Made by a program: the position numbers and the translations under genes. Positions 1-64,000 of a DNA stretch of 64,000 bases are shown piece after piece. The DNA lies in contig NC_020055.1 in NCBI RefSeq assembly GCF_000331025.1, forward strand, positions 2,389,370-2,453,369, given 5' to 3'. The stretch is from Maridesulfovibrio hydrothermalis AM13 = DSM 14728 (GTDB taxonomy: Bacteria > Desulfobacterota > Desulfovibrionia > Desulfovibrionales > Desulfovibrionaceae). The stretch's first letter is position 1; each line of letters opens with the position of its first letter. The notes under the pieces were generated by a model that ran no database searches, was not told the DNA's origin, and saw only the letters and a list, made by a program, of their open reading frames with translations.

Positions 1-957
<957 letters not shown>

Positions 958-1038
958 CTTCTCTTCCCTATTAACTATATATTTATAGTTAATAACCAAG
1001 GGGTTCGCACACCCCGAAGTTTTTGACCAAGGAATTTG

Positions 1039-1154
1039 TCCTTGCGACCATTGAGGAGGGGCCACACCCGATCCCATTCCGAACTCGGAAGTTAAGCCCT
1101 CCATCGCCGATGATACTGCTAGGTAGCTAGTGGGAAAGTAGGTCGTCGCAAGGA
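1039..1154 (+). rRNA. rrf: 5S ribosomal RNA
   Basis: The ends pair as the 5S helix I (GTCCTTGCGA with TCGCAAGGAC). The conserved core CCGAACTCGGAAGTTAAG lies at about 1079-1096. The length of about 116 bases is normal for 5S. It lies 80 bases after the 23S end with no tRNA between, and is followed by a T run and a hairpin terminator. The ends could be off by one or two bases. Confidence 0.95.
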
Positions 1155-1182
1155 CTTTTTTTCGCCTAAATAAGGCAAAATG

Positions 1183-1214
1183 AAAAGCCGTTCAACATAC
1201 GTTGGACGGCTTTT
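1183..1214 (+). terminator. rRNA operon terminator hairpin
   Basis: AAAAGCCGTTCAAC and GTTGGACGGCTTTT form a 14-bp stem (one G-U pair) with a loop of four bases. It lies 28 bases after the 5S end and its distal arm ends in TTTT, as expected for an intrinsic terminator of the rRNA transcript. Confidence 0.8.
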
Positions 1215-1269
1215 CTGCGTTCTTGAAAGAGGCATGGATCTTGGGGTAATAGTTTCGAGCACGCCTTGT

Positions 1270-1360
1270 ATAGTCCTTCCGAATTAGGGTGAAGTCTTCC
1301 AGTACGCCTTACCCCATTCCCGAACCATAGTCCTGCCGAATTAAGGTGAAGTCTGCCAGT
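1270..1360. repeat. Two 34-bp imperfect direct repeats, period 57
   Basis: Copy one is at 1270-1303 and copy two at 1327-1360. They share 31 of 34 bases around the core GAATTARGGTGAAGTCT. They fill the gene-free stretch 1215-1469 between the rRNA terminator and the HD-domain gene. No convincing reading frame with a ribosome binding site is seen there. Their function is unknown; candidates are a dispersed intergenic repeat or a remnant of a duplication. Confidence 0.75.
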
Positions 1361-1469
1361 CTTTTTCCTTCCGCCATCGTGGAGTGCTGCCTGTCCCTGC
1401 AAGGCGAGAGCAAACCTGTATAGTTGCTGGTGGTGATGCCAGTTAAAATAATTGGGTTTGATTTCTTGA

Positions 1470-2021
1470 CTATGTCAGGCCGACTTCAGGGGCAACTTCT
1501 TCTATTGCTTTGATTGAAAGTGTGAAGAATTCGTTGATATCAAGCCCTATCTTTTCACATTCTTTGATGATGTCACGGTTTACGCTTGCTGCAAACGCTT
1601 TGGCTTTCATTTTTTTCTTGAGGCTCTTAGCTTTCATACCTTTTATTTTTTCGGGACGTATAAGTGCATTTGCATGGATAAGCCCTGTTATAGTTTCCCC
1701 GCAACGGAGTGCGTAGTCAAATTCTGTCTTAGCTTGCACTCCAGTCATTTCGTTATGCGCTTTAATAGCTTGAATTGCACTATCAGGAAGTTTGCCGTTA
1801 AGCATTTCTGCGGAAACTAGTCCATGCTGCTCAGGTGTTTTGGATGTAGTGCTGTAGTCCAAATCATGAAGTAATCCAGTGATTGACCAAAGCTCAATAT
1901 CTTTTCCCAACTTTTCCGCAAGTGCTCCGAGTACTGCTTCTGACTCAAGGGCATGTTGTATTAGTTTTTCTTCAGGAGTGTTGTCTTGTAATAGTTTAAA
2001 TGCTTCCTTGCGTGATATCAT
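1470..2021 (-). CDS. HD-domain phosphohydrolase-like protein (HDIG type)
   Basis: The 183-residue product carries the HD signature: H23, the pair H52-D53 in LLHDLDYS, and H66 and H89 as further ligand candidates. HD enzymes use divalent metal to hydrolyse phosphoesters, often nucleotides, but the substrate cannot be read from sequence. The protein is soluble, without a signal peptide; a lysine-rich stretch lies near residues 120-140. The start at 2021 is chosen because AGGAGA lies just upstream; an in-frame ATG 14 codons earlier has no such site. It follows the ABC ATPase gene dppF by 57 bases on the same strand and may be cotranscribed with it. Confidence 0.85.
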   Translation of the reverse strand: MISRKEAFKLLQDNTPEEKLIQHALESEAVLGALAEKLGKDIELWSITGLLHDLDYSTTSKTPEQHGLVSAEMLNGKLPDSAIQAIKAHNEMTGVQAKTEFDYALRCGETITGLIHANALIRPEKIKGMKAKSLKKKMKAKAFAASVNRDIIKECEKIGLDINEFFTLSIKAIEEVAPEVGLT

Positions 2022-2078
2022 TCTGTTCTCCTTTTGCTTGTTTGGTGATTGGTCTTTATTCAATGTAAATATTGATAG

Positions 2079-3035
2079 TTAATATAAGTGGCAGTAAACG
2101 GAGTGACCACTTTCTGTCTCAACTAATTCAGGTTTGCTGCTTGAACAGATATCAATAGCTTTAGGGCATCTAGGATTAAATGGACATCCTGATGGCGGGG
2201 AAATAGGATTCGGCATGTCTTCTGGTATATTTATGTTTTCACGTTGCAGGGTCGGGTCTGGAATTGGAACCGCATCAAGTAAAATGCGTGTATATGGATG
2301 TAGCGGATTTTTATAAAGATCTTCTGTCTTCGCGATCTCCATGATTTTTCCCAAATACATTACCGCCACCCGGTCACTAATGTGGCTGACAACTGACAGG
2401 TCATGAGAAATAAATACATAGCTTAATGAAAATTCTTTTTGGATGTTTTTTAATAAGTTGAGAACCTGCGCCTGCACGGATACATCCAATGCTGAAACAG
2501 GCTCGTCGCATACGATAAGGTCTGGATTCATGGCTATGGCTCTCGCTATAGCAACGCGTTGCCTCTGACCACCGGAAAATTCATGGGGATAGCGTTTAGA
2601 GTATTCTGGACGCAGTCCGACTTGGATTAACAATTCCTCAACACGTTTAGTTATTTCTTTTGTTGAGCCGGTTTTGTTTATTCTCATCCCCTCTGAAATA
2701 ATGCTGCCAATACGCTGTCGCGGGTTAAGGGATGAGTATGGATCTTGAAAAACCATTTGAATCATTGTTCCCCGCTGGGAGGTTGACCAATCCTTATATT
2801 CTTTGTCACGGAATAGAAGAGTGCCGGAGTCTGGTGACTCCAGTCCGGTGAGTAATCTGGCAAGGGTAGATTTCCCACAACCTGATTCGCCGACAAGCCC
2901 AAGAGTTTCGCCCCTTATAACTTCAAAGCTTACCCCGTTTACGGCTTTAACAGTCGCTTTTGATAAGGATAAAATGCCACTGCTTACAGGATAGGATTTT
3001 TTAATATCTTTCAGCTTGAGAATATTTTTTTCCAT
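2079..3035 (-). CDS. dppF: Oligopeptide/dipeptide ABC transporter ATPase (DppF/OppF type)
   Basis: This 318-residue ATPase powers peptide (or nickel) import at the inner face of the cytoplasmic membrane. Walker A is GESGCGKST, the signature motif is FSGGQRQR, Walker B is LIVCDEP, and the D-loop SALD and switch histidine (ISHDLS) are present. The C-terminal oligopeptide-transporter extension with CPFNPRCP is also there, typical of DppF/OppF. The gene lies 18 bases after the partner ATPase DppD on the same strand. No permease or substrate-binding gene adjoins the pair, so the transporter served cannot be named; DppF versus OppF is a family-level call. Confidence 0.88.
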   Translation of the reverse strand: MEKNILKLKDIKKSYPVSSGILSLSKATVKAVNGVSFEVIRGETLGLVGESGCGKSTLARLLTGLESPDSGTLLFRDKEYKDWSTSQRGTMIQMVFQDPYSSLNPRQRIGSIISEGMRINKTGSTKEITKRVEELLIQVGLRPEYSKRYPHEFSGGQRQRVAIARAIAMNPDLIVCDEPVSALDVSVQAQVLNLLKNIQKEFSLSYVFISHDLSVVSHISDRVAVMYLGKIMEIAKTEDLYKNPLHPYTRILLDAVPIPDPTLQRENINIPEDMPNPISPPSGCPFNPRCPKAIDICSSSKPELVETESGHSVYCHLY

Positions 3036-3053
3036 TTATTTAATCTCTATTTA

Positions 3054-4016
3054 TTAAGAATGCAGCCAGCAGCGTATTTGCCTGTCATCTTTGTTTTGTA
3101 TTATTGGTTCCTGTTCTTTGCAGCGATCAAAAGCAAATTTACAGCGGGGATGAAAACGGCAACCTCGCGGAAGGTTGCCGAGTGCCGGAACATTTCCCGG
3201 GATGGGAGTAAGTTCAGCGCGGCTGCCAAGTTTTGGAACAGAGGCCAGAAGACCTTTCGTATATGGATGGAGAGGATCTTTGAATATTTCAATAATATTG
3301 GCGCACTCTACCAGTTGTCCCGCATACATTACTGCGACTCTTGAGGCTACTCTGGCAACAACTCCTAAATCATGAGTGATAAGCATAAGTGAGCCGTTCA
3401 TTCTATGTTTCATTTCATCAAGCAGACGTAATATCTGGGCCTGAATTGTTACATCAAGAGCTGTTGTCGGTTCATCTGCGATTAGAATTTCCGGTGAGCA
3501 GGCAAGTGCCATGGCAATCATGACTCGCTGACGCATTCCGCCGCTAAGTTCGTGGGGAAAATTATCAACACGTTTATGCGGATTAGGAATTCCGACTAAT
3601 TTGAGCGCATCTATTGCAGCTTGCCTTGCATCATTTTTATCAAGATTCTTGTGCAGCCTGAGTGTTTCGCCAATTTGATCACCAATTTTGAAAACAGGAT
3701 TGAGTGATGTCATGGGTTCCTGAAAAATCATTGAAAGTTGATTGCCTCTGATTTTTTGTAATTGTTTTTTAGAGAACTGTACAAGATCTTGCCCTTGATA
3801 AATCACTTGTCCGGAAGTAATTCTGCCCGGAGGATCTGGGATAAGACCCATTACTGATAAAGATAGGACGGTCTTTCCGCAGCCGGATTCACCTACGATT
3901 GCTAAAGTTTCTCCTTGCCCTAAGTCGAGACTCGCATTATCCACAGCTTTGATGACTCCGGTTGGAGTTGCAAAAGATGTGGTCAGATTCTTTATTTCTA
4001 ATATTGTTGTGGTCAT
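3054..4016 (-). CDS. dppD: Oligopeptide/dipeptide ABC transporter ATPase (DppD/OppD type)
   Basis: The 320-residue partner of the downstream DppF has Walker A GESGCGKT, signature LSGGMRQR, Walker B ILIADEPTTALD and switch HDLG. The C-terminal CRFHPRCKFAFDRC segment resembles the region that in some DppD proteins binds a [4Fe-4S] cluster. It is the first gene of the dppD-dppF (and perhaps HD protein) unit and is divergent from trmFO across a 160-bp gap that should contain both promoters. No dppBC permease genes precede it, which is unusual. The start ATG at 4016 is the first residue consistent with family alignments. Confidence 0.88.
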   Translation of the reverse strand: MTTTILEIKNLTTSFATPTGVIKAVDNASLDLGQGETLAIVGESGCGKTVLSLSVMGLIPDPPGRITSGQVIYQGQDLVQFSKKQLQKIRGNQLSMIFQEPMTSLNPVFKIGDQIGETLRLHKNLDKNDARQAAIDALKLVGIPNPHKRVDNFPHELSGGMRQRVMIAMALACSPEILIADEPTTALDVTIQAQILRLLDEMKHRMNGSLMLITHDLGVVARVASRVAVMYAGQLVECANIIEIFKDPLHPYTKGLLASVPKLGSRAELTPIPGNVPALGNLPRGCRFHPRCKFAFDRCKEQEPIIQNKDDRQIRCWLHS

Positions 4017-4176
4017 GAATGAAGATATGCCTGTATTTTAAAAATTTTTACTGCCAGACTGAATAAAGCCGTATGACAGGGATCAGTTAGTAAGCTGGTT
4101 TGTCCGGTTTTTTGTTTCTTCAGTAAAGTAGTAATTGAGATAACTTAAAAATTCAATCGACTTTGGAGTACGTTAA

Positions 4177-5496
4177 GTGGATAAAATTGCTGTGATCGGT
4201 GGAGGGCTGGCTGGTTGTGAATGTGCAATGCAGCTGGCTAAGGCTGAGGTTCCGGTTTTTCTATATGAGATGAAACCTGAAAAATATTCTGATGTGCACC
4301 ATCTGCCCGGTCTGGCCGAACTGGTTTGTTCTAATTCTTTGCGCTCCGGTGAACTGAATACTGCTGTTGGAGTTCTCAAAAAAGAGATGGAATCTCTTGA
4401 TTCGGTTATTATGAAAGCTGCTTTGCAAGCCAAGGTTCCTGCCGGCTCTGCTCTTGCGGTGGATCGCGAAGTTTTTTCAGAGCTTGTTACTAAAATGGTT
4501 GATGAGAATAAATTTGTTACCATCGTTCATAAAGAAATAGTATCTCTTGATGATCCAGAACTTGCTGATTTCTCCAAAATAGTTGTCTGCGCAGGCCCCT
4601 TGGCATCTGAAGGTCTGGCCGAAAGTTTAATGGATAAAATTGGCGAGCAGCGTCTATATTTTTATGATGCTATTGCACCTATTGTAAGTCGGGAATCAGT
4701 TGATATGAATATTGCTTTCTTCGGTTCTCGCTATAAGCCTGAAGATGACGACTATTTAAATTGTCCAATGACCGAAGAACAATATTTTACCTTTCTTGAA
4801 GAGTTGAAAAAAGGTGAGCGGGTAGTGCCTCGTGAGTTTGAAAAAGAAATTCATTTTGAAGGTTGCCTTCCAATTGAGGAAATGGCTGACCGGGGTGACA
4901 AGACGTTGTCTTTCGGTCCCCTCAAACCCGTTGGACTTATCGATCCCAGAACGAATGAGCAGGCTTATGCTGTAGTTCAACTGCGCGCCGAAAATAAGGA
5001 TAGAACAGCTTTTAATCTTGTAGGTTTTCAGACTAAGCTTAAATATCCGGAACAGAAAAGAATTTTCCGCATGATCCCCGGGCTTGAGGATGTAGAATTT
5101 TTACGGATGGGGTCAATACATCGTAATACATATGTCAACGCGCCTGAGGTGCTAAATGATGATCTGGCCCTTAACGTTGATTCCCGTATCCACCTTGCCG
5201 GGCAGATAACAGGTGTTGAAGGATATCTCGAATCTGCTGCTTGCGGGCTATGGGTTGGACTGCTGCTGGCTGAACAGGCCAAGGGGCGGACTTTGCCAAA
5301 GCCTCCTGCTGAAACTTCTATAGGAGCATTACTTGGGCATTTGCGGGAGAAAAAAAAGAATTTTCAGCCTTCGAATGTTCAATTCGGACTCATGCCTGCT
5401 TTAAATAAACGTGCCAATAAAAGGGTTCGCAAAGAACTCTACGGGAAGCGGGCTATGGAATTATTCGATGCATGGCATTTAGAAAATTTTAAATAA
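4177..5496 (+). CDS. trmFO: tRNA uracil-5 methyltransferase, folate/FAD dependent
   Basis: TrmFO makes 5-methyluridine at position 54 of the tRNA T-loop using methylenetetrahydrofolate and FADH2. The 439-residue protein opens with the FAD-binding motif VIGGGLAGCECA. It also has ELVCSNSLRS, the family segment RGDKTLSFGPLKPVGL and the C-terminal FAD motif LAGQITGVEGYLESAA. The start is GTG at 4177, preceded at eight bases by TGGAG. It is a single-gene unit ending at a bidirectional terminator shared with dapA. It is related to MnmG, which lies at 14269-16152; the shorter length and folate-type motifs separate the two. Confidence 0.96.
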   Translation: MDKIAVIGGGLAGCECAMQLAKAEVPVFLYEMKPEKYSDVHHLPGLAELVCSNSLRSGELNTAVGVLKKEMESLDSVIMKAALQAKVPAGSALAVDREVFSELVTKMVDENKFVTIVHKEIVSLDDPELADFSKIVVCAGPLASEGLAESLMDKIGEQRLYFYDAIAPIVSRESVDMNIAFFGSRYKPEDDDYLNCPMTEEQYFTFLEELKKGERVVPREFEKEIHFEGCLPIEEMADRGDKTLSFGPLKPVGLIDPRTNEQAYAVVQLRAENKDRTAFNLVGFQTKLKYPEQKRIFRMIPGLEDVEFLRMGSIHRNTYVNAPEVLNDDLALNVDSRIHLAGQITGVEGYLESAACGLWVGLLLAEQAKGRTLPKPPAETSIGALLGHLREKKKNFQPSNVQFGLMPALNKRANKRVRKELYGKRAMELFDAWHLENFK

Positions 5497-5513
5497 ATTT
5501 GTTTTTAAATAAA

Positions 5514-5544
5514 GAAAGCCCCTGCATAGTATGCAGGGGCTTTC
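5514..5544. terminator. Bidirectional terminator between trmFO and dapA
   Basis: GAAAGCCCCTGCAT and ATGCAGGGGCTTTC form a perfect 14-bp stem with a 3-base loop. A-rich sequence lies before it and T-rich after it. It sits between convergent genes and can serve both. Confidence 0.88.
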
Positions 5545-5563
5545 TCTTGATATGAATGGTCAG

Positions 5564-6442
5564 CTAAATAATACCGTTTTCTTTGAGAACCGTTTTGAGC
5601 TTAATTTCATTATCGCTCATGAGCGGTACTATCGGTAGTCTGAAGGATGCTTCAAGTTTGCCCATCATTCCGAGTGATGTTTTTACCGGAATTGGGTTGG
5701 TTTCCATGAACATTGCTCTGTTAAGCGGCTGCATTTTGTAGTGCAGTTCTTTAGCTTTGGCTATGTCGCCAGCTTTAAATGCTGCGCACATGTCAGACAT
5801 CATTTTAGGGGCAATATTAGATACAACAGATATTACGCCATGCCCGCCAATGGACATAAGCGGTAATACTGTGAAGTCGTCGCCCGAAAATATTACGAAT
5901 CCTTCAGGGCATTGCTCAATGACATCGGAGCACTGAATAAGGTTTGCAGTTGCTTCCTTTATGCCGACAACATCCGGGACTTCATTTGCAATCATGGCCA
6001 CGGTTTCGGGCAGGGCATTCAGTCCTGTTCTTCCGGGGACATTATAAAGAATGAAAGGCATGGATGCTTCTGCTGAAAGAGCTTTAAAATGGGCAAGCAA
6101 TCCTGCAGGAGTCGGTTTATTATAGTATGGTGTAATCTGGAGGGTGGCATCTGCGCCTGCCTGTTTAGCAAGCTGAGTCAGGTTTACGGCTTCTTTAGTA
6201 TTGTTTGAACCCGCGCCGGCGATGACCGGGACACGTCCCTTGGCCTGCTCGACACAGATTCTAATAACCTCACCTTGTTCGTCATGGGTCATTGTAGCCG
6301 CTTCACCGGTCGTTCCGCACGGGACAAGACCGTTGATTCCTTGTTCAATCTGCCATTCGATCAGTTCACGGTATGCGTCCTGATCAATCTCTCCGTTCTT
6401 GAACGGAGTGACCAGAGCAGTGAATGCTCCTTGGAAAGTCAT
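5564..6442 (-). CDS. dapA: 4-hydroxy-tetrahydrodipicolinate synthase
   Basis: DapA condenses pyruvate with aspartate semialdehyde at the entry to lysine and diaminopimelate synthesis. The 292-residue TIM-barrel has the Schiff-base lysine K162 (VVGIKEAT), Y133 in ILYNVPGRTG and T44-T45 in PCGTTGE. Length and numbering match E. coli DapA within one residue. GAGGC lies seven bases before the ATG. It is the last gene of the long minus-strand run and starts 20 bases after the UshA-like selenoprotein gene, so the two are probably cotranscribed. Confidence 0.96.
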   Translation of the reverse strand: MTFQGAFTALVTPFKNGEIDQDAYRELIEWQIEQGINGLVPCGTTGEAATMTHDEQGEVIRICVEQAKGRVPVIAGAGSNNTKEAVNLTQLAKQAGADATLQITPYYNKPTPAGLLAHFKALSAEASMPFILYNVPGRTGLNALPETVAMIANEVPDVVGIKEATANLIQCSDVIEQCPEGFVIFSGDDFTVLPLMSIGGHGVISVVSNIAPKMMSDMCAAFKAGDIAKAKELHYKMQPLNRAMFMETNPIPVKTSLGMMGKLEASFRLPIVPLMSDNEIKLKTVLKENGII

Positions 6443-6462
6443 TTCTTTGCCTCCAAATTTAC

Positions 6463-7356
6463 CTATTTCTTTTCGTCCGTAATACCACTAAGCAGCTTTG
6501 CGACTTCAGGTTCCTCGCGAACCTTGATCAGCAGTGTTTGCAGAAACCATTTGATGTTTTTGCCGGACGTCCATTTGAAGTCTGGACTTCTGGCAGGAAA
6601 CTGTAAAATGTCAATTCTGCTTACTGCTTTTCCGGTAGGGTAGCTGCGAACCCATAAAGTCTTACCATTTGCGGCAAGGCTTCCGGTCATCCCCGGGCCG
6701 TCTCCGCTACCCAGAAGTAAATCAGGAGGAGTCTCAGCTATAGCCGGAGAAGCGAGAAATCTTTTTTCTCTAAAATAACTCCAGGGACTAAGGGCGATAA
6801 CTATATCAGCCTTGCTCCTGCTCTCTTTAAATATTGCCGCACTTTCGCTTAGCAAATCATCAGAAATATGATCAGACCCTTTTTCTAAATATGGAAGAAT
6901 AATGATTGCCGCTTTTTTACCGTTTTTAAGAGGCTTGGTGACAATTTTAAAATTCTTACAATTAATCCAGTTTTGCGGAATCCCAAGGGGGCCTTTTTGC
7001 AAAAACTGAAATTCAGCAGGGCTGATAATACCTAAATCATAATTGATGATTTGGAAAGCTTCAGTGAGCGCATTTCTTTTTTTATCGGATAGTTCTTCGC
7101 CGGAAGTGGGAAGAAATTCATATGCACCGCCAAGCAGAAGTACGTCCTGCTTCATTGCCTGTCTTAAATCCTGAAGATAACCAGCCCGCCGGGCCAGTCC
7201 GCCAATGGTCTTGTTTCCTCAGGTGGGGCAGGGGTTGACTGTCCCGAAGGTATTGGCAGTGTTTGCAATAGACAATAGTACATCCTTGCCAGCGTGAACA
7301 CTCATTGGTGTCCCTACACTGGCAAGGATAAGAAAAACAAATATGAAAAACCGCAT
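6463..7356 (-). CDS. Exported UshA/5'-nucleotidase-like protein, probable selenoprotein (in-frame TGA)
   Basis: Read through the TGA at 7219-7221 as selenocysteine, the frame gives 297 residues. Residues 1-22 form a signal peptide (hydrophobic core from F3, cleavage likely after VHA). A C43-P-T-Sec46 motif follows, then the GGLARRA segment typical of UshA-type 5'-nucleotidases. The ATG at 7354-7356 overlaps the HU stop codon as TAATG. A hairpin starts about 10 bases after the TGA. A conventional call would start at M68 (7155) and lose the export signal and redox motif. The usual metallophosphoesterase ligands appear replaced (IANTANTFG, LLLGGAYEF, GIISPAEF), so nucleotidase activity is doubtful; a periplasmic thiol/selenol redox role is an inference. 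The alternative is a nonsense mutation in a Cys or Trp codon. Confidence 0.8.
7179..7221 (-). promoter_or_regulatory. Sec UGA codon and candidate bacterial SECIS hairpin
   Basis: The UGA occupies 7221-7219. Downstream on the minus strand GACCA (7210-7206) pairs with TGGTT (7183-7179, one G-U). GGC (7203-7201) pairs with GCC (7194-7192) around the apical loop GGACTG. The loop begins 18 bases after the UGA and has G in its first two positions. E. coli fdhF has 17 bases between its UGA and SECIS loop. The internal loop is asymmetric, so the fold is plausible but not ideal. Confidence 0.6.
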
Positions 7357-7631
7357 TAAGCGTTCAAATATTCCTTGAGTTCCTTACCGGGACGGAAAAA
7401 CGGTAATTTTTTAGGAGTAACAGAAACTACGTCCCCTGTTTTGGGGTTTCGTCCGGTGTAGCCTTTGTATTCTTTCATCTTAAAGCTGCCGAATCCTCTG
7501 ATTTCAACCCGGTCGCCGCGAACAAGCGCTTCTTTAATAGAATCAACAAATGCATCTACGATTTCGGCTGAATCATCAACATGAAGTCCTTTTTCTTCCG
7601 CAAGACTCTTAATCAGTTCGCTTTTGTTCAT
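7356..7631 (-). CDS. hup: HU/IHF-family DNA-binding protein
   Basis: The 91-residue protein is a nucleoid-associated dimer subunit that bends DNA. It shows the family pattern: two N-terminal helices, VEIRGFGSFKMKEY, the DNA-binding arm with GRNPKTGD (residues 60-67), and FFRPGKELK at the end. GGAGA precedes the ATG at 7631. The stop codon overlaps the start of the downstream selenoprotein gene as TAATG, suggesting translational coupling. A second HU-type gene lies at 22976-23248, so paralogues coexist. The HU-versus-IHF choice is uncertain. Confidence 0.93.
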   Translation of the reverse strand: MNKSELIKSLAEEKGLHVDDSAEIVDAFVDSIKEALVRGDRVEIRGFGSFKMKEYKGYTGRNPKTGDVVSVTPKKLPFFRPGKELKEYLNA

Positions 7632-7697
7632 TGTCTTCTCCCACGTCGTGTTGAGTGTGGCAAGCTAGTGTTTTTACCATTACCAATACAAGCATGC

Positions 7698-7716
7698 CGA
7701 AAAGTTACCCTTTTCG
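7698..7716. other. Hairpin between the FlhG-like gene and HU
   Basis: CGAAAAG and CTTTTCG form a perfect 7-bp stem with a 5-base loop, 10 bases past the stop of the FlhG-like gene in the 95-bp gap before HU. There is no clear T run, so it may be a weak terminator or a processing and stability element. HU probably has its own promoter in this gap. Confidence 0.4.
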
Positions 7717-7726
7717 TCAAGTAGAA

Positions 7727-8551
7727 TTAGTCGGCCAGTGCAGGAAATTTTTTCATGACAGGTTTTTCGCCCAGTTTGCCCATATTTTCCATACGCGTCT
7801 TTTGTATTTTAACAGCAATATTAAGGATATCGCGGCTTGCATCAGACTTGGGGGCGAACTTGAGAAATGGAATCTGTCGTCTAACTGCTTCAGTTACGGA
7901 TGGATCATAGCGTACAAAACCCATATTTTTCAACCTAATATTCAGAAATTTTTCGCATGCCATGTTCAGGCGGTCAAAAGTATCCTTTGCTTCTTTGGAA
8001 TTTGCGGCCTGATTGACAATAATATTGAAGTCGCTGACATTGTGATTAGAGTGCAGAACTTTGATAAGCGCGTAACTGTCTGTAAGCGAGGTTGGTTCAG
8101 GGGTTATTACAACTATTCTCATTTGAGTCATGGCGGCAAAGGAAAGAACTGTGCCGTTGATTCCTGCGCCCAGATCAAGGACCAGAAATTGATATCTGCC
8201 GACAAGCTTGGTTAATTTGCTAAATAGCATTTCCTGCATGTCTTCATCCATTTCAACCAGTTCCGGTACACCGGATGCCGCGGGAAGAATATCAAACTTT
8301 CTGCCTTCTTCGATGGGAATGACAATGTCAGAGGGTTTTGCGTCGCTGAGCAGGATGTCCTGCATATTATTTTCCGGAGAGATACCGAGCAGTACGTCAA
8401 GGTTGGCAAGGCCCAGATCACAGTCCATAAGCAGTACACTGTTACCGCCGATGTTGAGTGCATAGGAAAGATTTAAGGACAGGTTGGTTTTTCCCACTCC
8501 GCCCTTGCCGCTCATAATTGCAAGGCTCATAGTTTTATTTGCGTTAATCAT
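7727..8551 (-). CDS. MinD/ParA-family ATPase, FlhG (YlxH)-like
   Basis: The 274-residue ATPase has the deviant Walker A motif SGKGGVGKTN at residues 14-23. Walker A' (LLMDCDLGLANLDVLLG) and Walker B (FLVLDLGAGI) follow. The DLGLANLD wording and length match FlhG/YlxH, which sets flagellar number and placement, rather than chromosomal ParA. It follows a diguanylate cyclase gene by 15 bases on the same strand, which fits a surface or motility-control context. No flagellar genes adjoin, so FlhG is a family-level inference. The basic C-terminus could act as a membrane-targeting segment. Confidence 0.82.
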   Translation of the reverse strand: MINANKTMSLAIMSGKGGVGKTNLSLNLSYALNIGGNSVLLMDCDLGLANLDVLLGISPENNMQDILLSDAKPSDIVIPIEEGRKFDILPAASGVPELVEMDEDMQEMLFSKLTKLVGRYQFLVLDLGAGINGTVLSFAAMTQMRIVVITPEPTSLTDSYALIKVLHSNHNVSDFNIIVNQAANSKEAKDTFDRLNMACEKFLNIRLKNMGFVRYDPSVTEAVRRQIPFLKFAPKSDASRDILNIAVKIQKTRMENMGKLGEKPVMKKFPALAD

Positions 8552-8566
8552 GATATATCTGATCCT

Positions 8567-9418
8567 TTAAGTTCCCGTGAATAAAAATTTTTTCTCATTG
8601 GCATGGACAAGGGTTTCTCTGGTTGTTGACTCATAGTCAATGATATCAGCTGTGCAAACTTGGTCCTTTCCTGATTCCTTGGCCTTGTAGAGGGCTTTAT
8701 CAGCCTTATCGATTAATTGGCGCATATCGGTGTTAACGATGCCTTTGTAGCATACTATTCCGGCAGAGCAGGTAATGGAAAAACTTTTTGAATTATCCGG
8801 GGTGGAGAATTTTAAAGCTTTGGCTTTGTCAAGAAGCCTTTCAACTAGTTGCTTGGCTTTAAAAAGTCCTACTCCTGATAAAATAAGCGCAAATTCTTCT
8901 CCGCCTATTCTAGCTACAAGGTCGTATCTGCGCAACGTGTGTGCAATCATTTCTGCAAAATCAATAAGCACTTCATCGCCTTTCAAATGGCCCCATGTAT
9001 CGTTGACTTTTTTGAAGTCATCAAGATCCAGAATAGCCAGACTTAAAGGTGTTTTATTTCTGCGGGACCGTTCTATTTCCTGATCAAGCAGTCTTTCAAA
9101 TACTCTGCGGTTTGAAAGTCCGGTTAATGGATCATGTTCAGTCTTGTATGAAAGTTTTTGCAGAACATTTTGAACATGGTTCAGATGTGGAGTCATATCA
9201 CTGTTCACGGGAACAGTCAGCCAGTCATTTAAACCGTGACGTTCCGCCAGAATTTCCCATGCATCTAAAGTCATGCCGGGACAGATACGCAGCACAGCCA
9301 GTCCTTCAGGGCAGCTCTGTGAACTGCATGTTTTGCTCTCCCTGCAGAAATGTTCTCTGATCGAGAGCAGTTCATCCAGAAGGCTGGCTTCGTTTTCAGC
9401 AATGTATTCAGCGCTCAT
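8567..9418 (-). CDS. Diguanylate cyclase (GGDEF domain)
   Basis: The 283-residue protein makes the second messenger c-di-GMP from two GTP. The GGDEF domain covers about residues 92-255: DPLTGLSNRR near 96-105, the active-site loop G172-G-E-E-F176 and the CSAGI strand. An allosteric inhibition site, R163-R-Y-D166, lies five residues before GGEEF, so product feedback is expected. The N-terminal 90 residues have no recognised sensor domain but contain four cysteines (C25, C31, C36, C46) that could bind a metal or sense redox. The start overlaps the prfB stop by 11 bases, implying translational coupling. Confidence 0.92.
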   Translation of the reverse strand: MSAEYIAENEASLLDELLSIREHFCRESKTCSSQSCPEGLAVLRICPGMTLDAWEILAERHGLNDWLTVPVNSDMTPHLNHVQNVLQKLSYKTEHDPLTGLSNRRVFERLLDQEIERSRRNKTPLSLAILDLDDFKKVNDTWGHLKGDEVLIDFAEMIAHTLRRYDLVARIGGEEFALILSGVGLFKAKQLVERLLDKAKALKFSTPDNSKSFSITCSAGIVCYKGIVNTDMRQLIDKADKALYKAKESGKDQVCTADIIDYESTTRETLVHANEKKFLFTGT

Positions 9419-10527
9419 TTTCTCCGCCGTATGCGTGAAGCAGGTAATTTCTGATTAAATTATCAAGTTCCCCGTCAAGAACAGCCTCAACATTTCCGTC
9501 CTCCGCCCCGCAACGGTGGTCTTTGACCAGTCTATATGGTTGCAGGGTGTAGGTCTTGATTTGACTGCCCCATGCAATGGAATCCTTCGTGGCGTAGTCG
9601 GCTCTTTTGCTTTCTTCCTGCCGTTTCAGCTCCTGTTCATATAGGCGGGATTTCAGAACTTTCATGGCCGTTTCTTTGTTTTTTAGTTGCGACTTTTCGT
9701 TCTGGCACTGAACTACAATGTTGGTCGCAAGGTGAGTGATGCGTACGGCTGAGTTGGTTTTATTGACATGCTGGCCGCCCGGACCGCTGGCCCGGAAAAC
9801 ATCAAGCCGGATGTCCTCATCTTTTATTTCGATTTCTATGTCCTGTGAAATTTCTGGATAAACATCAACTGAAGCAAACGAAGTATGCCGTCTGCCTGAG
9901 GCATCAAAAGGTGAAATTCTTATTAAACGGTGGATTCCAGCTTCACCTTTGAGGAAGCCGTATGCGTACATGCCCTGTATTCTGAGGGTTACGCTTTTGA
10001 TTCCGGCTTCATCGTCCGGCTGGTAGTCTAGATAGCTGGTTTTCCAGTTTCGTTTATCGCACCAGCGCAGGTACATACGCAGGAGCATTTCTGCCCAGTC
10101 CTGTGATTCAATGCCGCCCGCACCGGGATGTATTTCGAGTATGGCGGTGCTTTTATCTTCCGGCCCTGAAAGCAGGGTGGCGAGTTCAGTCTGCTCGACC
10201 AGTTTGGCCAGTTTGTTAACGTTTTCTGAGAGTGCCTCAAGTATTTCCTGATCCTGATCTTCGGCTGCCATTGTCAGCCATTCTTCTACATCCTCTTTCG
10301 TAGATGACAGATCTTCGTATGAAGAAATTTTTTCTTCAAGCATACTTTTTTCACGTAATACGGGAGTAAGTTCATCGGGCTTATCCCATGCTCCGGGTTT
10401 GCTCAGGTCATGTTCAATTTCTTCTAGTCGTTCTTTACTTTGAGCGTGGTCAAAGACGCCCCCAGAGGGTTTCGTATTTTTTGATTGAGTCCAGTGCTTT
10501 GGATCTGAGGTCTGAAAATTGAAGCAT
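9408..10527 (-). CDS. prfB: Peptide chain release factor 2 with programmed +1 frameshift
   Basis: RF2 ends translation at UGA and UAA. A 25-codon first frame starts at ATG 10527 and stops at TGA 10450-10452. A +1 slip on CTT-TGA-C moves into the main frame (9408-10451), giving 372 residues. In that numbering the stop-recognition tripeptide SPF is at 205-207 and the catalytic GGQ at 250-252, exactly as in E. coli RF2, which supports the frameshift model. The gene begins four bases after lnt and overlaps the diguanylate cyclase gene. It is autoregulated: scarce RF2 slows UGA reading and favours the shift. A plain annotation would start wrongly at M62 (10343). Confidence 0.97.
10450..10464 (-). 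promoter_or_regulatory. prfB +1 frameshift site
   Basis: On the minus strand the codons read TGG GGG CGT CTT TGA C. The G run is the Shine-Dalgarno-like stimulator and CTT the slippery codon, with the same spacing as the E. coli site AGG GGG TAT CTT TGA C. The +1 frame resumes at GAC (10451-10449). Confidence 0.96.
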
Positions 10528-10531
10528 ATTA

Positions 10532-12073
10532 TTAATCAGTTTTCCTTTCTTTATTTAATTTACTGCTGTTCATGCGGGTTTTTATAATAATCCAGCAGAT
10601 AAAAATAAGAGTTAATAGTATAGGGATGCGGGTTACTGCTTTGTAATTGGCGTGGTAGAAAGTCTCACCGGCCATAAGCTCGGGTTTTGCCAGTACTGCG
10701 GCATCTACAAACAGTTCTGTAGTATTTGTGATTCGTCCAAGAGGATCAACGCAGGCTGAAATCCCTGTATTGGTGTCTCTGATAAGGTAGCGTCCCTGTT
10801 CAACTGCTCTGAGTGCTACCAGTCCTAAATGCTGCAAGGGAGCTGATGTATTGCCATACCATGCGTCATTACTGATGTTGACCAGCAGATTGGCCCCTTT
10901 TTCAACCCGTTCCTGCGCCAGTTCAGGGAAGATCCCCTCATAGCAAATGAGCATGCCCATAGCAAGGTTACCGCTTTTCAGCGGTTGAACGTCTTCACCG
11001 GGAATAAAGTCTCCTGCGCCCTGCACTAACTTGCCGATGGGCAGGTAGTCTTTAAGCGGAACATATTCACCGAAAGGTACAAGGTGGACCTTGTCATACC
11101 AGTTCATAACAGTTGTGCCGGGCTGGATGAGAAACGCGCGGTTGTACAGGGAGAAAGATTTCGGACCGTGCAATAAATATCCGGGTGCTCCGGTCAGTAT
11201 GGGGGTGTCTGTTCTGGTGGCAAAATTAAAAAGTTTTGCGCGCATAATACCCGGGTCTTGAATATAAAAGGGCATGGCTGTTTCAGGCCAGATCACCAGA
11301 TCTGCTTTGTCTGTCAGTTGTTCACTGAGGCGCAGGTATTTTTCAAAGGTGGCTTTTTTGTATTTGGAATCCCATTTACTTGCTTGATCAATGTTGCCTT
11401 GAACAATGCCGATAGAAGCATTGCCGGTGCTTATAAGTGTTGACAGAGCTTGCGGTGTTGCTCTGACAATACCCAGCATAAAGAGTCCGGTCAGTATTGA
11501 AATGCTCCAGACTTTACTTGATTTTGAAATTTTCCAGGTAAGAATGCCAGTTGTAACTGAAGTTAAGAGGCCGGACAGGCCGTAAGCTCCGATAAAGGAT
11601 GCTCCCTGAATCCATTCAGGGCGGAACGCAAAAGCGGAGGACATGGTCATCCACGGAAATCCGGTAAAAAATGTCCCTTGAGCTGTTTCCATACTTGTCC
11701 ATAGCAGCCCGCTGAAGAGACAGAGCAGCAGTGGCGGCATGGTGCGCGCGGCGTAGTGCATTATGAAAGAATAAATTCCGAAATACATACCGATCGCCAT
11801 AGCAATCAGGACCGGACAGGGGACGGCCAGTGCCCAGGGCAGCCCGCCGTAGACACCTACCGGGTACGCAATCCAGTACATGGCGGCAAGTGATGCCAGA
11901 GAGCCGGCAAGCCAGCCTCTTTTTAAGGCCGTTTGCGGTGAGCGGGCGGAGAAAGCAATATAGCTCAGAGCTAGGGGGACACCCAGTACGGCAGTAGGAA
12001 GGTGCAGCAGCGGGTTGGCATAACCGACTCCGGCTGCAAACATGACAACGAGAATGGGGATGGCCGGGTGCAT
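10532..12073 (-). CDS. lnt: Apolipoprotein N-acyltransferase
   Basis: Lnt adds the third acyl chain to lipoproteins in the inner membrane. The 513-residue protein has several N-terminal membrane segments (to about residue 205), then a periplasmic nitrilase domain and a last membrane helix near 487-505. The catalytic triad is E264 (IWPET), K328 (YDKVHLVPFGEY) and C377 (LICYEG), matching E. coli E267, K335 and C387. AGGAA precedes the ATG. It begins one base after the corC stop, and the corC-lnt pairing is common in Gram-negative bacteria. Confidence 0.96.
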   Translation of the reverse strand: MHPAIPILVVMFAAGVGYANPLLHLPTAVLGVPLALSYIAFSARSPQTALKRGWLAGSLASLAAMYWIAYPVGVYGGLPWALAVPCPVLIAMAIGMYFGIYSFIMHYAARTMPPLLLCLFSGLLWTSMETAQGTFFTGFPWMTMSSAFAFRPEWIQGASFIGAYGLSGLLTSVTTGILTWKISKSSKVWSISILTGLFMLGIVRATPQALSTLISTGNASIGIVQGNIDQASKWDSKYKKATFEKYLRLSEQLTDKADLVIWPETAMPFYIQDPGIMRAKLFNFATRTDTPILTGAPGYLLHGPKSFSLYNRAFLIQPGTTVMNWYDKVHLVPFGEYVPLKDYLPIGKLVQGAGDFIPGEDVQPLKSGNLAMGMLICYEGIFPELAQERVEKGANLLVNISNDAWYGNTSAPLQHLGLVALRAVEQGRYLIRDTNTGISACVDPLGRITNTTELFVDAAVLAKPELMAGETFYHANYKAVTRIPILLTLIFICWIIIKTRMNSSKLNKERKTD

Positions 12074-12074
12074 T

Positions 12075-12893
12075 TTATTTTCCTGCCGGGGGATCTATAA
12101 GGATGGTGATAATCTGTTTGGCATCACCTTCATGAACTGTGAATTTGTATCCGGATATATTGATGAACTCGCCGACATGAGGAATTCTTCCAGTTAATTC
12201 GGAAAGGTATCCACCTATGGAATCTACATGTTCGGAATCTAGTTTAAGACCGAGTTTCTCTGACACTTCAGTGAGCGGGACACGTCCTGATACAAGATAT
12301 TTTCCGCTTTCCAGTTCATTAAAATCAGACGGACGGTCAACATCATGCTCGTCAGAAATTTCGCCTACGATTTCTTCAAGTACATCCTCCATAGTGATCA
12401 GGCCCGATGTGCCCCCATATTCATCTTGAAGAATTGCCATATGGATACGTCCGCTCTGAAATTCTTTAAGCAGCGTTTTTACAATGACATGCTCGGAAGC
12501 AAAGAAAGGTGCTCTCATGATTTTTTCAAGAGATATATCAATATCTCCATTTAAAAGAGGTGCAATGACGTCTTTTGCGTGGATGATACCGATAATTTTA
12601 TCTTTGGTGTTTTGATACACCGGAATACGTGAATGTCCGTATTCGATGATCAGTTTTGCAACCTCGGCAAGCCCGGCCTCAAGCTCCACTCCGATCATAT
12701 CAGTGCGGGGGATCATGATTTCGCTGGCTGCGGTATCTTTGAGTTCCAGAACGTTAAGCAGCATCGAAACGACTTCGCCTTTGATTTCGCCGTCTTCACG
12801 TGCTTCGAGGATGTGTTCTTCCAGAGGGGAGTCTGCTTTTTTGAAAATATTGACCATTTTGGCCCACAATCGGCCTTCAGAACCGTCGTCCAA
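12075..12893 (-). CDS. corC: CorC/HlyC-family CBS-domain protein
   Basis: The 272-residue cytosolic protein has two CBS repeats (about residues 60-180, starting at IMIPRTDM) and a C-terminal CorC_HlyC domain with DSIGGYLSELTGRIP. It lacks the membrane CNNM domain. Such proteins are linked to magnesium/cobalt efflux, but the exact role is unsettled. The start is read as TTG at 12893 because AAGGAGC lies seven bases upstream; the next ATG would remove 12 residues. It is the first gene of the run leading through lnt and prfB, with about 200 bp upstream for a promoter. Confidence 0.9.
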   Translation of the reverse strand: MDDGSEGRLWAKMVNIFKKADSPLEEHILEAREDGEIKGEVVSMLLNVLELKDTAASEIMIPRTDMIGVELEAGLAEVAKLIIEYGHSRIPVYQNTKDKIIGIIHAKDVIAPLLNGDIDISLEKIMRAPFFASEHVIVKTLLKEFQSGRIHMAILQDEYGGTSGLITMEDVLEEIVGEISDEHDVDRPSDFNELESGKYLVSGRVPLTEVSEKLGLKLDSEHVDSIGGYLSELTGRIPHVGEFINISGYKFTVHEGDAKQIITILIDPPAGK

Positions 12894-13095
12894 TTCAATG
12901 CTCCTTTTTGCGGTTACTTTATAATTCAGTGTAATTCAAAAAATGAATTTAATATATATCTACTGATTATGTACTGTTTGTGTCAACAACCATATGCATT
13001 TGTTACCGTTGCAAATTTGTATAGGGTATTTTACTGATTTAGAGAGGACCGGCAGGTTTGCCGGGCATAAGAGCAAGCAATATCAGCATATTATT

Positions 13096-14130
13096 TTATT
13101 CATTACCTTCGCGATAAAGCTCTAAATAAAGATTGTATGTCCAGTCATCCATTTCAGGGCAGCCTTCATTTTTGTACCGTTCCCAGCGCGGTTTTTTAGT
13201 GTCTTCATCATATCCCATAAATTTTGATTCAAATGAAAGTCCTAGTTGTGCACGGCCTTGCGTGGGGTCGATGAAAATACGTCTGATTTTGGTGACAAAA
13301 AGATGCCGTACAATTCCTCTGTTTCCGGTATCAACAAGACCCAGAAGCACAAGGAAGTTCTGCCCTTTATTAAGTTGCAGCTTTGCCGCCCGTTTTGAAC
13401 TCATATGAGTCAATTCGAGAGATATGCCGCCGCCGGAAATATCAGATAAAATAACATTAGAGTCTTTGCCGCCGAGGTAGCCGGGGGCATATTCACCGTT
13501 TGTTGCCAGATATTTCATACCGGCATTCATACCGGCTTTGGAGTCGGGGATGATGTTGACGTAGTCATAGTGTCGCGAAGGCGGAGATATGCGCAGGAAT
13601 TCCCTTTTTTGTGTCTGCTCGATGTATTCAGGGAAAGCGACATGGATATTAACGTACTGGGAGCCTTTGGGAACTATGTCAGATATGGTTGATGTAAAAT
13701 TATAAAAAATCACCATTCCGGCCTGTTTGGCCGGGATATGGAAAAAACCGGTAACTTCACGGCCAATCCATGATTTGCCTATCCCGTCCTGCGCAGCAAC
13801 TTCAAGAATCATGTTGTCTGTGATATCAATTAAGGTGCAGGGGATGGTTCTGCGTTTTTCTGATTTGGAATAAAAGCTGAGATCAATTTTTGAACGGTAT
13901 ACAAGAGCCGCTTCAATAATTTTAGTAAGGTGCGATTGATCTGTAATCCAGCTCGCAGGATGAGCGGTGAGCCTTTTTTTCAGTTCTCTGTTATTGTACC
14001 AGAGCACTGCGCCCACTGTCACAGCCAGGCAAAGACCCACGAACATCAGCATGTTGAGTGTTTGCGGCGGTAATCCGGTTTCTCCGAATCCGCGAAGTGT
14101 CTTGTATAAATATTCCTGATCAACTGCCAT
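13096..14130 (-). CDS. Membrane-anchored PilZ-domain c-di-GMP receptor (YcgR-like)
   Basis: The 344-residue protein has one membrane helix at about residues 26-44 and a basic segment after it. A YcgR-N-like region follows, then a PilZ domain. The c-di-GMP-binding signature is visible as R176-E-F-L-R180 and D230-I-S-G-G-G235. It presumably couples c-di-GMP to a motility or envelope function. The diguanylate cyclase gene at 8567 is in the neighbourhood but not the same transcription unit. It stands alone between corC and mnmG. YcgR proteins are usually soluble, so the membrane anchor is a variation. Confidence 0.85.
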   Translation of the reverse strand: MAVDQEYLYKTLRGFGETGLPPQTLNMLMFVGLCLAVTVGAVLWYNNRELKKRLTAHPASWITDQSHLTKIIEAALVYRSKIDLSFYSKSEKRRTIPCTLIDITDNMILEVAAQDGIGKSWIGREVTGFFHIPAKQAGMVIFYNFTSTISDIVPKGSQYVNIHVAFPEYIEQTQKREFLRISPPSRHYDYVNIIPDSKAGMNAGMKYLATNGEYAPGYLGGKDSNVILSDISGGGISLELTHMSSKRAAKLQLNKGQNFLVLLGLVDTGNRGIVRHLFVTKIRRIFIDPTQGRAQLGLSFESKFMGYDEDTKKPRWERYKNEGCPEMDDWTYNLYLELYREGNE

Positions 14131-14268
14131 TTGGTACAGCCTCTGGTAATTGTGGTTAAAGCTCTTTGTTTATTTATACTTTTTTTTTATTATTTTGAAA
14201 AGCAATTGATTGAGCAAAGAGGTTTTACCCTGCCCTTTGCGTTAATTTTCGGGCAGTCGGCTGTTTTG

Positions 14269-16152
14269 TTAAATGGCTCCGATCTTTTTTAAATGAATTT
14301 CAATTGATGAGATCGCTGCCGGAGTGATTCCGGAAATTCTGCTGGCCTGCCCAAGTGTAAGAGGGTGTACTTCTGTAAGTTTTTCCACAGCTTCGCGGGT
14401 AAGCCCCGCCATTTCGGAATAGTCTAGATCATCGGGAAGGGCGACAGATTCCATTTTGCGGAATTTATCAACAAGTTCCTGCTGCCTGACCAGATAGCCT
14501 TCATACTTGATTTGAGTTTCAGCTTCTAAAAGAACGTCTTCACCAAATTCAGAGATTTCAGGCCAGAAGTGTTTCATATCGGTGATGGAAAGTTCCGGCT
14601 GACGCAAAATAGCAGATAAGGATACAGATTTTCCCGGAGCTGTCCCGCCGATTTTTTCTAAAATTTCACGGGTCGGCTGATCCGGTTTGATTTTTATTTT
14701 ATTCAGTGCGCCAAGCACTGCATCCAAACCATTTTTTTTCGCACAGTAAAGTGCCCAGTGAGCATCTTTTACGAGTCCGAGATCACGTCCGATTTCAGTC
14801 AGGCGCAGGTCTGCATTACCTTCGCGCAACAGCAGTCTGTATTCCGCGCGTGAAGTGAACATGCGGTAAGGTTCCTGAGTTCCTTTGGTGACAAGGTCGT
14901 CAACCAGAACAGCAATATATGCCTGATCGCGTGAAAGCACGAACGGAGCACGCCCGTTAAGTTTACAGAAAGCGTTGCATGCGGCCCACAGTCCTTGAGC
15001 GGCAGCTTCTTCATATCCGGATGTGCCGTTTATCTGTCCTGCGAGGTAAAGCCCGGGCAGGGCTTTTGTTTCAAGAGTCGGTAAAAGCTGAGTAGGCGGT
15101 ACGAAATCATATTCAATGGCATAGCCCGGACGTACAATCTGTGCATCCTCCAGTCCTTCGATTGAATTGATCATGCGTTTTTGTACGTCCAGCGGCAGGC
15201 TTGTGGGGATGCCGCTCGGATATACTTCAGGGCTTTCGTACCCTTCAGGTTCAAGAAAAATCTGATGACGGCCTTTTTCAGGGAATCGAGCAACTTTGTC
15301 TTCGATTGACGGACAATATCTGGCTCCGGTTCCTTTGATAACTCCGGTGAACATTGGTGAGCGTTCGAAGCCGCTTCGGATCGCATCATGGGTTTTTTCG
15401 TTGGTGTAAGTTATGTGGCAGGGAACCTGAGGCAGTTTGATTTCTTCAGTGCGGAAACTGAAAGGCTGAGGGGGATTATCGCCGTATTGTGCTTCCAGCT
15501 TGTCATAATCAATGGAATCTTTAAGCAGGCGCGGGGTCGTTCCGGTTTTAAGGCGTCCCAGAGTCAGCCCGATACCTTTCAGGCTGGCAGACATGCCTAC
15601 AGAAGCTGGGTCGCCCATGCGTCCACCGCTGAAATTTTCCATCCCGATATGGATCAGGCCCTGCAAAAAAGTGCCGGTGGTAAGCATCACCGTGTGCGAC
15701 ATAAATCTTTCGCCGATGCCGGTCAGAACACCTGCTGCTTTACCGTCTTCAACTATTAAAGACTCAGCCGTATCTTGTTTGACCCAAAGATTTTCCTGCG
15801 CAAAAATATCTTTCTGGACTACCCGCATATATTCGTTGCGGTCCATCTGGGCGCGGCTGGCACGGACGGCCGGCCCTTTTCGTGTATTTAATATACGAAA
15901 CTGAATCCCAGCTTTATCTGACCAAAGCCCCATATAACCGCCGAGGGCATCAATCTCCTTGACCATGTGACCTTTAGCAAGCCCTCCGATTGCCGGGTTG
16001 CAGGACAAGTGACCGATACGGTCTACATTTATGGTTAAGAGCAGGGTTTTTAAGCCGAGGTTTGCGGCAGCCATTGCGGCTTCACATCCTGCATGGCCTG
16101 CGCCTGCTACAATCAAGTCAAATTTTACCGGTGGCGGCTGTTTTCTTATCAT
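14269..16152 (-). CDS. mnmG: tRNA wobble-uridine 5-carboxymethylaminomethyl modification enzyme MnmG
   Basis: With MnmE, MnmG installs the cmnm5 group on U34 of several tRNAs using FAD, folate and glycine. The 627-residue length is typical. The FAD motif VAGAGHAGCEAA, family segments LSCNPAIGGLAKGH and RNEYMRVVQ, GLYLAGQINGTSGYEEAAAQG and the helical C-terminus with ISRIPPAAI-like ISGITPAAIS are present. The ribosome binding site is weak, but no better start is seen. MnmE is not in this window. Confidence 0.97.
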   Translation of the reverse strand: MIRKQPPPVKFDLIVAGAGHAGCEAAMAAANLGLKTLLLTINVDRIGHLSCNPAIGGLAKGHMVKEIDALGGYMGLWSDKAGIQFRILNTRKGPAVRASRAQMDRNEYMRVVQKDIFAQENLWVKQDTAESLIVEDGKAAGVLTGIGERFMSHTVMLTTGTFLQGLIHIGMENFSGGRMGDPASVGMSASLKGIGLTLGRLKTGTTPRLLKDSIDYDKLEAQYGDNPPQPFSFRTEEIKLPQVPCHITYTNEKTHDAIRSGFERSPMFTGVIKGTGARYCPSIEDKVARFPEKGRHQIFLEPEGYESPEVYPSGIPTSLPLDVQKRMINSIEGLEDAQIVRPGYAIEYDFVPPTQLLPTLETKALPGLYLAGQINGTSGYEEAAAQGLWAACNAFCKLNGRAPFVLSRDQAYIAVLVDDLVTKGTQEPYRMFTSRAEYRLLLREGNADLRLTEIGRDLGLVKDAHWALYCAKKNGLDAVLGALNKIKIKPDQPTREILEKIGGTAPGKSVSLSAILRQPELSITDMKHFWPEISEFGEDVLLEAETQIKYEGYLVRQQELVDKFRKMESVALPDDLDYSEMAGLTREAVEKLTEVHPLTLGQASRISGITPAAISSIEIHLKKIGAI

Positions 16153-16249
16153 AGTGCTATTACTGTGCCGCGAAGGACTGCGGCATTTTTGATGTATTTG
16201 ATGCGCCTTGCGCTTTGGTCGGTGTTTTTTTCAGGGAACGTCAAAGCTT

Positions 16250-17470
16250 CTAAAATGGAAGCAGTGCCATCACCTTGGCATCGTTCAGGGTATTTGCGAT
16301 GGAACCTTTTTCGTTGGGCTGGTGCGCCTGATGCAGCAATGTGGCCCAGACAACGGTCTGATAGCCGCGTTCACGCAGATGTGCTGCAACCGTGCCGCCT
16401 CCGATTCCGCCGGGCTTGGCTTCTATTCCGTATACTTCGTTTATAGCGAAAGCTACTTTATCTACTATTTCTGAATTAACAGGTGTGGGAGGTGCAGCCT
16501 GATTCTGTGTTTCAACTTCCACGTTAATTGTTACACCATACTCTTCTGCAACATACAGGGCCATGCCTTTGACCTGTTCAATTACTTCGCTTAGCTCATA
16601 ATTGGGCAGTACCCGGCAATCTATGTAGAAAATATCTTTGCCCGGCAGGGTGTTGATATTTTCTACGTTGGCTTCTTTTTTTGTTGGTTCGAAGGTGGAG
16701 TATGGTGGTGAGAATAGTTCATCTTCTTCATCAAAATGAAATTTTAGTTCGGGGATCTCGACAATCATTGCCGCTGCGGCAATAAGAGAATTTACTCCGT
16801 GATCCGGTGTGGATGCATGGCACTGCTTGCCTTCAACAGTTACTTTGAACCAGATAGTGGATTTTTCTGCAATTTCCACAATGCTGGAATCTGGTTCACC
16901 GAAGTCCGGTACGAGGAACAGGTCTTTTTTCTTAAACAGATCTTCGTGTTTCTTAAGCATGTATTCAAGGCCGTACTCGCTTCCGGTTTCTTCGTCAGAA
17001 ACAAAAATAAGGCCGAGGTTGATGCCCGGTGTCATGCCGGACTGGAGAAGAGCCTTAGCAGCGATTACAGAGCTGACAAGGCCCTGATGGTTGTCTTCAA
17101 CTCCGCGTCCGTAGATTGCGTCGCCGTCTTGAATCATAGTGAAAGGGTCGCTGGACCAGAGGCTCAAATCGCCTACAGGCACAACATCCATATGAGATAT
17201 AATCCAGAGTGTTCTGGAGCTGTCCTGACCGGGGATAACTGTAACTAGGTTTGGCCTGTACCCGCATTCCACACGCTCATCAGGAGCATTGTATGATTTT
17301 ACTTCGCCAAAACCGTTGTCCTTAAGATAGGCTGCAATAAAATCAGCTTTTTCTTTTTCTCCGCTGCCGTTGTTGTCTGGGCCTATGGCGGGGATGGAAA
17401 CCAGTTTTGAATGAAGTTCGATAGCAGTATCTTTCAGTTCGTCGATCTTGGACAGAAGCTGAGTAGGCAT
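16250..17470 (-). CDS. M20-family metallopeptidase (DapE/ArgE/CPG2 type)
   Basis: The 406-residue product is a two-zinc M20 hydrolase. The metal-binding series is visible: SHMDVVPVG, GRGVEDNHQG, SDEETGSEYG with the catalytic glutamate pair, and a histidine near the end (LLHQAHQPNEKG). A dimerisation domain with the CHASTPDHGVNS segment sits in the middle. The substrate is probably a dipeptide or acyl-amino acid and cannot be fixed from sequence; true DapE is less likely. The start at 17470 is chosen because GGAG lies eight bases upstream; an ATG two codons earlier abuts that site. Confidence 0.88.
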   Translation of the reverse strand: MPTQLLSKIDELKDTAIELHSKLVSIPAIGPDNNGSGEKEKADFIAAYLKDNGFGEVKSYNAPDERVECGYRPNLVTVIPGQDSSRTLWIISHMDVVPVGDLSLWSSDPFTMIQDGDAIYGRGVEDNHQGLVSSVIAAKALLQSGMTPGINLGLIFVSDEETGSEYGLEYMLKKHEDLFKKKDLFLVPDFGEPDSSIVEIAEKSTIWFKVTVEGKQCHASTPDHGVNSLIAAAAMIVEIPELKFHFDEEDELFSPPYSTFEPTKKEANVENINTLPGKDIFYIDCRVLPNYELSEVIEQVKGMALYVAEEYGVTINVEVETQNQAAPPTPVNSEIVDKVAFAINEVYGIEAKPGGIGGGTVAAHLRERGYQTVVWATLLHQAHQPNEKGSIANTLNDAKVMALLPF

Positions 17471-17671
17471 TAGCATATCTCCGGTAGTAAAGGGAAATTT
17501 AAAGAGTTTAAAGCGTCCTGTTTTAAAATTTCAGGGCGTACTAATGAGAAGAGCCGGAACTAGTCCGGCTCCCATGATACACAAAAAGGATCATTAGAAA
17601 AACAATGTTAAATTGTTTTTCAGGTAATATAAAGCTAACGACTTGCCTGAAAAGACAGTGTCTGCGCTATA

Positions 17672-17962
17672 CTAGCGACCGCGTGCAGCACGCTTGGATG
17701 CTTTAAGCGGGTTAACTTTGACTTTACCTTCTTTGTCAACACCAGCGCGGACGTGTGTAGCAAAGTTGCAAACACTGTGTGCCCATTTAATTGCGGGCTG
17801 AGCGTAGCTGGGACAGTATTTTTTATCTTCGAATTCTACAACACGTTCACAACCGTCGCATTTTTCAACAACAGTTTCCATGATTACGCCTTTGTAGGAA
17901 AGACCTTCAGCAGTCATTTCTGCACCTTCGAGTGCGTGGATTCTTACATTCTTTTTAGCCAT
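17672..17962 (-). CDS. PxxKW-family cysteine-rich protein
   Basis: The 96-residue protein has the family hallmark P56-A-I-K-W60. Four cysteines (C35-x2-C38, C50, C65) suggest a zinc ribbon or rubredoxin-like metal site. The C-terminus is basic (KASKRAARGR). The family is recognised in sulfate-reducing Deltaproteobacteria, but its function is not known to me. The start at 17962 has AGGAGG eight bases upstream; an upstream in-frame ATG has none. A TTGACA hexamer on the minus strand at 18061-18066 could belong to its promoter. Past its stop, GAGCCGG/CCGGCTC at 17551-17571 may terminate it. Confidence 0.85.
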   Translation of the reverse strand: MAKKNVRIHALEGAEMTAEGLSYKGVIMETVVEKCDGCERVVEFEDKKYCPSYAQPAIKWAHSVCNFATHVRAGVDKEGKVKVNPLKASKRAARGR

Positions 17963-18180
17963 GTAGCGCCTCCTGTTTGGCAAGTCGCTTGCGAGCAAGC
18001 GTTTGTTATCTAAATATTGAGATGGAAAAGCACAATTCCCTATGCAGTCTTTACCCTTGTTGTCAAGAAAAAAAACTGCGAAAAGTGATTTCAGTCTAAT
18101 TCATCAGTGGTCTTTAAGCCTCGTGAGAACCCTGTTTACGGCCTTTTCCGCTCTTCTTGAAAAGTTTTAACATAAGCTGG

Positions 18181-18333
18181 TTAAATATTTTCCATCAGGG
18201 TAAAAAACTTTCTGCCGCAGACGGTAAGTCGCACATCCTGCCCGCCTGCGCAATGTATAATGTGCGAGAGCGGATTGTATACAGGTTTAAGGTGCGTCTT
18301 GTCTATATCCACGGTGAAAATATCCGCTTTCAT
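18181..18333 (-). pseudogene. Remnant of an MtaD-like amidohydrolase, C-terminal 50 codons
   Basis: Fifty codons from ATG 18333 resemble the end of methylthioadenosine/adenosylhomocysteine deaminase. KADIFTVDID, HLKPVYNPLSHIIH and DVRLTVCGRK match the usual KADLIVLDLD, HLxPLYNPVSHLVY and DVRxxxVNGR. An in-frame TAA lies five codons before the ATG, and no catalytic region survives in the rest of the 17963-18462 gap. It lies 130 bases after mtnP on the same strand, where a deaminase acting on the same metabolite would be expected. It reads best as a decayed gene; a functional 50-residue peptide is unlikely because no ribosome binding site is seen. Confidence 0.65.
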
Positions 18334-18462
18334 TCCGGTCTTTATTTACCCCGTATCAGGAAAGTCAGGAAAAGAGGTCATGAGCGTAACATCGCATCCG
18401 GCACAGTTTGTGACAGCATGACTTCTGAAACGGGCAGCATCCTTTTTGAAACGGGAGTGTAC

Positions 18463-19212
18463 CTAGCTTATCTTTTCAATGGTTTTTATCAGCATAGAAG
18501 TGACGTTTTCAGCATTGGCCTGAAAAATTTCCAAAATGTCGTCCCATGTAACCGGTGCTTCGTCGGTTTTCCAGCAGTCGTAGTCCGTAGACATAGCAAC
18601 CACGGCATATGGAATTCCTGCTTCATTGGCGAGAATTGCTTCCGGTGCAGTGCTCATGTTGATTATATCTGCTCCCCAGGCCCGGAACATATGAGATTCT
18701 GCGCGGGTTGAAAATCTTGGACCTTCGATAGTTACAACTGTTCCTTTGTCATGAACAGTTATTTCCAGCTCGTTGCAGGACTCAACCATTTTTGCGCGCA
18801 GATCTGCGTCAAAAGGTTCAGCCATAGGGGTATGCATCGGTGAGTGCGGTTCAAATGTTTCGTGGAATGTCAATTCTCTTTTGCGGGTGAAGTCTATGAA
18901 CTGGTCCATAATAACCAGATGCCCGCGGTCTATTTTTTCCCTCAGTGAGCCGACTGCTGTGGTCGCCAGAATATAGTTACATCCGAGATCCTTGAGGGCC
19001 TGAATGTTGGCTCTGTTATTTACGTAGGTAGGTGGGATAGTGTGATCACGGCCGTGGCGTCCGATGATGTGCACTTCGGTTCCGGCAATAGTTCCGGACT
19101 TGACTGGAGAGCTTGGCTTGCCCCAGATGTTTTTTAGTTCGACATCTTTTGCGTTTTCAAGAATGTCCGGATTATCAAGCCCGCTGCCGCCGATTATGCC
19201 TATTACTGTCAT
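18463..19212 (-). CDS. mtnP: S-methyl-5'-thioadenosine phosphorylase
   Basis: MtnP splits methylthioadenosine with phosphate into adenine and methylthioribose-1-phosphate, feeding purine and methionine salvage. The 249-residue protein has GIIGGSGL, GRHGRDH(T)IPP, the family signature region with RANIQAL and TTAVGSL, and the substrate segment NMSTAPEAILANEAG near residue 185. AAGGA precedes the ATG. It lies downstream of apt, whose product recycles the adenine formed here, but a strong terminator separates the two. A decayed amidohydrolase gene follows. Confidence 0.93.
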   Translation of the reverse strand: MTVIGIIGGSGLDNPDILENAKDVELKNIWGKPSSPVKSGTIAGTEVHIIGRHGRDHTIPPTYVNNRANIQALKDLGCNYILATTAVGSLREKIDRGHLVIMDQFIDFTRKRELTFHETFEPHSPMHTPMAEPFDADLRAKMVESCNELEITVHDKGTVVTIEGPRFSTRAESHMFRAWGADIINMSTAPEAILANEAGIPYAVVAMSTDYDCWKTDEAPVTWDDILEIFQANAENVTSMLIKTIEKIS

Positions 19213-19248
19213 AATGTGCTGTCCTTGTTTACTATAATAAATTACACA

Positions 19249-19288
19249 AAAAATCTCCTTTTCACCTAGAGGTGAAAAGGAGATTTTT
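19249..19288. terminator. Terminator between apt and mtnP
   Basis: AAAAATCTCCTTTTCACC and GGTGAAAAGGAGATTTTT form a perfect 18-bp inverted repeat with a 4-base loop. It lies 11 bases past the apt stop and would end the apt transcript, so mtnP likely has its own promoter in the 36 bases before it or depends on readthrough. Confidence 0.9.
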
Positions 19289-19298
19289 GTCGAGCATA

Positions 19299-19811
19299 TT
19301 AAAGCTGGAGAAGGTTTTGAGTGGAAACTCCGGCAAGCTTTTCTCTTCCTTTAAGGAACCCAAGCTCAACCAGAAAACCGATTCCGGAAACATTTCCACC
19401 TGCTTTTTCAACAAGTTTAACCATGCCTTCAGCAGTTCCGCCTGTGGCAAGAACATCGTCGATAAGGAGGATGTCTTCACCCTTATCAACTGCGTCAATG
19501 TGCATGCTCAGACTGTCGGTTCCGTATTCAAGGTCATAATCTACGGAAACGGTTTTATATGGCAGTTTGCCGGGCTTACGGATGGGCACAAAGCCGATAC
19601 CGAGTTTGTATGCCAGCGGTGCGCCGAAAATGAATCCACGTGCCTCTGCGGCAGCTATTTTGTCAGCTTTGTAGTCGCTGAAACGTTCAGCCATCATGTC
19701 AATAGTGTATTGAAACGCACTCGGGTCCGCCAGAAGGGGGGTAATGTCAAAGTATACGATACCTTCTTTAGGAAAGTTGGGCACATCCCGGATATGATCC
19801 CTCAAATTCAT
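19299..19811 (-). CDS. apt: Adenine phosphoribosyltransferase
   Basis: Apt converts adenine and PRPP to AMP. The 170-residue length is standard. FPKEGIVYFDITPLL at the N-terminus, EARGFIFGAPLA, and the PRPP loop ILLIDDVLATGGTAEG (about residues 123-138) are intact. GGAGG lies seven bases before the ATG. It works with the neighbouring mtnP in recycling the adenine released from methylthioadenosine. Confidence 0.96.
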   Translation of the reverse strand: MNLRDHIRDVPNFPKEGIVYFDITPLLADPSAFQYTIDMMAERFSDYKADKIAAAEARGFIFGAPLAYKLGIGFVPIRKPGKLPYKTVSVDYDLEYGTDSLSMHIDAVDKGEDILLIDDVLATGGTAEGMVKLVEKAGGNVSGIGFLVELGFLKGREKLAGVSTQNLLQL

Positions 19812-19907
19812 GAACTTCCTCCATCCTAAGTGGATAATTAATTTATGCCTATGGATTATGTATTTTCAATCCCTTTGTCAAAGGTGAAGAGAAGCTGATA
19901 GTTGAGC

Positions 19908-20366
19908 TTAAGTTAATGAGCTGCTAAAGCCCTTTGCTCTTGTGCCGCCGGCTGATGCCATTCCTGCATTTTTCATTTTCTGCGTCAATATTTCAGAGAC
20001 TTGAGCCTGAATTTGAATCAGTTGTTCTTCTTTAGCTGCAATCTGCTCTTTATTTTCTTCAGAACCATCCTGCTTAAGCTTTTCAATCTCCTGCTTCAGT
20101 GTCTCAATTTGTTTTTGGAGATTTTCGAGCAGGGTATCTGTCCTGTCTTCGTTTTCAGGTTCTTCAGTGCTGGATGTCTTGTCAGATTTACTCTTTTTAA
20201 CAAGTTCTTTCGCTTCAGCTGAAATGCTAACAGTGTCTCCGTCTTTGTCTTTGGAGATAGTTGAAGATTTTTCTTCGTTATCTTTATCGAGTGGACTTAC
20301 TTCTGATTCAGCAGAAACTGCAAAAGATTGCCCGAGGTCAGAGCCGATACTAAAATTAAAACCCAT
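19908..20366 (-). CDS. Coiled-coil protein, FlxA-like
   Basis: The 152-residue hydrophilic protein has an acidic, serine-rich N-terminal half and a coiled coil at about residues 80-135 rich in Q, E, K and L heptads (LQKQIETLKQEIEKLKQ). It has no signal peptide or catalytic motif. The ending AGGTRAKGFSSSLT and the coil resemble FlxA-like proteins, which in enterics are flagellum-regulated; function here is unknown. A GAGGG stretch lies before the ATG. It is flanked by apt and a purine permease on the same strand, each at some distance. Confidence 0.72.
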   Translation of the reverse strand: MGFNFSIGSDLGQSFAVSAESEVSPLDKDNEEKSSTISKDKDGDTVSISAEAKELVKKSKSDKTSSTEEPENEDRTDTLLENLQKQIETLKQEIEKLKQDGSEENKEQIAAKEEQLIQIQAQVSEILTQKMKNAGMASAGGTRAKGFSSSLT

Positions 20367-20466
20367 ACTACTACCCTCTCAACTTAAGATTATAAGTAGA
20401 ATTATGTTTTTTATATCGGCTTGCCTTGGGAAAACTTTAGGCTGTTTGAGTTTGAAATCATGCAAA

Positions 20467-21777
20467 TCAATGAGGGCAGGCCAGAAAGAATATGATTGAA
20501 AGAGCACATAGAATCCAGAGGCCCGCAGAAATTTCAGCGAACTTTCCTGTTGCGGTTTTCATCAGCGGGTATGCGATGAATCCGGCAGTCATTCCAATGC
20601 CCAGATTGTAGGTAAAGCTCATCAGAATAATTACAAGGAATGCCGGAACAAGTTCGCTTATGTCATCCAGTTCCAGATCTTTGCATGGTGCTATCATGAG
20701 CATGCCTACAATTATCAGGCTCGGGCCGTATGCACAGGCTGGAATTGCCGTCAGCAGCGGGGACAGAAATAGTGCCGCTAAAAAAAGCAGAGCCGTAGTT
20801 ACAGCTGTAAGACCGGTACGTCCTCCGGCTTCTATTCCGGTAGCTGACTCTACGAAGACTCCGGTGGTTGTTGTTCCTATGAGTGAAGCAAAGACTGTCG
20901 TTACTGCATCGACAAGTAATGGGCGCTCCATTTGCGGGAGATTGCCATTTTTATCGAGAAGACCTGCGCGGTGCGAGACGGCGTAAAGAGTCCCCATGGT
21001 ATCCAGAAAGTCGAGAATAAACACGGTCAGAATCACGGAGATAAAGCCCCAGTTCAACGCGCCTATTATATCAAGTTTGAAAAGAGTCGGTTCAAGGGAC
21101 GGCGGCATGCTGAAATATGATGATGGAAAATGTGTTACACCGAGCAGCATGGTCGCAGCTGAAGTGGTCAGGATACCGAAGATGATCGCGCCGTCAACTT
21201 TCCAGACCATTAGTAAAGTAGTTAGGAAAAAGCACCCAATTGCCAGAAGAACCGGGATGTTCGTAAGATCACCGATATGAACCGGAGCACCGGGAACGCC
21301 GATACTGATAATTCCGGTGGTGTTAAGCCCTATAAAAGCAAGGAAAAGACCGATTCCGACTACGAATGCATTTTTAAGATTTTTTGGGATGGCATTGATT
21401 AACCATGATCTGATTCCGGTGATCGTGAAAATGACAAAAAGCATCCCTCCGAAAAATATTGCACCTAGAGCAGTCTGCCATGTGTGCCCCATCACTTTGA
21501 CTACGGTGAAAGCAATAAAAGCATTTTCGCCCATATAAGGAGCCACGGCAAAAGGGCGTTTGGCATACAAGCCCATAGCCATTGTCCCGAACGCGGCACT
21601 GATAATTGTTGCTACCATACTGGGACCGAAGGGAATTCCTGCGGCCTCAAGAATTTTAGGATTAACGATGATAATATAGGCCATAGTCGCAAACGTTGTC
21701 ATGCCTGCCATTATTTCGCGACTGACAGTCGATCCATGTTCTTCTATCTTGAAATATGTATTTAAAAGTGAATACAT
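20467..21777 (-). CDS. NCS2/AzgA-family purine (guanine/hypoxanthine) permease
   Basis: The 436-residue protein has about twelve hydrophobic segments. Its N-terminus (YFKIEEHGSTVSREIMAGMTTFATMAYIIIVNP) and GENAFIAF are typical of the AzgA subgroup that imports adenine, guanine or hypoxanthine with protons. Further family segments are DFLDTMGTLYAV and ESATGIEAGGRTGLTA. The start at 21777 has AAGGAG seven bases upstream; ten extra upstream residues lack a site. Its nearness to apt and mtnP suggests purine salvage. Exact base specificity is not readable. Confidence 0.92.
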   Translation of the reverse strand: MYSLLNTYFKIEEHGSTVSREIMAGMTTFATMAYIIIVNPKILEAAGIPFGPSMVATIISAAFGTMAMGLYAKRPFAVAPYMGENAFIAFTVVKVMGHTWQTALGAIFFGGMLFVIFTITGIRSWLINAIPKNLKNAFVVGIGLFLAFIGLNTTGIISIGVPGAPVHIGDLTNIPVLLAIGCFFLTTLLMVWKVDGAIIFGILTTSAATMLLGVTHFPSSYFSMPPSLEPTLFKLDIIGALNWGFISVILTVFILDFLDTMGTLYAVSHRAGLLDKNGNLPQMERPLLVDAVTTVFASLIGTTTTGVFVESATGIEAGGRTGLTAVTTALLFLAALFLSPLLTAIPACAYGPSLIIVGMLMIAPCKDLELDDISELVPAFLVIILMSFTYNLGIGMTAGFIAYPLMKTATGKFAEISAGLWILCALSIIFFLACPH

Positions 21778-21934
21778 CCCTGACTCCTTGATAAAAAATT
21801 TGCACAATTATGCATCGGCAAAATTTTATTACAATATATCTGAGGTGCGGCGCAAGCTTGAACTTGCTTAATCGGTGGTCATGAAGCTAGAGTGCATTTT
21901 TTTAACAATAATAAATTTTATATACGGAGTTTTT

Positions 21935-22723
21935 GTGCAGATAAGACACAGGGCAAAAAAAAGTCTCGGGCAGAACTTTTTGCAGGATGCCAATATAGCA
22001 CGTAAAATTGTAGACAGTCTCAGGATTACGGAAAATGATTGCATTATAGAAATCGGCCCCGGGCAGGGGGCTTTAACCAGACATATTATTGAAGCATCAC
22101 CGGAAAGAGTCATGCTTATTGAAAAAGACCGTGACCTTGCTCCGGCTTTGGAAGCTGAGTTTCCTGAGGTTGAAGTTATTCAGGAGGATGCACTCAAATT
22201 TAACTGGGAGGATCTCGATCCAGCTAAAAACTGGAAAATTATAGGTAACCTCCCTTATAACGTTGCATCGAAAATTATGTGGGATGTTGCGGCCCAGAGT
22301 AATGCTACTTGCGTGTTTATGGTTCAGCATGAAGTAGGGCTTCGAATTACAGCTGATCCGGGATCAAAAAAATATGGCGGGATCAGTGTATGGATTCAAA
22401 GTTTTTGCCGGACAGAATATATTTTTAAAGTTCCGCCGACCGTTTTTAAGCCGATGCCTAAAGTTGACTCGGCTGTGATAAAATTTTTTCCACGGCCTGC
22501 TGAAGAAAAACCTATTGATATTAAGGGGCTTGCAAAGCTCATTAAATACTGTTTTCAGTATAGGAGAAAGCAGCTTGGTAAGATACTGAAATCATTCATG
22601 TCTGATTGTGTGGTGGAGTGGGCTGAAAAGGAGGGCAGAACACTCAAAGATCGCCCAGAAGCCTTGTCCCCACTGCAATTTCAGAGTTTGTATAAATGTG
22701 TTAAAAATGATTTTCCCTCTTGA
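21935..22723 (+). CDS. rsmA: 16S rRNA (adenine1518/1519-N6,N6) dimethyltransferase
   Basis: RsmA (KsgA) dimethylates two adjacent adenines near the 3' end of 16S rRNA. The 262-residue protein has KKSLGQNFL, the SAM site EIGPGQGALT, VMLIEKDRDLAPAL, and the catalytic IGNLPYNVAS motif. PPTVFKPMPKVDSAV and YRRKQLGK close the fold. The start is read as GTG at 21935 with GGAG five bases upstream. An ATG 20 codons earlier would add a hydrophobic tail not expected in the family. It diverges from the NCS2 permease gene. Confidence 0.95.
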   Translation: MQIRHRAKKSLGQNFLQDANIARKIVDSLRITENDCIIEIGPGQGALTRHIIEASPERVMLIEKDRDLAPALEAEFPEVEVIQEDALKFNWEDLDPAKNWKIIGNLPYNVASKIMWDVAAQSNATCVFMVQHEVGLRITADPGSKKYGGISVWIQSFCRTEYIFKVPPTVFKPMPKVDSAVIKFFPRPAEEKPIDIKGLAKLIKYCFQYRRKQLGKILKSFMSDCVVEWAEKEGRTLKDRPEALSPLQFQSLYKCVKNDFPS

Positions 22724-22749
22724 CTTGTTGGCTAAAATTTTGTTTTAGA
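22720..22749 (+). promoter_or_regulatory. Candidate sigma-70 promoter for the second HU gene
   Basis: TTGACT at 22720-22725 overlaps the rsmA stop and is followed 17-18 bases later by TTTTAG/TTTAGA. It would give a leader of more than 200 bases before the HU start; a small hairpin (CTCGC/GCGAG, 22894-22909) lies in that leader. Confidence 0.4.
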
Positions 22750-22975
22750 TTTTCATCAAGGTTGTTTGATTCAAGGTGTGCGTTGATTTTTTGGAGAAAA
22801 ACAGTGCTCAGGGGCTTGTTTTAAACGACTTTGAATGTTAGCTACTCGGACTGTTGTGCAGATATGTACGGCAATTAAATTTTGAACCCAACTCTCGCTG
22901 GCTGGCGAGTTTAATGGCAGACGCAGATGAGTGCGTTGCAATAATCATTTTCCCGTTTTTAAGGAGGAAGGACTG

Positions 22976-23248
22976 ATGACCAAGGCTGAACTCGTTGTTA
23001 AGATTGCTGAAAAAGCAGGTATGACCAAAGCTGATGCAGAGCGTTGCCTCAACTATTTTCTCGATACAGTTGAAGAAACTCTCGTCAACGAAGGCAAACT
23101 GACCCTTACAGGTTTCGGTACATTTCAGGTAGACGAAAGAAAAGAACGCGTTGGCCGCAACCCCCGCACAGGTGAAGAGATCAAAATTCCTGCTTGCAAG
23201 GTTGTTAAATTTCGCCCCGGTAAGCTTCTGAAAGACGCTGTAAAATAA
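22976..23248 (+). CDS. hup: HU-family DNA-binding protein (second paralogue)
   Basis: The 90-residue protein is a second [26 protein letters not shown] carries the DNA-binding arm, and [15 protein letters not shown] closes it. AAGGAGGAAGG precedes ATG 22976, a very strong binding site expected for an abundant protein. Fifteen codons of upstream open frame are not used. A 58-residue membrane protein gene starts 15 bases after its stop with its own AAGGAG and shares the transcript. Confidence 0.95.
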
Positions 23249-23263
23249 TTAAGGAGATTTAAA

Positions 23264-23440
23264 ATGTTGCATGGTGAAACCGTTCAAAGTCCTCTTCCTA
23301 TGGATCTTCCCTGGTGGATGCCTGATCATGTTATATTTTTCGGAGTTCTTTACATCGTAATCGGTATCCTCGGTGCAGGTATGGCATACTGTGCTGTAAA
23401 AGCATGGATGGATAGCAAAAACGAAGCCGTTGACCACTAG
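23264..23440 (+). CDS. Small single-pass membrane protein (58 residues), unknown
   Basis: This short frame has AAGGAG eight bases before ATG 23264 and ends 22 bases before a strong terminator. The N-terminal 20 residues are polar to aromatic (LPMDLPWWMP). One hydrophobic segment covers about residues 22-46 (HVIFFGVLY...GILGAGMAYCAV), with a charged tail KAWMDSKNEAVDH. It fits an inner-membrane micropeptide. Its position directly behind the highly expressed HU gene, within the same terminator-bounded unit, argues for translation. I do not recognise a function. Confidence 0.72.
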   Translation: MLHGETVQSPLPMDLPWWMPDHVIFFGVLYIVIGILGAGMAYCAVKAWMDSKNEAVDH

Positions 23441-23462
23441 TTTTTACTGCTTGTGAATTTCA

Positions 23463-23502
23463 ATATTCAGCATTTGTTTAGACAAATGCTGAATATTTTT
23501 TT
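23463..23502 (+). terminator. Terminator of the HU-micropeptide unit
   Basis: ATATTCAGCATTTGT (23463-23477) pairs perfectly with ACAAATGCTGAATAT (23482-23496), followed by eight Ts. Confidence 0.92.
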
Positions 23503-23514
23503 TTGGGATATTTC

Positions 23515-23544
23515 TTGACTTTACGATTGATGTGAGGTTATTAA
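23515..23544 (+). promoter_or_regulatory. Candidate promoter of the rpsU-rpoD operon
   Basis: TTGACT at 23515-23520 and TATTAA at 23539-23544 are separated by 18 bases. They lie about 60 bases before the rpsU start and directly after the preceding terminator. Confidence 0.5.
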
Positions 23545-23603
23545 ATTTCTCTTCCGCACGCCTTTCTGAGGTGGGCGAGATCCAGACAGGGGGGGTGATT
23601 TGA

Positions 23604-23804
23604 TTGCCCGGTGTTTACCTCGAAGATTCTGACAATTTTGAAATAGCTCTTCGCCGCTTTAAGAAGCAGGTTGAAAAAGCTGGAGTTCTTTCCGAACTCA
23701 AAAAACGTCAGCACTATGAAAAGCCAAGCGTGCAGCGTAAGAAAAAGAAAGCTGCTGCCCGCAAAAGGCTCATTAAAAAAATGCGCAAAATGTCAATGGG
23801 TTAG
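23604..23804 (+). CDS. rpsU: 30S ribosomal protein S21
   Basis: S21 (66 residues) helps 30S subunits base-pair with mRNA. The sequence [26 protein letters not shown] and the lysine-rich tail match the family. The start is TTG at 23604 with an AGGGGGGG stretch nine bases upstream. It is the first gene of the classic macromolecular-synthesis operon that here runs rpsU-yqeY-mutS2-dnaG-rpoD. Confidence 0.95.
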
Positions 23805-23807
23805 TCT

Positions 23808-24254
23808 ATGAGTCTCATTGAGCAGATAGATAAAGATTACATCACGGCCTACAAGGCCAAAGATGCTGTCAAAAAAACAGTCCTGAGGCATCTCAAGACT
23901 GCTATAAAAAATCGCATGGTCGACCTCAAAGAGGAAACTCTTTCTGATGACGACGTGCTCGATCTTGTTTCAAAGCAGATCAAGCAGCGCAAGGATTCCA
24001 TCGAACAGTACGAAAGTGCTGGGCGTCCCGAGCTGGCCGAGACGGAGGCTATTGAAATTAAGGCCCTTGCCGGTTACATGCCGCCCGAGCTTTCCACTGA
24101 GGAACTCGAAGCTGCTGTTGATAAAGCAATTGCCGATATTGGAGCTTCTAAAATGCAGGATATGGGTAAAGTGATGCAGGCCATCATGGCAGCCCATAAA
24201 GGACAGGTTGACGGTAAGGCTCTCAGTAGCTTGGTCCGCTCTCGTCTATCCTGA
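23808..24254 (+). CDS. yqeY: YqeY/GatB-related tRNA amidotransferase-like domain protein
   Basis: The 148-residue protein is the stand-alone version of the C-terminal tRNA-binding domain of GatB. LRHLKTAIKNRMVDL, IKQRKDSIEQYESAGRPELAETEAIEI and MGKVMQAIMAAHKGQVDGK are characteristic. Its role is unclear; tRNA or translation is likely. It begins three bases after rpsU and ends before a terminator-like hairpin. rpsU-yqeY pairing is widespread in bacteria. Confidence 0.93.
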   Translation: MSLIEQIDKDYITAYKAKDAVKKTVLRHLKTAIKNRMVDLKEETLSDDDVLDLVSKQIKQRKDSIEQYESAGRPELAETEAIEIKALAGYMPPELSTEELEAAVDKAIADIGASKMQDMGKVMQAIMAAHKGQVDGKALSSLVRSRLS

Positions 24255-24278
24255 CGATCAGCTTTAGCTAGTATTTAA

Positions 24279-24322
24279 CGGCAGGCCCCGGAGTCAATCC
24301 GGGGCTGTTTGCCGTTTTTTTT
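24279..24322 (+). terminator. Internal terminator between yqeY and mutS2
   Basis: ACGGCA...TGCCGT encloses GGCCCCGGA/TCCGGGGCT, followed by a run of eight Ts. It splits the operon after rpsU-yqeY. E. coli has a terminator at the equivalent place between rpsU and dnaG, which lowers primase expression relative to S21. Confidence 0.85.
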
Positions 24323-24388
24323 GTATTGGCCTTTCCTGTTTTTTTGCAGGAAAATGTTGATCAACTTCTTTTCTATAATTGGAATCCT

Positions 24389-26692
24389 ATGGAGCCAAGA
24401 TCTCTCCAGCTACTCGAATTTCCGAAAGTCCTTAAGGTGCTTTCCGGCTATAGCGTTTCCTCGTCCGGGGCTGACGCTTGTCTTGCGTTGTCTCCAATGC
24501 AGGAAGCCGATTCAATCAATTCTATGTCCCGTTTTTTCAGACAGGGGCAGAATTTTGTTAAAGAAACCGGCTTTCGACTCGGGACATTTCCTCCTCTTGA
24601 AGGTCTTTTTGAGTATCTTCTCAAGCCTGCAAATATCCTTGACACAGATGCACTTTATGCTCTGGTGCAGACAATTGGTCAGGCTCGCACTCTTAAAGAA
24701 TCTCTTGCCATTGCTGAAAAAAGGGACTGGGACTGCATTCTCGCGTTTATGGATGGCATTATCTGGCCCGAGAAAACTTTCTCCGGCTTGAAGCGTTGCC
24801 TTGATCAGGATGGAAATATTCGTGATGAAAGTTCTCCTGAGCTTTACGATATCCGCCAGTCCTTAAGGGCCTTGCATCAGCGTTGTTCCAAAAAAGTACG
24901 TGATTTTATCCACGGTGAAGATATCAGTCGTTTTCTTCAAGATGAGTTTATGACTATCTCGTCTGACCGTTATGTTCTGCCGCTTAAGTCAAATTTCAAA
25001 GGACGTTTGCAGGGGATTATTCACGACTATTCAAATACTGGCGAAACATGTTATTTCGAGCCTCTTTTTCTGGTGGAGCTTAATAACTCCATGCAGGAAC
25101 TGAAACAGCAGGAAAGGGCGGAAGAATTAAAGATTCTGACCTACCTTACCGGACTGGTGCGTGCTGAACTTAGCGAATGCGTTGCAGCGTACGGTTTTCT
25201 GGTTGATTATGACGTGCTTCAAGCCAAGATTGATTTTGCGGCTTCAATAAAAGCGGTTGCCGTGGACGTTAAGTCTGGAGCAGGATTTGATCTGAAGGCA
25301 GCTCGTCACCCTTTGCTTATCACCGCAGACGGCGGAGTGAATCCTCTTAATATAGAGCTTCCCTCGGAGCAAAAAGTGCTGATTGTCAGCGGGGGTAACG
25401 CTGGCGGTAAAACTGTCTGCCTTAAAACTGTGGGGCTTCTGGCTGCTATGGCTTTTAGCGGTATTCCGGTTCCTGTCGAAAAAGGATCGGTGCTGCCGCT
25501 TTTTAAAGAAATTTTTGTAATTATGGGTGATGAGCAGTCGCTTGAGGAAAATGTCAGTACTTTTTCTGCTCAAATTCAGTCCATCAGCCGTATCTGGGGA
25601 TCAATGGATTCATCCACCTTGTTCATCTTAGATGAATTTGGTTCCGGAACTGATCCGGCGCAGGGGGCGGCTCTTGCTCAGGCGGTGGTAGATGGACTCA
25701 TTGATAACGGGGTTACTTGTTTTGCCGCGACTCATTTTCCGGCCCTAAAGACTTACGCTCTGGTGACTGAAGGTGTTCGTGCAGCCAGTGTGCTTTTTGA
25801 TCCGGGTACTAAGCGGCCTTTATTCAGTCTGGCTTATGATCAGGTCGGAGCCTCCATTGCTCTTGATGTTGCCCGTGAACATGGTCTTCCTGAGTCTATT
25901 CTTAGTAAAGCAGAGCAGTATTTGCTTATGGATGGTTCTGATACCGGATCGGTCATGAACAGGCTCAATGAACTTGCGGTCAGCCGTGAGAGAGAGCTTG
26001 AAGAACTTGACCGTATCAAGGCCAAACTTGAAACCAAGCGTGCCAGACTTGAAGAGAAGTTTGAACGTGAACGTCTTTCAGTGCTTGCAGATGTAAAATC
26101 GCAGGCCCAGTCTGTTCTTAAAGAATGGCAGGACGGCAAGCTCGGACGTAAGCAGGCTTTGAAAAAACTTTCTCAGGCCAGAGGGCTTATCGGTGGAGAA
26201 GATAAGCCTAAAACTGAAGTGAAACCCTTTTCTTTTGATGAGATCGCCGTCGGGGCGCAAATCCTCAATATCAACTGGGGCCGTAAAGGCGTTGTTCTTG
26301 AAAAAGATGATCGTAAAAAACGGGCGAAAGTTGATATGGACGGAGTTGCCATGTGGATTCCTGCTGAGCAGCTTGGTCCTGTATCTAAATCAGGCACACC
26401 AAGCCGTCCGCAGAAGCTGGCGACTCAAAGTAACGCTCCGAAAGGTGGCATGACTCTTAAAATCGATTTGCGTGGTAAGCGCGCTGATATTGCTATCAGC
26501 GAGCTTGGCAAGTTTTTTGATCAGGCACTTCTGCGCGGGGCGACGGTTCTTGAAATCGTCCACGGCCGCGGGACCGGTGCTTTGCGCCGTGAGGTGCAAC
26601 TGTTTCTTAAAGGCAACCCGGCCGTAGCAAATTTCGGTTTTGCTCCTGAAGACCGTGGTGGCGACGGAATGACTGAGGTCGAACTGGTTTAA
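24389..26692 (+). CDS. mutS2: Endonuclease MutS2 with C-terminal Smr domain
   Basis: MutS2 is a MutS-family ATPase that, unlike MutS, limits homologous recombination or rescues stalled ribosomes. The 767-residue protein has core and clamp domains. Walker A is VSGGNAGGKT near residue 335; the FILDEFGSGTDP Walker B and ATHFPALK follow. A coiled segment runs at about 530-610, and the Smr nuclease domain at about 690-767 has DLRGKRAD and IVHGRGTGALR. The start at 24389 (MEPRSLQ) fits the family; an earlier ATG adds a hydrophobic stretch. It is in the rpsU-rpoD operon, after an internal terminator. Confidence 0.95.
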   Translation: MEPRSLQLLEFPKVLKVLSGYSVSSSGADACLALSPMQEADSINSMSRFFRQGQNFVKETGFRLGTFPPLEGLFEYLLKPANILDTDALYALVQTIGQARTLKESLAIAEKRDWDCILAFMDGIIWPEKTFSGLKRCLDQDGNIRDESSPELYDIRQSLRALHQRCSKKVRDFIHGEDISRFLQDEFMTISSDRYVLPLKSNFKGRLQGIIHDYSNTGETCYFEPLFLVELNNSMQELKQQERAEELKILTYLTGLVRAELSECVAAYGFLVDYDVLQAKIDFAASIKAVAVDVKSGAGFDLKAARHPLLITADGGVNPLNIELPSEQKVLIVSGGNAGGKTVCLKTVGLLAAMAFSGIPVPVEKGSVLPLFKEIFVIMGDEQSLEENVSTFSAQIQSISRIWGSMDSSTLFILDEFGSGTDPAQGAALAQAVVDGLIDNGVTCFAATHFPALKTYALVTEGVRAASVLFDPGTKRPLFSLAYDQVGASIALDVAREHGLPESILSKAEQYLLMDGSDTGSVMNRLNELAVSRERELEELDRIKAKLETKRARLEEKFERERLSVLADVKSQAQSVLKEWQDGKLGRKQALKKLSQARGLIGGEDKPKTEVKPFSFDEIAVGAQILNINWGRKGVVLEKDDRKKRAKVDMDGVAMWIPAEQLGPVSKSGTPSRPQKLATQSNAPKGGMTLKIDLRGKRADIAISELGKFFDQALLRGATVLEIVHGRGTGALRREVQLFLKGNPAVANFGFAPEDRGGDGMTEVELV

Positions 26693-26791
26693 TGCAAAAA
26701 AAATCTTGTTGTGCTATGGAAATGCATAACAGGATGTTTGCACGTTATTTCAGTGGCTTCCAATTGTTTCGGTGATGAGCAAGGGGGACTT

Positions 26792-28528
26792 TTGGACAGA
26801 GCTGCAATAGAAGCTATCAAGGATCGCCTCGACATTGTCGATATCGTGCGTAGATATGTTGAGCTGAAGCCTGTTTCCGGTAGATGGATGGGATCTTGTC
26901 CTTTTCATCAGGAAAAAACTCCTTCCATGAGTGTCAATGGCGATGAAGGTTTTTTTTACTGCTTCGGCTGTCAGGCTTCCGGTGATATTTTTGATTTTTA
27001 TTCCCGTATAAACGGGCTTGAATTTAAAGACGCGCTGGAGCAACTGGCGGCTGAGGCCGGAGTTGAACTTACTCCCGGCAAGGTTGATCCGCAGGCTGCC
27101 AAACGCAGCTCTGAGCGTAAAGTTTTTATGGATATGCATGAGCAGGCTGCGAATTATTTTTCGCGCATGCTTAAGCTTCCTGAAGGGCGAACAGCCCGGA
27201 CATATTTAAAGCGCAGAGGACTTGATGCCTCTGTGATAGAATCTTTCGGACTTGGGTGCAGTAACGATGACTGGCAGGGACTGGAGAAATTCCTGATTTC
27301 CAAAGGTTTTACAGCCGAGCAGGGAGTCAAATCAGGACTTCTTTCACAAAATGCCAAGGGACGCACTTATGACCGTTTTCGCGGAAGGTTGATCTTCCCG
27401 ATTAAAAATTTATCGGGGCGGGTCATTGCTTTTGGCGGAAGAATAATTACTGATGGAGAACCAAAGTATTTAAACAGCAGTGATACACCCATCTATAAGA
27501 AGGGGGATCACCTGTATGGGCTTTCACAGGCCAGAAACTCCATCGCCCGGACAAAGAGTGTTCTTCTTACTGAGGGGTACATGGATGTAATTTCATTGCA
27601 TCAGTTCGGTTATACAAACTCCTGCGGGGTGCTTGGAACAGCATTGACTCCGGATCAGGTTAAACGCCTGTCAGGATTTTGTTCCAAAGTGGACCTCGTT
27701 TTTGACGGGGACAGTGCCGGGGTTAAAGCAGCTTTGCGAAGCGCAGAAATGATTCTTACGCAAGGAGTTTCCTGCGGTGTAGTAGTTCTTCCCGACGGGG
27801 AGGACGTGGATAGTCTTCTTCAGGCCAAAGGGGCTGAAGGTTTCAAAGTTTTTTTGGATGAAGCACGGGACGGGCTGGACTATTGTTTAGCTACTCTCAA
27901 TCAAAGTGCATCACCTCGTGAAATAATGGATTGGGCGCAAGGATTTCTTAAAAAGATGTCCAATGCGTCTTTACGCGCATTTTATATACCCAAGGTTGCA
28001 ACAGGCCTTGGTGTGGCAGAAGCAGAACTAAGGTCAGTTTTTTCCGGTGTGCTGAATTCACCTCCCCCGCAGCAGCAGAAGGTTCAAAGAGAGGAACCGC
28101 GCGCTATGGCTCCGGTGGGTGCACAGGTTAAAGATGATAAATATTTCTTGAGATATGCAGTCAAGCATCTTGAGTATGTCACAGAACTTTCGGAAAGAGG
28201 AATTGCACAAGTCCTGACCTCGCACTGGGGCAAAACACTGTGGTCTAAACTAGCGGCTCACAGCGGGCAGGATATTATTTCTTTTCTCGATGATTCTGAA
28301 AAAAAATTCTACGCCGGTTGCAGGATGGAGGAAGCTCTTTCCGGACCTGAACTGGATGAAGAATGGCGACATGTATGCAAGGTGATTGCCAGGCGGCGGT
28401 ACGATCTGGGACGTAAAAAGCTCATGGATGCTTTGCGCCGTGCTCAGGCGGAAGGCGACGCTGGTCGCGTTAGTGCATATCTTAAAGTCCTGAACGACTC
28501 TGTATGGAGGGATGATGAGCAACATTAA
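26792..28528 (+). CDS. dnaG: DNA primase
   Basis: DnaG lays RNA primers for replication. The 578-residue protein has the N-terminal CHC2 zinc site (C36, H39, C57, C60). A TOPRIM domain follows with [13 protein letters not shown] and VFDGDSAG, and then a helicase-interacting C-terminal region. TTG 26792 is taken as start because AAGGGGGA lies five to seven bases upstream and [18 protein letters not shown] is the normal family N-terminus. An ATG at 26711 would add 27 unusual residues. Its end overlaps the rpoD start by 14 bases, consistent with the conserved dnaG-rpoD coupling. Confidence 0.95.
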
Positions 28529-30272
28529 GGATATTCAGGCTATTAAGACACTGATTTCTGAAGGTAAGAAACAAGGGTTTCTGACTTTCGAGCAGCTTGG
28601 TAAAGCCCTGCCTGCTGAATTCAACCAGTCCAAACAACTTGAAGATGTAATTAAGATTTTTGATCAGCTTAACATCGCTATCGTCAATTCAGATGAAGAC
28701 GGTAAAAAGCTTATGGATGCCGGTGGTGATTCCGAAGAGGAAATCAACCTTACCGAAAGTGCCGAAGATACAGTTGATTACGTTTCCCGCAGCACCGATC
28801 CTGTACGCATGTATCTGCGTGAGATGGGCGCGGTAGGACTTCTTGACCGTGAAGGTGAAGTTGTAATCGCTAAAAAGATTGAAAACGGCGAACTGGAAGT
28901 TCTATACGCACTGGTTGAAATTCCAGTTGCAATTGAAGAGCTGATCAGTGTCGGTGAACATCTTGATGAGTCCCGCATCAAACTGAAAGATGTTGTTAAG
29001 ACCATCGAGGAAGACGACCCCAGTGAAGATGAGATGAACCAGCGTCAGCGCGTCATCTTTTTGCTGGATGAAGTCAAAAAAATATACAAGAAAAAAAGAA
29101 AAATATACGACAAACTCGACTATTGCGCACAGCCTGATAAACGCGTCACCGCTGTGCAAAATGAGATTGTCTCTTTTAAGCAGGAAGTAGTCGACAGACT
29201 GCGTGATATTAAAATTGAAAAAACCCTTATAGATCAGATTATTGAGACTGTAGGGGACTACGTAAGGCAGATGCATAACTGCCAGCGTGATCTTTCCGCT
29301 TACATCCTTTCCACCGGAAAAACTCAGCAGGAAATCAAAGATCTTTTCAAAAAAATTGATGACCGTGAAATCAATCCTGTCGTTGCTTCCGATGAACTCG
29401 GGATGACTGTTGATGAGCTTTTCTCCTTTAAGGAAATGATTTCCGGTAAAATGGAAATTCTGGTTCGTTTGCAGGATAAATGTTGTCACAATGTGCACGA
29501 CCTTGAAGAAGTTCTCTGGCGTATCAAGCATGGAAACCGTTCTGCTATGCAGGCTAAGCAGGAGCTGATCAGAGCTAACCTGCGACTGGTTGTTTCTATT
29601 GCTAAAAAGTATACTAATCGCGGACTTCAGTTCCTTGATTTGATCCAGGAAGGTAATATCGGCCTGATGAAGGCAGTTGATAAGTTTGAATATCAGCGTG
29701 GTTACAAGTTTTCTACATATGCCACATGGTGGATCAGGCAGGCTATCACCCGCGCTATCGCGGATCAGGCCCGTACTATCCGTATTCCGGTTCATATGAT
29801 TGAGACCATCAACAAACTTATCCGTACTTCACGTTACCTTGTTCAGGAACTCGGCCGTGACCCTGCGCCGGAAGAAATTGCGGAGCGTATGGATTATCCT
29901 CTGGAAAAAGTTAAAAAAGTTCTCAAAATTGCCAAGGAACCTATTTCTCTTGAGACACCTATCGGTGACGAAGAGGATTCGAGTCTTGGAGATTTTATTG
30001 AAGATAAAAAAGCAACCGCTCCAGCTGAAGAGGTGGTTAGCACTAAACTCGGCGAACAGATTGCAACTGTGCTTTCTGATCTCACTCCGCGTGAAGAGCA
30101 GGTTCTGCGTAAAAGATTCGGTATCGGCGAAAAGTCTGATCACACTCTTGAAGAGGTCGGTAAACTTTTTAATGTCACCCGTGAGCGTATTCGTCAGATC
30201 GAAGCCAAGGCTCTTAGAAAGCTGAGGCATCCGGTCCGCAGTGCGTTGCTTCGTTCCTATTACGAAAACTAA
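28515..30272 (+). CDS. rpoD: RNA polymerase primary sigma factor (sigma-70)
   Basis: RpoD directs RNA polymerase to housekeeping promoters. The 585-residue protein has region 1.1 (to about 85) and region 1.2 ([11 protein letters not shown]). A long non-conserved insert is followed by regions 2.1-2.4 from about residue 353 ([14 protein letters not shown], then [14 protein letters not shown]). Region 3 and region 4 with [14 protein letters not shown] and the helix-turn-helix [15 protein letters not shown] complete it. Two ATGs abut; the second (28515) is better spaced from GGAGG. It overlaps dnaG and ends at a strong terminator. Confidence 0.97.
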
Positions 30273-30284
30273 GTAGTTAAGAGG

Positions 30285-30317
30285 GCGGTGCGGATTGATG
30301 TCCGTACCGCTTTTTTT
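30285..30317 (+). terminator. rpoD operon terminator
   Basis: GCGGTGCGGA (30285-30294) pairs with TCCGTACCGC (30301-30310) with one G-U pair, and seven Ts follow. Confidence 0.9.
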
Positions 30318-30329
30318 ATATGGTCAAGA

Positions 30330-30441
30330 GGCGGCAGCATCTATTCTTTGGGAAGGATCGGGTGCAGGGTGTCTTTTAATCTGCTTTTGAGATAATCAGT
30401 GAGGTTGAAAAATCCCGTTGCCGCCCCGTGTGTCAGAGAGG
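30330..30441 (+). promoter_or_regulatory. Structured leader before cbiB, possible decayed cobalamin riboswitch
   Basis: GGCGGCA (30330-30336) pairs perfectly with TGCCGCC (30419-30425), and inside it CGGG (30359-30362) pairs with CCCG (30414-30417). Two segments recall conserved parts of the cobalamin riboswitch: GGGAAGG (30350-30356) and GTCAGAGAGG (30432-30441, compare the B12 box AGTCAGGAGACC). The conserved 5' core is not present. The next gene makes cobamides, so a B12-sensing role would make sense, but the match is partial and could be chance. Confidence 0.35.
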
Positions 30442-30490
30442 TTAAATTCTCTTTGATCAAAACGCTTTAAGATTTGAGGATTAAAATCTA

Positions 30491-31441
30491 ATGGACAACT
30501 CTACTGTTTTGTTTCTTGTTCCTATCATCGCACTTGTCCTTGATCTCGTTTTAGGAGATCCCAAGTGGTTTCCTCATCCAGTCTGCTATCTGGGAAAGGC
30601 TCTCGATTGGTACAAAAACTGGGTTAAATCTTCCGGACTCTCTCAGAAAATTATGGGTGGAGTCGGAGTATTCGGTATCTCGATTGTGATCTGGAGTGTG
30701 CTCAAGGTTTTTCTGGCAATTCCTTTCCTCGGCGTGCTGGTTGCAATTTATCTAGCTTATGCTGGTTTAGCTCTCGGTTCTCTGCTTAGCGAATGCAAAA
30801 ATGCTGCGTCCCTGCTGGACAGCGGTAAAATTGAAGAAGCCCGTCAGGCAATTGCCGGACTGGTAAGCCGTGATGTTGATGAACTTGACGAAGCTGGACT
30901 TCGCAAAGCTCTTGCTGAAACTACCAGCGAAAATTTAAATGATGGTTTTGTGGCTCCTTTCTTCTATCTGGTCGTAACCGGACCTGCTGGAATGTGGGTT
31001 TATAAAACTGTATCCACCATGGATTCCATGTGGGGATATAAAAATGAAGAATATAAAGATTTCGGCTACTTTGCGGCTAAAGCTGACGATGTCCTTGCTT
31101 ATATTCCTGCACGTATCACCGGATTTATGATGCTTGCAGCCGGCCGTATTTTAAAACTGGACTGGGCTGGCGCATATGACAATCTGGTCACTGATTCTGC
31201 AAAAACCGAAAGTCCAAATGCAGGCTGGCCTATGGCTGCAGCTGCATGGCTTCTCGGTGCACAGATGGGTGGCAAGGCTTCCTATTTCGGTGAAGAGAAG
31301 GAAAAGCCCGTCCTCGGTCCAGAAGGCGAGTGGACTTCATTAAAACTGAAAAGATTGGCAACTCTGGTTATGTTTACCGCAATCATGTCCGCCATTCTCC
31401 TCGACCTGTACTTTGTGCTGGTCTGGGCTACCGGTATGTAA
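30491..31441 (+). CDS. cbiB: Adenosylcobinamide-phosphate synthase
   Basis: CbiB (CobD) is a membrane enzyme that attaches the aminopropanol phosphate linker to adenosylcobyric acid in cobamide synthesis. The 316-residue protein shows LVLGDPKWFPHPVCYLGK near the start, LVSRDVDELDE, ETTSENLNDGFVAPFFY and the TDSAKTESPNAGWPMAAAAWLL segment. Several hydrophobic segments are visible, and the C-terminus is a membrane helix. It stands alone between terminators, with a structured leader upstream; no other cobalamin genes adjoin. Confidence 0.94.
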   Translation: MDNSTVLFLVPIIALVLDLVLGDPKWFPHPVCYLGKALDWYKNWVKSSGLSQKIMGGVGVFGISIVIWSVLKVFLAIPFLGVLVAIYLAYAGLALGSLLSECKNAASLLDSGKIEEARQAIAGLVSRDVDELDEAGLRKALAETTSENLNDGFVAPFFYLVVTGPAGMWVYKTVSTMDSMWGYKNEEYKDFGYFAAKADDVLAYIPARITGFMMLAAGRILKLDWAGAYDNLVTDSAKTESPNAGWPMAAAAWLLGAQMGGKASYFGEEKEKPVLGPEGEWTSLKLKRLATLVMFTAIMSAILLDLYFVLVWATGM

Positions 31442-31468
31442 AGGTTGCTTAAAAATATGTTTTTTACA

Positions 31469-31497
31469 AGGAAGCTTTTCGGAGCTTCCTTTTTTTA
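31469..31497 (+). terminator. cbiB terminator
   Basis: AGGAAGCT (31469-31476) pairs with AGCTTCCT (31483-31490) and is followed by six to eight Ts. Confidence 0.85.
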
Positions 31498-31592
31498 TGC
31501 TTTTTGCCGCGGACAGCTGGAAAAAATGCTGTTCAAAAAAGCTTGATAGCGATAGTTATTCAGGAGTCAAAAAAGCGTAATACGGAGCATGC

Positions 31593-33578
31593 ATGTCTTA
31601 TATTCTGGATAGAAATAAAGTTGTATTAATGGTTCTGATGCTGGCTGTTTTAGTTTTTGCCGGAGCAACCGCTGTTGCAGTTAAGAAATCTCTTTCCAAG
31701 TCAGAAAATTCATATCTGGAAGCTCACGGAAAGGCCCGGTGGATCAAACAGAATCTTCCTTTTCGTTTGAATGCCCGCAGCAATGATTCAGAGGTGATTT
31801 TATTTAAAAGAATATTTGAACTGACTGACCCCAGCCAGGCCAGACTTAATTTGAAAGCATTTAGGGGATCTGCAATATGGCTCGACGGTAGTCCTTTGAG
31901 GAAGTTTGATGGTGCCACCAGTAAATGGAGGGACACAATTACTATTGATCTTCCTGAGCTAAAACCGGGCAGACATGAATTAAAAATAGCCGTAATTAAT
32001 GAAAACGGGCATTCGGCAATGCTGGCATGGTCCGATGAGCTTGGAATTTCCACCCCTGAAGGCTGGGAGGCGAGTCGGGACGATTTCGTGTGGAATCCGG
32101 CAGTAGACGCGGCGCAAACTGGAAAACTGTTTATTACAGATAAATTCAAGCGGGCGGATAAGGCCCTTTTCGGCTGTCTGCCATACATGCTTCCACTCTT
32201 TTTATTTGCAGCGGGATTTATCTGGCTGCGCGATAATAAGAAAATGCCCGCCCCCGCAGCAGAGTTCAACCTGACTCCGGAAGCCTTTCGCTTTATTTTA
32301 ATAGGGCTTTGGGCGGTAATGGCTTTTAATAATTTTCATGCTTTGCATTTAAAGTTCGGCATGGATTCAACTGGCCATTTTAAATATATCCAATATGTTG
32401 GTGACAATCTGGCTCTGCCCAGTCCACTTGACGGCTGGCAAATGTTTCAGCCTCCGCTTTATTACATGATTTCAGGCGTTTTCTATAAAATTTTATCCCT
32501 GATCATGGATCTTGAGTCAACTTTGTATTGGCTGCGTTTAATCCCGCTGACCTGCGGGGCGGCAATGATTGAGATCTGTTTTCGCAGCGCGAAGCTTGTT
32601 TTCGGCAAAGATAAACAAATGCAAATTATTGCAACTTTGCTTGGCGGGTTCATGCCTATGAACTTTGTAATGTCCCAGTTCTGGGGCAATGAACCATTTG
32701 CAGCTGTTTTTACGGGGTTAAGCATACTTATGGCTCTAACTCTAATCTTGAAGCAGGACAGGCGAAACTTAAAAGAATTCATGTTGCTGGGAACTTTTCT
32801 TGGACTGGCTGTTTTAAGTAAGGCTACAGCATCGCTATTAATTCCACTTTGCCTTTTCTTCATACCCTTAGCTGTGTTGGCAGCGGGTAATGGCGAGAAG
32901 GATCAAGATTACCAAACGGCAAAGCAGGTCAATCCATTTTTAGGAATCGGATTAACGTCAATTGTTACAGCAATTGTTGGCGGGTGGTATTATTTAAAAA
33001 ACTGGTTATGTTACGGTAAACCGTTCATCGGTGGATGGGATGCAATCCGGGAAATTCAATGGTGGCAGGATCACGGCTATCGCATCTGGGAGCATTTCAT
33101 CACATTCGGCAGTTCAATTCTCAGGCCAGTATATTCAACTACGAATGGTATCTGGGACGGACTGTATTCCACGCTCTGGCTTGATGGAAACTTAAGCGGA
33201 ATCAGTAAGTTCGGAAGTCGACCGCCGTGGAATGACGACCTGATGGTGGCAACTGCGCTGTTAGCACTTATCCCTACGTTATTGATCCTGATCGGAATAG
33301 CACGAACATTCTTTACTCCCGTGAAATCTATACTCAACGGTAGAATGTTTCTCGCAGGTTGCATCGCAATCTATTTCACCGCAGTAACTTATCTTTACCT
33401 GAATTTGCCAGTCTACAGCACAGCTAAGGCCAGTTACACTTTAGGGCTGCTGCCATGCTATGGGATTCTGGCAGCAATAGGTATTCAACCTCTGCTGAAG
33501 AATCTTTACGGCAGAGCCATCAGTTATGGTTTCCTTACAGTTTGGGGAACAACAATTTATCTAACTTATTTTGTCTAG
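31593..33578 (+). CDS. GT-C-fold membrane glycosyltransferase with N-terminal extracytoplasmic domain
   Basis: The 661-residue protein has one membrane helix at about residues 9-30. A soluble domain follows at about 35-190 with beta-rich character (LNLKAFRGSAIWLDG...LPELKPGRHELKIAV), then some ten membrane segments. Near residue 255 FGMDSTGHFKYIQYV gives the acidic residue plus GH expected in the first loop of PMT/ArnT-type lipid-linked sugar transferases. QMFQPPLYYMISGVFYK is also typical. It probably adds a sugar from a polyprenyl-phosphate donor to an envelope glycan or protein; neither donor nor acceptor is known. It forms a single-gene unit. Confidence 0.75.
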   Translation: MSYILDRNKVVLMVLMLAVLVFAGATAVAVKKSLSKSENSYLEAHGKARWIKQNLPFRLNARSNDSEVILFKRIFELTDPSQARLNLKAFRGSAIWLDGSPLRKFDGATSKWRDTITIDLPELKPGRHELKIAVINENGHSAMLAWSDELGISTPEGWEASRDDFVWNPAVDAAQTGKLFITDKFKRADKALFGCLPYMLPLFLFAAGFIWLRDNKKMPAPAAEFNLTPEAFRFILIGLWAVMAFNNFHALHLKFGMDSTGHFKYIQYVGDNLALPSPLDGWQMFQPPLYYMISGVFYKILSLIMDLESTLYWLRLIPLTCGAAMIEICFRSAKLVFGKDKQMQIIATLLGGFMPMNFVMSQFWGNEPFAAVFTGLSILMALTLILKQDRRNLKEFMLLGTFLGLAVLSKATASLLIPLCLFFIPLAVLAAGNGEKDQDYQTAKQVNPFLGIGLTSIVTAIVGGWYYLKNWLCYGKPFIGGWDAIREIQWWQDHGYRIWEHFITFGSSILRPVYSTTNGIWDGLYSTLWLDGNLSGISKFGSRPPWNDDLMVATALLALIPTLLILIGIARTFFTPVKSILNGRMFLAGCIAIYFTAVTYLYLNLPVYSTAKASYTLGLLPCYGILAAIGIQPLLKNLYGRAISYGFLTVWGTTIYLTYFV

Positions 33579-33714
33579 TTTTTGGAATTAATGTTGTGAG
33601 GTGTGCCTGTTGCAAAAAATGGATCGTGCCCCTATGGATTCGTATCTAAGGCAGGGATGGAAAATCTTTTTTAATAAAATGACCTGTTTTCAGGAACAGG
33701 CAGTCAGGAAAATT

Positions 33715-33757
33715 AAGAAAGGCTGGAATATTTTAAATATTCCAGCCTTTCTTTTTA
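33715..33757. terminator. Terminator between the glycosyltransferase and proC
   Basis: AAGAAAGGCTGGAATAT (33715-33731) pairs perfectly with ATATTCCAGCCTTTCTT (33737-33753), with T runs on both strands. It sits in the 307-bp gene-free stretch 33579-33885 between convergent genes. That stretch also holds a smaller hairpin CCTGTT/AACAGG near 33683-33700; no gene is seen in it. Confidence 0.9.
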
Positions 33758-33885
33758 AAAACGTACTCTTTAAGGCTTTCCCAAATACTTGGTTATAATA
33801 GTTTTGGGATTCTTAAACTCTTTTCCAAAAGGTTTTAAGCTCCCGGATAGTTTTTGACTACTTCCGGAAGAATGCCTGAGTCAGT

Positions 33886-34689
33886 CTATTTTTTCCCGAG
33901 TTCTATGCTTTTTTCGAAGCTTTTTCGAACTGCGTCAATGATGTTGGCACGGGTGGCGGTGCGGTCTAGATGCACCAGAGCCTGAACGGTTGTACCGCCG
34001 GGAGAGGTGACCATTTCGCGCAACTGGCTGATGTGGAGATTACTTTCTTTTGCCAGTTTGGTAGAACCTTCGAAAAGTTTCTCCACCATCAAAGTGGCCT
34101 GATCACGTGGCAGTCCGAGTTCAACGGCTGATTCGATCATGGCTTCTATGAAATAGAAGACATAAGCAGGGCCGGAGCCTATAACGCCTGTGAAAGTGTC
34201 GAACTGATTTTCGGCAAGCACATATACATCGCCGAGGGGGCCGAACATTTCACGGGAGAAAGAAGATTGCTCGTCACTTAAATGAGCATCATCAAGGCAT
34301 ACAGCAAAAACTCCAGCATTTACGAGTGCGGGAGTGTTCGGCATAACCCGTACAACAGGACACCTGTTTTCGCAGGAATCCTTGAGTTTGCTTACTGTGA
34401 GACCTGCGGCGATGGATATCACACATTTGGACTCATCAAGTTCGGGGGCAATTTCTTCTAGAACTGCGGGAGCGTGCTGCGGTTTGACTGCAAGCACGAT
34501 AAAGTCAGAATCCTTGGCAAGATCGCGGGGTGAATCACACTGGATTAATCCGGTTTCTTCGGCAAGGGCTTTAAGTGCCGTTTTGTTTAGGTCAGAGCCA
34601 AGCAGAGTGATATTTTCATCGCCTGCCATGCCTCTGATAATGGCGGCGCCCATGTTGCCTGTGCCAATAAATCCAACTTTTTTAGTCAT
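33886..34689 (-). CDS. proC: Pyrroline-5-carboxylate reductase
   Basis: ProC reduces pyrroline-5-carboxylate to proline with NAD(P)H. The 267-residue protein has the Rossmann motif GFIGTGNMGAAIIRG at the start and VLAVKPQ. The catalytic/dimer region has GSGPAYVFYFIEAM and TSPGGTTVQAL. It begins two bases after the ndk stop, so the pair is probably cotranscribed and translationally coupled. Confidence 0.96.
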   Translation of the reverse strand: MTKKVGFIGTGNMGAAIIRGMAGDENITLLGSDLNKTALKALAEETGLIQCDSPRDLAKDSDFIVLAVKPQHAPAVLEEIAPELDESKCVISIAAGLTVSKLKDSCENRCPVVRVMPNTPALVNAGVFAVCLDDAHLSDEQSSFSREMFGPLGDVYVLAENQFDTFTGVIGSGPAYVFYFIEAMIESAVELGLPRDQATLMVEKLFEGSTKLAKESNLHISQLREMVTSPGGTTVQALVHLDRTATRANIIDAVRKSFEKSIELGKK

Positions 34690-34691
34690 AA

Positions 34692-35111
34692 TTAGTTCAC
34701 CAGTTCAAGGCTGCTGAAGAAGTAAGGTACTTCGATTGCTGCGGTGTCAGGTCCGTCGGAACCGTGACATGCGTTAGCTTCAATGCTTGCGCCGAAAGCT
34801 TTACGGATGGTGCCTTCTTCTGCATCAGCAGGGTTGGTTGCGCCCATAAGGTCACGGTAACGTTTGATGGCGTTGTCGCCTTCAAGAACGGAAACAACAC
34901 AAGGGCCGGAAATCATGTATTCTACCAGCTCGCCAAAAAAAGGACGCTCTTTGTGAACCGCGTAGAAACCTTCAGCCTGAACTCTGCTCAGCTGAATCAT
35001 TTTGGTAGCTTTGATTTTAAGACCGCTGTCAGTGATCATTTTAAGGATATCACCGATTTTGCCATTTTGTACTGCATCTGGTTTGATGATGGAAAAAGTA
35101 AGTTCGCCCAT
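34692..35111 (-). CDS. ndk: Nucleoside diphosphate kinase
   Basis: Ndk transfers the gamma-phosphate of ATP to other nucleoside diphosphates through a phosphohistidine. The 139-residue protein has [27 protein letters not shown] and the active-site [15 protein letters not shown]. The start at 35111 (MGELTFS) has GGAGG eight bases upstream; five extra upstream residues do not. It heads the ndk-proC pair. Confidence 0.96.
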
Positions 35112-35200
35112 TGTAAAATCCTCCAAGTGTATTCAATTTTTGCGGTTTTTCGCATTATTTTAGGGGTAGCCCCTAAACGGGAAGGGAAGCGTGGCTTCTG

Positions 35201-35995
35201 TCAGGAAAAAAGCATCCTGTCAGTTGCCAGACCCTCGCCTCGAAAGGAGTAGAATCTCTCAAGCAGATCTTCTACCTTCAACCCTTTCTTTTCCTTCCCG
35301 GAAATATCTAGAATAATCATACCCTGATGAAACATGATAAGCCTGTCGCCCATGTTGATAGCCTGATTCATGTTATGGGTAACCATAAGGGTCGTCAGGT
35401 TATCACGATGCACAACGGCGTCGGTTATATCAAGAATTTTCTTTCCTGTCTTGGGGTCAAGTGCAGCTGTATGCTCGTCCAGTAATAAAATGTCCGGTCT
35501 AGTCATTGTGGCCATAAGCATGGTTAATGCCTGTCGTTGACCACCGGACAACAGTCCAACCTGATCTGAAAGCCTGTTTTCAAGGCCAAGGCCGAGTGTT
35601 TCAAGGTGCTTCTTAAAAAGTCCGCGATCCTTTGCGCGCACACCAAAACCAAGTCCGCGCCGTTTGCCGCGTTTAAGTGCCAGAGCCATATTTTGTTCAA
35701 TGCTGAGCGATGCGCAAGTGCCCAGTAGCGGGTCTTGAAATACGCGCCCAAGCTTTGCAGCACGCTTATATTCAGGCCATGATGTAACATTCTTTCCATC
35801 AATTGAGATAGTCCCGCTGGATAGAAAAAATGATCCGGCTACAGAGTTTAGAAAAGTTGATTTTCCTGCCCCGTTAGAACCTATGATCGTAACAAATTCA
35901 CCTTGCGCAACATCAAAGTCGATTCCTCGTAACGCACGGACTTCATTGACGCTGTCAGGATTGAAAATTTTAGTGGCTTTTTTAACGCTTAGCAT
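35201..35995 (-). CDS. ABC transporter ATPase, TrpZ-type (partner of PF04392-type binding protein)
   Basis: The 264-residue ATPase has Walker A IGSNGAGKST, signature LSGGQRQAL, Walker B ILLLDEHTAALDP (histidine in place of the usual proline) and switch THNMNQA. The start ATG at 35995 overlaps the permease stop as TAATG and has AAGGAG nine bases upstream. Another ATG at 36004 abuts that site. It energises the permease gene directly upstream; the likely binding protein is encoded at 37363-38313. Related systems import aromatic or other amino acids; the substrate is not established here. Confidence 0.9.
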   Translation of the reverse strand: MLSVKKATKIFNPDSVNEVRALRGIDFDVAQGEFVTIIGSNGAGKSTFLNSVAGSFFLSSGTISIDGKNVTSWPEYKRAAKLGRVFQDPLLGTCASLSIEQNMALALKRGKRRGLGFGVRAKDRGLFKKHLETLGLGLENRLSDQVGLLSGGQRQALTMLMATMTRPDILLLDEHTAALDPKTGKKILDITDAVVHRDNLTTLMVTHNMNQAINMGDRLIMFHQGMIILDISGKEKKGLKVEDLLERFYSFRGEGLATDRMLFS

Positions 35996-36897
35996 TACGC
36001 GCATCTCCTTCTCAGCAGTCTGGCTTTAATTTGCGGGGAAACCAGAGCAGCAACAACTAGAATCGCGGTAACCAGATTCAGATCACTGGGCGTAAAAGCA
36101 AAGTCACCAAGTCGTACCCCTAAAGCCAGTGCAATTGCCACGCGGTAAACAATAGATCCAAGCAGCGCGGCAAACATCGCGCGGGTTACATTCCCTTTGC
36201 CGAATAAAGTTTCGCCGATAATAACTGAAGCAAGTCCCGCTATGATGGTTCCAATGCCCATGTTAACGTCAGCAGCACCTTGGTTCTGCGCTACCAGCGC
36301 GCCGGATAAAGCTACCATGCCATTAGAAAGACCAACGCCGAAGATGACCATCATATCGCGGTTGACACCTAAGCTGGTGATCATTTTTGGGTTATCTCCG
36401 GTTGCCAGCATAGCCAGTCCGAAAGAGGTTTTAAGGAACCAGATCAAAGCTCCCAGCGCAGCTGCAGAAATAATTGCGAACAGGATCGGGGTAGAAAAGT
36501 GAGGCGCAAGGCCGGTCATTTCAATGAACTGATCAATCAAAGTATCCTGTCCCAGCAGGGTGATATTCGGTCTGCCCATGATTCGAATATTAATTGAATA
36601 CAGCGATATCATCGTAAGGATGCTGGCCAGCAAGTGTAAAATTTTAAACTTGGTATTTAAAATACCGGTAACCGCGCCGGCAATAAAGCCTGCACCTACG
36701 GCCATGATCATTCCCACTACAGGGTGATAGCCACTGCTGATCGCAACAGCAGAAACAGCAGCACCAAGCGGCAGGCTGCCGTCAACAGTAAGGTCAGGAA
36801 AATCCAGCACACGAAATGTCAGATAAACACCCAGAACCATAAGTCCGAAAGCTGTACCTTGTTCCAAAGCACCCATAAAAGCATATAAACTAATCAT
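35995..36897 (-). CDS. ABC transporter permease, TrpY-type
   Basis: The 300-residue inner-membrane protein has eight or nine hydrophobic segments and the branched-chain-permease-like fold. Its start GTAFGLMVLGVYLTFRVLDFPDLTVDGSLPLGAA is characteristic of the permease paired with PF04392 binding proteins. The ATPase gene overlaps its end. AGGAGG lies 15 bases before the ATG, an unusually long spacing. An 11-bp inverted repeat lies about 45-75 bases upstream. Confidence 0.9.
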   Translation of the reverse strand: MISLYAFMGALEQGTAFGLMVLGVYLTFRVLDFPDLTVDGSLPLGAAVSAVAISSGYHPVVGMIMAVGAGFIAGAVTGILNTKFKILHLLASILTMISLYSINIRIMGRPNITLLGQDTLIDQFIEMTGLAPHFSTPILFAIISAAALGALIWFLKTSFGLAMLATGDNPKMITSLGVNRDMMVIFGVGLSNGMVALSGALVAQNQGAADVNMGIGTIIAGLASVIIGETLFGKGNVTRAMFAALLGSIVYRVAIALALGVRLGDFAFTPSDLNLVTAILVVAALVSPQIKARLLRRRCA

Positions 36898-36941
36898 ATT
36901 TTTGTAAGAGATACCTCCTGCGGCTAAAGTGGAAAACCCTT

Positions 36942-36972
36942 TTTCAAAATGTTATGGTATTACATTTTGAAA
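36942..36972. promoter_or_regulatory. Inverted repeat upstream of the permease gene, operator candidate
   Basis: TTTCAAAATGT (36942-36952) and ACATTTTGAAA (36962-36972) are perfect inverted copies spaced by nine bases. The symmetry and spacing suit a dimeric repressor, and the place (45-75 bases before the permease start) suits an operator. It lies in the 465-bp gene-free stretch 36898-37362. That stretch also holds a perfect 7-bp hairpin GACTTTG/CAAAGTC at 36986-37005 and the terminator of the binding-protein gene. Confidence 0.5.
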
Positions 36973-37305
36973 CTGGAAGCTGATAGACTTTGAAGTTGCA
37001 AAGTCAGGCTTTCTAAAGGAGTCCGGGGAGGTGTGGGGTAGAGATTTAAAAAAACTTCAATCCACTGTAAGTTATATTGTTTTAAAGACATTGTTTTAAC
37101 TTGCATGCAAGCTGACCGGCTTCGGTTGAAACTGTCTTTTGTTCGTTTTTATAAAATCCGGCAAAGTTCTGTGTATATATTTTTATCTGAAGCGAACCAT
37201 TTATAAATTTCGGGCGGGTCCAGAAATCTTTTTAAAAAATCCTTTGCTCCTTGAAGAGGCTGCCGAAAGCATGCCTTAACATTGATTTATAAAATATACA
37301 CAAAA

Positions 37306-37331
37306 AAAGGCGCAGAATGTACTGCGCCTTT
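37306..37331 (-). terminator. Terminator after the ABC substrate-binding gene
   Basis: AAAGGCGCAG and CTGCGCCTTT form a perfect 10-bp stem with a 6-base loop. On the minus strand the stem is followed by a T run (37302-37308). It lies 31 bases past the stop of the binding-protein gene and would separate it from the permease and ATPase. Confidence 0.85.
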
Positions 37332-37362
37332 AACTTTATTCTTTGGATTTGGCAAATAGTGC

Positions 37363-38313
37363 TTACTTGATAACCTCATCAGCTCTATCCATAACATGGC
37401 TGGGAATTTCAACTCCCATCTGCGCTGCTGCTTTTTCGTTTATGAAAAGGCGCAGATTTTGGAGCGATTCAACGGGCATGTCTATCGGCTTGGCGTTACC
37501 GGACAGGATGCGTGCGGCCATGTCAGCGGTTTGCATCCCCATGCGGTAGTAGTCAAGGGCCAGAGCCGCCACTGTTCCGCGTCTGACTGAATCTGTATCT
37601 GCGGAGAAAAGAGGCAGTTTGTTCTGGCGGCAGACTTTGATAGCTGCTTCAAGACCGGAAACGACCGTGTTGTCTAGAGGGATGTAGATTGCTTCACATT
37701 TGCCGACCAGACTTTTGGCAGCCTGATAAACTCCGCTGGAGTTGGCGATGGAGGCTTCTTCGACCTTGATTCCGAAGTCTTTGCAGACATCTTTAAGTAT
37801 GCTGGTGAGAACTACTGAGTTGGCTTCTCCCGCATTATAGATGGTTCCAATTGTTTTTACGCCGGGTATGAATTCTTTTATCAGTTCAACCTGACGAAGC
37901 ACCGGACTCAGGTCGGTCATACCGGTGATGTTTTTACCGGGCTGCATCAGGCTTTTCACAAGACCTGCGGCTACTGGGTCGGTTACCCCTGTGAAAAGTA
38001 TGGGAATATCCTTAATCTTCTGGGCTACTGCCTGTGAAGAGGGAGTTGTGATGGCCAGTATCAATTCGGGGTTTTCACCTTTAATCTGGTTGGCAATTTG
38101 AACGTTTGTGGCCTGATTGCCTTGAGCTATGTGCTCACTGTATATAACATCAATGCCGGATTGCTTGAGACGGTCTTTGAACCCCTCCCGCATGGCATCA
38201 AGTGACGGATGCTCAACAATTTGAGTGATAGAAACAGTGTAGGTCTGCGCAGAATGGATTACGGGAACCGCAATCATGAACAGTAAAACTAGGAATAGGA
38301 GGATTTTTTTCAT
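37363..38313 (-). CDS. ABC substrate-binding protein, TrpX-type (PF04392)
   Basis: The 316-residue periplasmic protein has a signal peptide (residues 1-21, ending IHSAQ) and the PF04392 pattern. Visible segments are VSITQIVEHPSLDAMREGFKD, LILAITTPSSQAV, LFTGVTDPVAAGLV, GMTDL and IYIPLDNTVVS. It delivers substrate, possibly tryptophan or another amino acid, to the permease/ATPase pair encoded downstream. Unusually, a terminator and 465 bp separate it from them. Confidence 0.9.
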   Translation of the reverse strand: MKKILLFLVLLFMIAVPVIHSAQTYTVSITQIVEHPSLDAMREGFKDRLKQSGIDVIYSEHIAQGNQATNVQIANQIKGENPELILAITTPSSQAVAQKIKDIPILFTGVTDPVAAGLVKSLMQPGKNITGMTDLSPVLRQVELIKEFIPGVKTIGTIYNAGEANSVVLTSILKDVCKDFGIKVEEASIANSSGVYQAAKSLVGKCEAIYIPLDNTVVSGLEAAIKVCRQNKLPLFSADTDSVRRGTVAALALDYYRMGMQTADMAARILSGNAKPIDMPVESLQNLRLFINEKAAAQMGVEIPSHVMDRADEVIK

Positions 38314-38475
38314 CCTGATACAACCTTTTTTGCTGAGATTTATATTAACTATTATTTGGCCTTAAAATGTACTTAAGTCAAGAAAAGACCCGAATTATTT
38401 TTATGAATTATAGATTTAGCTGCATATTAGAATGAAGCCGTATTCCGGTTCGGTAGAGAAAAGTAAAAGTGTCGA

Positions 38476-39753
38476 CTAGCCTCTGGGGTTCAGTTCTTCA
38501 ACCGGGACGATATTAATTTTTCCTTTATTTTCATTTACCCATTGTCTGATTGCTTGAAGCGTTTCTTTGTTCGGATGTCCTATAGCAATAGCCTGTCCTG
38601 TTTTTTTGGCGATTTTTGCTGTTTTTGATAGTTGGTATTTGATAGCTCCGACATCTTTTACGTTATCGAGAAAGATGTTGCGTTCATACATGGTAACTCC
38701 GGCTTTACGAGCTGTTTTGCGTCCGGCACTTTTGGGAGTTGTCCTGCTGTCCAGAAAAAACAGTTTGTTTCTGCGGAGTTCAGTCATCACCGCACTCATG
38801 CCGGCGTAGTCTTCAGTGAATAGTGATCCCATATGGTTATTAAGACCTGTTGCACTCGGAATTTTGCTGACTGCCGCACGCACTCTTTTATAAATTACGG
38901 CTGAATCCATGCCGACGAGCAGGGCATCAGAGCCGGGATTGACTTTTGGGTATCCTTTAGGCTGCATCGGCAGGTGGATCATGATTTCATTGCCGTGCTT
39001 TTTGGCTAAGGCGACAGTTTTTTTCACATGTGAGCTTTTAGGCCAGATGGAAAAAGTGACATGTACGTCAAGATTTGCAAGTCCTCTGGCAAAGGCGAGG
39101 TCTTCTCCCATGTCATCGATAACGATGGCCATTTTAGGGCCGTCGGGATCAACTTTATGCGGAGCCGGCTTTTTCTTTTTAAGCGGAGCAAAGATAAAGA
39201 ACTTATGAGTAGGAACGCCATTGATACTGATCAGCCAGCTGTCAGGGGCAATTTCATGAACTGTTGCATTCGCCACTGCTTCTTTAAGTTCAGCTTTAAC
39301 CTTTGCAATAAAACTTTTCTTGTCTCCTTTGTAGGGGAAACGAAGCTGTTGAAAATGAAAATCCCGTCCCTGATGCTCCTTGAGAGTTACATCTTCAAGC
39401 TTCAGGTCGCTCATGGAGATTTTAGCAGCCTTTAACGTGTTGATAAGAGTCAGGTCAACCTGCTTTACCAGATCATCAAGATAGCCTTGTGTAGGCTCTT
39501 CATAAAGTGCTGCCGGATTTTGTTGCGAAGTCTCAGATTGCTGCTCTGTCTGCTGTTCTTGTACCGTTTTTTGCAAATCAGCATTTGTCTCCGATGATTC
39601 GGAGACAATGAGTGCAATGACGAGACAAATGCATGCCGCGGCTGCAACAGTGAGCGCTGCGATTCCTGCCGGTTTGAACAGATAAGCCCGAATTCCCGAT
39701 TTTTCAACCGGGAGTTCAGGCTTATCGTTATTTTCCGAAGTATTATTTTCCAC
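38476..39753 (-). CDS. Divergent polysaccharide deacetylase family protein (YibQ-like)
   Basis: The 425-residue protein has a membrane anchor near residues 30-52 and a low-complexity EQQTEQQSETSQQ linker. A mid region (about 75-200) and a C-terminal divergent polysaccharide deacetylase domain (about 205-420) follow. The catalytic-type residues are in MAIVIDDMGEDL, IMIHLPMQP, NNHMGS, FLDSRTTPKS and AIGHPNKETL. The start is GTG at 39753 with AAGG nine bases upstream. It lies 17 bases after ctpA and downstream of envC; the envC-ctpA-deacetylase cluster is common in Gram-negatives and points to peptidoglycan remodelling. Confidence 0.9.
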   Translation of the reverse strand: MENNTSENNDKPELPVEKSGIRAYLFKPAGIAALTVAAAACICLVIALIVSESSETNADLQKTVQEQQTEQQSETSQQNPAALYEEPTQGYLDDLVKQVDLTLINTLKAAKISMSDLKLEDVTLKEHQGRDFHFQQLRFPYKGDKKSFIAKVKAELKEAVANATVHEIAPDSWLISINGVPTHKFFIFAPLKKKKPAPHKVDPDGPKMAIVIDDMGEDLAFARGLANLDVHVTFSIWPKSSHVKKTVALAKKHGNEIMIHLPMQPKGYPKVNPGSDALLVGMDSAVIYKRVRAAVSKIPSATGLNNHMGSLFTEDYAGMSAVMTELRRNKLFFLDSRTTPKSAGRKTARKAGVTMYERNIFLDNVKDVGAIKYQLSKTAKIAKKTGQAIAIGHPNKETLQAIRQWVNENKGKINIVPVEELNPRG

Positions 39754-39770
39754 TTCAGTAGACCTTAAGT

Positions 39771-41048
39771 TTATTTGATTTCTTTAAGACGGGGCAGCTG
39801 TTTCACCAGTTGCAGGCTCAGCCTGATCTGATTGTCTCTTTCAAGCATTTTTTTGGCTTTTTCGTCTTGTTTTTTCTTACTTTTCTTGCCGTCACCACTG
39901 TTTTCAAGATGTCTGTTCAAGTCTTTTTCACGGACGATAAAACTATCATCCTTCTCGTTATCCACTTTGGGTGGAACGAAAGGATAAATGATATCAGGCT
40001 CAATTCCTTCGGCTTGAATGGAGCGTCCGCTTGGTGTGTAGTAAAGAGCTGTGGTCAGTTTGATACCGGACCCGTCAGGCATCGGGATAATGGTTTGTAC
40101 TGAACCTTTACCGAAAGAGCGTTCTCCTACCAGCAGTGCGCGGTCATGATCTTTGAGTGCTCCGGCAACAATTTCAGAAGCGGAAGCAGATCCGGCGTTG
40201 ATTAAAGTAACAATAGGAACAACAACATCATTGGCTTTTTCTTTAGCATTGTAATTAACACGACCTGCTTTATTACGCCCTTCAATATATACGATGAGTC
40301 CTTCATCTATAAAGGTATCAGCAACGGAGACAGCTTGAGTAAGCAGGCCGCCGGGGTTGTTGCGCAGGTCAAGAACGATCCCTTTAAGTGTATGGGATTT
40401 TTTGTATTTTTTAAGTGCACTGTGCATTTCACGGGTGGTGTTCTCATTGAAACGCGTCAGTCTGAGGTAGAGGTAACCGTCCTCAAGCTCTTGGTTCTTG
40501 ACACTTTTAATCTGAATTGAGCCGCGAGTAATGGTTACTTTTTTAGGCTTGTTGGCATCTTTGTGCAGGATGGTCAGAATCACATCTGTACCGCGTTTGC
40601 CGCGAATTTTGCCTACTGCCTCCATCAGTGAAATGGACTGGGTGGAATCTCCATCTATTTCGAGGATCAGGTCACCGGGTTTGAGTCCAGCTTTGTAGGC
40701 TGGTGTATCTTCAATGGGGGATATGACGGTAAGGCGTCCCTTTTCCATGCTGATTTCAATGCCTATGCCGCTGAATTCACCGCTGGTAGATTCCTGCATT
40801 TCTTTGAAATCATTGGTAGAAAGAAAAGTGGAATGGGGGTCAAGCTGTTCGAGCATACCTTTTACGGCATCATCAACCAGTTCTTTGCGGGATATGTCCT
40901 TTACGTAATTATGTTCAACCAGATCCAGTACCTGAGAGAATCTGCGCAGAGGTTCAAAGCGGTCTTTATCAACAGCTTGAGTTGGTTGCGGTGCAACGGA
41001 AATTACGAACAGGGAGATGATGGCTATCATCCACAAAGATTTTCTCAT
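39771..41048 (-). CDS. ctpA: S41 carboxyl-terminal processing protease
   Basis: CtpA is an exported protease that trims envelope proteins from their C-termini. The 425-residue protein has a signal peptide (1-25, ending TQAVD) and a PDZ domain (about 95-180, GIGIEISMEKGRLTVI...GLKPGDLILEIDG). The S41 catalytic core has the serine in AGSASASEIVAGAL and the lysine in SFGKGSVQT. A charged lysine-rich region lies near residues 380-395. It sits between envC and the divergent deacetylase gene, and EnvC-type activators are known protease partners. Confidence 0.95.
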   Translation of the reverse strand: MRKSLWMIAIISLFVISVAPQPTQAVDKDRFEPLRRFSQVLDLVEHNYVKDISRKELVDDAVKGMLEQLDPHSTFLSTNDFKEMQESTSGEFSGIGIEISMEKGRLTVISPIEDTPAYKAGLKPGDLILEIDGDSTQSISLMEAVGKIRGKRGTDVILTILHKDANKPKKVTITRGSIQIKSVKNQELEDGYLYLRLTRFNENTTREMHSALKKYKKSHTLKGIVLDLRNNPGGLLTQAVSVADTFIDEGLIVYIEGRNKAGRVNYNAKEKANDVVVPIVTLINAGSASASEIVAGALKDHDRALLVGERSFGKGSVQTIIPMPDGSGIKLTTALYYTPSGRSIQAEGIEPDIIYPFVPPKVDNEKDDSFIVREKDLNRHLENSGDGKKSKKKQDEKAKKMLERDNQIRLSLQLVKQLPRLKEIK

Positions 41049-41097
41049 TTGTTCCTCCAGCGTGGTAAATGCTGTATCTTGCTAAAGATATTAAATA

Positions 41098-42222
41098 TTA
41101 TTTTCGGGAAAGCCATTTTTGCGGGTTAACGGGTTTTTGATGAAACCGCAGTTCGAAATAGAGTCCGGTTTCTTTCAGTTTAGGGTAATACCCTGTTTTT
41201 CCGATAATTTCATCTTTTTCAACTTCCTGTCCGGTTTTAACAAAGCTCTCCGCTAAATAAGCGTACAGGGAGTAATAATTATATCCGTGATAAAGGATAA
41301 CAACCCGTCCAAAGCCTCTTAAGGTGTCATTATGAACTACTTTACCCCAGAAAATGGACTTTACATCTACGTTTCCGGTGGTCTGGATTCCTTCCCCCCG
41401 TACTGGCGGTTTGGCAGAAAGGTTGAACCGGATTTTTGTACTGCCTTCGCAAGGGCGGGGCAATGAACCTTTGAAATTTAAAAACTTTTTACTGGTTAAG
41501 CTTTTGAGTTTGTAATTCAGTTTGTTGATTGTTTCAAGAAGCCCGTTTACTTCCTGCTCCCTGCTGATTTTTAAAGACCTGATGCTGCGTATTCCTGAGA
41601 GCAGGCTTAATTTATCTTTCAGAAGGGCGTCTTTGGTTTTGTTAATCTGCGCAAGTGTGTTTTCTGCCTTGATACGCAGTTCTTTTTGGACTTGAATATT
41701 CTGTGATATTTCGTCAGCTTTATTCTGAGCTTTGCCAAGTTCTATTTTTGTGTCCTTATAAATTGAAGCAAGCCAGACAAAATTTCGGTCAGCACTTTCC
41801 CAGTCCGAGAGAGCGCCGAATTTATTTTCAAGTTTCCGGGAGTGAACAGGCCAGAGTTTTGTCAGCATTCCTTTAAGTTCGGCAATGATATCTTTCAGTT
41901 CGTCTTCAAGTATTCTATGGTCAGCCTGCGCCGCGGTCTCATCTTCTATGATTGCAGCAAGCTGATCTTCCTGCCTGAAAAGTTCCCGTTCGACATTAAT
42001 GATGCGGTCTTCGATTGCAGCAAGTTCACCGAACATGTTGCGCTCTTCACGGGTAAGCTTTAAAAGCTCTCTTTTTTGTTTTTTTACGGTCTGCTTTGTG
42101 TCCTTGATTTCATCCTTAATTCTGCTCACAGCTGAATCCTGCGCAAATGCAGGTCCAGAGCATATTGCAACATGCAGCAGTACCGTAATTGTGATGAATA
42201 TTTTTTTTAAAGAGTAGGACAT
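41098..42222 (-). CDS. envC: Murein hydrolase activator EnvC-like protein
   Basis: EnvC-type proteins activate amidases that split septal peptidoglycan. The 374-residue protein has a signal peptide (1-27), two long coiled-coil stretches (about 30-250) and a C-terminal LytM/M23 domain (about 270-372). In the LytM domain FGRVVILYHGYNYYSLYAYL, GQEVEKDEIIGKTG and LYFELRFHQKPVNPQKWL are preserved. The GxHxGxD metal motif of active M23 enzymes is absent, as in EnvC. It heads the envC-ctpA-deacetylase group. Confidence 0.92.
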   Translation of the reverse strand: MSYSLKKIFITITVLLHVAICSGPAFAQDSAVSRIKDEIKDTKQTVKKQKRELLKLTREERNMFGELAAIEDRIINVERELFRQEDQLAAIIEDETAAQADHRILEDELKDIIAELKGMLTKLWPVHSRKLENKFGALSDWESADRNFVWLASIYKDTKIELGKAQNKADEISQNIQVQKELRIKAENTLAQINKTKDALLKDKLSLLSGIRSIRSLKISREQEVNGLLETINKLNYKLKSLTSKKFLNFKGSLPRPCEGSTKIRFNLSAKPPVRGEGIQTTGNVDVKSIFWGKVVHNDTLRGFGRVVILYHGYNYYSLYAYLAESFVKTGQEVEKDEIIGKTGYYPKLKETGLYFELRFHQKPVNPQKWLSRK

Positions 42223-42232
42223 AAATTTAAAA

Positions 42233-42886
42233 TCAGTTTTCCATAAATTTATTTAAAGGGCATTTTTCGCAGTCCGGAGAAGTTTTTTTGCACCAGTTTT
42301 TTGCCGTCATCACTATCAATGCATGATATTCATTAAAAAGATTCACATCATGACTCAGTACATCCATGAAGAATTCCTGTAATTCGTGGTAGTCTATTTC
42401 TTCGTGAACCAGCATATGCCGGTTAAATATTCTTCGCGTATAAGCATCCACCACAAATACAGGTTTATTTAAAGCATACAGTAAAATAGAATCTGCCGTT
42501 TCCGGTCCGATTCCTTTAACCTCCAGCAGTTTTTCACGAAGTTCATAAGTTTCTACTGTTTCAAGGTCTGTGATACACTCTGCTGAATTCCGGCTGAGAA
42601 AATCAAGGAAATTATTGAGTCTTGCCGCTTTCATACGGAAAAAACCTGACGGGCGGATAAGTTCCTGCAACTTTTCCTCAGAAAATTTACGCAGTCCCTG
42701 CATGGTAAGCCCGTCGTGATCTCTAAGATTGTTGATAGCCTTTTGAGCGTTGCTCCAGTTAGTATTCTGAACCAGAATGGCTCCTATGGCTATTTCAAAA
42801 GGGCTGTCGCCGGGCCACCAGTTACACGGTCCTATCCGGTCAGACAGGGCCGCAAAATAATCCATCAAAATTGTCTCTCTGTTCAT
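42233..42886 (-). CDS. HhH-GPD DNA glycosylase, MagIII-like
   Basis: The 217-residue protein is in the endonuclease III superfamily with the helix-hairpin-helix EVKGIGPETADSIL and catalytic aspartate D147 (VVDAYTRRIF). The lysine that gives endonuclease III its lyase activity (GRKTA) is replaced by E129. The [4Fe-4S] motif is incomplete: C199, C206 and C209 are present, but the fourth position is M215. This pattern fits the monofunctional 3-methyladenine glycosylase MagIII group rather than Nth. GGAGG lies nine bases before the ATG. It precedes envC by 10 bases. Confidence 0.82.
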   Translation of the reverse strand: MNRETILMDYFAALSDRIGPCNWWPGDSPFEIAIGAILVQNTNWSNAQKAINNLRDHDGLTMQGLRKFSEEKLQELIRPSGFFRMKAARLNNFLDFLSRNSAECITDLETVETYELREKLLEVKGIGPETADSILLYALNKPVFVVDAYTRRIFNRHMLVHEEIDYHELQEFFMDVLSHDVNLFNEYHALIVMTAKNWCKKTSPDCEKCPLNKFMEN

Positions 42887-43042
42887 CGTAGGACGCCTCC
42901 GGCGATTCTGCGAGGACTCTCCTCCGGACGGGCGAATTAAAAAGAGGCCGCGCCTTCCGGAGTGAGAAATAATTAATACTTAAAAGAGCTGAGCGCATCA
43001 GGCCTCAGCAGGTAGGGCTGCTGACAGTCGTATGTATTAAAA

Positions 43043-43909
43043 TTATTCGTCAACAGTTCCTGTGTTCTCCCAAAGCAGTCCGGCCCATTCCCCTTGAATA
43101 AATATTTCAGGTGCCGGCAGTCCTGCTTCGATGTATGCCGCAGCTACCTTTTCAGCCTGTTCGTTTAAAATACCTGAAAGGATAAGGATGGAGTTCTTTT
43201 TAAGCCGTGCTGTGACAGCAGGACAGAGTTCTATCAGCGGGCCGGAGAGGATGTTGGCTACCACGAGATCGTATTTCAGGCTGGCATCGATGCAGTCCGC
43301 GCTTCCCACTGAGAGGGTGATACCTTGAATATTATTATTCTCGATATTTTCACGGGCGCAGACAATGGACTGGGGATCGATATCAACCCCGACTCCTTTT
43401 ATGCCCAGCTTAGCGAGGGCGATGGCAAGAATTGCTGATCCTGTACCCAGATCAAAGAATTCCATACCGGGATTCAGCCTGCCTTCTTTTGCCAGTTTGC
43501 TGATCAGCTCAAGGCAAAGCGCAGTGGTTGGATGGCCGCCTGTACCGAATGCCATTTTGGGTTCGATGATGATATGGGTTTTACCTTCGGTCTTTTTTTC
43601 AAGCAGCCACGGAGGCAGAATTTCAAAATCGCCGCAGGTTACCGGCTCGAAGAATTCTTTCCATGCAAGGCCCCAGTTTTCATCTTCTATTTCTTCACTT
43701 ACACATCCTGAATCAGGCCAGCGCATTTTGATTTCTTCTACTATTTCAGCGCCCAGAGGGTGATCTTCAAGGTGTATGGTATAGGATATGGAGTCATCGT
43801 CCTGCGGCACTTCTTCCCAACCGTGGGCAACACGTCCGCCAAGGTAAACCTGACATTCATCGCTGTCCATTTCGGAAAGATTGAACTGTATTCTAAGGAG
43901 TTTGGCCAT
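43043..43909 (-). CDS. prmA: Ribosomal protein L11 methyltransferase
   Basis: PrmA methylates lysines and the N-terminus of ribosomal protein L11 with SAM. The 288-residue protein has an N-terminal substrate-recognition domain and the conserved linker IIEPKMAFGTGGHPTT. The Rossmann motif FFDLGTGSAILAIALAKLG, GVDIDPQSIVCARENIENN and VVANILSGPL complete it. A weak GGA precedes the ATG. It is separate from the glycosylase by a 156-bp gap. Confidence 0.95.
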   Translation of the reverse strand: MAKLLRIQFNLSEMDSDECQVYLGGRVAHGWEEVPQDDDSISYTIHLEDHPLGAEIVEEIKMRWPDSGCVSEEIEDENWGLAWKEFFEPVTCGDFEILPPWLLEKKTEGKTHIIIEPKMAFGTGGHPTTALCLELISKLAKEGRLNPGMEFFDLGTGSAILAIALAKLGIKGVGVDIDPQSIVCARENIENNNIQGITLSVGSADCIDASLKYDLVVANILSGPLIELCPAVTARLKKNSILILSGILNEQAEKVAAAYIEAGLPAPEIFIQGEWAGLLWENTGTVDE

Positions 43910-43985
43910 TAAAATGATCCTTGTTAGATATATTTAAATTTGTCATGAAAATTTCTAATTACTGAAATCAGATATTTAGTAACGC

Positions 43986-44023
43986 AAAAAGCCCAACTAC
44001 TCTATAGAGTATTTGGGCTTTTT
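43986..44023. terminator. Two-part perfect hairpin terminator
   Basis: AAAAAGCCCAA pairs with TTGGGCTTTTT and encloses a perfect TACTCTA/TAGAGTA extension with single-base mismatches between. It ends the minus-strand small-protein gene at 44090 and shields prmA from upstream readthrough. Confidence 0.9.
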
Positions 44024-44089
44024 GAATCTTATTTTTTTAATCCCGATGCAGGTTGATGCAATGATTTCTGTATACTTACTGTCAGGCGA

Positions 44090-44305
44090 CTAGACGATAC
44101 GGTCAATGATATTTCCCCTGCCGGTGAGGCTGTGGATAGCTTCATCAACAACCTGCTGTTGATTTTCCTCGTGCGCTCTGAGTGCAGGATCGTCGAGGCT
44201 CGCAGCAACATGATCTTCGCGCTCTGTAGGGAGCAGGGGAGTTATGTATGTGTCTCGAACTACGCTTTCAATAGGCGTGGCAGGTGCAGTATTGTCTATT
44301 TCCAT
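44090..44305 (-). CDS. Small acidic protein (71 residues), unknown
   Basis: The 71-residue hydrophilic protein has no membrane segment, cysteine or known motif. It contains ESVVRDTYITPLLP and a charged helical stretch (REDHVAASLDD...RAHEENQQQVVDEAIHSL), ending GRGNIIDRIV. GGAGG lies eight bases before the ATG and a strong terminator follows, which supports a real gene. It stands alone between argD and prmA. Function unknown. Confidence 0.65.
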   Translation of the reverse strand: MEIDNTAPATPIESVVRDTYITPLLPTEREDHVAASLDDPALRAHEENQQQVVDEAIHSLTGRGNIIDRIV

Positions 44306-44394
44306 TTTAAATGCCTCCGGCGGCCCTCGCGGGGGACTTTAATTTATCTTTATACTACTAAAGATAAGCCTGCGACGTGGATAGGTCAAGTTTT

Positions 44395-45591
44395 CTATTC
44401 TGTCAGCAGCTCTTCAAGGGCACTGAGAAAAGCTGTCAGGTCTTCTTTCTTTATAGTCAGGGCCGGTAGAAGTCTTAAAATTGTTCCTTTGGTCAGGTTC
44501 AGGATGAAACCTTTTTCACGCAGTTTTTCAAAGATTTCATTACCGTCAAAGGTAAGCTCCACACCGAGCATTAATCCCAAACCACGGACCTCTTTAATTT
44601 TTCCGGGGTATTTATCCTGAAGTTTCAGGGCCTCAGCGGTGAAAAAGTCTCCCATTTCTGCGGCCCTTTCATCAAGTTTCTCTTCAGTCATGATGTCCAG
44701 AACTTTGGATGCGACTTTTGCAACCAGTGCTCCTCCTCCAAAAGTTGTGGCATGGCTTCCGGGAGTGAATCCTTTGGCGGTTTCCTCTGTCGCCAGCATG
44801 GCCCCCATAGGGAGTCCGTTGGCCAGTGCTTTGGCAGAGGTGAAAATATGCGGGGTTACGCCGTAATGCTGGTGTGCCCACCATTTGCCTGTTCTGCAAA
44901 GGCCGGACTGGACTTCGTCGACTATCAACAGGATATCTTTTTCTTTTACCAGATTCTGGATGGCTTTAACGTAATCTTCAGGCAGCGGTTTGATTCCGCC
45001 TTCACCTTGTATCATCTCTATCATGACAGCGGCTGTCTTGTCGGTTATTGCATTTTCAAGTGCTGCAATATCGCCTGCGGGAACGTGTATAAAACCTTCC
45101 GGAAGTGGATCAAATCCATCTTTGATAGGGCCGGTCTGTCCTGTGGCGGTCAATGTAGCTAGGGTTCTGCCGTGAAAGGAGCCGTCCAGAGTGATAATCT
45201 CGTATGCATCTCTGTTTTTTATAGTACGCATGTATCTTCTGGCCAGTTTGATGGCTGCTTCGTTGGCATCTGCGCCGGAATTGCAGAAAAATACTTTGTC
45301 AGCATCACAGGTGGCGAGGAGTTTTTCAGCGCATTCGACTTGTTCTTCCTGATAGAAAAGGTTGCTTACCTGAACGAGCTTGCGTCCTTGTTCGACCATT
45401 ACTTCTACCAGTTCTTCACGGCAATGCCCGATATTGACAACGGAGATTCCGGAAAGCAGGTCGATATATTCCTTTCCGGAAAGATCCCAGAGTCTGCTGT
45501 CTTTGGCTCTGGTTACATCAACTGGATACCGGCCATAGGTGTTGCATATGGATTTTTGTTCCTTAGCCACGAGAGAGTCATATTTATTCAT
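44395..45591 (-). CDS. argD: Acetylornithine aminotransferase
   Basis: ArgD makes N-acetylornithine in arginine synthesis (and may serve succinyl-diaminopimelate). The 398-residue class-III aminotransferase has FFCNSGADANEAAIKLARRY, DGSFHGRTLATL, DEVQSGLCRTG and the PLP lysine K254 (SAKALANGLPMGA); E. coli uses K255. The start at 45591 gives MNKYDSLV; an upstream in-frame ATG would run into dut. The ribosome binding site is weak. It follows dut by 28 bases and may be cotranscribed with it. Confidence 0.93.
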   Translation of the reverse strand: MNKYDSLVAKEQKSICNTYGRYPVDVTRAKDSRLWDLSGKEYIDLLSGISVVNIGHCREELVEVMVEQGRKLVQVSNLFYQEEQVECAEKLLATCDADKVFFCNSGADANEAAIKLARRYMRTIKNRDAYEIITLDGSFHGRTLATLTATGQTGPIKDGFDPLPEGFIHVPAGDIAALENAITDKTAAVMIEMIQGEGGIKPLPEDYVKAIQNLVKEKDILLIVDEVQSGLCRTGKWWAHQHYGVTPHIFTSAKALANGLPMGAMLATEETAKGFTPGSHATTFGGGALVAKVASKVLDIMTEEKLDERAAEMGDFFTAEALKLQDKYPGKIKEVRGLGLMLGVELTFDGNEIFEKLREKGFILNLTKGTILRLLPALTIKKEDLTAFLSALEELLTE

Positions 45592-45619
45592 GATAGTTAT
45601 CTTTATATTAGCTGAGTGA

Positions 45620-46093
45620 TTATTTTTTGCCTGTATGACCGAATCCGCCGGCTCCTCTCTGAGTTTCAGAAAGTTCTTCACTGGGGATAAGGCAGGCATG
45701 GCAGTAAGGCATGAAAACAAGCTGTGCAATGCGCTGTCCACGCTCGATTCGTCGTTTCTGCCCCGATGTGTTCAGCAGGGATACTTTGATCTCACCACGG
45801 TAATCAGGGTCAATCACTCCGACTCCCTGACTTACGGTCAGTCCGTCTTTTGTTCCCAGTCCGCTGCGGGAATAAATGAATCCGGCAATACCCGGCGCAG
45901 TGATCTCAATGGCGATGCCGGCGGGGAAAGCATATTTTTCACCGGGGTTAATCTCCACAAAGTCACTTTCGATGCAGGCACGCAAATCAACTCCGGCAGA
46001 GTTTGGTGTTGCGTAGTCCATTCCGCCGTTTTTGGCTGTGTCGTTTAGAAATTTTACTTTAACTTCAACGGGATCTGTTTGTGAGGTAATCAT
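45620..46093 (-). CDS. dut: dUTP diphosphatase
   Basis: Dut hydrolyses dUTP to dUMP, keeping uracil out of DNA and feeding thymidylate synthesis. The 157-residue trimeric-type protein shows the five motifs: SAGVDLRA, SRSGLGTKDGL, GVIDPDYRGEI, RIERGQRIAQLV and the C-terminal RGAGGFGHTG. It heads the dut-argD pair and is divergent from the glucan phosphorylase gene across 209 bp. Confidence 0.96.
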   Translation of the reverse strand: MITSQTDPVEVKVKFLNDTAKNGGMDYATPNSAGVDLRACIESDFVEINPGEKYAFPAGIAIEITAPGIAGFIYSRSGLGTKDGLTVSQGVGVIDPDYRGEIKVSLLNTSGQKRRIERGQRIAQLVFMPYCHACLIPSEELSETQRGAGGFGHTGKK

Positions 46094-46302
46094 TTGTCTA
46101 TATCCTTAATTACAGTCATTTCGAGATCGAAGAATGCTCTTGTAAGCGAAATGTGTCAACTTTCTATCCATATAATTGTTAAACTGTCTTGATATGTTCA
46201 CCTGAATAAGGCAAATAATAAAAATAAGTGTGAAAGGTTCGGGTTTTTTGGTAGGATCTGAAAGTATGACCCGTTTGAATTTTATATTTTAAGGAGATAA
46301 GC

Positions 46303-48870
46303 ATGCAGCCACTTCGCGTATACAGCGTCGTACCCCGTCTGCCCAAACAATTGAATGAGCTTTGGGACTTGGCTTATAACTTTCTTTTCGTATGGAACAA
46401 CGATATCGCGAGTATCTTTTCTTCCATTGATCAGACTCTCTGGCGAGACTGCCAGCAGAATCCTGTTTCCTTTTTGAATCATCTTCCTCAGCAGCAGCTT
46501 GAGGAACTTGCTAATGATGATTTTTTTGTTCAGCGTCTCAAAGAAGCTGTTAAAGTTCAAAAGGGGTATCTTTCCAGAGAAGGATGCTCTTACAAATTTG
46601 AAGGAGCTAAGAAAGGTGATTCCGTTGTAGCTTATTTCAGTTTTGAGTATGGCATCGGCCTTAGTCTCCCTATTTATTCAGGAGGACTCGGTATTCTGGC
46701 TGGTGACCATCTTAAATCTGCAAGTGATTTGAATATTCCATTGGTGGGGATCGGTCTCTGCTATCAGCATGGTTATTTTCGCCAGTATATGACTCAGGAC
46801 GGCTGGCAGCAGGAACGTTATCCCAGCCATGATTTTGAAGAAATGCCCATCAAACCGGCCAAGGATGAAGCCGGTGAAGATGTAATCTTTGCTCTCGACA
46901 TGAAAGGCGAAGAGCTGAAGGTTAAAATCTGGTATGTACAGGTGGGGCGCGTAACTCTTTACCTGCTTGATACCAATATCTCTGATAACCCTGCGCATTT
47001 TAGAGCAATTACAGCTCGCCTTTACGGTGGCGATCTTGAAATGCGGCTGTGGCAGGAGATTCTGCTTGGGATCGGCGGAGTTAAAGCTCTTGCCGCTCTG
47101 GGCCTTGAACCGAGCGTTATTCATATGAATGAAGGGCATTCTGCCTTTGCCGGACTTGAGCGGATCAGGGTTTTTATGACCGAACAGGGGTTGTCTTTTG
47201 AGGCTGCAATGGAAATGGTTGCATCTTCCAGCATTTTTACAACGCATACCCCGGTTCCGGCTGGTAATGACCGTTTCCCGGCAGATTTGATGCGTCCTTA
47301 TTTTGAACCATATGCTCAGACTATGGGCCTTGCTTATAAAGTTTTTCTTGCCCTCGGCAGGGAGGAACCCCGCAATGATTCTGAGCAGTTCTGCATGACA
47401 GTTCTTGCTCTTAAACTTTCCCGTTTTAATAACGGTGTATCTATTCTGCATGGTCATGTTTCCAGAAATATGTGGAAAAAGGTCTGGCCTCAGTATCCGG
47501 TTGAAGATGTGCCGATCGGGGCCATTACCAACGGTGTGCACATGCCTACATGGGTTGCCACCGATTTTTCGTTACTTTTTGACCGCTATCTAGGCCCCAA
47601 CTGGCGTGAAGATCCTGATTGCACAAGAGTGTGGAGGCAGACGGATAATATTCCTGATGCTGAACTTTGGCGCACCCATGAACGTTTAAGAGAACGTCTT
47701 GTGGATTTCGTGCGTAAAAGGCTGCGTAAACAGCTGCTGAATATAGGCGCGCGCAGAAAAGAAATTGAACTCGCAGATGAAGTTCTTGATCCTCGCGCAC
47801 TTACTATCGGCTTTGCACGTCGTTTCGCCACATACAAGCGCGCCGGACTGCTGCTTAGAGATAAGGAGCGTCTGATCAGGCTTCTTGCAGATACCAAGCA
47901 TCCTGTGCAGTTTATTTTTGCCGGTAAAGCTCATCCGCAGGATAACGAAGGTAAAAAGTTGATTCAGGATCTGATTCAGCTTTGCCGGCGTGAAGAGTGC
48001 CGCATGAGCATGGTTTTTATTGAAGACTATGACATGAAGATTGCCAACTACATGGTACAGGGTTGTGATATCTGGCTGAATACCCCCAGACGTCCTCTCG
48101 AAGCGTGCGGAACCAGCGGTATGAAAGCTATGGCTAACGGAGTGCTCCAGTTCAGTACTCCTGACGGCTGGTGGGATGAAGCATATCTGACCGATAACAG
48201 TCTCGGCTGGGCAATTGGACGACGCGAAGATTATAACGATCATGAATATCAGGATTTTGTGGAAAGCCAGACTCTTTACAGAGTACTTGAAAATGACATA
48301 ATCCCTGAGTTCTACGATCGTGGACACGGGAGCCTCCCCAGAAGCTGGATTGCCAAAGTGAAGAAGGCACTGCGTATTCTCGGCCCTGAATTTAACGCCA
48401 ACCGCATGGTTGAGGATTATACTGAAAAAGCATATCTGCCTGCATTCAGTAATTACAAAACCATGTCTCAGAACGGCTTTCAGGGGGCAAAAGATCTTGC
48501 AGCATGGAGAATGGATCTCATGACCAAGTGGTCCAGCCTCAAGGTCAGGAATATTGTTTCGGAAGCACATACCGACATGTATGTGGAAGAACCTATTATT
48601 ATCAGCGCAGAAGTCTATTTGAACGGATTAACTACAGGTGATGTTCAAGTTGAAATCTATGCCGGTCCGGTAGGTCAGGACGGAGGTTTTGTAAGCAGGA
48701 AGACTGTGGTAATGAATGCAGAAGAAGATCTGGGTTCCGGATGGCATCTGTATCAGGGAGAAGTTCTGCCAGGTGAGGCCGGAAGGTTCGGTTATACTGT
48801 AAGAATTCTGCCGAAGCACGAATTGCTGCTTGATCCTCACTCATTGGGCCTTATTTACTGGGCGCAATAA
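46303..48870 (+). CDS. glgP: Alpha-glucan phosphorylase (GT35)
   Basis: The enzyme releases glucose-1-phosphate from glycogen-like alpha-1,4-glucan by phosphorolysis. The 855-residue protein belongs to the short-N-terminus group: VAYFSFEYGIGLSLPIYSGGLGILAGDHLKSASDL, IHMNEGHSAFAGLE and TTHTPVPAGNDRF. The PLP lysine is K608 in ACGTSGMKAMANG. A C-terminal beta domain (DUF3417-like arrangement) begins near residue 740. AAGGAG precedes the ATG by eight bases. No other glycogen gene adjoins. Confidence 0.94.
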   Translation: MQPLRVYSVVPRLPKQLNELWDLAYNFLFVWNNDIASIFSSIDQTLWRDCQQNPVSFLNHLPQQQLEELANDDFFVQRLKEAVKVQKGYLSREGCSYKFEGAKKGDSVVAYFSFEYGIGLSLPIYSGGLGILAGDHLKSASDLNIPLVGIGLCYQHGYFRQYMTQDGWQQERYPSHDFEEMPIKPAKDEAGEDVIFALDMKGEELKVKIWYVQVGRVTLYLLDTNISDNPAHFRAITARLYGGDLEMRLWQEILLGIGGVKALAALGLEPSVIHMNEGHSAFAGLERIRVFMTEQGLSFEAAMEMVASSSIFTTHTPVPAGNDRFPADLMRPYFEPYAQTMGLAYKVFLALGREEPRNDSEQFCMTVLALKLSRFNNGVSILHGHVSRNMWKKVWPQYPVEDVPIGAITNGVHMPTWVATDFSLLFDRYLGPNWREDPDCTRVWRQTDNIPDAELWRTHERLRERLVDFVRKRLRKQLLNIGARRKEIELADEVLDPRALTIGFARRFATYKRAGLLLRDKERLIRLLADTKHPVQFIFAGKAHPQDNEGKKLIQDLIQLCRREECRMSMVFIEDYDMKIANYMVQGCDIWLNTPRRPLEACGTSGMKAMANGVLQFSTPDGWWDEAYLTDNSLGWAIGRREDYNDHEYQDFVESQTLYRVLENDIIPEFYDRGHGSLPRSWIAKVKKALRILGPEFNANRMVEDYTEKAYLPAFSNYKTMSQNGFQGAKDLAAWRMDLMTKWSSLKVRNIVSEAHTDMYVEEPIIISAEVYLNGLTTGDVQVEIYAGPVGQDGGFVSRKTVVMNAEEDLGSGWHLYQGEVLPGEAGRFGYTVRILPKHELLLDPHSLGLIYWAQ

Positions 48871-48884
48871 AACGGGCAATAAAT

Positions 48885-49568
48885 GTGTTGAACAGATTTT
48901 CTGAAATAAATAATTTGAACGGGGCCTTACGAGGCTCCGTTTTGTTTTTTGTATTAGCTTTATTCACCTTTACCGCCAGTGCCGGCCATGCTTTCGAAGG
49001 AAAAGTAAGGTATGTAATTGACGGCGACACTTTTATTCTTGAAAATAATAAGACTGTCCGTATGGCTTCCATTGATACTTCTGAAATTGGCCGTAACGGT
49101 AAAAGGGATCAGTATTATGCCCGTGAAGCAACTGACATTCTGAAAAGACTGATCAGCGGCAAGAGGGTTCGTATTGAATATACGCCGGATCATAAGGATC
49201 ATTACAAAAGGATTGTCGGGTGGGTATATGTGGATGATCTGTTTGTTAACGAATATATGGTTCGTAACGGTGCTGCTTTTTTTTACTACCACAAAAACAA
49301 TCAGAAAAAGCTTCAGAATATGATCTTGCAGGCTCAGCGCAGGGCTTATAAAGAAATGAAAGGGTTCTGGCCTGTAATTTCAAAGCTTGAAAAATTCAAC
49401 CGGAAATGGATTGGCAATAAACGAAGCTACAGATGTTTTCCCGATGGAAGCAGGTCTGCACGCAAAATAGGTAAACAGAACAGAGTATTTTTTCCCGGTC
49501 TGGAACAGGCATTTCTAAAAGGTTACTCCCCTGCCAGAAATACAAATATCTGGCCGGTTGTCAGGTAA
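48885..49568 (+). CDS. Exported thermonuclease (SNase)-like protein
   Basis: The 227-residue protein has an N-terminal hydrophobic signal (about residues 14-36, ending HAFEG). An SNase OB-fold follows at about 37-165: VRYVIDGDTFILENNKTVRMASIDTSE supplies the active-site aspartates and arginine, and YAREAT...ISGKRVRIEY and DHYKRIVGWVYVDDLFVNEYMVRNG follow. A basic tail follows that is not recognised. It may be a secreted calcium-dependent nuclease. The start GTG at 48885 is the best available but has no clear ribosome binding site. It follows glgP by 14 bases. Confidence 0.83.
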   Translation: MLNRFSEINNLNGALRGSVLFFVLALFTFTASAGHAFEGKVRYVIDGDTFILENNKTVRMASIDTSEIGRNGKRDQYYAREATDILKRLISGKRVRIEYTPDHKDHYKRIVGWVYVDDLFVNEYMVRNGAAFFYYHKNNQKKLQNMILQAQRRAYKEMKGFWPVISKLEKFNRKWIGNKRSYRCFPDGSRSARKIGKQNRVFFPGLEQAFLKGYSPARNTNIWPVVR

Positions 49569-49704
49569 ACATGTTTCCGGAAGTTTTAGAGGGTAAAGGA
49601 AGTCTTGCTTCTTTTTGAAATTTTTCAAGGGGCAGATTCATAGAATCTGTCTCAGATTATACTAATTACAAGTTTTGGGAGAGTTCAGGGAGCATTTTTC
49701 CAGA

Positions 49705-51267
49705 ATGTTTGCCGGACCTCGGAGAGCCGCCGGAGGCCTTGTGCTTTTTAAGAAGTTTTCAAGTACATTTCATGAGTTTAAGATTATCCGTGATAAGGAT
49801 CTGTGCATTAATTGCAATGTCTGTATCCGTCAATGCTCGTATGGCGTGCATTTTTGGGACGACGCGCGTGAGAAGGTCGCGCATGATAACCGCAAGTGTG
49901 TAGGCTGCCATAGATGTGCGGCAATGTGCCCCACAGCGGCTCTGACTATCCGGCTAAATGATGCGGACTTGCGGCCCAATGCTTCATGGCGCAGGGATTT
50001 TGTGACAAATATTTTCAGTCAGGCTGAATCAGGCGGTGTGCTGCTGGCCGGTATGGGCAGCCCTGTGGATATTCCGGTTTATTGGGACAGACTGTTGCTT
50101 GATGCCAGTCAGGTTACAAACCCTTCCATTGATCCGCTCCGTGAGCCGATGGAGCTTAAAACATTTCTGGGTGCTAAACCCGATCGGGTGCAGGTTGAGT
50201 TTGATAAGTTTGGCAGGCCGGAGCTTAAAACCGAACTTGCTCCTCAAATAGAGATTAATACTCCGATCACCTTTGCCGGAATGTCTTTTGGAGCGATAAA
50301 TTTTAATCTGCATGTGGCTATGGCTAAGGCTGCAAAAGAGTTAGGCACTGTTTATAATACCGGTGAGGGCGGGCTTCATAAATCGCTGTATGAATATGGT
50401 CAATGGACTATTGTACAGGTCGCTTCGGGACGGTTCGGGGTGCATATCGATTATTTGAATGCAGGTGTCGGGATTGAGATTAAAGTGGGGCAGGGGGCGA
50501 AGCCTGGAATAGGCGGTCATTTGCCCGGTGAGAAGATTAACGCTAAAATTTCTGAAACGCGCATGATCCCGCCGGGGTCTGATGCGATTTCGCCTGCTCC
50601 GCATCATGATATTTATTCCATCGAAGATTTGTTGCAGCTTATCTACGCATTGAAGGAAGCTTCTGAATACAGAGTTCCTGTGGCAGTGAAGATTGCCGCG
50701 GTCCATAATGTTGCGGCTATTGCCTCGGGCGTGGTCCGGGCCGGTGCGGATATAATAACTTTGGACGGAATGAAGGGCGGAACCGGTGCTGCCCCTGCTA
50801 TGACTCGTGATAATGTGGGGCTTCCACTTGAGCTTGCGCTGGCCAGTGTTGACCAGAGACTTCGGGATGAAGGCATCCGCTCCAATGCATCAATTATCGC
50901 AGGCGGAGGTATCAGGTGCAGCGCAGATGTTATCAAGGCTATTGCTCTTGGCGCGGATGCTGTAAATATCGGGACTGCGGCTTTGATTGCTGTAGGTTGT
51001 ACTTTGTGCGGCCGCTGTTACACTGGAAAATGTCCCTGGGGAATCGCAACTAATGATAAGAAGCTGGCTAAACGTCAGAATCCTGAAGTTGCAGCGCAGC
51101 GGCTGGTCAATCTTGTACAGGGCTGGAGCCACGAGATTGAGGAGATGCTCGGTGGGATGGGGCTTAATTCTATTGAAAGCCTGCGTGGTAATCGTGATAA
51201 GTTGCGGGCCGTGGCTCTATCTGAAACTGAGATGAATATTCTGGGCGTAAAGCACGCAGGGCAATAG
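49705..51267 (+). CDS. gltB: Glutamate synthase FMN-domain subunit with ferredoxin domain (archaeal type)
   Basis: This is the central synthase domain that joins ammonia to 2-oxoglutarate, here a separate protein. Residues from about 30 hold two [4Fe-4S] motifs (CINCNVCIRQC, CVGCHRCAAMCP). The FMN-binding barrel with FAGMSFGAINF, TGEGGLH, GAKPGIGGHLPG and LDGMKGGTGAAP follows, and then CTLCGRCYTGKCPWGIA for the 3Fe-4S cluster. ATG 49705 gives 520 residues. TTG 49675 (530 residues) and GTG 49741 (just after a GGAGG) are alternatives. It leads a five-gene set that together makes one glutamate synthase. Confidence 0.92.
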   Translation: MFAGPRRAAGGLVLFKKFSSTFHEFKIIRDKDLCINCNVCIRQCSYGVHFWDDAREKVAHDNRKCVGCHRCAAMCPTAALTIRLNDADLRPNASWRRDFVTNIFSQAESGGVLLAGMGSPVDIPVYWDRLLLDASQVTNPSIDPLREPMELKTFLGAKPDRVQVEFDKFGRPELKTELAPQIEINTPITFAGMSFGAINFNLHVAMAKAAKELGTVYNTGEGGLHKSLYEYGQWTIVQVASGRFGVHIDYLNAGVGIEIKVGQGAKPGIGGHLPGEKINAKISETRMIPPGSDAISPAPHHDIYSIEDLLQLIYALKEASEYRVPVAVKIAAVHNVAAIASGVVRAGADIITLDGMKGGTGAAPAMTRDNVGLPLELALASVDQRLRDEGIRSNASIIAGGGIRCSADVIKAIALGADAVNIGTAALIAVGCTLCGRCYTGKCPWGIATNDKKLAKRQNPEVAAQRLVNLVQGWSHEIEEMLGGMGLNSIESLRGNRDKLRAVALSETEMNILGVKHAGQ

Positions 51268-51277
51268 GTTGTTAACT

Positions 51278-51721
51278 ATGAAGCGCGTTTATCCGGATAA
51301 AGAATATTGTATGGGGTGCAGGCTGTGCGAGTTTGCCTGTCTTGCAGCCCATTCAGAAAATAAAGATTTGATTAAAGCTTACAGGGAAGAACGGGCTGAA
51401 GGGTTGTCTGCCCGGAAGCGTGTTTTTGAGAGCGAAGACAATTGTGTGGCAATCAGTTGCAGGCATTGCGATGACCCCGGGTGTGTTCCGGTCTGCATTT
51501 CAGGCGCACTGGTTAAAGATGATGTGTCCGGAATAACAATTTATGATGCGGATAAGTGTGTAGGCTGCTGGGCTTGTATTATGGCCTGTCCGTATGGGGC
51601 GATTCAGCGCAATAAGCTTGAGAATAAGATTATCAAATGTGATTTATGTGAAGGCCGTGAACAAGGTCCGGCCTGCGTTGAGGCTTGCCCCAACTGTGCT
51701 CTCAAATATGAGGAGAGGTAG
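51278..51721 (+). CDS. 4Fe-4S ferredoxin-like electron-transfer subunit
   Basis: The 147-residue iron-sulfur protein has four cysteine clusters in the PsrB/HycB/dmsB-like pattern: CMGCRLCEFAC, CRHCDDPGCVPVC, CVGCWACIMACPYGA, and CDLCEGREQGPACVEACPNC. It can carry electrons between the flavin oxidoreductase encoded next and the synthase subunit. It lies between them, ten bases after the synthase gene and four before the next ATG. The start is ATG 51278; the upstream sequence is a weak site. Confidence 0.9.
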   Translation: MKRVYPDKEYCMGCRLCEFACLAAHSENKDLIKAYREERAEGLSARKRVFESEDNCVAISCRHCDDPGCVPVCISGALVKDDVSGITIYDADKCVGCWACIMACPYGAIQRNKLENKIIKCDLCEGREQGPACVEACPNCALKYEER

Positions 51722-51725
51722 AATT

Positions 51726-52997
51726 ATGGCATACGTAATAATCGGAAACGGTATTGCTTCTCTTGGTGCAATTGACGGTATCAGAAAGTATGACAAGAAA
51801 ACACCTCTGATCGTCATAGGTGCAGAAAACAATGCCGCATACAGTAAGCCGCTTACATCCTATCTCCTTGCAGGCAAGGTTAATCCAGATCGTTTGTCTT
51901 TACGGTCTGACGATTATTATCATGGAAAGAATGTAGATCTTAAACTCGCAACAACTGTTGAAAAGATAGACCTTGATCAAAGTGTAGTTGTAACTTCCGC
52001 CGGTGAGAAAATTTCATTTGAAAAGTTGCTTCTTGCCACAGGAGGTATTCCTTATACCCCTGAAATTAAAGGCATGGATGGGCAGGATGTTTATAATTTC
52101 ACTGCTATAAAAGATGCTTACAGGTTAATTACCGTACTTAAGAAATTAAAAAGAGCGGTTGTAATCGGCGGAGGGCTTATCGGGTTGAAGGCTGCCGAGA
52201 GTTTATACAGCCGGGGTGTGGAAGTTACCGTTGTGGAAAGTGCCGAGCGTGTTCTTTCACTTGCTTATGATAAAGATGCCGCCGGTCTGATAAGTCGCAG
52301 GGTCGAAGAGGCGGGGATGCAGATCCGGTGCAATACAAGTGCTGAAGAAATAGTGCGTGACAAAGAAGGTCGGCTTAGAGGTGTTTTGCTGGATGATGCT
52401 TCTTTTCTGGAAGCTGATGCTGTGGTAATTGCCATAGGTGTGGTTTCCAATACTAATCTTGCCCGCAGTGCCGGTGTTGAAATCGATAACGGCATAATTG
52501 TAAATGATCATATGCAGACCAATATCGCGCAGATTTATGCAGCCGGAGATGTCGCACAGGCTAAAGATGTCATCTTTGACAAGGATATGGTCGTGCCTAT
52601 CTGGTCCAACGCCTACACTCAAGGGTATTATGCCGGCAAAAATATAGCAGGCAAAAAATCCGGTTATCCCGGGACTCTGGCAATGAGTTCAATCAGCTTT
52701 TTCGGTATGCCGACAATATCTGTAGGCGAAGTCAATCCTCCCGCAGATTCAGAGGATTACGAAGTCTACACATTTTATAATGAGCGTAAACAAAGTTATC
52801 GTAAGCTGGTTTTTAAAGGTGATCAGCTTTCTGGCTATATTCTTGTGGGCGATATTGATTTTGCCGGAATGTATACATCCTTTATCAAATTCAAATTTAA
52901 AGTTGATGCCTACACCCGTAAAAAGCTCAGTGAAGGGGAACCCGACGTATTGATGTGGCCGGACGATTTTTTTAATAAAGCGTGGAATCCGGAATAA
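51726..52997 (+). CDS. NAD(P)/FAD-dependent oxidoreductase, glutamate synthase-associated
   Basis: The 423-residue flavoprotein feeds electrons to the glutamate synthase core. IIGNGIASLGAIDGI binds FAD, AVVIGGGLIGLKAAESL near residue 142 binds NAD(P)H, and IYAAGDVAQ is the C-terminal FAD motif. It resembles NADH:rubredoxin/nitrite-reductase-type reductases rather than GltD, as common for archaeal-type sets. GAGGAGAGG lies eight bases before the ATG. It lies between the ferredoxin subunit and the amidotransferase subunit genes. Confidence 0.91.
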   Translation: MAYVIIGNGIASLGAIDGIRKYDKKTPLIVIGAENNAAYSKPLTSYLLAGKVNPDRLSLRSDDYYHGKNVDLKLATTVEKIDLDQSVVVTSAGEKISFEKLLLATGGIPYTPEIKGMDGQDVYNFTAIKDAYRLITVLKKLKRAVVIGGGLIGLKAAESLYSRGVEVTVVESAERVLSLAYDKDAAGLISRRVEEAGMQIRCNTSAEEIVRDKEGRLRGVLLDDASFLEADAVVIAIGVVSNTNLARSAGVEIDNGIIVNDHMQTNIAQIYAAGDVAQAKDVIFDKDMVVPIWSNAYTQGYYAGKNIAGKKSGYPGTLAMSSISFFGMPTISVGEVNPPADSEDYEVYTFYNERKQSYRKLVFKGDQLSGYILVGDIDFAGMYTSFIKFKFKVDAYTRKKLSEGEPDVLMWPDDFFNKAWNPE

Positions 52998-53089
52998 ACG
53001 GGCATGCTTCGGGAGCATTGAGAGGAGAAGGAAAGGAGAGGGGGAGGATGTTTTAGCCCCGGCTTGCCGCCGAAAGGCTTACAAAGAAT

Positions 53090-54205
53090 ATGGTGAATAC
53101 TATGAAAGCACCTGAAGATTTTCATAATTTTGAGAAAGATATATCCGGATGCGGCGTTTTCGGAGTGATCAATAAAAAACGGCAGTGCATTCCGGGCAAT
53201 GTGCCTATTGAGGCAATGGCCTGCATGCATGATCGGGGCAACGGGCTGGGCGGCGGATTTGCAGCTTATGGCATTTATCCGGAACTTAAAGATAAATATT
53301 GTTTTCAATTATTGTGTGATGATCAATATGCTTTGGACAAAGCCGAAGAGATTATAAAGATTTTTTTTGATATTCATGAAGCCGAACCCATCAGGACGCG
53401 TAAGGTTCCGGCTATTGTCGATCCTCCTGTTGTCTGGCGTTTTTTTGTCAGCCCGAAAGAGCTGCGGCCCCCGTCTTCTTTTAGCGGAGGCGATGATTCA
53501 GACTATATTGTCGGCGTGGTGATGAAAATCAACAGGAGCATCGCCGGTGCTTTTGTGCTTTCGAGCGGCAAAAATATGGGTGGCTTTAAAGGTGTGGGCT
53601 ATCCAGAGGACATCGCAGAATTTTATCGCCTTGATGAATATAGCGCATATATCTGGACCGGACATAACCGGTTTCCAACTAATACTCCGGGATGGTGGGG
53701 CGGGGCGCATCCATTTACCATTCTTGATTGGTCCATTGTGCATAATGGTGAAATTTCATCATATGGAATCAATCGCCGGTACCTTTGTACTCATGGGTAT
53801 GAATGTACCATGAATACTGATACGGAAGTTGTTGCTTATCTCATTGATTTGCTGGTACGTAAACACGGTTTGAGCAGGAAGCTTGCAAGCCGTGTTTTTG
53901 CTCCTCCGTTCTGGGAGGAAATTGAAAAAATGGATGAGGCTGAAAAAAAGCTTTACACTGCACTTAGAACCACTTACGCAAGTGCAATGCTGAACGGTCC
54001 GTTTGCCATTCTGGTGGCGGATTCAAACAGTTTGTGGGGATTAAATGACCGGATCAAGCTGCGGCCCTTGGTTGTAGGGCAGAAGGATGACTCGGTTTAT
54101 ATGTCCAGCGAAGAGAGCGCGATACGACTGGTTTGCCCCGATCTGGATAAAGTCTGGATGCCTAAAGCCGGAGAACCTGTAATAATTCAGGTAGATGAGG
54201 TTTAG
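53090..54205 (+). CDS. Glutamate synthase amidotransferase subunit (class II, Ntn)
   Basis: The 371-residue protein is the glutaminase domain of GltB made separately. The nucleophile would be C21 in SGCGVFGVI. Family enzymes need the cysteine at the N-terminus, so cleavage of about 20 residues is expected. [19 protein letters not shown] and [10 protein letters not shown] are the substrate-site segments. ATG 53090 is taken as start; M5 is an alternative. It is the fourth gene of the glutamate synthase set; the ammonia made here is passed to the FMN subunit. Confidence 0.92.
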
Positions 54206-54207
54206 GT

Positions 54208-54963
54208 ATGTCAGGTGGAAAAACAGTTATAGATGCAGCCGGACTCAGTTATCGCAGGCTCAATGAAATGGTTCGTGAATATGTGCATAGCGGGGTTCGT
54301 GAATTCGTTCTCGACAATGTTATTGGACAAAGGTACATAGCTACTGCTCTTAAGGGTGAAATCACTTTTGAGATCAACGGCACGCCCGGTCAGGATCTGG
54401 CTGCGTTCATGAGAGGCCCCCGTCTTATTATAAACGGGAACACTCAGGACGGAGTTGGAAATACTATGGATGACGGTAAAATCGTCATTAACGGAATAGC
54501 CGGGGATGTTCTGGGCTACGCAATGCGTGGCGGAGCTATTTACGTTCACGGCGATGTCGGTTATCGGGTAGGTATCCATATGAAATCTTATATGGATCAG
54601 CAGCCTGTGATTGTTATCGGTGGAAAAGCCGGTGATTTTCTGGGTGAATATATGGCCGGAGGAGTTATTTTACTTCTTGGCATGTTTTCTGGTAAACCAG
54701 ATTCTCCCGTCGCGGGAATGTCGCTTGGAACAGGTATGCACGGCGGTGTAATATACGTCCGTGGAGAGGTTTCAGACGACCTTACCGGACCTGAAATAAG
54801 GTCCGATCCTGCCGACAAGGGCGATTTAGAGGCAATAGCTGAAATCGTCCGGGATTATTCAGAGGAAATCGGTGTTGATGCGGATGTGATTATGGCTTCG
54901 GATTTTACGAGGCTCTTACCCCGCTCGCATCGTCCGTACGGGAATATGTATGTTCCTGTGTAA
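54208..54963 (+). CDS. Glutamate synthase GXGXG-domain subunit
   Basis: The 251-residue protein is the C-terminal beta-helix domain of GltB as a separate polypeptide. The G-x-x-G-x-x-G repeats are visible (GNTQDGVGNTMDDGKIVINGIAGDVLGYAMRGG and later turns). The domain holds the subunit interface between glutaminase and synthase. Its gene starts two bases after the amidotransferase stop, so translational coupling is likely. This last gene of the set is followed 45 bases later by yajC. Confidence 0.93.
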   Translation: MSGGKTVIDAAGLSYRRLNEMVREYVHSGVREFVLDNVIGQRYIATALKGEITFEINGTPGQDLAAFMRGPRLIINGNTQDGVGNTMDDGKIVINGIAGDVLGYAMRGGAIYVHGDVGYRVGIHMKSYMDQQPVIVIGGKAGDFLGEYMAGGVILLLGMFSGKPDSPVAGMSLGTGMHGGVIYVRGEVSDDLTGPEIRSDPADKGDLEAIAEIVRDYSEEIGVDADVIMASDFTRLLPRSHRPYGNMYVPV

Positions 54964-55008
54964 TAGGCGGATTGTATTATTCGTACACAGTCTTTTCAGG
55001 AGGACGTA

Positions 55009-55368
55009 ATGTTTTTTGCAGATATCGCTCATGCGATGGGTGCTACCGGACAGCAGGCTCAGGGCGGGCCTATGGGTGCACTCGGTTCTTTTCTCCCCCT
55101 TATTCTTATGTTTGCAATTTTTTATTTTCTGCTCATCAGACCTCAGCAGAAAAAAGCTAAACAGCACAAAGAAATGCTTGCTGGAGTTCAGAGGGGAGAC
55201 CGCATTCTGACAGGTGGCGGACTTTACGGCAGAGTAATGTCAGTTGATGGAGACGAACTTACTGTTGAGCTTGCTGAAGGTGTTCAGGTTAAGCTCGACA
55301 GAGGATACGTTGCCAATCTGGTAAACCCTGTCAAAGAAGAGAAAAAAGAAGAAAAGAAAGGTAAATAA
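55009..55368 (+). CDS. yajC: Preprotein translocase subunit YajC
   Basis: YajC is a small inner-membrane partner of SecDF. The 119-residue protein has one membrane helix (about residues 24-45, FLPLILMFAIFYFLLIRPQQKK), the family's RPQQKK junction and the GDRILTGGGLYGRV fold. The charged KEEKKEEKKGK tail is typical. AGGAGG precedes the ATG. It is the first of yajC-secD-secF; a hairpin lies between yajC and secD. Confidence 0.94.
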   Translation: MFFADIAHAMGATGQQAQGGPMGALGSFLPLILMFAIFYFLLIRPQQKKAKQHKEMLAGVQRGDRILTGGGLYGRVMSVDGDELTVELAEGVQVKLDRGYVANLVNPVKEEKKEEKKGK

Positions 55369-55394
55369 GCCTTTTATTTATTAGTGAAGCCTTT

Positions 55395-55442
55395 AAAGGC
55401 AAGTCACTTTCCGGCCCAGCCCGGGGAGTGCTTGCCTTTTTA
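55395..55442 (+). terminator. Hairpin between yajC and secD
   Basis: AAAGGCAAG pairs with CTTGCCTTT, with inner CACT/AGTG, and is followed by five Ts. It sits in the 118-bp yajC-secD gap and may tune secDF expression relative to yajC. Confidence 0.7.
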
Positions 55443-55486
55443 AGTGTTCGTAACATTTCCTAGTTGAATTTATAAAGGGAGAGGAG

Positions 55487-57088
55487 ATGAACGGGAGTCT
55501 TCGTTGGAAAATTGTCCTGACCCTGCTTGTTGTTGTGTTTGGAGTTACTTACCTCCTTCCTTCACTGCCTGCGGTTCAGAATTCAAGTATGGCACGCCTG
55601 CTGCCTGATGACAAAATCAGTTTGGGGCTTGACCTTAAAGGCGGAATCCACCTCACACTTGGCGTGGACATGGAAAAAGCCATGGACAATAATCTTTCCC
55701 GTATGGGCGATGACCTCAGGGCCACAGCCAGAGAGGAAGGCATTATTGTTTTGAAGCCTAAAGTGCTCAAAGGCGCAAGGGTTGAAGCTGTTCTTCTTAA
55801 GCAGGACAAGAAAGATGAACTGGATAGTCTTGTTAAAGAAAACTTCAAAAACCTCACTATTATCAGCACTGCTGTGAAACCTGACGGTAAAGTCACTTAC
55901 GTTTTTGCTCCTACTCCGGAATACAAAAAGTACCTGACCAAACTGACTATGGATCAGGCAATCAAAACCATCCGTAACCGTATTGACCAGTTCGGGGTTG
56001 CAGAACCGGATATCCGTAAACAGGAAGGCAATCGCATTCAGGTGCAGTTGCCCGGTATGCAGGACCCTGAAAGAGCGATTAAAATTATCGGTAAGACAGC
56101 ACATCTTGAATTCAAGCTTGTTGATTCTACCGCTGACCTTGAAAAAGCCAAGAAAGGTATTGTCGCTCCCGGTCGTGAAGTAACTGTTATCAGACACAGA
56201 CTTCCTGACGGTTCTTACATTGAAAAGCCTATTGTTCTTAAGAAAGATGCCATGCTGACCGGTGAATATATCACCGATGCTCAGACCCGTTTCGACCAGT
56301 TCAACCAGCCTTACGTAACCCTGAATTTTAACAGCAGGGGATCAAGGATTTTTGAGCGCGTTACAGGCGAGAATATCAAAAAGCAGATGGCTATCGTTCT
56401 TGACGGAAAAGTTTATTCCGCTCCGACTATTCAGGACAAAATTGCAGGTGGACGTGCTTCTATCACCGGTAGCTACACTACTGACGAAGCGCACGACTTA
56501 GCTATTGTTCTGCGTGCAGGATCACTGCCTGCTCCGGTAAAGATTCTTGAGCAGAGAACAGTCGGTCCTTCTCTCGGACAGGAATCAATTGATAAGGGCA
56601 TTATGGCTGCCATCGCCGGTAGTATCGCAGTTCTTATCTTTATGGTTGTATACTACGGCTTTGCCGGACTTATTGCCGATACCGTTCTGATTCTCAACGT
56701 TACCCTGATTCTTGCTGCTCTTGCAGTTTTCGGAGCGACACTGACTCTGCCCGGTATTGCAGGTATTATCCTGACTGTCGGTATGGCTGTTGACGCCAAC
56801 GTTATTATCTTCGAACGAATACGAGAAGAACTTAGAAGAGGTCTTACCGCCAAAGCTGCTATTGTAGAAGGATACAGCAGGGCGACCCTGACCATTCTTG
56901 ACGCAAACATCACCACTGTGATCGCCGCGGTTATTCTTTATCAGTTCGGTACCGGGCCGGTTCGCGGATTTGCGGTAACACTTACTCTGGGTATCCTTAC
57001 CTCGATGTTCACCGCTATTTTCGTTACCCGCATTATGTTTGATCTTTACACCTCCAAGCGTGACGCTGATGCGCCGCTGAGCATTTAG
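55487..57088 (+). CDS. secD: Protein translocase subunit SecD
   Basis: SecD and SecF use the proton gradient to pull proteins out on the periplasmic side. The 533-residue protein has the N-terminal membrane helix and the D1 motif (ISLGLDLKGGIHLTLGVD). The periplasmic P1 domain and five further helices follow, with LRAGSLPAPVKILEQRTVGPSLGQESI and GMAVDANVIIFERIREELR. GGAGAGGAG precedes the ATG. It lies between yajC and secF. Confidence 0.96.
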   Translation: MNGSLRWKIVLTLLVVVFGVTYLLPSLPAVQNSSMARLLPDDKISLGLDLKGGIHLTLGVDMEKAMDNNLSRMGDDLRATAREEGIIVLKPKVLKGARVEAVLLKQDKKDELDSLVKENFKNLTIISTAVKPDGKVTYVFAPTPEYKKYLTKLTMDQAIKTIRNRIDQFGVAEPDIRKQEGNRIQVQLPGMQDPERAIKIIGKTAHLEFKLVDSTADLEKAKKGIVAPGREVTVIRHRLPDGSYIEKPIVLKKDAMLTGEYITDAQTRFDQFNQPYVTLNFNSRGSRIFERVTGENIKKQMAIVLDGKVYSAPTIQDKIAGGRASITGSYTTDEAHDLAIVLRAGSLPAPVKILEQRTVGPSLGQESIDKGIMAAIAGSIAVLIFMVVYYGFAGLIADTVLILNVTLILAALAVFGATLTLPGIAGIILTVGMAVDANVIIFERIREELRRGLTAKAAIVEGYSRATLTILDANITTVIAAVILYQFGTGPVRGFAVTLTLGILTSMFTAIFVTRIMFDLYTSKRDADAPLSI

Positions 57089-57101
57089 GGAGAGTGAGTA
57101 A

Positions 57102-58181
57102 ATGGGATTACAAATAATTAAACCCGATACCAAGATTGATTTTATCGGTTTCAAGCGTACAGCATTTATGGTTTCTGCTTTGCTGATTCTGCTTGGACTC
57201 GGTTCTCTCATTATGAAGGGCGGACCCAAGTACGGCATTGACTTTGCCGGCGGTATCGTGGTTCAGGTTAAGTTTGATAAAAAGCTTGAAGTCAAAGAAG
57301 TTAAAAGTGCTCTCAAGGGCACTAAGCTTCCCGGTCTTGTTGTGCAGAGCTTCGGTCATGAAGATGATAACGAAATTCTGATCAGAACATCTACTTCCAA
57401 AGTCAGCTCTGCTGATGTACGGACCATGATTTCTGATGATTTCACCAAGAATCTGTCCGGAACCGGATTTGAAATTCAGCGTTTTGATATGGTTGGACCA
57501 AAGGTCGGTGCTGACCTGAGAACGAAGGCGATTGAAGCTTTGTATTTTGCAGTTCTTTTGATTGCGATCTACATTTCAGGCCGCTTTGAAAAACGCTGGT
57601 TTGCAGCAGCAATCATGGCTGGAGGACTCTTTGCCGGTATCAGTGCGTTGCAGCTTCTCGGAATGTCCACTACAGTGCTTATTTTTGCAGCTCTGATCAT
57701 AACTGTCGGTCTATGCTGGTATTTGCGGCTTAACTACGCTCTCGGAGCGATTGTCGCGCTTATCCATGACCTTATTATAACTGTGGGTATATTCTCCTTG
57801 CTGGACAAAGAGTTTGACCTCACTATTATTGCAGCTCTGCTGACTATTATCGGTTACTCCCTGAACGATACCATTATCGTTTTTGACCGTATCCGTGAAA
57901 ATCTGCTTGGCAAGATCTCTGATTCTATGGCTGAAACTATTAATATCAGTATCAACCAGACTCTCAGCAGAACAATACTTACTTCCGGCACAACATTGCT
58001 GGTTGTTGCGGCCCTGTTCGCTCTTGGCGGCGGCGTTATCCATGACTTCGCACTGGCACTGCTTGTCGGTGTCGGCGTAGGTACTTATTCTTCAATTTTT
58101 GTTGCCAGTCCCATCCTTCTCGGATTTGGCCCCGGTAAAGCTGAAGAAGATGATGACACCGTAGGAGCAGAGACAGCTTAA
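57102..58181 (+). CDS. secF: Protein translocase subunit SecF
   Basis: The 359-residue partner of SecD has six membrane helices: IDFIGFKRTAFMVSALLILLG, KYGIDFAGGIVVQVKF, VGPKVGADLRTKAIEAL and IGYSLNDTIIVFDRIRENL. It is somewhat longer than the E. coli protein (323 residues). It starts 13 bases after secD. It closes the yajC-secDF unit and is followed by a terminator. Confidence 0.96.
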   Translation: MGLQIIKPDTKIDFIGFKRTAFMVSALLILLGLGSLIMKGGPKYGIDFAGGIVVQVKFDKKLEVKEVKSALKGTKLPGLVVQSFGHEDDNEILIRTSTSKVSSADVRTMISDDFTKNLSGTGFEIQRFDMVGPKVGADLRTKAIEALYFAVLLIAIYISGRFEKRWFAAAIMAGGLFAGISALQLLGMSTTVLIFAALIITVGLCWYLRLNYALGAIVALIHDLIITVGIFSLLDKEFDLTIIAALLTIIGYSLNDTIIVFDRIRENLLGKISDSMAETINISINQTLSRTILTSGTTLLVVAALFALGGGVIHDFALALLVGVGVGTYSSIFVASPILLGFGPGKAEEDDDTVGAETA

Positions 58182-58208
58182 TAGGCTGTTTCATATTACT
58201 GCCTTTTT

Positions 58209-58245
58209 AAAGCGGGGACGGTTCTACACCGTCCCCGCTTTTTTG
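58209..58245 (+). terminator. secDF terminator
   Basis: AAGCGGGGACGG and CCGTCCCCGCTT form a perfect 12-bp stem with a 7-base loop and a T run. Confidence 0.92.
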
Positions 58246-58295
58246 TGCTCTATCAGCTTCTTACCAAAATATGTCAGTAATTTATTTAAAAATGG

Positions 58296-58337
58296 AACTG
58301 GGAGATTCTGATATAACTAAGTCATAGGCTCCCAGTT
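58296..58337 (-). terminator. Candidate terminator of the membrane-protein gene
   Basis: AACTGGGAG (58296-58304) pairs perfectly with CTCCCAGTT (58329-58337) around a 24-base loop. On the minus strand the stem is followed within a few bases by TTTTT. It lies about 110 bases past the stop of the gene at 58446. The long loop makes it uncertain. Confidence 0.45.
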
Positions 58338-58445
58338 TTTATGAATTTATTAGAGGTAGAAATATTCAGCTGAAACTTTGTGTTAAGAATATAAAAGCTT
58401 CCGGTTCACTGCAAAGCCTTGAAGGGTAAGTTGTACGACTTTTAT

Positions 58446-59696
58446 TTAATATCGAAAAATCCAAGGCTGAATAAAGACTGAGAAGAAAGTCCAGATTACA
58501 TACACTGGTAAATAAGCAGCGATTGCGGATTCAATGTCATTAAGCGATCCTTTGCCGCGCCAGTATTTAATATATCCCCAGCCCATAACTGCAAGATTTC
58601 CGAAAACCGCAAGATTGGAACCTAAAACGGCAAGGCGGTTGACGGTTAGCCCGAACTCTTGAATTCGCCATCCAATTGCACATATGGCTAGAGAATCGAG
58701 CATCAGTGTTGCACCGATCATCAGGCTGATTGTTATGCTTTCGAGGCGGTTCTGTGCGTGCTGTCCTCGTCCTGTCAAAGTAAATACTGCTGTTGCGAGA
58801 ACGCTCAGTAAAAGAAGATTGTAAATTAACAGGGTAGACCTGTCGGTGAAGATATCATCTATATTAAGCGTCATGGCTGCCATGTAACTGAGTATCAATA
58901 CAAGCAGAAGCGGCGAGAAGATCCGCGCCAGCAGAGGAACCATTTTTCGCGCCGCAGAATATGAATCAGTGGCCCATGCTGCAACCAAAGGAATTGAGGC
59001 CAGACCGTATGTGGCCATTGTTTCAATAATCCAGCTGCTGTTTACGCTTAAAAGTTCAAGGAGTCCTGCGGTTAGAAGCAGCAGTATTCCACCTCCTATA
59101 AATAGAAGACCGGCATGGATGATCAATTCACCTGTAAAGCGGATGTATTCGATACGTCTGCTTGCTATTTTCCAGTCCGCTCCCAGACGGCTGACACCAT
59201 AAAGTGTCCAGAGCAGAAGAGGGAGATTGAAACAGGCCAGTGCGAAAACATCATCCCATTTTTCAGGGATGATGCTGATGCCTATGGCTGAACAGCAGAT
59301 TATGCCGCCTCCAATCATGGTTAATCGCCCAGGCCAACCACGCAGGTGCATTTTGAATAGATACATGACCGAAAGAGGAACTAGCGCAACAAACCGCGGA
59401 TAGAAATCATTTTCGTACGACATACTCCAATCAGGGATTTTGAGCAGGCTGCCAGCAACTAGGCAGAGGGAGATCATGACAACTAAATCCAGCGAAGAAA
59501 GCTTTCTGATTATGGTTTCGCCGTATTCAAAACGGGCCTGCCACGCCTGTAGCAGCAACGAGTCCGGTCGGTCTTTAAGAATATCTTTATAACTCTTCTT
59601 AAATGATTCTTTATCTGATCGGTAAATCCGTTCAAGCTCCTCGGGATTTTCAATGGAATTAAGTATTTTTGTGCGAAGCGTCATTGTTGTGTCCAT
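58446..59696 (-). CDS. Multi-pass membrane protein, unknown
   Basis: The 416-residue protein has a soluble N-terminal stretch (about residues 1-70, charged) followed by about twelve hydrophobic segments to the end. No catalytic or transport motif is recognised. It resembles generic DUF4153-like membrane proteins only in architecture. The start is placed at ATG 59696, with a second ATG four codons later; neither has a clear binding site. It is divergent from the aldehyde oxidoreductase gene across 541 bp. Function is not inferred. Confidence 0.7.
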   Translation of the reverse strand: MDTTMTLRTKILNSIENPEELERIYRSDKESFKKSYKDILKDRPDSLLLQAWQARFEYGETIIRKLSSLDLVVMISLCLVAGSLLKIPDWSMSYENDFYPRFVALVPLSVMYLFKMHLRGWPGRLTMIGGGIICCSAIGISIIPEKWDDVFALACFNLPLLLWTLYGVSRLGADWKIASRRIEYIRFTGELIIHAGLLFIGGGILLLLTAGLLELLSVNSSWIIETMATYGLASIPLVAAWATDSYSAARKMVPLLARIFSPLLLVLILSYMAAMTLNIDDIFTDRSTLLIYNLLLLSVLATAVFTLTGRGQHAQNRLESITISLMIGATLMLDSLAICAIGWRIQEFGLTVNRLAVLGSNLAVFGNLAVMGWGYIKYWRGKGSLNDIESAIAAYLPVYVIWTFFSVFIQPWIFRY

Positions 59697-60237
59697 AACA
59701 TTATATATTAAGCAAATTTGCTGATTCCGGAAGTGCTGTTTCTGTAGTCTGTAGCGGTCGGCTGGTTTTTTGAATTTAAACCTTGGTGAAAGGGACTGTT
59801 TTCTTTTCTCAGATAAATATCCTCCGGTCGATGGTTGCGTCAATGACTGGAAGTGGAGAATGGGTTTCTTTTCATCGGATACTTATCGGCTGTATAAATC
59901 AACTCAATTTTCTTTGTATATACTTATTCAGGTTTTATATAGAACTGTTTAAACGAATTATAATGTAGAGTTGTGCATGTGAATCATTATTTATGTTGTA
60001 TTTTTGAATTGTGATGAAAATCAGTGTTGTATTTTGTATGCCAGATGCTGTTTTGCATCAATACTGCTTAGTATGTCTAAAAAGATATAATTAATTTGGT
60101 TATGTGCTTGTGCAGATATAATTTAATTGTTTTGACAATATTGTTCCTGCGTATATAATTGGCCTACTTATTAACAAAAAGTGCTTTATTTACAAGAAGG
60201 TTGTTTTTACTAAACTTCAAATTCATTAGGGGGTAAC
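59697..60237. other. Long AT-rich gap between divergent genes
   Basis: The 541-bp stretch is AT-rich with many short T/A runs and holds no gene I can support. It contains a small hairpin GATGC/GCATC near 60046-60061 and the AOR promoter at 60132-60159. The divergent promoter for the minus-strand membrane protein is presumed here but not located. Confidence 0.6.
60132..60159 (+). promoter_or_regulatory. Consensus sigma-70 promoter of the aldehyde oxidoreductase gene
   Basis: TTGACA at 60132-60137 and TATAAT at 60154-60159 are both exact consensus hexamers, 16 bases apart. The start codon lies 79 bases downstream. Confidence 0.75.
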
Positions 60238-61965
60238 ATGCCCAGAATCCTTAGAATTAATACTCGTACCAAAGAGTTCAAGTTTGAAGAACTCGGTGAA
60301 TATGCCGGCCTTGGCGGTCGTGCTCTTACTTCAAGATTGATTAACAATGAAGTTCCTGCTGATTGTCACGCTCTTTCCGCTGATAACAAGCTTGTATGGG
60401 CTGCCGGTATTCTCGGCGGTACTGGTGCTGCTAACTCCGGCAGGCTTTCCTGTGGCGCTAAGTCTCCCCTGACTGGCGGTATTAAAGAAAGTAACACTGG
60501 TGGTCAGTTCGCTCAGGCTCTTCCTAAGCTTGATCTGCTCAGCATTGTTTTTGAAGATAAACCGGAAGATGATGCTGATTTTTCCATTATCGAAATTTAT
60601 GCTGATAAAGTTGAGTTCAAAGATGCATCTGCTATCGTAGGTAAGGATAACTATCCTGCTCATGAAGAACTAAAAAAAATATACGGTGATAAAGTTGTTA
60701 CCGCTTTGGCCGGTCCTGCCGGTGAAAAGTGTCTTGCAGCTTCCACCATCCAGTTTTCCGATCCTCATTTGAATCCTGCACGTTCCGCCGGTCGTGGTGG
60801 CATGGGTGCTGTTATGGGTTCTAAAAAGATTAAAGCTGTTGTTCTCGATCCTGATTCCAAAGGTCGCCTCAATGTTGTCGATCCTGATAAATTCAAGGTT
60901 GCACGCAAACGCTGGACAGAAATTCTGCTCGGCCATCCCGTAACCAGCGAAGGGCTGCCTGCATATGGTACTGCTGTCCTCGTTAATATTATTAACGAAG
61001 CTGGTGCACTGCCGACCAAGAACTTCCGTTACGGTCGTTTTGACGATGTAGCTGAAATTTCAGGTGAAAAGATTGCTGAAGTAATTGAATCACGTAACGG
61101 TAAGACCAAAGAAGGTTGTCACACCGGTTGTGTTATTCAGTGTTCACAGCGTTACAACGATAAAGACGGTAATTACCTGACTTCCGGTTTCGAATACGAA
61201 ACTGTCTGGGGATTCGGTGCTAACTGCCTGATCAAAGATATTGACGATATCGCTGCTATGGACCGCATTTGTGATGAAAAGGGTATCGACACCATTGAAA
61301 TGGGTTGCGCTCTTGCCGTTGCAATGGATGGCGGCGTGCTGGAATGGGGTGATAGTAAATCTGGAATTGAACTTCTTAAAAAAGTAGGCTCCTCAGATGC
61401 AATGGGCCGTATTCTCGGCAACGGTGCAGACTTTGTTGGACAGGCTTTCGGTGTAGACCGCATTCCTACTGTCAAAGGACAGGGCCTGCCAGCATACGAT
61501 CCTCGTTCTGTTAAGGGTATCGGCGTAACTTACGCAACCACCCCTATGGGCGGTGACCATACTGCCGGTTACGCAGTTGCTACCAACATTCTTAAAGTCG
61601 GCGGCGATGTTGATCCTCTTTCCAAGGAAGGACAGATCGAACTGTCTAAGAACCTTCAGATCGCAACTGCATCTATTGATGCACTCGGACTTTGTCTGTT
61701 CGTTGCCTTCGCAGTTCTTGATACCGAAGATTCTGTACAGTGTATCTGCGATTTAGTATCTGCAGCTCACGGTATTGAGTACACTGCTGACGATTTCATT
61801 GCTCTGGGCGTTAACACTCTTAAAGATGAACTCGACTTTAACCGTAAAGCCGGATTCACCAATAAAGATGATCAGCTTCCCCGCTTCTTCCGTGAAGAGA
61901 AGCTTGAGCCTCATGGAACCGTCTGGGATTACACCGTAGAAGAGCTTCAGGCTGCTAAAGTCTAA
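60238..61965 (+). CDS. aor: Tungsten-dependent aldehyde:ferredoxin oxidoreductase
   Basis: AOR oxidises aldehydes to acids with ferredoxin, using a tungsten-bispterin cofactor and one [4Fe-4S] cluster. The 575-residue protein shows YAGLGGRALTSRLI at the start, TGGQFAQAL, ARSAGRGGMGAVMGSKKIKAV and the TYATTPMGGDHTAGY pterin segment. The cluster cysteines are C294, C298, C302 (GCHTGCVIQC) and C486 (LGLCLF). The C-x3-C-x3-C spacing differs from the C-x2-C-x3-C of Pyrococcus AOR. GGGGG lies before the ATG. It is a single-gene unit with its own promoter and terminator. Confidence 0.93.
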   Translation: MPRILRINTRTKEFKFEELGEYAGLGGRALTSRLINNEVPADCHALSADNKLVWAAGILGGTGAANSGRLSCGAKSPLTGGIKESNTGGQFAQALPKLDLLSIVFEDKPEDDADFSIIEIYADKVEFKDASAIVGKDNYPAHEELKKIYGDKVVTALAGPAGEKCLAASTIQFSDPHLNPARSAGRGGMGAVMGSKKIKAVVLDPDSKGRLNVVDPDKFKVARKRWTEILLGHPVTSEGLPAYGTAVLVNIINEAGALPTKNFRYGRFDDVAEISGEKIAEVIESRNGKTKEGCHTGCVIQCSQRYNDKDGNYLTSGFEYETVWGFGANCLIKDIDDIAAMDRICDEKGIDTIEMGCALAVAMDGGVLEWGDSKSGIELLKKVGSSDAMGRILGNGADFVGQAFGVDRIPTVKGQGLPAYDPRSVKGIGVTYATTPMGGDHTAGYAVATNILKVGGDVDPLSKEGQIELSKNLQIATASIDALGLCLFVAFAVLDTEDSVQCICDLVSAAHGIEYTADDFIALGVNTLKDELDFNRKAGFTNKDDQLPRFFREEKLEPHGTVWDYTVEELQAAKV

Positions 61966-61988
61966 AGTTATTATAGTATAGAAATTAT

Positions 61989-62030
61989 TAAGCCCGCTTG
62001 AGATGATTCTCAGGCGGGCTTAATTTTTTT
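61989..62030 (+). terminator. Terminator of the aldehyde oxidoreductase gene
   Basis: ATTAAGCCCGC and GCGGGCTTAAT enclose an inner TTGAGA/TCTCAG extension, followed by a T run. Confidence 0.9.
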
Positions 62031-62089
62031 AGAGAGGTACGTAATCCGGCTGTGTCTGGAAAAGTACTCATTTAATTCTTTGTCTCAGA

Positions 62090-63067
62090 TTAACCCAGTT
62101 GCATGTAGTAATTACGCAGCATTTCAAGTGGGTATGGAGAATCCCAGTGGTTGGTGTATTTGGCTGCTGCATAGTATATAAGCAGAATGAATATTGATCC
62201 TGCGGCTATGACGTACCACGGCAGCTTTATGCGGCTGAGTCTGTCTGTCACAGTCAGGCAGTTGTCGACCGGACAGGTTCCGATACATTGTGTACAGCCG
62301 ACGCATTCTGCTGAGTTGATGGTCTGCTTGATGTCTACCTCTATTCCGCCGGGGCAGACTTTGCTGCACCTGCCGCAATTGATACAGCTGTTTTCGTCTC
62401 GCTTGATGGCAACGGGGGATGCTTTGGATATTATACCGAGCAGTGCTCCGTATGGACACAAAAAACGGCACCAGAAGTAGGGAATGATAATTCCAAGTAT
62501 GAGTAGCCCTGCGACAATCAAGGCCGCAGTTTGGCTCATATTGGTGAAAAAGAGCATCATCTTCGCTTCAGCTGTAAAGTTGTATGGTGAGTGGATGAAT
62601 GCATCAATTTCGCGTCCGCCCATTTTGACGAAAACGGTGTATACAAAAAAAGTCATGGCAATGTATTTGGGGATAAGCATCCCGAATTCTACTTTGCCTT
62701 TAATGGTAACGGTTTTGCCGAGCTTTCTGCCAATCTTGTTAAGTAAATTGTGAATAAAGCCAACCGGGCATAGATAACCGCAGAATCCTTTGCGTACGAT
62801 CAAGCTCATGACTATTACGGCGATGAAGATAGTCAGCCCTGCCGGGTGGACCTCGTCGAAGATGCCTTTGGTCACTAATTGTTTAAGTGAGAGCAGAGAG
62901 CTGATTGGGAGAAATCCTTCAACTGCGCCGGGTTTGGCTACGGCCAGATCTGATTTTCCTATCATCCATTGGTAGAAAAGGTAAAAGCGGTAGCCTACCC
63001 AGATGCAAAACAGAGTCATTGCAAATTGAATAGAATCCCGCGCTGTCTCAGGGGATATTTTTTTCAT
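62090..63067 (-). CDS. NapH-like 4Fe-4S membrane ferredoxin protein
   Basis: The 325-residue protein has five or six hydrophobic segments. The CGYLCPVG and CRFLCPYGALLG motifs of NapH/CcoG/RdxA-type proteins are present. Two [4Fe-4S] motifs (CINCGRCSKVCPGGI, CVGCTQCIGTCPVDNC) lie on a soluble loop at about 225-265, followed by a membrane helix. It probably takes electrons from or to quinone and an external redox partner; the partner is unknown. It begins 14 bases after the rfbD stop, with the binding site in that gap. No nitrate reductase genes are nearby. Confidence 0.88.
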   Translation of the reverse strand: MKKISPETARDSIQFAMTLFCIWVGYRFYLFYQWMIGKSDLAVAKPGAVEGFLPISSLLSLKQLVTKGIFDEVHPAGLTIFIAVIVMSLIVRKGFCGYLCPVGFIHNLLNKIGRKLGKTVTIKGKVEFGMLIPKYIAMTFFVYTVFVKMGGREIDAFIHSPYNFTAEAKMMLFFTNMSQTAALIVAGLLILGIIIPYFWCRFLCPYGALLGIISKASPVAIKRDENSCINCGRCSKVCPGGIEVDIKQTINSAECVGCTQCIGTCPVDNCLTVTDRLSRIKLPWYVIAAGSIFILLIYYAAAKYTNHWDSPYPLEMLRNYYMQLG

Positions 63068-63081
63068 GCTATTCTTTGAGA

Positions 63082-63966
63082 TTAATCTTCTAGATGGTTT
63101 TTAAGATCATTGTAGATGTAATCCCTGAGGGCTTGTACCCACGGGCGTGGAGTTATTCCGGTCACCTCGGTCAGTTTTGAGGTATCCAGAACAGAGTAGG
63201 GCGGTCTTTTCGCTTTGGTGGGGTAAGCACTAGTGGGGACGGGATCTACGCGGCAGTTGATGGCGGAACAGCTGATAGCTTCATCAGCAAGTTCGCACCA
63301 GCTGGCCTTGCCTGAGTTAACAACATTAAAAATTCCTTTGGCCTCGTTTTTGAGCAGTGCGATGGTATATTCTGCAAGGTCGGGAGTATAGGTTGGAGAA
63401 CCGCTCTGATCATGAACAACGGTCAGATTTTCACGTTCTCTGGCAAAGTTCAAAATTTTATGTATGAAATTTGTTTTATAAGGTCCGAAAAGCCATGCTG
63501 TACGGATGATGAGGATGTTTTCGTAACCGGATTCCAGAAGTTTTTCTTCACCTGAAAGCTTGGTGTCACCGTAAACAGATTGAGGATTGGTGGGATCTGT
63601 TTCGGTATAGGGGGAGTCTTTTTTGCCGTCGAATACAAAATCAGTGCTGAAATGGATCAGCTTGCAGTTCTGCGACTTGGCCAGTCTTGCGAGCATTGCC
63701 GGAAAAGTTGTGTTCAGCAGGTGGGCTTTATTTTCCTCATCTTCAGCCTGATCTACCTTGGTGTAGGCTATGGTGTTAAATATCAGGTCCGGCTTTTTTC
63801 TTTCCAGCAGTGCTGAAAGAGATTCTTCATTTAGCGGATCAAAGTCATTACGGGACAAGGGGATTGTTACGATATCATGTTCTTGCAGCTTCTCAGTCAA
63901 AGTTCGCCCGAGAAGGCCGGTTCTTCCACCTAAAATAATAGCTTTTTTGCCTGCCAGATCAATCAT
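63082..63966 (-). CDS. rfbD: dTDP-4-dehydrorhamnose reductase
   Basis: RfbD makes dTDP-L-rhamnose with NADPH for surface polysaccharide. The 294-residue short-chain-dehydrogenase protein has AIILGGRTGLLGRTL, FNTIAYTKVDQAEDE, HFSTDFVFDG and the YGDTKLSGE motif with the catalytic Tyr and Lys. The start at 63966 has GGAGAG nine bases upstream and overlaps the preceding gene's stop as ATGA. Other rhamnose genes are presumably beyond the window edge. Confidence 0.93.
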   Translation of the reverse strand: MIDLAGKKAIILGGRTGLLGRTLTEKLQEHDIVTIPLSRNDFDPLNEESLSALLERKKPDLIFNTIAYTKVDQAEDEENKAHLLNTTFPAMLARLAKSQNCKLIHFSTDFVFDGKKDSPYTETDPTNPQSVYGDTKLSGEEKLLESGYENILIIRTAWLFGPYKTNFIHKILNFARERENLTVVHDQSGSPTYTPDLAEYTIALLKNEAKGIFNVVNSGKASWCELADEAISCSAINCRVDPVPTSAYPTKAKRPPYSVLDTSKLTEVTGITPRPWVQALRDYIYNDLKNHLED

Positions 63967-64000
63967 TTTCGCTCTCCGTACCATTGGTCCATAAATTCGC
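63963..64000 (-). CDS. 3' end of an upstream gene (partial)
   Basis: The last codons before the TGA at 63965-63963 read EFMDQWYGERK. The stop overlaps the rfbD start as ATGA, so the genes are coupled. The rest lies outside the window. A rhamnose-pathway gene such as rfbA, rfbB or rfbC is likely by context, but the piece is too short to identify. Confidence 0.55.
   Translation of the reverse strand, partial: EFMDQWYGERK

Follow-up and report, generated by a model that had tools for sequence, protein, structure and literature searches.

An exported UshA-like gene in the window, the 64,000-nucleotide stretch of DNA analysed here, carries an in-frame TGA at codon 46 that, judged by comparison with homologous sequences, almost certainly codes for selenocysteine (Sec). 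The gene (6463..7356, minus strand) encodes 297 amino acids when the TGA is read as Sec. Its frame runs from 7356 to 6463 and is open except at TGA 7219–7221, as the first-pass annotation, which named no strand, had proposed. From the TGA to the stop there are 251 codons, not the 230 given in that annotation; the latter figure belongs to an open reading frame of 230 amino acids that begins at the next in-frame ATG, at 7155. The start codon (ATG, 7356–7354) shares one base with the stop codon (TAA) of the HU gene (7356..7631, minus strand), an overlap that had already been noted, and residues 1–22 (7291..7356, minus strand) fit, by inspection, the probable signal peptide described upstream of the TGA. 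Sec is the last residue of a redox-type motif, C43-P44-T45-U46 (7219..7230, minus strand), that is invariant in all 18 rows of an alignment of the window with 17 of its 29 relatives' loci (L010–L038), so the CPT that had looked conserved is indeed so. After U46 come G-N-K-T-I and then the GGLARRA seen earlier, and the whole stretch reads PCPTU-GNKTI-GGLARRA.

Homology excludes a chance open frame: 43 of the 58 genomes searched with the protein (its own included) match it, and 43 of the 47 match rows hold exactly one TGA, the other four none. The same TGA is found in all 16 other genomes of the genus that were searched, and PCPxUGxxxxGG(L/V)(A/T)RR occurs in 30/30 loci found by protein similarity. 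We also searched 84,980 species genomes with a DNA pattern in which position 46 could be TGA, TGC or TGT, and it returned 36 loci, every one with TGA. This pattern is strict and misses deviating members: P, C, P, G, GG and RR are set in advance, and Leu54 may not be TTA or TTG. Twenty-five of the 36 loci were aligned with the window, 11 being left out because they are cut by contig ends or have fewer than 200 codons after the TGA, and the invariance of P, C, P, G, GG and RR in that alignment is by construction, because the pattern fixes them. The locus sets are not additive, since some named loci come from the same genomes as others (L089 and L015, for example). Two copies show a change of frame. 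The frame of L112 (Salidesulfovibrio brasiliensis) stops 60 amino acids past the motif start and the match goes on in another frame, hence a frameshift or an assembly error, and the match to a PCPTU copy, L163 (G025:C2), falls into two parts that lie in different reading frames.

Where the family lacks the stop codon, Cys takes its place. All 14 full-length no-stop copies of the family examined (13 from a 150-genome sample of the order, plus one from G023 with PCRTC) have Cys at position 46, a count that leaves out one weak no-stop match (G049:C82, E 5e-4). Seven of the 13 (L141–L147, genus g277) follow HU in a tandem pair whose first copy has Cys and whose second has Sec; L148 and L149 lie alone between HU and dapA; and L150 belongs to a genome (G481, 85% complete) in which no selA was found. 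Mapped on a 48-row tree (35 Sec, 13 Cys), the Sec/Cys label switches three times, and three to four times in bootstraps; well-supported branches alone force only one change, and several rows are long. Among more distant no-stop copies, L068, L160 and L162 have CGC, L161 has EPEGCGC and L164 has the second Cys only (PTQMCGG); no motif was found in L128.

The genome carries the full Sec apparatus, with selA (601.6 bits), selB (389.7 bits), selD (330.8 bits) and a tRNA-Sec, selC (83.3 bits, anticodon tca). Its selD (L048, G000:C2:575466-576386) contains one in-frame TGA and is therefore probably itself a selenoprotein gene. The order sample, 150 genomes including that of the window, has the family in 88 at E 1e-15, and selA (E 1e-60) is present in 82 of these. 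Five TGA-form genomes (G044, G052, G465, G478 and G490; 63–94% complete) gave no selA match at that threshold, and the sixth selA-less genome has the Cys form. A further 51 genomes of the sample have selA without the UshA-like gene; no genome of genus g32, which belongs to the same taxonomic family as the window, is among the 88 of 150 that match, though most have selA. The first-pass annotation had named an unrelated residue or a gap at position 46, or missing sel genes, as observations that would speak against Sec; we looked for each, and none occurred among the family 2 members or in the genome.

Comparison also supports a SECIS element just downstream. The putative hairpin (7179..7199, minus strand) has a 9-bp stem and a GGC loop, and its core is formed by the codons of L54-A-R-R-A58 (7183..7197, minus strand), here CTG GCC CGG CGG GCT. 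The loop does start with G, as had been remarked; its likeness in distance to E. coli fdhF is only rough. Counted from the TGA, the stem begins after 19 nt and the loop after 28 nt, and the fdhF loop lies about 10 nt nearer its own TGA. The evidence for the hairpin is comparative: the window sequence alone, folded as four stretches, does no better than shuffles (z −0.25 to −1.03). Among relatives, however, the synonymous sites of these five codons are frozen. Measured in 45 genes against pooled codon usage, they reach z −16.1, −15.2, −16.1, −10.3 and −6.0, values that ignore relatedness, and other conserved columns mostly fall between −3.5 and +1.2. The exceptions among those columns are −8.0 (P42), −7.0, −6.3, −5.7, −4.4 and −4.4, so A58 by itself would not stand out. 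Part of the Leu54 freeze is by construction, because the pattern bars TTA and TTG, while it left the third positions of Ala and Arg unconstrained; at Leu54, Sec copies that fall outside the pattern use CTG or TTG.

In the stem, 47 of 53 different Sec sequences keep all five core pairs, against 12% expected from random synonymous codons; so do 9/9 further Sec copies, compared with only 4/13 Cys copies. Four of the seven tandem Cys copies (L144–L147, genus g277) retain a SECIS-like stem. At pair 31-47, 27 of the 53 sequences have C-G, 9 have the compensatory G-C and 17 leave it unpaired. Taken together, the nine pairs are 86.8% paired, whereas shuffled versions reach 82.4% and slid ones no more than 50.5%. 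The covariation score and the number of cells changed on both sides lie above all 500 shuffles; of the five covariation measures, two show no excess over shuffles, namely how many pairs changed on both sides and how many pair types there are. RNAalifold alone predicted four of the nine pairs. Only genes that fit the DNA pattern entered the freeze, 53-sequence pairing, covariation and RNAalifold sets. In the window the TGA region can also pair at greater length with UUCAGG, an arrangement that, by eye, is not kept among relatives, and four Rfam matches in 7000–7400 were rejected, all being under their gathering scores. The frozen LARRA codons place the SECIS within a conserved protein motif that it also constrains.

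The first-pass annotation left open whether such a gene had been described as a selenoprotein. It has: the read-through protein matches the NCBIfam model NF049981, "UshA-like (seleno)protein family 2", with 296.9 bits (E 1.3e-88, cut-off 140) over model positions 1–261 of 262, whereas the part from the next ATG alone scores 213.6 bits. The accessible part of a 2026 review (PMC13188914) includes a table that lists "UshA-like selenoprotein family 2, NF049981, CxxU", with the source given as "GenBank annotated". On these two grounds the selenoprotein family of the window gene is already catalogued, and the gene is an ordinary member in which we found no difference. An older UshA-like family (CxU, COG0737) appears in the accessible parts of PMC2398784 and PMC9312934. 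Family 1, NF041198, has the same kind of domain, with its motif in the same place before GGLAR. It differs in having CxU (PCGU) where the window protein has CxxU (PCPTU) and in mostly possessing a C-terminal domain with four CxxCH motifs; the window protein scores 37 bits against it, below the cut-off of 275. Across the window's phylum, 153 of 395 sampled genomes match the class (E 0.001), only six of them over the family 2 cut-off. We saw no function given for either family in the accessible portions of the literature matching NF049981, NF041198 or UshA-like selenoproteins.

Comparison supports a 5'-nucleotidase fold without a surviving metal site. The structure predicted with 25 relatives, Sec being modelled as Cys, has a pLDDT of 90.3 and a pTM of 0.88, with residues 47–49 below 50. 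Its PDB matches are led by 5'-nucleotidases: human CD73 (4h1s) is hit at E 1.2e-13 and E. coli UshA (1ush) at E 4e-12. A profile comparison with the UshA of the same genome gave 96% probability. The predicted model resembles the N-terminal domain of UshA/CD73 5'-nucleotidases and SoxB with a TM-score of about 0.6 on the query. No thioredoxin is among the 50 matches listed of 1212 (E 10), which by their titles are nearly all 5'-nucleotidases, and Pfam found neither a thioredoxin domain nor, at E 10, any other match, the C-terminal 5'-nucleotidase domain PF02872 included. "UshA-like" thus describes the fold alone, since the protein has neither the residues that bind the metals nor a C-terminal nucleotidase domain. 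We scored eight alignment positions that we take to be the UshA site residues DxH, GD, GNHE, H and GHxH. The window protein keeps none of the eight, as do 24 of 26 family 2 members; family 1 (21 rows) keeps 0–4, intermediates (15 rows) 0–3, and three plasmid-borne 5'-nucleotidases 7–8; the columns were defined on one of these three, L157, which has 8/8 by construction. An UshA-like 5'-nucleotidase of the same genome (L052, G000:C2:2469261-2470046) was rejected as the standard because it keeps only 5/8. Since the fold has lost its metal site, the protein probably does redox chemistry rather than phosphate cleavage.

A possible electron partner is suggested by the sister family. Of 20 family 1 loci, 19 were readable, and in 17 of these (L121–L127, L129–L135 and L137–L139) four CxxCH motifs follow the Sec domain; L136 and L140 have none. 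Pfam placed Cytochrome_C554 at the C-terminus of all four family 1 proteins scanned. The window selenoprotein gene itself has no haem motif, and open reading frames with at least two CxxCH are absent from the 1173 stop-to-stop frames of the 36 named loci and from the first 20 kb of the window. Elsewhere in the same genome, L051 encodes a separate small cytochrome like the family 1 C-terminal domain (NF041198 positions 401–519, E 1.5e-23, below the family cut-off). Of the 88 genomes that have the gene, 77 also have a tetrahaem cytochrome of this kind, versus 27 of the 62 that lack the gene, which is only weak evidence because relatedness explains part of the co-occurrence. In two genomes, Sec paralogues (L154 and L155) have CcmF-like and TPR genes upstream and a P-type ATPase gene on the other side (L165:1225-7119; L166:2961-8538).

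We therefore lean, with some confidence, towards a periplasmic Cys-Sec redox protein built on a dead phosphatase scaffold and linked to c-type cytochromes. SelB would read TGA 46 as Sec, helped by the hairpin of the LARRA codons, a step that comparison supports. The product would be an N-terminal 5'-nucleotidase domain of the UshA/CD73/SoxB fold, its dimetal catalytic site lost according to the alignment and predicted fold, and its Cys-x-x-Sec pair would sit in the first loop, a few residues past the place of the first metal ligands. C43 and U46 would most likely cycle between selenol/thiol and selenenylsulfide, reducing or transferring something bound in the old pocket, which may serve as the substrate site. 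Periplasmic c-type cytochromes are the most likely electron partners, or else clients in their making; we infer this link because the sister family has a fused cytochrome and two paralogues adjoin ccmF-like genes. Against it stand the neighbours of the window gene: HU, a MinD-like gene, a GGDEF gene and a dapA-like gene. A wider proposal, which we offer more tentatively and would rate at somewhat under even chances, is that the UshA-like selenoproteins of this phylum make up a separate redox class, in which a metallophosphatase fold without its metals has gained a Cys-Sec pair. Its tie to c-type cytochromes would be a fusion in family 1, a neighbouring ccmF-like gene in the two paralogues and a separate partner for the window gene. 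If true, the class would be a new kind of periplasmic reductase, a cytochrome-maturation factor or a sulfur/selenium-handling enzyme. Loss of the metal site, a fused cytochrome in the sister family and ccmF-like genes beside two paralogues together give the UshA-like class a concrete, testable functional hypothesis.

The strongest competitor, which we think unlikely though worth keeping in view, is a selenoprotein whose CPxU pair binds a metal or metalloid ion for trafficking or sequestration and does not cycle electrons. The predicted model puts C43 and U46 in a flexible loop and Sec is replaceable by Cys; moreover, the ATPase beside the two Sec paralogues matches PF00122 and has a CPC motif that, by inspection, resembles those of heavy-metal pumps, a neighbour that slightly raises our estimate for metal binding. 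However, the sister family joins the domain to haems, and the window gene has no P-type ATPase neighbour. Less probable again is a selenoprotein that has kept an UshA- or SoxB-type hydrolase activity, in which Sec would act as the nucleophile or as a new ligand. The 5'-nucleotidase fold is what one would expect of such an enzyme, and the SoxB model picks up the divergent L107 (E 2.4e-22) and L115 (E 7.8e-19), both under its cut-off, yet the metal-site positions are gone from almost the entire family and the C-terminal domain is missing. That TGA 46 genuinely ends translation, or arose by sequencing error, in a gene that is broken or begins at ATG 7155, is scarcely credible: an open frame does begin there, whereas the same TGA recurs across the genus and in every pattern locus, with frozen codons behind it and Cys counterparts elsewhere. 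Read-through as another residue, such as Trp, is just as implausible, given Cys in all 14 no-stop copies, the complete Sec apparatus and nothing found in its favour.

Around the selenoprotein gene, gene order is well conserved. Next to HU on the minus strand lie a MinD/ParA-like ATPase gene (7727..8551), which matched MinD models below their cut-offs, and a gene for a GGDEF (diguanylate cyclase domain) protein (8567..9418); the downstream neighbour (5564..6442, minus strand), which we take from its sequence to be dapA-like, turns up in 21 of the 36 named loci, although many of these are cut short. HU is present in 31 of the 36, and HU or the MinD-like gene in 34. The block PrfB - GGDEF - MinD-like - HU - selenoprotein - dapA is widespread among the named loci, as expected if the gene has long been inherited vertically, but it offers no clue to function. 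Divergent loci L107 and L115 have none of the block genes. Three Cys paralogues (L151–L153) adjoin prepilin/pilin-like and AAA ATPase genes, with Pfam N_methyl in the L151 neighbourhood, AAA_22 in those of L151 and L153, and L152 assigned by likeness.
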